From Acidobacteria bacterium Mor1 (GTDB taxonomy: Bacteria; Acidobacteriota; Polarisedimenticolia; Polarisedimenticolales; Polarisedimenticolaceae): DNA of 16,270 bases. The translations under genes and the position numbers were made by a program. Below are positions 1 through 16,270 of this stretch, piece by piece; within the stretch, counting starts at the first letter, position 1; every line of letters begins with the position of its first letter. Where the stretch lies: the NCBI GenBank assembly GCA_001664505.1, contig CP011806.1, forward strand, positions 4,411,328 through 4,427,597, given 5' to 3'. The notes beneath the pieces are model-generated. The model was not told where the DNA came from. It saw only the letters and a program-made list of their open reading frames with translations, and made no database searches.

Positions 1-1113
1 AAAGTCCGGAGGCAAATCGACGGCGTTGTCGGCGACGGTCGCGAAGTCCAGGGAGGGACTCGCGAAGATCGATCCGTCGCTGTTGGCGCCTGGGCAAAAC
101 ACGGCGTTGCTCGCCAGCACCATGTTGACGCCCATCGCTCCCCAGTTGCGGATCTGCACGCAGGACTCGGCCTGGGGTGAGGTGCGGACGACGGTGTTGT
201 GTTGAATCTGGAAATTCGTCGGTACCGTGCCGGGCGGGAGCTGGTTGGTGCCCGAGGCGTTGATCAGCGGGAAGGTGCCTGCGCTTTGATCGATGACCAC
301 GTTGTTGGCGATCAAGGTGTCGCTCGTGGCCTGGATACCCACGTTCCCCGGGTTCCAGATGAAGTTCCGTTCAATGGTGTTCTGGGGGCCGCCCCCGTTG
401 GCGTAGCTGAGGATGCCCGGTCCGGCGGTGTTGCGGATGACGTTGTCCCGCACCATCACGTTGAACGCGCCCCCCTTGAGGTCGATGCCATCTCCCTGTC
501 CGCTGCCGGAGATCGAGGTGGTGTCGTAGATCAGGTTGCGCTCGACGAAGGAATCGCCAAAGGTACAGACGTTGTTGTTGCAGCCGAGGTAGAGCCCCTC
601 GCCGGTCCCGGCGGTGTCGTAGATCTCGTTGTCGGCGATGACCAGATCAAGGTAGGTCTCGCCGATGCGGTTGGCGGTGAGCCCGCTGGAGGCGGTGCCG
701 TGGATGATGAGGTCGGTGAACTCCGCGTCTTGGGTCGAGAACTCCAGCCGTACCCCGACGGAACCCCCTTCCAGTTCCAGATTGCGCAGGATGAAGTGCT
801 GCCCTGAGATATCGACCAGGTTCTGCACGGCGTCGGGTCGCACGAGCCGCGTATTGGCCGCCGTGTCTCCCTCGATGATCACCGGGTCCACCGCCGTGCC
901 GGCGAAGCTGCAGCCGAGACGGCTGGTGGTGGTGTGCACCCCCGGAGCGAACCGGATCGAGCACTCGTCGAGGCAGGCTTGATCCCACTTGGTGCGCACG
1001 TTGTCGCCGGGGAATATCTCGGTGAGGCAGCGCGCTTCAGCCGCGGACGGCAACAACAGGAGGGTGGTGAGGATGGCTGGGGCGATTCTCTGAGTCGTGC
1101 GAAGCCGCGGCAT
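1..1113 (-). CDS. Secreted right-handed parallel beta-helix protein (3' end beyond window)
   Basis: The minus-strand frame stays open for 371 codons from ATG (1111-1113) to the window edge, so the C-terminus is missing. A GGAGG Shine-Dalgarno (1119-1123) lies 5 nt upstream of the ATG. Residues 1 to about 26 form a Sec signal peptide (MPRLRTTQ, then a hydrophobic stretch ending SAAEA). The mature part has short strand-turn repeats with Asn and Asp at turns, such as LRNLELEGGSVGV, LVIADNEIYDTAG, FVERNLIYDTTS, VMVRDNVIRNTAGPGI, NTIERNFIWNPGN and LIANNVVIDQS. This is the pattern of PbH1/'right-handed parallel beta-helix repeat' (NosD/pectate-lyase-like) proteins, which are exported and often bind or cut polysaccharide. 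No catalytic residues can be assigned, so the substrate is unknown. The gene is divergent from the acylase gene across a 153-bp spacer. Confidence 0.82.
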   Translation of the reverse strand, partial: MPRLRTTQRIAPAILTTLLLLPSAAEARCLTEIFPGDNVRTKWDQACLDECSIRFAPGVHTTTSRLGCSFAGTAVDPVIIEGDTAANTRLVRPDAVQNLVDISGQHFILRNLELEGGSVGVRLEFSTQDAEFTDLIIHGTASSGLTANRIGETYLDLVIADNEIYDTAGTGEGLYLGCNNNVCTFGDSFVERNLIYDTTSISGSGQGDGIDLKGGAFNVMVRDNVIRNTAGPGILSYANGGGPQNTIERNFIWNPGNVGIQATSDTLIANNVVIDQSAGTFPLINASGTNQLPPGTVPTNFQIQHNTVVRTSPQAESCVQIRNWGAMGVNMVLASNAVFCPGANSDGSIFASPSLDFATVADNAVDLPPDF

Positions 1114-1132
1114 GTACACCTCCCGGTGAAGT

Positions 1133-1184
1133 GCAACGTCACAAGATCTGATTGTAGGGGTGACACTGGATGATACGACGTTGC
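1133..1184. repeat. 8-bp inverted repeat in the divergent intergenic region
   Basis: GCAACGTC (1133-1140) and GACGTTGC (1177-1184) are perfect inverted copies separated by 36 bp, between the divergent beta-helix and acylase genes. The position would suit a shared regulator-binding site, but two 8-mers this far apart can arise by chance. No convincing sigma-70 promoter was recognised in this spacer. Confidence 0.3.
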
Positions 1185-1238
1185 GAGCGTCCAGGGGACA
1201 CTCTCTCGGGCCAAACGGTAGATTCGGGCGCGGCCTGA

Positions 1239-1260
1239 CTCCTTCTCCCTCGAAGGAGGT
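1239..1260 (+). promoter_or_regulatory. Strong Shine-Dalgarno with a possible occluding hairpin
   Basis: AAGGAGGT (1253-1260), a near-complete anti-16S match, sits 6 nt before ATG 1267 and fixes that start. CTCCTT (1239-1244) is its perfect complement and would form a 6-bp stem with AAGGAG (1253-1258) across an 8-nt loop. The ribosome site could therefore be partly masked in the mRNA. The stem is short, so regulation is only a possibility. Confidence 0.45.
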
Positions 1261-1266
1261 CCATCG

Positions 1267-4200
1267 ATGCCATCAATACGACGCCGCGTGGTTCGCGCTG
1301 CGCTGCTGCCCCTGCTGCTGGTCGTCACCCTGAGCGCCCTTTTCGCCGGCACCGCCACGGTCTACCGCGACGAAAACGGCGTTCCCCATATCGAGGCGGA
1401 TACCGAAGAGGCCGCCTGGTACGCCCTGGGCTTCGAGGAGGCCCGGGACGCGCTGATGTACATCCAATTCAACGTGAAGCGCTGGCGCGGTGAGGAGGCG
1501 AAGTACGTCGATCCCACCGGTCTGGCGCCCGACAGGGACATGACCGTCAAGATCCTGGAGACCCACCTGGGCTTCGACGAGGAGGTGATCCGCCGGACCC
1601 TCGAACTGTCCAGCCCGCGTGAGGCGGAACACAAGGATCAGTTGTTCTTCAACCTCAAGGCGTACACCGCGGGGATCGAGGCGTACCGGGAGGAACTACT
1701 GGGGCAACCGGACCACCCGCATCACCACTACCTCCGAGAGCAGGCGCTGGACTGGGTGTTGGAGCATCCGATCTACGTCGGGGATGTGGCCTCCTGGGGC
1801 CGGTTCAACAAGGGCTGGACCGGGGCCGGCATCGCGGCTCTGGGTGACCGAACTCGGAATTCTCCACCCAACGTTCCCTTTGCCGGAAACGGCCTGGAAG
1901 CCTCGGCGGACAGCGCTCTACCAACCCACGAGGAGCCTCAGGGGACGATCCGGGAGCAACTGACCCAGGGCGGCACCGAGGGGATGAAGGAGCTCAAGGA
2001 ACGGATGGCCGGGATCCCCGGAATGGGGTCCAACGGCATGTGCTGGACCTTTTTCTACCAGCGCGAGGGCGAGCGGCGCTACTCCGGCTGCATGGGTGAT
2101 CCCCAGGGGCCCGCGGTGCCCGACGCGATCTTCAATCAAGACGTGTTCTCCGGGATCCTCGAGTCGGACCGGCCCTGGTTTGCCCACATCGTGGTGAACA
2201 ACCCCGAAGACCCGGTCAACGTGTTCGGCTACGTTCACCATGGTGCCGGCGTGATGTTCATCTCCCACAACCAGGACGTGGCCTACGGCGGAAGCGCCGG
2301 GTCACCCAACCTCTCGGACACCTTCCTGCTCCGCATGGCGATGGATGACGAGGGTTATCCGGCGTTGCCTTACCGGGTCTACAACCACTACGCCGACAGC
2401 AACGGGAACAACGGAGAGGATCCGGAGGATTGGCTGGAGCTGATCGACGACCCGATCACCGTGGAACGGCGGAATTCGACGCCCGTGACCCGCACGATCT
2501 GGCGCGCCGGCCCCTTCGGTTTCGTCAACAACCGCCACGTGTTGTTCGTGCGCGCCAACGAGCCGTGGCACTGGGGGCTCGATCCGGGCACACCCTCCAA
2601 CGAGTACTTCGCCACGCCTCAGCGTGATGCCGAAGGCAACCTCATCACCGTCCCGGTGGTCGTTTCATGGCGGGTGCCGCTGGATCGCAACGTCGACTCG
2701 CCGGAGATCGATCACCACTCGCGAATGGCCAACGGTTTCTACCGGGTGATGAAAGCGCGGACCATCTACGACGTCTGGGAGAAGGTCTACGACCACGACC
2801 TGAGCTTCATGGTCAACTTCTGCGCCGTCGATCGCGAGGGCCGGCTGTTCGCCAGCGTGATCGGCACGATTCCCGAGCGGGGGGATCTCGAGGCCATCAT
2901 CGCCAGCTCCGCGGAGCCGAAACACGCCTTCGACGTCTGGGACATCTACGACAAGAGCGGCGATCAGGATCCGGTGCCGGCGCGCTACTACGGCGACCGG
3001 ATCTTTGACTGGCGGCTCAACGATCAGGCCAATCCGGCGTCGGGGGTCCGCTACCTCGATGTGTACCCGGCGGACGCCGACCCGCCGAGCTCCTATCAGC
3101 CCTACATCTACTTCGACCCCAACGACACCGCGGCCAACAATCCGCCCTTCAGCGTCGACGATGAGCTGGAGGACAACGTGCTCGGGTTCGTGACCGCATC
3201 CAACGACGCGATCTGGAACTACTTCAAGAAGCGTTGGACGCTGACCGAGATCGAGCCGGAGCCCGGCGCCGCACCCAGTAGCGATGTCGCTCCCTTCGCT
3301 CCGATCGAGACCGACAACCTGGTTCTGCGTCAGATCTTCCAGGCGGGCACCATGTACCACACCGCTCTGGCAGGTTGGTATGCGCTGCCCAAGAACCACG
3401 CGATGATCGACGAGTTCGAGAAGATCTCGTCGGGCTTCATCTCGGGAACACAGCAGCCGGCGCCCTTCACCCACGAACGAGCCCGGGACTTCGTCGAGGG
3501 CAACTGGCATCTGGCGACCTACGACTACAAGGGGCCTCGTGGGGACGGCGTGCTCGTGGTCGACGGCGCGGAAGAGGCGTTTACCTCCCGGATCGCTCAC
3601 GAGGTGTTCGCCAGCTGGGATCAGGGACCCTTCGGCCCGATCTCTCAAGAGTTCGATCGCGAGGTTCGTTTCTTCGAGGACCTGATGTCGGCTCTCCAGA
3701 ATCCTCCTGACGGCAGCGATTGGCAGGCTTACTCGGACGAGTTGGGTGAGCCGAGCCGCTATGAGGGGGAGAGCCTCTATGACATCTGGGTGGCCAATAC
3801 CTTCGAATCGGTCTTCCGCTACGGAGAGAGCGGGCTGATCGAGGATGGGATGCCCCCGCACCTGGGCCTGATCGATTTCGACTGGACCCAGAGCGAGATC
3901 GGCTCGGGGCGGATCGCCGACGTGCTGGCTGATTCCGGGCTGTCCGGCACCGATCGCGCGCACCTCGAGGCGGCATTCCAACTGCTCGTCGAGTGGGACG
4001 TGGCCGACCCCGGCGCCAATCGTCATCGGGTCGAGCCGGGTTCCCAGGCGGCGACCTTGCTCGCCCAGTACGGGCTGGGCTACGACGCGGGGCATCGGGA
4101 CTTCCTGTCCCAGGAGAACTACCGGGCGGGACGGAAATGGGTGCCGTTGTTCAACGGTCAGCCCGCAAGCGGTTCGGAGGCGAACCCCTTCTGTTACGAC

Positions 4201-5106
4201 ACGCCGCCCTCCGGTGGCCCGGAGCCGCTACAGTTCGTGCAGAGCTATGGAGCCTACCGCTTCCTGGCCAACCCGCTGGACCCCCATGCCTCGATCGTCG
4301 GCGATGCTCCGGGACTCGACCTGACCCGCAACCTGGCGGCACCACCCTACGACGCGCTCTACATCGACGAGGCGGCGCGGGATGTGCGCACGCAACTCTC
4401 CCGTGCCCAGGTCACCGAGCTCGTCGAGTTCTTCCTGGAGCTCGGTGGTTGGCTCGACGGCAACAACGTCTCCGGAAAGCGCGAGGCGTTCCTCGAGACC
4501 CGTTGCGCAGTCACCGGGCAGAACAACAACAGCTACTACGACTTCTCCAAGCTGTATGCGCCGACCTATCCGTTGACCCGGAACATGTCGCGGCTCCTGG
4601 TGCTGCGCCGGCTCCTGGCGGCCAAGCTGTGGCTCGAGGCGGAGTACGGCGAGATTCCGGCGATGCAGCAGATCTATCAAGCGCGCTACTACTCGGCCAA
4701 CGATCAGCTTTATCACCAGGGGCCGGTGGTGGCCGAGGGGGATGGAGGGATCCGTCCAGTGGGTTGCTTGCCGATCATCGACCCGGTGTACTCGGGCCCG
4801 AACCTGGCAAGGCTCGGTATCGAGAGTCAGCGGGGGCGTGGGTTCCAGCGGGAGATGTACTGCTACGGCGGCGGGATGAGCCCGGTGTTGACCTACCTGC
4901 CTTACCGGGAGAGTCCCGACGACCCGCTGGAACCGGCGCAGGCGTACTTCTGGAACGTTCCGGGACAGGTGTTCTCGGACTTCGATTCGCCCCATCACGC
5001 CGACATGGTCGACAACTGGGCCCTGCGCCAATTGCTCGATTCCCATGAACAGGACTATGACGAGGGGGGAGCGCCGGCTGCGAGTCACACCTATCCCTTG
5101 CCGTAA
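1267..5106 (+). CDS. Penicillin acylase family protein (secreted Ntn hydrolase, extended)
   Basis: This 1279-residue protein belongs to the penicillin amidase/acyl-homoserine-lactone acylase family (S45), periplasmic enzymes that hydrolyse amides after self-cleavage into alpha and beta chains. Residues 1 to about 27 are a signal peptide (RRR, then a long hydrophobic run). Residues 31-80 hold the family opening VYRDENGVPHIEAD and a GFEEARD block. The predicted autocleavage is at Gly254-Ser255 (GMGSNGMCW). Ser255 would be the N-terminal nucleophile of the beta chain, and Gln280 in GDPQG matches Gln23 of the E. coli penicillin G acylase beta chain. Later family blocks are SHNQDVAYGGSAG and VDREGRLFASVIGTIPERG, and near the C-terminus DSPHHADMVDNW. 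Typical members have about 750-850 residues, so about 450 are extra, mainly in the second half. The substrate (beta-lactam, AHL, peptide or other amide) cannot be told from sequence. The family call is firm. Confidence 0.88.
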   Translation: MPSIRRRVVRAALLPLLLVVTLSALFAGTATVYRDENGVPHIEADTEEAAWYALGFEEARDALMYIQFNVKRWRGEEAKYVDPTGLAPDRDMTVKILETHLGFDEEVIRRTLELSSPREAEHKDQLFFNLKAYTAGIEAYREELLGQPDHPHHHYLREQALDWVLEHPIYVGDVASWGRFNKGWTGAGIAALGDRTRNSPPNVPFAGNGLEASADSALPTHEEPQGTIREQLTQGGTEGMKELKERMAGIPGMGSNGMCWTFFYQREGERRYSGCMGDPQGPAVPDAIFNQDVFSGILESDRPWFAHIVVNNPEDPVNVFGYVHHGAGVMFISHNQDVAYGGSAGSPNLSDTFLLRMAMDDEGYPALPYRVYNHYADSNGNNGEDPEDWLELIDDPITVERRNSTPVTRTIWRAGPFGFVNNRHVLFVRANEPWHWGLDPGTPSNEYFATPQRDAEGNLITVPVVVSWRVPLDRNVDSPEIDHHSRMANGFYRVMKARTIYDVWEKVYDHDLSFMVNFCAVDREGRLFASVIGTIPERGDLEAIIASSAEPKHAFDVWDIYDKSGDQDPVPARYYGDRIFDWRLNDQANPASGVRYLDVYPADADPPSSYQPYIYFDPNDTAANNPPFSVDDELEDNVLGFVTASNDAIWNYFKKRWTLTEIEPEPGAAPSSDVAPFAPIETDNLVLRQIFQAGTMYHTALAGWYALPKNHAMIDEFEKISSGFISGTQQPAPFTHERARDFVEGNWHLATYDYKGPRGDGVLVVDGAEEAFTSRIAHEVFASWDQGPFGPISQEFDREVRFFEDLMSALQNPPDGSDWQAYSDELGEPSRYEGESLYDIWVANTFESVFRYGESGLIEDGMPPHLGLIDFDWTQSEIGSGRIADVLADSGLSGTDRAHLEAAFQLLVEWDVADPGANRHRVEPGSQAATLLAQYGLGYDAGHRDFLSQENYRAGRKWVPLFNGQPASGSEANPFCYDTPPSGGPEPLQFVQSYGAYRFLANPLDPHASIVGDAPGLDLTRNLAAPPYDALYIDEAARDVRTQLSRAQVTELVEFFLELGGWLDGNNVSGKREAFLETRCAVTGQNNNSYYDFSKLYAPTYPLTRNMSRLLVLRRLLAAKLWLEAEYGEIPAMQQIYQARYYSANDQLYHQGPVVAEGDGGIRPVGCLPIIDPVYSGPNLARLGIESQRGRGFQREMYCYGGGMSPVLTYLPYRESPDDPLEPAQAYFWNVPGQVFSDFDSPHHADMVDNWALRQLLDSHEQDYDEGGAPAASHTYPLP

Positions 5107-5123
5107 GTGAATTACTTCTAGAG

Positions 5124-5149
5124 AGGGGGCCGGCCGCCGCCGGCCCCCT
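5124..5149 (+). terminator. GC-rich hairpin after the acylase gene
   Basis: AGGGGGCCGGC (5124-5134) and GCCGGCCCCCT (5139-5149) form a perfect 11-bp stem with a 4-nt loop, starting 18 nt after the acylase stop codon. No T-tract follows, so it is not a canonical intrinsic terminator. It may act with Rho or protect the 3' end, and it separates the acylase gene from the next operon. Confidence 0.55.
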
Positions 5150-5161
5150 GAGGAGATTCCA

Positions 5162-5190
5162 CCGACAATTTGTCGGGATCGAAGTAGATT
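5162..5190 (+). promoter_or_regulatory. Candidate promoter with overlapping perfect dyad
   Basis: CCGACAATTTGTCGG (5162-5176) is a perfect 7-bp-arm palindrome around one central T. It cannot fold as an RNA hairpin with so short a loop, so a DNA operator is more likely. Its left arm CCGACA matches four of six bases of the sigma-70 -35 box. It is followed after 17 nt by TAGATT (5185-5190), four of six bases of a -10 box. It lies 42 bp before the sigma-factor start and would serve the four-gene operon. The promoter assignment is tentative. Confidence 0.4.
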
Positions 5191-5231
5191 CGCTCCAGAG
5201 CTGACTCCGTACGTTTTCAGGGGAGGAAGCT

Positions 5232-5912
5232 ATGGGACGAAGGGACCCGGGCGAGCGGGCACCGGAGCTATCGGCGACGACGGCAGGTGCGTTAGACTTG
5301 CGCCTTGAGCCACAACGGGTGTCGCTCGGGGGCGGTCGCAACATGTTCGAGGAACGGCTTCGCCAGGTCGTCCACGGCGATCGCGACGCGAAAGACTGGC
5401 TCTACCGTACCTTCGCCCCGGATCTCCTGCGCCGTATCTCCCGCCGCTACGGCTATCCCATGGGGGTCGACCCGGAAGAGCTGCTCCACGACACCTTCGT
5501 CTACCTGTTCGACCGTCAGGCGCGTCCCCTCCGGCGGCTGCTCGAAAAAGACAGCGCGGAACTGCACGAGGAGCGCATCGGGCGATTCCTCTGGGACGCG
5601 GCCTGTGGAATCGCGGCGAACCGCAAGCGCTCGGCGGCTTCCCGGCCGGTCTCGGTAGCTCACGACGAGTCCCGCGACCTCTTGGAGAGCTTCGAATCGG
5701 AGGTGCTGACCCGGGACTACCTGGACCGGCTGGCGCGCTGCATCCACGGCGCCAAGACCCGGGTGTATCTCTACTTCCGGCTGCGGTTCGTTGACGGGTT
5801 CACCCCACAGGAGATCGCCGCGATGACCGGCTGGGCGCGGCAAACGGTCTACAACACCAAGAGCGATCTCGAGAAGGCGGTGCAGGCATGCGTCGATTCG
5901 ATGTCGCACTGA
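5232..5912 (+). CDS. ECF-type sigma-70 family RNA polymerase sigma factor
   Basis: This 226-residue cytoplasmic protein has ECF sigma architecture. Region 2 spans about residues 52-133, with AKDWLYRTFAPDLLRRISRR and the core-binding-like DPEELLHDTFVYLF. A variable linker follows, then region 4 at about 160-220, with the helix-turn-helix FTPQEIAAMTGWARQTVYNTKS. GGAGG (5222-5226) lies 5 nt before ATG 5232 and supports this start. The sigma similarity only begins at MFEERLR, so ATG 5343 (189 residues, the usual ECF length) is an alternative, but its upstream SD is poor. It is the first gene of the operon, and its last 25 nt overlap the CHAT gene. It would direct RNA polymerase to its own regulon, and control by the anti-sigma-like protein two genes downstream is inferred from linkage. 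It does not match any named ECF group I can recognise. Confidence 0.85.
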   Translation: MGRRDPGERAPELSATTAGALDLRLEPQRVSLGGGRNMFEERLRQVVHGDRDAKDWLYRTFAPDLLRRISRRYGYPMGVDPEELLHDTFVYLFDRQARPLRRLLEKDSAELHEERIGRFLWDAACGIAANRKRSAASRPVSVAHDESRDLLESFESEVLTRDYLDRLARCIHGAKTRVYLYFRLRFVDGFTPQEIAAMTGWARQTVYNTKSDLEKAVQACVDSMSH

Positions 5913-8563
5913 CCCTGCTCGGGTTGATCCTGACCGCGGTGGCCTGCGGCCCCGGGGATCGGGTGCCGAACCTGGACGATCGGGGATACGCCCTTGCCGG
6001 TCACGATGACCTGGTCACGCTGGACGGCCGGCTGGTGCCCCGGGTGATCCGCCCCGACGCCAGCCTGCGTCTCTGCCTCGAGACTCGCATCGGCGAGGAC
6101 GTGTCGGAGTGGTCGGCCCGGCTGGCATTCGAGAACGAGACCGGCGTCGAGCCGCTGCCGGTCTCGCGAGTATCCGGCGGCTCGGTCTGCTTCGAGCGTG
6201 TCTTGCCGCCGGCCCTCGACGAAGGGCGGGCAGTGCTCAGCTTGCAGGTGGTCGACGCCTACGACGGCGCGGTGGTGTTATCTGACCGACTGACCCTGTT
6301 GATCGACCGGGACAACCCGGTGGCCGCCGCCGTTCGCGCCGAGTACCGCGATGCGATCCGCAAGCTCGGCCGGGTCTCCACCGGGGACTACGTCGACGAG
6401 ATGACCGGCGTGTCTCGCCGCGCGCGTGAAGCGGAGTTGCCGCTGCTGGCCGCCAGCGCCGACGCGATCGCCGCCTACGCGCTGCGCCGCGACGGGAGCG
6501 AGGCCTCCCGCGCTACCGCCGGGCGGTTGCTCCGGTCGCCGGGTCCCTGGTTCGGCCACCCGTTGGCCGCGCCGCGAACGGCCGATTGGCATTACGAGCG
6601 TGGGGCTCTGGCGCAGGCCCAGGGGCCGTCCGGGCCGAATCGTCTTCCGGAGGCCTGGCTACACTTCTCCGAAGCGGATCGCCAGTACAGCCGGGTGGCC
6701 AGCCCCAAGGGGATCAACGCCGCGACAAAACGGGCGGAGATCCTCCGCCGCCGCGGGAAGGGCGAGGATGCCGTGGACCTGATCGATCGCGCGCTCAGCC
6801 GTTGTGCCGACTGCGAACCGATCCAGCGAAGCTTCGCGCGCAACAGTCAGGCGTTCATGATCGCCGCCGATCCTTCCTCGACGTCCGAGAGGCTGGAGCG
6901 GGCGCGTTCTGCGCTGCGGCAGGCCATCGCGGAGTTGCCGGAAGAAGCGCAGCCCCTCGAACGAGTCAACCTGCTGGTGAATCAGGGGCTGCTCGATGCC
7001 CGGGCAGGTGTGGTCGACGAACAGCTGCTGGCCCTTGCGGTCGAGGTGTTGGAGCGGGGCGTCGCCAGCGACGTTGAGCGAGCCCGGGAGCTCCGACCCT
7101 GGGTTCCGCTGGCTCGCGGCGTGGCTGCCCTCGTTCGAGGGGACCCTGCCGGCGCCCGCCGGCATTGCGCGTCGATCGCGGCAACGGAACCCCGGGTCGT
7201 CGCGGCACGGGCAGCTTGCCTGGCCGAAGCCTGGAGCGAGGGAGGGGAGATCGATCGTGCCTGGGCGGCCATCGCCGAGGCGCTGGAGATTCACCAGGTC
7301 GGTGAAGAAGCCGCGACGCGAGCGCTACCCCGGCGGGATCACGATATCCGCCTCGCGGCGTGGATCGCGCTCGAGCGGGGAGATCCGGAGCAGGCCTGGG
7401 AGTTGCTGGAGTCCCTCGATCGAGTCACGGCGGAGCCGCCTTCCTTCCGGAACGGTGCAGAACGGAAGGAGCTGCTGAGCGCACTCCGAACGCTGCATCG
7501 GCCGGCGGGGCTGTCGGCTCAGGCGTTGCGTGACGCCCAGATGGACGACGTGCGCCGTCAACTCACCGATTCGGCGGAGTCCCCCGAGTTTCGCGACGGC
7601 GGCGACGATGACAGCCGGCCGAAGCTGCGCTACGGGCTCCTGCGGGACGAGTTGGTGATCCTGCGGCGCCACTCGTTCGAACGGGTCTCGGTGTTGCGCC
7701 GCACGCCGGTGGACGCCGCAGAGCTTCAGGCCTGGACGCGCGAGATCGAGATTGCTCTACAGCAGGGAGTTCTCGACGATCCCGCCTGGCGCGAACTGGC
7801 CGGGCGCTTTGGCCCGCTTCTCGTGCCGCCGCCGTCGGCGTTGTCGCCGCGGATCGAGCTGATCGCCCACGGCATCCTCCAGCGGGTTCCCTTCGCGGCG
7901 CTTCCTCTCGGCGATGGGTGGCTCGGCGATCGAACCCAGGTGGCCCACGTGGTGGCGTCGATTCCCCGCAGCAGGAGCACCGAGGGCGGGCACTCGGTGT
8001 TCGTGACCGATCCCACCGGCGACCTGTACGCCGCGGCTCGTTCCCGGGCGGTCTACCAACGCCTGTTCCCGCAGGCACGGCAACTCGGCCGGTCTGAGGC
8101 GAAGGTCGAAGCCCTGTTGGCAGCGGTGCCCGGCGCCCGCTGGCTCCATCTGGACGCCCACGCCGAACCGGATCTGGCCTATCCGGGGTTGTCCCGATTC
8201 CGGCTGGCGGATGCCGATGTCTTCGTCGAGGAGATCTTGGCCGTGGGGAACAAATTGGAACTGGTCAATCTCAGCGGTTGCCGCACCGGCGCTCAGCGGA
8301 TCTCCGCCGGAGGAGGTCGCTTCGGCATGGGAGGGGCCTTCGCGGGACAGGGGGTGCCCCACGTCGTGGCGACCCGGGCCGATGTGCGCGACGAACTCGT
8401 CGCCGATTTCAATGAGCATCTTTACACGACGTTGAGCGCGGGCGGGGATGTCCCGACCGCCTACAGCGCAGGCCTGAAGCACGTCAGCCGGCGCCATCCT
8501 GCGGTTCGTTGGGGGGCCTTGATCTTGCTGACGCCGTCGGCAGCCAGGGGGGACACGCTTTGA
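5888..8563 (+). CDS. Lipoprotein with TPR-like repeats and C-terminal CHAT peptidase domain
   Basis: The protein has 891 residues. The N-terminus MRRFDVALTLLGLILTAVAC is a probable lipoprotein signal (Cys20, a weak lipobox AVA-C), so it should be exported and membrane-anchored. Residues about 30-140 look like a beta-sandwich. Residues about 150-570 are Ala/Arg/Glu-rich paired helices of TPR type, usual sensor or partner-binding units. Residues about 580-889 are a CHAT (caspase HetF-associated) domain. It shows IELIAHGILQRVPFAALPLG, then HLDAHAE with predicted catalytic His758 and VNLSGCRTG with predicted catalytic Cys798. The 40-residue spacing suits a clan CD Cys/His dyad. The fold ends in VPTAYSAGL and WGALILL, as in other CHAT proteins. 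The gene overlaps the sigma gene by 25 nt and shares a TTGA junction with the next gene. The peptidase role is predicted from motifs, and the target is unknown. Confidence 0.88.
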   Translation: MRRFDVALTLLGLILTAVACGPGDRVPNLDDRGYALAGHDDLVTLDGRLVPRVIRPDASLRLCLETRIGEDVSEWSARLAFENETGVEPLPVSRVSGGSVCFERVLPPALDEGRAVLSLQVVDAYDGAVVLSDRLTLLIDRDNPVAAAVRAEYRDAIRKLGRVSTGDYVDEMTGVSRRAREAELPLLAASADAIAAYALRRDGSEASRATAGRLLRSPGPWFGHPLAAPRTADWHYERGALAQAQGPSGPNRLPEAWLHFSEADRQYSRVASPKGINAATKRAEILRRRGKGEDAVDLIDRALSRCADCEPIQRSFARNSQAFMIAADPSSTSERLERARSALRQAIAELPEEAQPLERVNLLVNQGLLDARAGVVDEQLLALAVEVLERGVASDVERARELRPWVPLARGVAALVRGDPAGARRHCASIAATEPRVVAARAACLAEAWSEGGEIDRAWAAIAEALEIHQVGEEAATRALPRRDHDIRLAAWIALERGDPEQAWELLESLDRVTAEPPSFRNGAERKELLSALRTLHRPAGLSAQALRDAQMDDVRRQLTDSAESPEFRDGGDDDSRPKLRYGLLRDELVILRRHSFERVSVLRRTPVDAAELQAWTREIEIALQQGVLDDPAWRELAGRFGPLLVPPPSALSPRIELIAHGILQRVPFAALPLGDGWLGDRTQVAHVVASIPRSRSTEGGHSVFVTDPTGDLYAAARSRAVYQRLFPQARQLGRSEAKVEALLAAVPGARWLHLDAHAEPDLAYPGLSRFRLADADVFVEEILAVGNKLELVNLSGCRTGAQRISAGGGRFGMGGAFAGQGVPHVVATRADVRDELVADFNEHLYTTLSAGGDVPTAYSAGLKHVSRRHPAVRWGALILLTPSAARGDTL

Positions 8564-9342
8564 GTTCCAATCACGAAGCCCTTGAATGGGATATCGGCCG
8601 GGTGGACCCGATGGTCGACCACCGCAGCGTGAACCGGGAGGATCTGATCGCCTATCGCGACGGGCGCCTGAGCGCCGAAGATTGCGACCGGATCGAGCAA
8701 CAGCTGGTGATGAGTGCGGCGGCCCGCCGAGAGTTGGCGCGGCTTGCCGGAATCGCGCCGCTGCCGGTTCCGCCTCGCAGAAAAGATGCCACGAAGCCGG
8801 GCGGCGCCGGTTTCCGCAGGCGTTCCCTGCTGGGTCTGGCTGCGGTGGCCGCCCTGGTTCTTGCCGGATTGTTGGCGGTTCGGTTCATCCAGGAGGATGC
8901 GCGGGTGGAGCCGCTTTCGGGTGCGGTCTATGCACTGGAAGTTTCGGGCCTTGCCGACCGGCGAGGTGCCGGCGACGCCATCGCGGCCACGGCATATCCG
9001 GATACCGAAGTGCGCATTCGCCTGCGAGCGGTGGAGGGGGATCGTGCGGGGACTCACTTCGGACTGTTCGTCGGCGGTGAGAGCGGCCTGACCCGGGCGG
9101 ATCGGGACCCGCGTATTCGGAAGCTCGCCGAGCGCGGCATCGTCGAGTGGGCCGGTCCGGCCCGGGCGTTGGTCGGCGGGGCGCCCGGGACCTACGCCCT
9201 GTTCGCCATCGCGACCTCATCGCCGTTGCCCGAGGCGATTCCGCTGCCGAACCCCGATACGGAACGAGTCGGAGAGGCGTTGCCGCACTCCCTCGTGTAC
9301 GCGCAGACATTGACGATTCTGAAGAACCCTGAAGTGGATTGA
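8560..9342 (+). CDS. Single-pass membrane anti-sigma-like protein lacking zinc ligands
   Basis: I place the start at TTG 8560, which overlaps the CHAT stop codon (TTGA) and has AGGGGGG 7 nt upstream, giving 260 residues. ATG 8611 is an alternative. The cytoplasmic N-terminus (about 20-60) has the anti-sigma form LIAYRDGRLSAEDCDRIEQQL. Against the usual zinc-binding EaHLaaCxxC, the His and both Cys are Gln48, Ser52 and Ala55, so no zinc site is expected. After a basic segment (FRRRS), residues 90-110 form one transmembrane helix. The remaining 150 residues would be extracytoplasmic and match no family I know. Linkage with the sigma gene and this topology suggest a membrane anti-sigma factor that holds the sigma protein until its outer domain is altered. 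Function is inferred, since the similarity is short and the hallmark residues are gone. Confidence 0.68.
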   Translation: MSSNHEALEWDIGRVDPMVDHRSVNREDLIAYRDGRLSAEDCDRIEQQLVMSAAARRELARLAGIAPLPVPPRRKDATKPGGAGFRRRSLLGLAAVAALVLAGLLAVRFIQEDARVEPLSGAVYALEVSGLADRRGAGDAIAATAYPDTEVRIRLRAVEGDRAGTHFGLFVGGESGLTRADRDPRIRKLAERGIVEWAGPARALVGGAPGTYALFAIATSSPLPEAIPLPNPDTERVGEALPHSLVYAQTLTILKNPEVD

Positions 9343-9351
9343 GGAGGAAGT

Positions 9352-10890
9352 ATGACTCCATGGATCAAACAACATGCCGCTCTCGCGTTGGCGTGTCTCG
9401 CCCTGTCGTCGGCGCCGACCGGGGCGTGGGGCATGTCCTGGGCGCTCTACGAGCCCGATTGCTCCCTGGGTCAATCCACCCTCGAGGTGCCCTGCGGGAA
9501 CTACGGAGTCTTCCATTTCGGTTCGATCGTGGTGCCCGCCGGGTGCGCGTTGATGGCCGATGCCTACGAAGCGCCGCCGATCTACGCCGAGCCCGAGGCG
9601 CCGGTACTGCTCGAGTCCGACGCGGTGGTCACCAGCGGAGCCTTCCTCGAGCAGCCGGAGCCGCCGACCGACTGGATCGCCGTGATCGATTTCGACGACG
9701 ATCACGGCGAGAGCACGGCAGAGCTCGCCGCGCGTATCGCCGGGGATTCGGGGCTCTACGACGTGACGTCGGTCCTGCACGTGCTGGACGATCCGGAGCT
9801 TTCGGCCCTCGGGGCCGGGGTCAACGACTATCACGTGCTGGCCAACGTCTGCCGGATTCGGGAGAACGTGGATCGTGCCGGCCTTGCCGTTCCCCACGCG
9901 ATCAACATGAGTTTCGGACGGCTGCACACCATCGCCGATCCGTCGGATGCATCCTGCCAGGAGAACACGATCGCCTGCCAGATCGAGCGGGTGCTGGCGA
10001 CGTTGCGGGAGAGCGGCGCCCGGATCGTCGCGGCGGCGGGCAATCAGCGCGAGGTACTGTTTCCGAGCTCGCTTCCTTCGGTCACCGCCGTGGGCATGCT
10101 CGACGGTTCGCTCTACACCGGTCAGTCGCTGGTCTCCGCCGCCTGGGAGAGCCCCTCGTCCTACGGTGCGCTGCTGCCCGGGCAGGGGCTCTGCCTCGAC
10201 GGAACACCGCTTCCCAACGGTTCGTCGTATTCCAGCGCGTTTCTGGCGGGCTGGCTGACCCACGGCCGCATGGCCGGCTTCGAGCTGGACGCCGAGGGAG
10301 ATATCTTCCAGCCGTCGGTTCATCCCGACGCTTCTTGCCGCGTGCTGAAGTACGGGGCCTCGCAGCTTACGCAGTGCAACGACACCGTCGAGGCCTACTT
10401 CAACGGGATGGCCGGCCTGGACAGCCCCGTCGGCTGCGATGGAAACGGAGGCGTTCCCGATGACTTCGTGGAGCTCGAGGTCGACCTGGACGACCCGACC
10501 TCCGTGCCCGGCTTTGCCCGCTGGGTCCAACAGGTCGCTCCGACTCCGGAGTCCGATCCCTGTGTGCCTTGCCAGGGAGACCTGGGCGGCGGTTCGTTGA
10601 GCATCAACATGTCCGCGAGCCAGCCGCTGCCTTCGGGCACCCACGTTGCTTCGGTTCATCTGCGGGTCGATTCAGGATTCTTCCGGCTGGCCTTGACGCC
10701 ATCCAACCTCAACGCGATTCGCAACGGGCAACTCGGCCGACTGCTCATCGCCGATGGTGCGCAACTGGTGAATCCCGCCGGTCCGCAGCCCTCGTTGGTC
10801 TTCACGCTGACCCGTCAACCAGGGATCAAATGCAGCAGCTCCAACGCTTGCTTCTGGGTGTCGAGCCCGATCACCCTGCAGAGTCCCTGA
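9352..10890 (+). CDS. Secreted subtilisin-like (S8) serine peptidase homologue, compact catalytic core
   Basis: The protein has 512 residues. GGAGG lies 4 nt before ATG 9352, 9 nt after the anti-sigma stop. Residues 1 to about 26 are a signal peptide. The S8 motifs occur in order. Asp113 is in IAVIDFDD and His118 is in DHGESTAELAARIAG, where HGT has become HGE. INMSFG precedes the oxyanion Asn231 in AAAGNQ, and Ser292 lies in NGSSYSSAFLAG (usual GTSMA). Asp and His are only 5 residues apart, against about 30 in subtilisin, so the loop and strand between them are missing. No clear inhibitory propeptide is visible beyond the leader and a roughly 80-residue N-terminal stretch. Residues about 370-512 are a beta-rich Cys-containing tail (CVPCQGD and KCSSSNAC). 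It ends the sigma-CHAT-anti-sigma operon. It may cut the anti-sigma outer domain, be a sigma target product, or be a non-catalytic relative. Confidence 0.78.
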   Translation: MTPWIKQHAALALACLALSSAPTGAWGMSWALYEPDCSLGQSTLEVPCGNYGVFHFGSIVVPAGCALMADAYEAPPIYAEPEAPVLLESDAVVTSGAFLEQPEPPTDWIAVIDFDDDHGESTAELAARIAGDSGLYDVTSVLHVLDDPELSALGAGVNDYHVLANVCRIRENVDRAGLAVPHAINMSFGRLHTIADPSDASCQENTIACQIERVLATLRESGARIVAAAGNQREVLFPSSLPSVTAVGMLDGSLYTGQSLVSAAWESPSSYGALLPGQGLCLDGTPLPNGSSYSSAFLAGWLTHGRMAGFELDAEGDIFQPSVHPDASCRVLKYGASQLTQCNDTVEAYFNGMAGLDSPVGCDGNGGVPDDFVELEVDLDDPTSVPGFARWVQQVAPTPESDPCVPCQGDLGGGSLSINMSASQPLPSGTHVASVHLRVDSGFFRLALTPSNLNAIRNGQLGRLLIADGAQLVNPAGPQPSLVFTLTRQPGIKCSSSNACFWVSSPITLQSP

Positions 10891-10897
10891 GGCCGAG

Positions 10898-10939
10898 AAC
10901 CGTGGCGCGACGTGGCGCAAGCACCACGTCGCGCCGGTT
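10898..10939. terminator. Bidirectional terminator hairpin between convergent genes
   Basis: GGCGCGACGTGG (10904-10915) and CCACGTCGCGCC (10924-10935) pair perfectly over 12 bp with an 8-nt loop. AACC (10898-10901) and GGTT (10936-10939) extend the stem beyond a 2-nt bulge. It lies 7 nt past the S8 stop and 15 nt from the stop of the convergent Cys-rich gene, so it can serve both. There is no long T-tract. Confidence 0.65.
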
Positions 10940-10954
10940 CACGTCCGGTACGCT

Positions 10955-11383
10955 CTAGCGAGCGCCTTCCACCGGCTCGGTGTCTTCGGTCTCCCAGGGG
11001 TCGACCGGCATCGTCTTGGGATGGCACTCCCAACTGCAGAAGCACTTGCAATCGGAGGCGCAGATCTTGTTGTCCTTGACGCTGCAGTTGACGTTGCGTT
11101 TCGATTGGCCTGCGGGGCAGACGATAAGCGCGGAGGTCTTGCAGCTCTTGCTGGTGCAGTCCCCGGTCCCGTCGCAGAAGCTCGTTTCTTTCTTCGTGTA
11201 GGGAGCCGAGAGCTCGAGCACGGGATCGTGCACGAACGTGAATGCCGCGCCGGCATCGGCGACTTCGGCGCAGGCGATCGGCGCAGTCGAGTGGAACGTG
11301 ACTCGGTCGTCTGCATCTCCGGCGAAACCGGCGCCGGCGATCAGGAGGGTGGCAACGATCAGCAGGATCTGGTGGATCTTCAC
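10955..11383 (-). CDS. Small secreted cysteine-rich protein of unknown function
   Basis: I favour GTG 11383 (142 residues, MKIHQILLIVATLLIAGAGFAG) because GGGAG lies 7 nt upstream. ATG 11389 is in frame but only 1 nt from that SD. Residues 1 to about 20 are a clear Sec signal peptide. The mature protein, about 120 residues, has 11 cysteines, mostly in the second half (FCDGTGDCTSKSCKT, IVCPAG, NVNCSVKDNKICASDCKCFCSWECHP). This suggests several disulfides outside the cytoplasm, one Cys being unpaired or linking a partner, or a metal site. The C-terminal tail is acidic (DPWETEDTEPVE). I recognise no family. It lies downstream of and co-directional with the Reeler-like gene, with a 143-bp gap full of inverted repeats, so it may have its own transcript. 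Confidence 0.68.
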   Translation of the reverse strand: MKIHQILLIVATLLIAGAGFAGDADDRVTFHSTAPIACAEVADAGAAFTFVHDPVLELSAPYTKKETSFCDGTGDCTSKSCKTSALIVCPAGQSKRNVNCSVKDNKICASDCKCFCSWECHPKTMPVDPWETEDTEPVEGAR

Positions 11384-11397
11384 AGGCATACTCCCTG

Positions 11398-11460
11398 GGT
11401 CCGAACGGCGGACCGCAATTGAGGCCCGTTTCCGGGCCGTCCATGGTTGCGAGCGCTCGC
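11398..11460. repeat. Cluster of three inverted repeats between the Reeler-like and Cys-rich genes
   Basis: Three elements follow one another. GGTCCG (11398-11403) pairs with CGGACC (11409-11414). GGCCCG (11423-11428) pairs with CGGGCC (11433-11438), read on the minus strand as a GAAA (GNRA) tetraloop hairpin. GCGAGCGCTCGC (11449-11460) is a perfect palindrome. They sit in the leader of the Cys-rich gene, and the first almost touches its Shine-Dalgarno. They may be mRNA processing or attenuation structures or operators. None has a T-tract. Confidence 0.45.
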
Positions 11461-11526
11461 TGGGAAGGGAGTGCGCTGAGAAGCCGATCTACCTGGGAGC
11501 CCGGTCTATCCGGGAACCGGTCTCTG

Positions 11527-12441
11527 CTACGGACAGGCGTCCAGGAGCTGGGTCTCCAGGCAGCGATTCTGGGGCAGGGCGGCCGAAGGCCGTTCCTGAC
11601 CGGCAGAGTCGACGCCGTACGAACCCTCGTCGCTTCCGCCGATCGCCACCAACAGGTAGTAGGTGTTGCCCGGCGACGGAGTGATCTCCTCGATCCGGTC
11701 ACCGGCGTCGTCGGAGCAGTCGATCTGCACGTGACTGGTGAAGTCGCCCAGGGTGCCCTCGTAGATCGCGTAGTCCACCGCGTCGGTGGAACAACTCTGC
11801 TGCCAGGACAGCGCCAGGTCTCCCGGGACCTGCTGAGAGCGGTCGACCATCAGCGTGTTCTCGATGTCGCCCGGGCCTGCGGCGGCCTCGGCGACCTCGA
11901 CGCTGAAGATCTGGAGCGAGTTTTCCGAGTTGAAGCGGGTCACCACGAACTGTCCGACGAAGTTGACGGTGCCCGGCTGGGCCGGCGCCGTCCAGGGGAA
12001 GTCGACGGACGAGCCGTTGAAGCGGGTGCTCTGGGTCACGCTGGAGTCCGAAGGGCAGGGGCCGAGCTTGAAACCCGACGGCGGCGCGGAGAAAACGCCC
12101 GAGGTCTGAGCCGGGTTCTGGGTGAACCCGCTGGCGACGCTCGACTGGAGCAGCAGGCCCCGCCAGTCCGAACCGTCGGCGGTTCGGATGCGGATATCCA
12201 CCTGGGCGCCGGGGGGCACGGTGGGCAGGACGTTCCCGGTCATCGGGTCGATGACCTCCAGCACGAAGCTCTCGATTTGCATGGCACCCATGCAACTGAT
12301 CGCATCGGCACAGCTCGGCGCGCCCGAAGAGAAGGCGAAGGTGGTGCCCGGGAGGCCCGCGATCAGCAGGGTCAGGACAGTTGCCGAGAACAGGGCCCGG
12401 AACAGACCGGGACGCTGCCGAATCGAGTTGCGGAACACCAT
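11527..12441 (-). CDS. Secreted Reeler-like (choice-of-anchor-V-like) protein with C-terminal beta module
   Basis: This 304-residue protein starts at ATG 12441, with GAGGG 8 nt upstream. Residues 1 to about 36 are a long signal peptide ending TTFA. Residues 40-183 resemble the Reeler beta-sandwich: paired cysteines (SCADAISC), FVLEV, PPGAQVDIRI, the hallmark DWRGLLLQS, GPCPSDSSVTQS, FPWTAP and GTVNFVGQFVV. In bacteria such domains occur in surface or secreted proteins called choice-of-anchor V, and no enzyme activity is known for them. Residues 207-304 are a second module (LALSWQQSC, YAIYEGTLGDF, TPSPGNTYYLLVA, EGSYGVDSAGQERP, final DACP) related to the C-terminus of the upstream cytochrome protein. 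Function is probably adhesion, ligand binding or extracellular scaffolding. The Reeler call rests on motif order only. Confidence 0.72.
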   Translation of the reverse strand: MVFRNSIRQRPGLFRALFSATVLTLLIAGLPGTTFAFSSGAPSCADAISCMGAMQIESFVLEVIDPMTGNVLPTVPPGAQVDIRIRTADGSDWRGLLLQSSVASGFTQNPAQTSGVFSAPPSGFKLGPCPSDSSVTQSTRFNGSSVDFPWTAPAQPGTVNFVGQFVVTRFNSENSLQIFSVEVAEAAAGPGDIENTLMVDRSQQVPGDLALSWQQSCSTDAVDYAIYEGTLGDFTSHVQIDCSDDAGDRIEEITPSPGNTYYLLVAIGGSDEGSYGVDSAGQERPSAALPQNRCLETQLLDACP

Positions 12442-12579
12442 GCGCGAAGCCCTCTTTGTGAGTTATCCGCTGTCATCCTAGCGGGCCCCGCAAGCGGGCT
12501 CCGAGGGGGGCGGAGACCAGATATGTACGCCGGTCGCGCTTTTCCGGCGCAGATTTTTCAACGGTGCACCCCGAAATCG
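12442..12579 (-). other. Leader/promoter region of the Reeler-like gene
   Basis: This is the space between the cytochrome gene terminator and the Reeler-like start. It contains TAGGAT-like and TACATA-like -10 candidates on the minus strand, but neither has a convincing -35 box at the right spacing, so no promoter is called. No small ORF with a good ribosome site was seen. Confidence 0.35.
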
Positions 12580-12613
12580 AAAAGGGCGCCCGGAGATCGA
12601 TTCCCGAGCGCCC
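12580..12613 (-). terminator. Intrinsic terminator of the propeller-cytochrome gene
   Basis: On the minus strand GGGCGCTCGGG pairs with CTCCGGGCGCCC-type bases in a stem of about 11 bp with two G-U pairs (arms in 12608-12613 and 12584-12589 plus inner pairs). It is followed directly by TTTT and then CGATTT. It lies 33 nt after the stop codon and is the best Rho-independent terminator in the window. Confidence 0.75.
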
Positions 12614-12646
12614 ATGATTCGGGTCAGGGTGTCGTAGCGGGCCCGG

Positions 12647-15600
12647 TCAGGGGCAGTCGACGTCCCGCAGCGATTCCCGGCCGTCGCCGGCATCGCCGGG
12701 CCCGCAGCTGTTCCGGCTACGGGTCAGGTAGAAGTAGGCCTGTCCCACGAGGGGGCTCGGCCGGGTGTCGGTCCAAGACGTGGTGGAGAGGCCGTCGGCG
12801 ATGCAGCTGGTCGCTTCCGCCAGGCCCAGGCTACCCAGGTCGGACAGGCTGCCGCCGATGACCTCGTAGCTGATGTCCGGGGGCGTGCCGGCGGCGGTCC
12901 AGGACAGGGTCGTATCCCCGGAATGACTCAGCTGCAGTCCGTTCACGTCAGGGGAGCGGATCCACAGAGTCTCGTCGGCGGGGTTGCAGTCGTCGTCGTC
13001 GAGGGCGGCGTCCTCGTCCCGGTTGATGCCCAGGCGTCGGCCGCTACCGGCGGGCACCATGGTGTAGGTCAGCGGGGTAGCCGGCGAGGCCAGGGCCGCG
13101 AGCTCGGCGACGCTCAGCACCTGGCCACTGCGGTCGCTCAGGAACTGATCGGTGACGGCGTCGAAGTAGAACCCGCGGGAGCGCCCCTCGAAGGTACCCT
13201 GGGCGATCAGCTCCAGCCGGTCGCTGCGGGTGCGGGCCAGGTCGAGCATCGCGGCGACGATGTCGGGCTCGCCGAAGAGCGCCACCGGGGCGGTGTCCAC
13301 CATCGTGACCTGCTTGCCCGCTGCCGCATGAGTATCCAGGCTGGGCACGCCTTCGGGGAGCAGGTCGGTGACCAGCACCGAGCCGCCGGGAAGGTCCGAG
13401 CCGCTCAGGGACAGCATGAAGGCGATCACGTCGGACATCTCCTGGTCCGACTGCAGGGTGAATCCGCCCAGGAAGTGAGCCAGGTCGGGCACGCGGCCCT
13501 GATGGCCGAATCCGAAGCCGGCCCGGGTCGTACGGGTGATCTCCATGCCGACCTTTTCGTAGATGTTGCGGAAACCCTGGATCTTCATGCTCCGGTTGGT
13601 GAAACCGTCGCTCCCGCTGATCGCCACATGGTTCTCGCCGTTCGGTCCCGGGGGGATCGCCTCGAAGAACAGGCCGTTGGCGGTCTGGTCGGAGCCCGCG
13701 CCTGTGGGCAGAGCGTGACAGGTCACGCAGGTCAGGCTGTCATCGTCGAGCTTGCGGCCGTTGGTGCCGCGGTAGAGCACCATCCCGCGCTCGGCGTTGC
13801 CCGGCAGCATCGGCCAACCGAGCGGCAGGCCCCCCTGGTCGGCGAACCGGCCGCTGGATTGATGGCCGGTCAGAAACATGAAGCGGGAAAGAGAGTTGTC
13901 AAAATTCCGGAACGGGTTCGGCGGGTAGGCGACCGTCGCCAGGAAGTCCTCGAACTCCTGCATCTGCGCCGGGGTCAGTTCGGCGTCGTCGCCCTGCAGG
14001 TTGGTGTAGGTCGGATTGAACTCCTCGAGTCCGTTCTTGTCTCCCCGGAAGTGGAAGGGCTCGTGACCGATGATGTCCTGCAGCGTCTGGGTCATCATCG
14101 GGCCCTTCATCGGGTGATACGGGTCGAAGAGCGCCGGGTCACTGAGGTCGGGGATGTTGTTGGCCAGATTGCGGTCGCCCAACGGGGTCATCGTTCCCTG
14201 GGGGTTGCCCAGGTCCCAGGCCAGCCGGTCCATCCGGGCGTCGACGTGGCAGCCGGCGCACGGCGCCTGTCCTAGACCGGAGGTCGCGTGGGCATCGTAG
14301 AGGTGGGGCCGGCCGGCTCGGATCACGTCGGGGGTCGGATCGTAGAACGGGATGCGCTGCAACTCGGTCTCGGTCACGGTGTCGACCACCGAGAGACTGG
14401 CCTCGAAACGGTTGAGCACGTACGCCCGGTTGCGCGGCTCGTCGAGCACGATGCCGGTCGGGCCCTCACCCAATTCGATGGTCGGGGCGGCGCCGACGCG
14501 AGTGCCGGCGGGGTTGACCACGATCATGTTGTTGGAGCCCATGCCGGTGATGTAGACCTTGCTGCCGGTGCTGTTGATGGCGACGCCGCGAGGGTCGGCC
14601 AATGACTTGTCCCGTTCGGACTGCGGCAGGTTGGCCACGGTGTAGTCCAGGTGATCGTTGAGATCGACGAGCCCGGTGCGCGAGAGGTCCGATGCGGCCA
14701 CCGTGGCGTGCTTGGTCCGCACGAAGGTGCCGTTGAGGTTGGGTTCGAAGCGGGTCTCGTTGGTCGCGTCGGTGCCGACTACCACGATCTCGCCGCTCTG
14801 CGGATTGACCGCCATGCTCATACACAGGTTCATCAGGCCGGTGGCGTACTCGACTTCGAGAGTCGCCGTATCGATAACGGCGATGTCCCGGTCGGGCATG
14901 AACCAGCCGGTGCCGCGGAAGTTGGTGCCCGCCTTGTCGCCGGTGACCCAGCGGGTCCAGTCCCCTCCGTTGTCGTCGAACCACCCGAAGGGGAAGACCT
15001 CGCTTTGGCGCACGATGGTGGTCACCTCGGGCGGCGTAGGCAGGCCTGCAGCGATCGGCGGGTCGAACTCGGTGCCGTCGTTGGGTGCCGGGTTCTGGCC
15101 GCCGTAGGGACCTTCGGGGTCGTTGGTGCCGTAGTCGATGTCCACCTCGAACTGGGTGTCGCCCAGCACGTACGTGGTCTTGTTGCCGGATTCGAAGATC
15201 GCGGCGTAGACGATGGAGCCGTCGGGGCTGACCGAGAGCGAACGGGGATCTTCGGCGTCCACCGGAACGTCGGCGACGAGGGCACGGGTGACCGGATCGA
15301 ACACCTGGATCGTATTGACCTGAGAGGCGGAGACGAACGCCCGCTCGGGGGTGCCGGCGAAGACGATGTCGGCGGGTTCGTCCAGGGTCTGGATCGTATC
15401 GACCACGGTCATCGTCGTCAGGTCGACCACGCTGACCGAGTCGGAGATGTGGTTGGCGGCCCACAGCTCGTCGGCGGTACGGAAGCGCACCGAGACCGGA
15501 TCGACGCCGACCTGTACCGCGCCGCTGTGGACCGGATCGCCGCTCACCAGGTCGAAGATCTCGATTCGGGAGTCCGGTAGGTTGACCACGGCCAGCCGGG

Positions 15601-15928
15601 TGCCGTCGGGGCTCAGGTCGACCGGATGCACCACCGGGTTCTCCCAGTTGGTGAAGCTCGCGGTGGTGGCCGCCATGCTGCGGGAAGGGCTGGCACGTTT
15701 AAGCTCGAGCACCGAGGCCGGGCTGTCGGTCGCTCCTGCGCCGGTGGATCGCTCCAGCGGGACCAGCGAGACCTTCGGGTGGCCCGCCTTCAAACTTTCC
15801 GGGATGCTCAGATGGCGAGGCTGCTCGGCTTTCGTGGAATCGTCTGCCGCCAGGGGTGAGCCGACGAGCAAGGCTCCGGCTAGCGCCGTTCCGATCAGGG
15901 TTCGGTGAATATTCGATCTGCCGGCCAT
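12647..15928 (-). CDS. Secreted YVTN beta-propeller fused to di-heme cytochrome c peroxidase/MauG-like domain
   Basis: I choose ATG 15928 (1093 residues) because it opens the signal peptide MAGRSNIHRTLIGTALAGALL and follows an AAGGGGGGGA ribosome site. A start 35 codons upstream adds a non-leader sequence. Residues about 60-530 are a YncE/YVTN-type beta-propeller (LSPDGTRLAVVN, DSVSVVDLTTMTVV, LSVSPDGSIVYAA, VFDPVTRALV, KVYITGMGSNNMIVV). Residues about 550-870 are a c-type cytochrome region with two heme motifs, CAGCH (557-561) and CVTCH (734-738). Between them lies IGHEPFHFRGD, as in peroxidase/MauG-like proteins. Near 964-985 is an Asp-rich calcium-type loop (NRDEDAALDDDDCNP). Residues about 991-1093 are an FN3-like module (TTLSWTAAG, YEVIGGSL, PSPLVGQAYFYL). 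It acts outside the cytoplasm, probably in electron transfer or oxidation. Substrate unknown. A terminator follows. Confidence 0.86.
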   Translation of the reverse strand: MAGRSNIHRTLIGTALAGALLVGSPLAADDSTKAEQPRHLSIPESLKAGHPKVSLVPLERSTGAGATDSPASVLELKRASPSRSMAATTASFTNWENPVVHPVDLSPDGTRLAVVNLPDSRIEIFDLVSGDPVHSGAVQVGVDPVSVRFRTADELWAANHISDSVSVVDLTTMTVVDTIQTLDEPADIVFAGTPERAFVSASQVNTIQVFDPVTRALVADVPVDAEDPRSLSVSPDGSIVYAAIFESGNKTTYVLGDTQFEVDIDYGTNDPEGPYGGQNPAPNDGTEFDPPIAAGLPTPPEVTTIVRQSEVFPFGWFDDNGGDWTRWVTGDKAGTNFRGTGWFMPDRDIAVIDTATLEVEYATGLMNLCMSMAVNPQSGEIVVVGTDATNETRFEPNLNGTFVRTKHATVAASDLSRTGLVDLNDHLDYTVANLPQSERDKSLADPRGVAINSTGSKVYITGMGSNNMIVVNPAGTRVGAAPTIELGEGPTGIVLDEPRNRAYVLNRFEASLSVVDTVTETELQRIPFYDPTPDVIRAGRPHLYDAHATSGLGQAPCAGCHVDARMDRLAWDLGNPQGTMTPLGDRNLANNIPDLSDPALFDPYHPMKGPMMTQTLQDIIGHEPFHFRGDKNGLEEFNPTYTNLQGDDAELTPAQMQEFEDFLATVAYPPNPFRNFDNSLSRFMFLTGHQSSGRFADQGGLPLGWPMLPGNAERGMVLYRGTNGRKLDDDSLTCVTCHALPTGAGSDQTANGLFFEAIPPGPNGENHVAISGSDGFTNRSMKIQGFRNIYEKVGMEITRTTRAGFGFGHQGRVPDLAHFLGGFTLQSDQEMSDVIAFMLSLSGSDLPGGSVLVTDLLPEGVPSLDTHAAAGKQVTMVDTAPVALFGEPDIVAAMLDLARTRSDRLELIAQGTFEGRSRGFYFDAVTDQFLSDRSGQVLSVAELAALASPATPLTYTMVPAGSGRRLGINRDEDAALDDDDCNPADETLWIRSPDVNGLQLSHSGDTTLSWTAAGTPPDISYEVIGGSLSDLGSLGLAEATSCIADGLSTTSWTDTRPSPLVGQAYFYLTRSRNSCGPGDAGDGRESLRDVDCP

Positions 15929-16079
15929 GAGATTCCCCCCCTTGGACAGTGCGCTCGATACAACCATCAGCATACGCCGGTCCCTGTGCCGGGGCAGCGC
16001 GAAAAGAGCCCCTCCCGTAGGGTTTCCAGGCAACTTCCCACGAGCGCCGACGTAAGGAACGAGGGGATCGGAGGTGGCC
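15929..16079. other. Divergent intergenic region (cytochrome gene and AraC-type gene)
   Basis: About 150 bp separate the divergent starts, so both promoters should lie here. A TATGCT-like -10 box on the minus strand has only a poor -35 match (CTGCCC), and no plus-strand promoter was convincing. An AraC-family gene facing away from a target gene often regulates it, but no direct repeats typical of an AraC site were recognised. Confidence 0.4.
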
Positions 16080-16270
16080 GTGCGTCCGTCGACTTTGGAG
16101 CGAGGCTGGGCGGCGACCGAGCGGGTCGTTCAGGCGGTCTTGCGCGACCCGGCCGGGGCTCACTCCCTGGAATCGTTGTCGGCGGTGGCCTACCTCTCGC
16201 CTTCACGATTCCACAAGGTCTTTCGAGGGCTCCGTCGCGAGACGCCGGCCCGATTCGTCAGGCGGGTCCG
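16080..16270 (+). CDS. AraC-family transcriptional regulator, N-terminal HTH part (3' end beyond window)
   Basis: The frame is open from an in-frame stop at 16053 to the window edge. GTG 16080 is preferred because GGAGG (16070-16074) lies 5 nt upstream, while GTG 16074 with GAGGGG 7 nt upstream is also possible. The 63 visible residues read as the first part of an AraC-type double helix-turn-helix: TERVVQAVLRDPAG, HSLESLSAVAYLSPSRFHKVFRGL, then ETPARFVRRVR. The HTH at the N-terminus suggests the AraC plus GyrI-like/effector-binding arrangement, with the ligand domain beyond the window. Divergence from the propeller-cytochrome gene makes that gene a candidate target. Confidence 0.83.
   Translation, partial: MRPSTLERGWAATERVVQAVLRDPAGAHSLESLSAVAYLSPSRFHKVFRGLRRETPARFVRRV

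Follow-up and report, generated by a model that had tools for sequence, protein, structure and literature searches.

Two predicted proteases encoded in one operon with a sigma factor and its candidate inhibitor raise an obvious question: do they act on that inhibitor and so release the sigma factor, or do they process something else? We addressed it for a window of 16,270 nt (the whole stretch of DNA analysed here), positions 4411328-4427597 of the genome of Acidobacteria bacterium Mor1, a single contig of 5.985 Mb. The first-pass annotation had described four codirectional genes in this window, and our reading of the open reading frames returned them at the same places, and the overlaps (25 nt, then 4 nt) and gap (9 nt) that had been claimed are exact. 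The CHAT gene sits between SIG and ANTI and overlaps both. The elements are as follows:

5105..5160, + strand: strong hairpin (z -4.3) between a penicillin amidase gene and SIG, likely the 3' end of the penicillin amidase transcript
5162..5176, no strand assigned: dyad CCGACAATTTGTCGG, folding z -0.8, no better than shuffles
5232..5912, + strand: sigma gene (SIG), ORF of 226 aa
5888..8563, + strand: CHAT gene, ORF for an exported lipoprotein
8560..9342, + strand: anti-sigma gene (ANTI), ORF with a TTG start
9352..10890, + strand: S8 gene, ORF for a secreted S8-like (subtilase) protein
10885..10965, + strand: strong hairpin (z -3.6) after the S8 gene, with no U-run

The operon had been placed between a promoter-proximal dyad and a terminator hairpin, and these bounds stood only in part: the dyad exists and a strong hairpin lies 3' of S8, but the latter lacks a U-run. 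The dyad folds no better than shuffled sequence and was not found at the paralogous operons, which rules it out as a shared operator. No shared promoter was found upstream of the SIG genes, where a Gibbs search scored just slightly above random.

The four-gene set is conserved in Acidobacteriota

SIG-CHAT-ANTI-S8, with the order kept, recurs six more times, so that the gene-neighbourhood check suggested in the first-pass annotation came out positive. Four of the seven copies are in the Mor1 genome, where L046, L047 and L048 are paralogous to the operon of the window, and three are in other Acidobacteriota. One of these (L049) lies in genome G110, from the same taxonomic order as Mor1. In G172, from another class, SIG-CHAT is on one short contig (L011) and ANTI-S8 on another (L050), which we infer to be a single split operon. 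The last copy (L073) is intact and belongs to Acidobacteria bacterium Dive96_bin10.49. The ANTI genes of L047 and L049 were identified by sequence searches.

When the S8 protein was searched over 297 genomes of the phylum, matches were obtained only in Mor1 (four copies), G110 and G172. Full-length CHAT matches in these 297 genomes fell at the S8-family loci, and the SIG family at E<1e-15 was present in 3/297 genomes, the identical three. Against named genomes the CHAT protein gave no match as a query, while the S8 alignment gave two loci, both in Acidobacteria MAGs, and added L073.

Both proteases always co-occur in this four-gene subfamily, and the gene junctions are similar among the copies, with a CHAT/ANTI overlap of 4 nt in five of the six readable ones and a SIG/CHAT overlap of 25 or 28 nt in four. 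Since pairwise identities are low (34-48% for SIG, 23-32% for ANTI, 27-42% for S8), the gene order has been kept over a long divergence. Distance matrices were star-like and uninformative: of the correlations between the families only SIG-CHAT was significant, in a comparison that included two CHAT rows in the wrong frame. The proteins are divergent, and a sequence-only reading had left room for coincidence, that is, for an ordinary ECF operon beside unrelated neighbours; however seven copies in four genomes with one gene order and low pairwise identity, together with the genome-wide CHAT/sigma association in Mor1 (see below), refute this idea, to which we give practically no weight.

A gene for a large exported protein, codirectional with the operon, adjoins five of the seven copies and also the stub variant L081 described below. 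The exported neighbours have differing folds: penicillin amidase, an HZS_alpha-domain protein (twice), a MauG-like propeller, a CEMIP/G8 beta-helix and a Kelch protein. The penicillin amidase gene upstream of the operon in the window (1267-5106, + strand) is unusually long (1279 aa), and a penicillin amidase gene is also found near L073 (L073:12496-14934, - strand), so that such genes adjoin or are 6 kb from two operon copies. The exported proteins of L046 (1750-4848, - strand) and L049 (11642-14845, - strand) are 48% identical and carry the middle domain of hydrazine synthase alpha (HZS_alpha); in one of the two genomes the gene lies just downstream of the operon, in the other just upstream.

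A fifth SIG paralogue lacks CHAT, S8 and the ANTI ectodomain

Mor1 encodes a fifth SIG paralogue (L081, position 2084928) with neither CHAT nor S8. The gene order at this locus (5656-10336 of the region 2079000-2096000) is the SIG paralogue, a 62-residue ORF and an exported Kelch-repeat protein, and the 62-residue ORF matches the cytosolic anti-sigma domain only (profile E 8e-10) and has neither a membrane helix nor an ectodomain. A seeming CHAT match that overlapped the L081 sigma gene was discarded as an artefact of untrimmed overlapping frames in the profile. Because the ANTI cytosolic domain is encoded between CHAT and the ectodomain/S8, L081 would have taken more than one deletion if it arose by loss. 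At this single locus the co-absence fits an action of CHAT and S8 on the ANTI ectodomain.

The Kelch protein (L081:6884-10336) has the C-terminal tail GTLGTDSDGTERTGAVCP, and the large exported protein at L047:1732-5088 ends in GTACP; the two proteins may have a C-terminal domain or a sorting signal in common.

Predicted properties of the four proteins

SIG proved to be a divergent ECF sigma factor, as had been annotated. It has sigma-70 regions 2 and 4 and lacks region 3, with a conserved core from about residue 40. Its Pfam matches were below cut-off (Sigma70_r4_2, 3e-4; Sigma70_ECF, 0.012), and every PDB match of the family profile at E<=0.1 was an ECF-type sigma factor (best E 0.009).

For ANTI, the description as a membrane anti-sigma-like protein was also borne out. 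The AlphaFold model shows a single-pass protein with cytosolic helices at residues 26-63 (high pLDDT), a membrane helix at 92-111 and an Ig-like ectodomain at 121-253, the latter superposing on a VHH with Z 10.5 and rmsd 2.3 over 104 aligned residues. Pfam gave a weak zf-HC2 match (0.019) with the zinc ligands missing, and the sole PDB match of the profile, over the cytosolic helices and marginal at E 0.035, was 3hug_B, which we take to be RslA, the anti-sigma factor bound to SigL. The zinc motif HxxxCxxC is absent from ANTI in all copies, a motif that zinc-less ASDs do not require. With its N-terminal ASD helices and a single membrane helix followed by an outer domain, ANTI has the features of class I (ASD) membrane anti-sigma factors, and we have strong grounds to regard SIG and ANTI as a cognate pair.

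The product of the CHAT gene is, in agreement with the annotation, a TPR-like CHAT lipoprotein. Its C-terminal CHAT domain (PF12770, 3e-22) follows an N-terminal region and a TPR-like one, and 7/7 copies have both His758 and Cys798. In the window copy the lipobox reads ..LTAVAC; among all copies, five have a lipobox and two a hydrophobic N-terminal anchor, with no other membrane helix. Searched against the PDB at E<=0.1, the CHAT family profile returned just TPR and other helical chains, and no Csx29 chain.

The call of a secreted S8 homologue was likewise supported, by a signal peptide predicted in all copies, by a Peptidase_S8 match just under cut-off (1.4e-4) and by the catalytic residues. 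The protein consists of the signal peptide, an N-terminal beta region, the catalytic domain and a C-terminal beta region with a conserved DPCxPC. Asp113, His118, Asn231 and Ser292 occur in order, are invariant in six copies and are kept in the seventh. Canonical subtilisins have about 30 residues between Asp and His; every copy in this family has only about 5, a conserved trait. The structural model has low confidence (mean pLDDT 63); in it a strand ends at Asp113 and a helix begins at His118, the arrangement expected of S8, and a variable low-confidence linker separates the N-terminal beta region from the catalytic domain. Around Asn and Ser, the motifs can be aligned with the AK.1 protease (1dbi). 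The model is too poor for a clear match in the fold search: Foldseek gave nothing below 1e-3, and the EpiP subtilase was one of its weak matches. Since the catalytic residues of both CHAT and S8 are kept, both are probably active proteases, judging from their sequences.

CHAT genes lie close to ECF sigma genes beyond the four-gene family

In the Mor1 genome, with 21 CHAT matches, 67 loci counted as sigma genes and the expectation obtained by rotation, 16 of the 21 CHAT genes had an ECF sigma gene no more than 6 kb away, against 2.6 expected. With the four SIG-CHAT-ANTI-S8 operons removed, this was still the case for 12/17. In five other Acidobacteriota it held for 7 of the 18 CHAT genes (1.3 expected), and in one of these five none of four was near a sigma gene. 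At the six loci inspected in the five genomes, not counting the SIG-CHAT-ANTI-S8 family, genes for sigma-like, anti-sigma-like and exported CHAT proteins adjoin in varying orientations. The His/Cys dyad is kept in the other exported CHAT proteins that were aligned, and a membrane helix followed by over 100 further residues is present in 20/20 of the CHAT-linked anti-sigmas tested.

The S8 of the four-gene family is absent from the other sigma/CHAT loci of the Mor1 genome. Since these loci do without it, sigma, anti-sigma and CHAT look like the core, and S8 like the property of one subfamily. The first-pass claim that two peptidases are linked to a sigma/anti-sigma pair is therefore valid for the four-gene subfamily but not for the wider triads.

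Beside the paralogous operon L047 there is a second, divergent cluster of sigma, anti-sigma and exported CHAT genes (L047 11500-15588). Exported beta-propeller-like proteins with similar starts (EVWVANENGSFTVIDAVDN and alike) and no Pfam match also adjoin sigma/anti-sigma/CHAT genes (L060:8307-9866, L062:8625-10259, L064:2590-4212 and L059:8649-10280).

Proposed mechanism and alternatives

We tentatively favour, over the two alternatives considered below, a reading in which the operon is a self-contained cell-envelope signalling unit that frees its sigma factor by proteolysis, CHAT being either the site-1 protease that the operon encodes or the activator of that protease. The ECF sigma factor would be held at the inner membrane by ANTI, through a cytosolic sigma-binding domain joined by the membrane helix to the Ig-like outer domain. 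Exported and tethered to the membrane, the TPR-CHAT protease would sense an envelope signal or a partner and would then cut the outer domain of ANTI, directly or through the secreted S8 protease, after which a housekeeping site-2 protease would finish ANTI and free the sigma factor. Site-2 protease (Peptidase_M50) genes are present in the Mor1 genome. The topology invoked by the annotation is predicted for all copies, with CHAT and S8 exported and ANTI carrying an outer domain, although this alone proves little, since membrane-bound anti-sigmas are the usual kind. That CHAT or S8 may act on ANTI is an inference of moderate strength.

The sharing of an operon by the protease genes and the sigma gene is also what one would see if CHAT and S8 were outputs: SIG/ANTI would sense the envelope via its own ectodomain and drive the operon, as ECF operons are commonly autoregulated, and the proteases would degrade or process another substrate, be it envelope proteins that are misfolded or foreign or the product of the neighbouring gene for a large exported protein. 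We regard this as a possible but less probable explanation. The codirectional exported neighbours agree with it, as does the varying orientation of CHAT relative to sigma in the wider triads; however large exported proteins are common in the Mor1 genome, so these neighbours may be there by chance, and a pure output role would not predict that L081, which lacks CHAT and S8, also lacks the ANTI ectodomain.

Unlikely, in our view, is a cascade in which CHAT matures an S8 zymogen by a cut in the variable linker (about residues 82-105) and the sigma pair controls the dose, with S8 as an executioner outside the cell or as the actual site-1 protease. The layout of S8, in which this linker lies between the N-terminal beta region and the catalytic domain, would suit such a maturation, as would the constant company of the two proteases in the four-gene subfamily. 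Against it, no cleavage site is conserved in S8, the model that shows the linker is of low confidence, and the other sigma/CHAT loci of Mor1 show no S8 of this family.

Relation to known systems

In its membrane anti-sigma factor with a cytosolic sigma-binding domain and an outer domain, and in the site-2 protease genes of the genome, the system resembles the regulated proteolysis of membrane anti-sigmas of the DegS/RseP-RseA-RpoE, RsiW and RsiV types. In place of DegS, PrsW or signal peptidase, the candidates for the site-1 role are two products of the sigma operon itself, a CHAT lipoprotein of the caspase clan and an S8 protein. ANTI is like RslA of SigL (3hug) in its cytosolic helices, at the marginal E value given above, but has no zinc ligands, and its ectodomain has no sequence match. 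The operon S8 shares with Peptidase S8 (1dbi, AK.1 protease) the Asn and Ser motifs and the order of elements in the catalytic domain, and differs from it in the short Asp-His spacing and in the extra N- and C-terminal beta regions.

To our knowledge, most bacterial CHAT proteases outside Craspase have no known function, and their systematic pairing, as exported proteins, with ECF sigma/anti-sigma genes offers a testable hypothesis for the role of many of them. Among the papers searched, ECF sigma genes with CHAT neighbours appeared only in work on type III-E CRISPR. There the TPR-CHAT protease Csx29 is encoded with an ECF sigma factor (CASP-sigma) and its inhibitor Csx30, and cleavage of Csx30 by TPR-CHAT relieves the inhibition of the sigma factor (PMC10028731). 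No cas gene was recognised among the operon neighbours and PADLOC gave no match to the four operon proteins; judged by these, the operon does not belong to type III-E CRISPR, which has Cas7-11 (gRAMP) and a CRISPR array together with the TPR-CHAT gene. The parallel drawn by the first-pass annotation survives as one of logic (TPR-CHAT, sigma inhibitor, sigma) but not of sequence, where the CHAT profile has no Csx29 match in the PDB, nor of place, as CHAT is predicted to be extracytoplasmic.

Set against type III-E (Craspase/CASP), the operon differs in that its CHAT protein is predicted to leave the cytoplasm and stay tethered, its sigma inhibitor sits in the membrane and carries an Ig-like ectodomain, and an S8 protein is encoded as well. 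If CHAT cuts ANTI, caspase-like enzymes would have to be counted among the known site-1 proteases, and the Craspase-sigma circuit would have, at the cell surface, a counterpart that is much more widespread and does without CRISPR. It is conceivable, though we put it somewhat below an even chance, that Acidobacteriota hold a large undescribed class of envelope-signalling systems in which the dedicated trigger is an exported, caspase-like TPR-CHAT protease, which cuts an anti-sigma factor in the membrane and so releases the ECF sigma factor; SIG-CHAT-ANTI-S8, with four copies in one genome, would be one subfamily of this class, and Craspase-sigma its intracellular, RNA-guided counterpart in logic.
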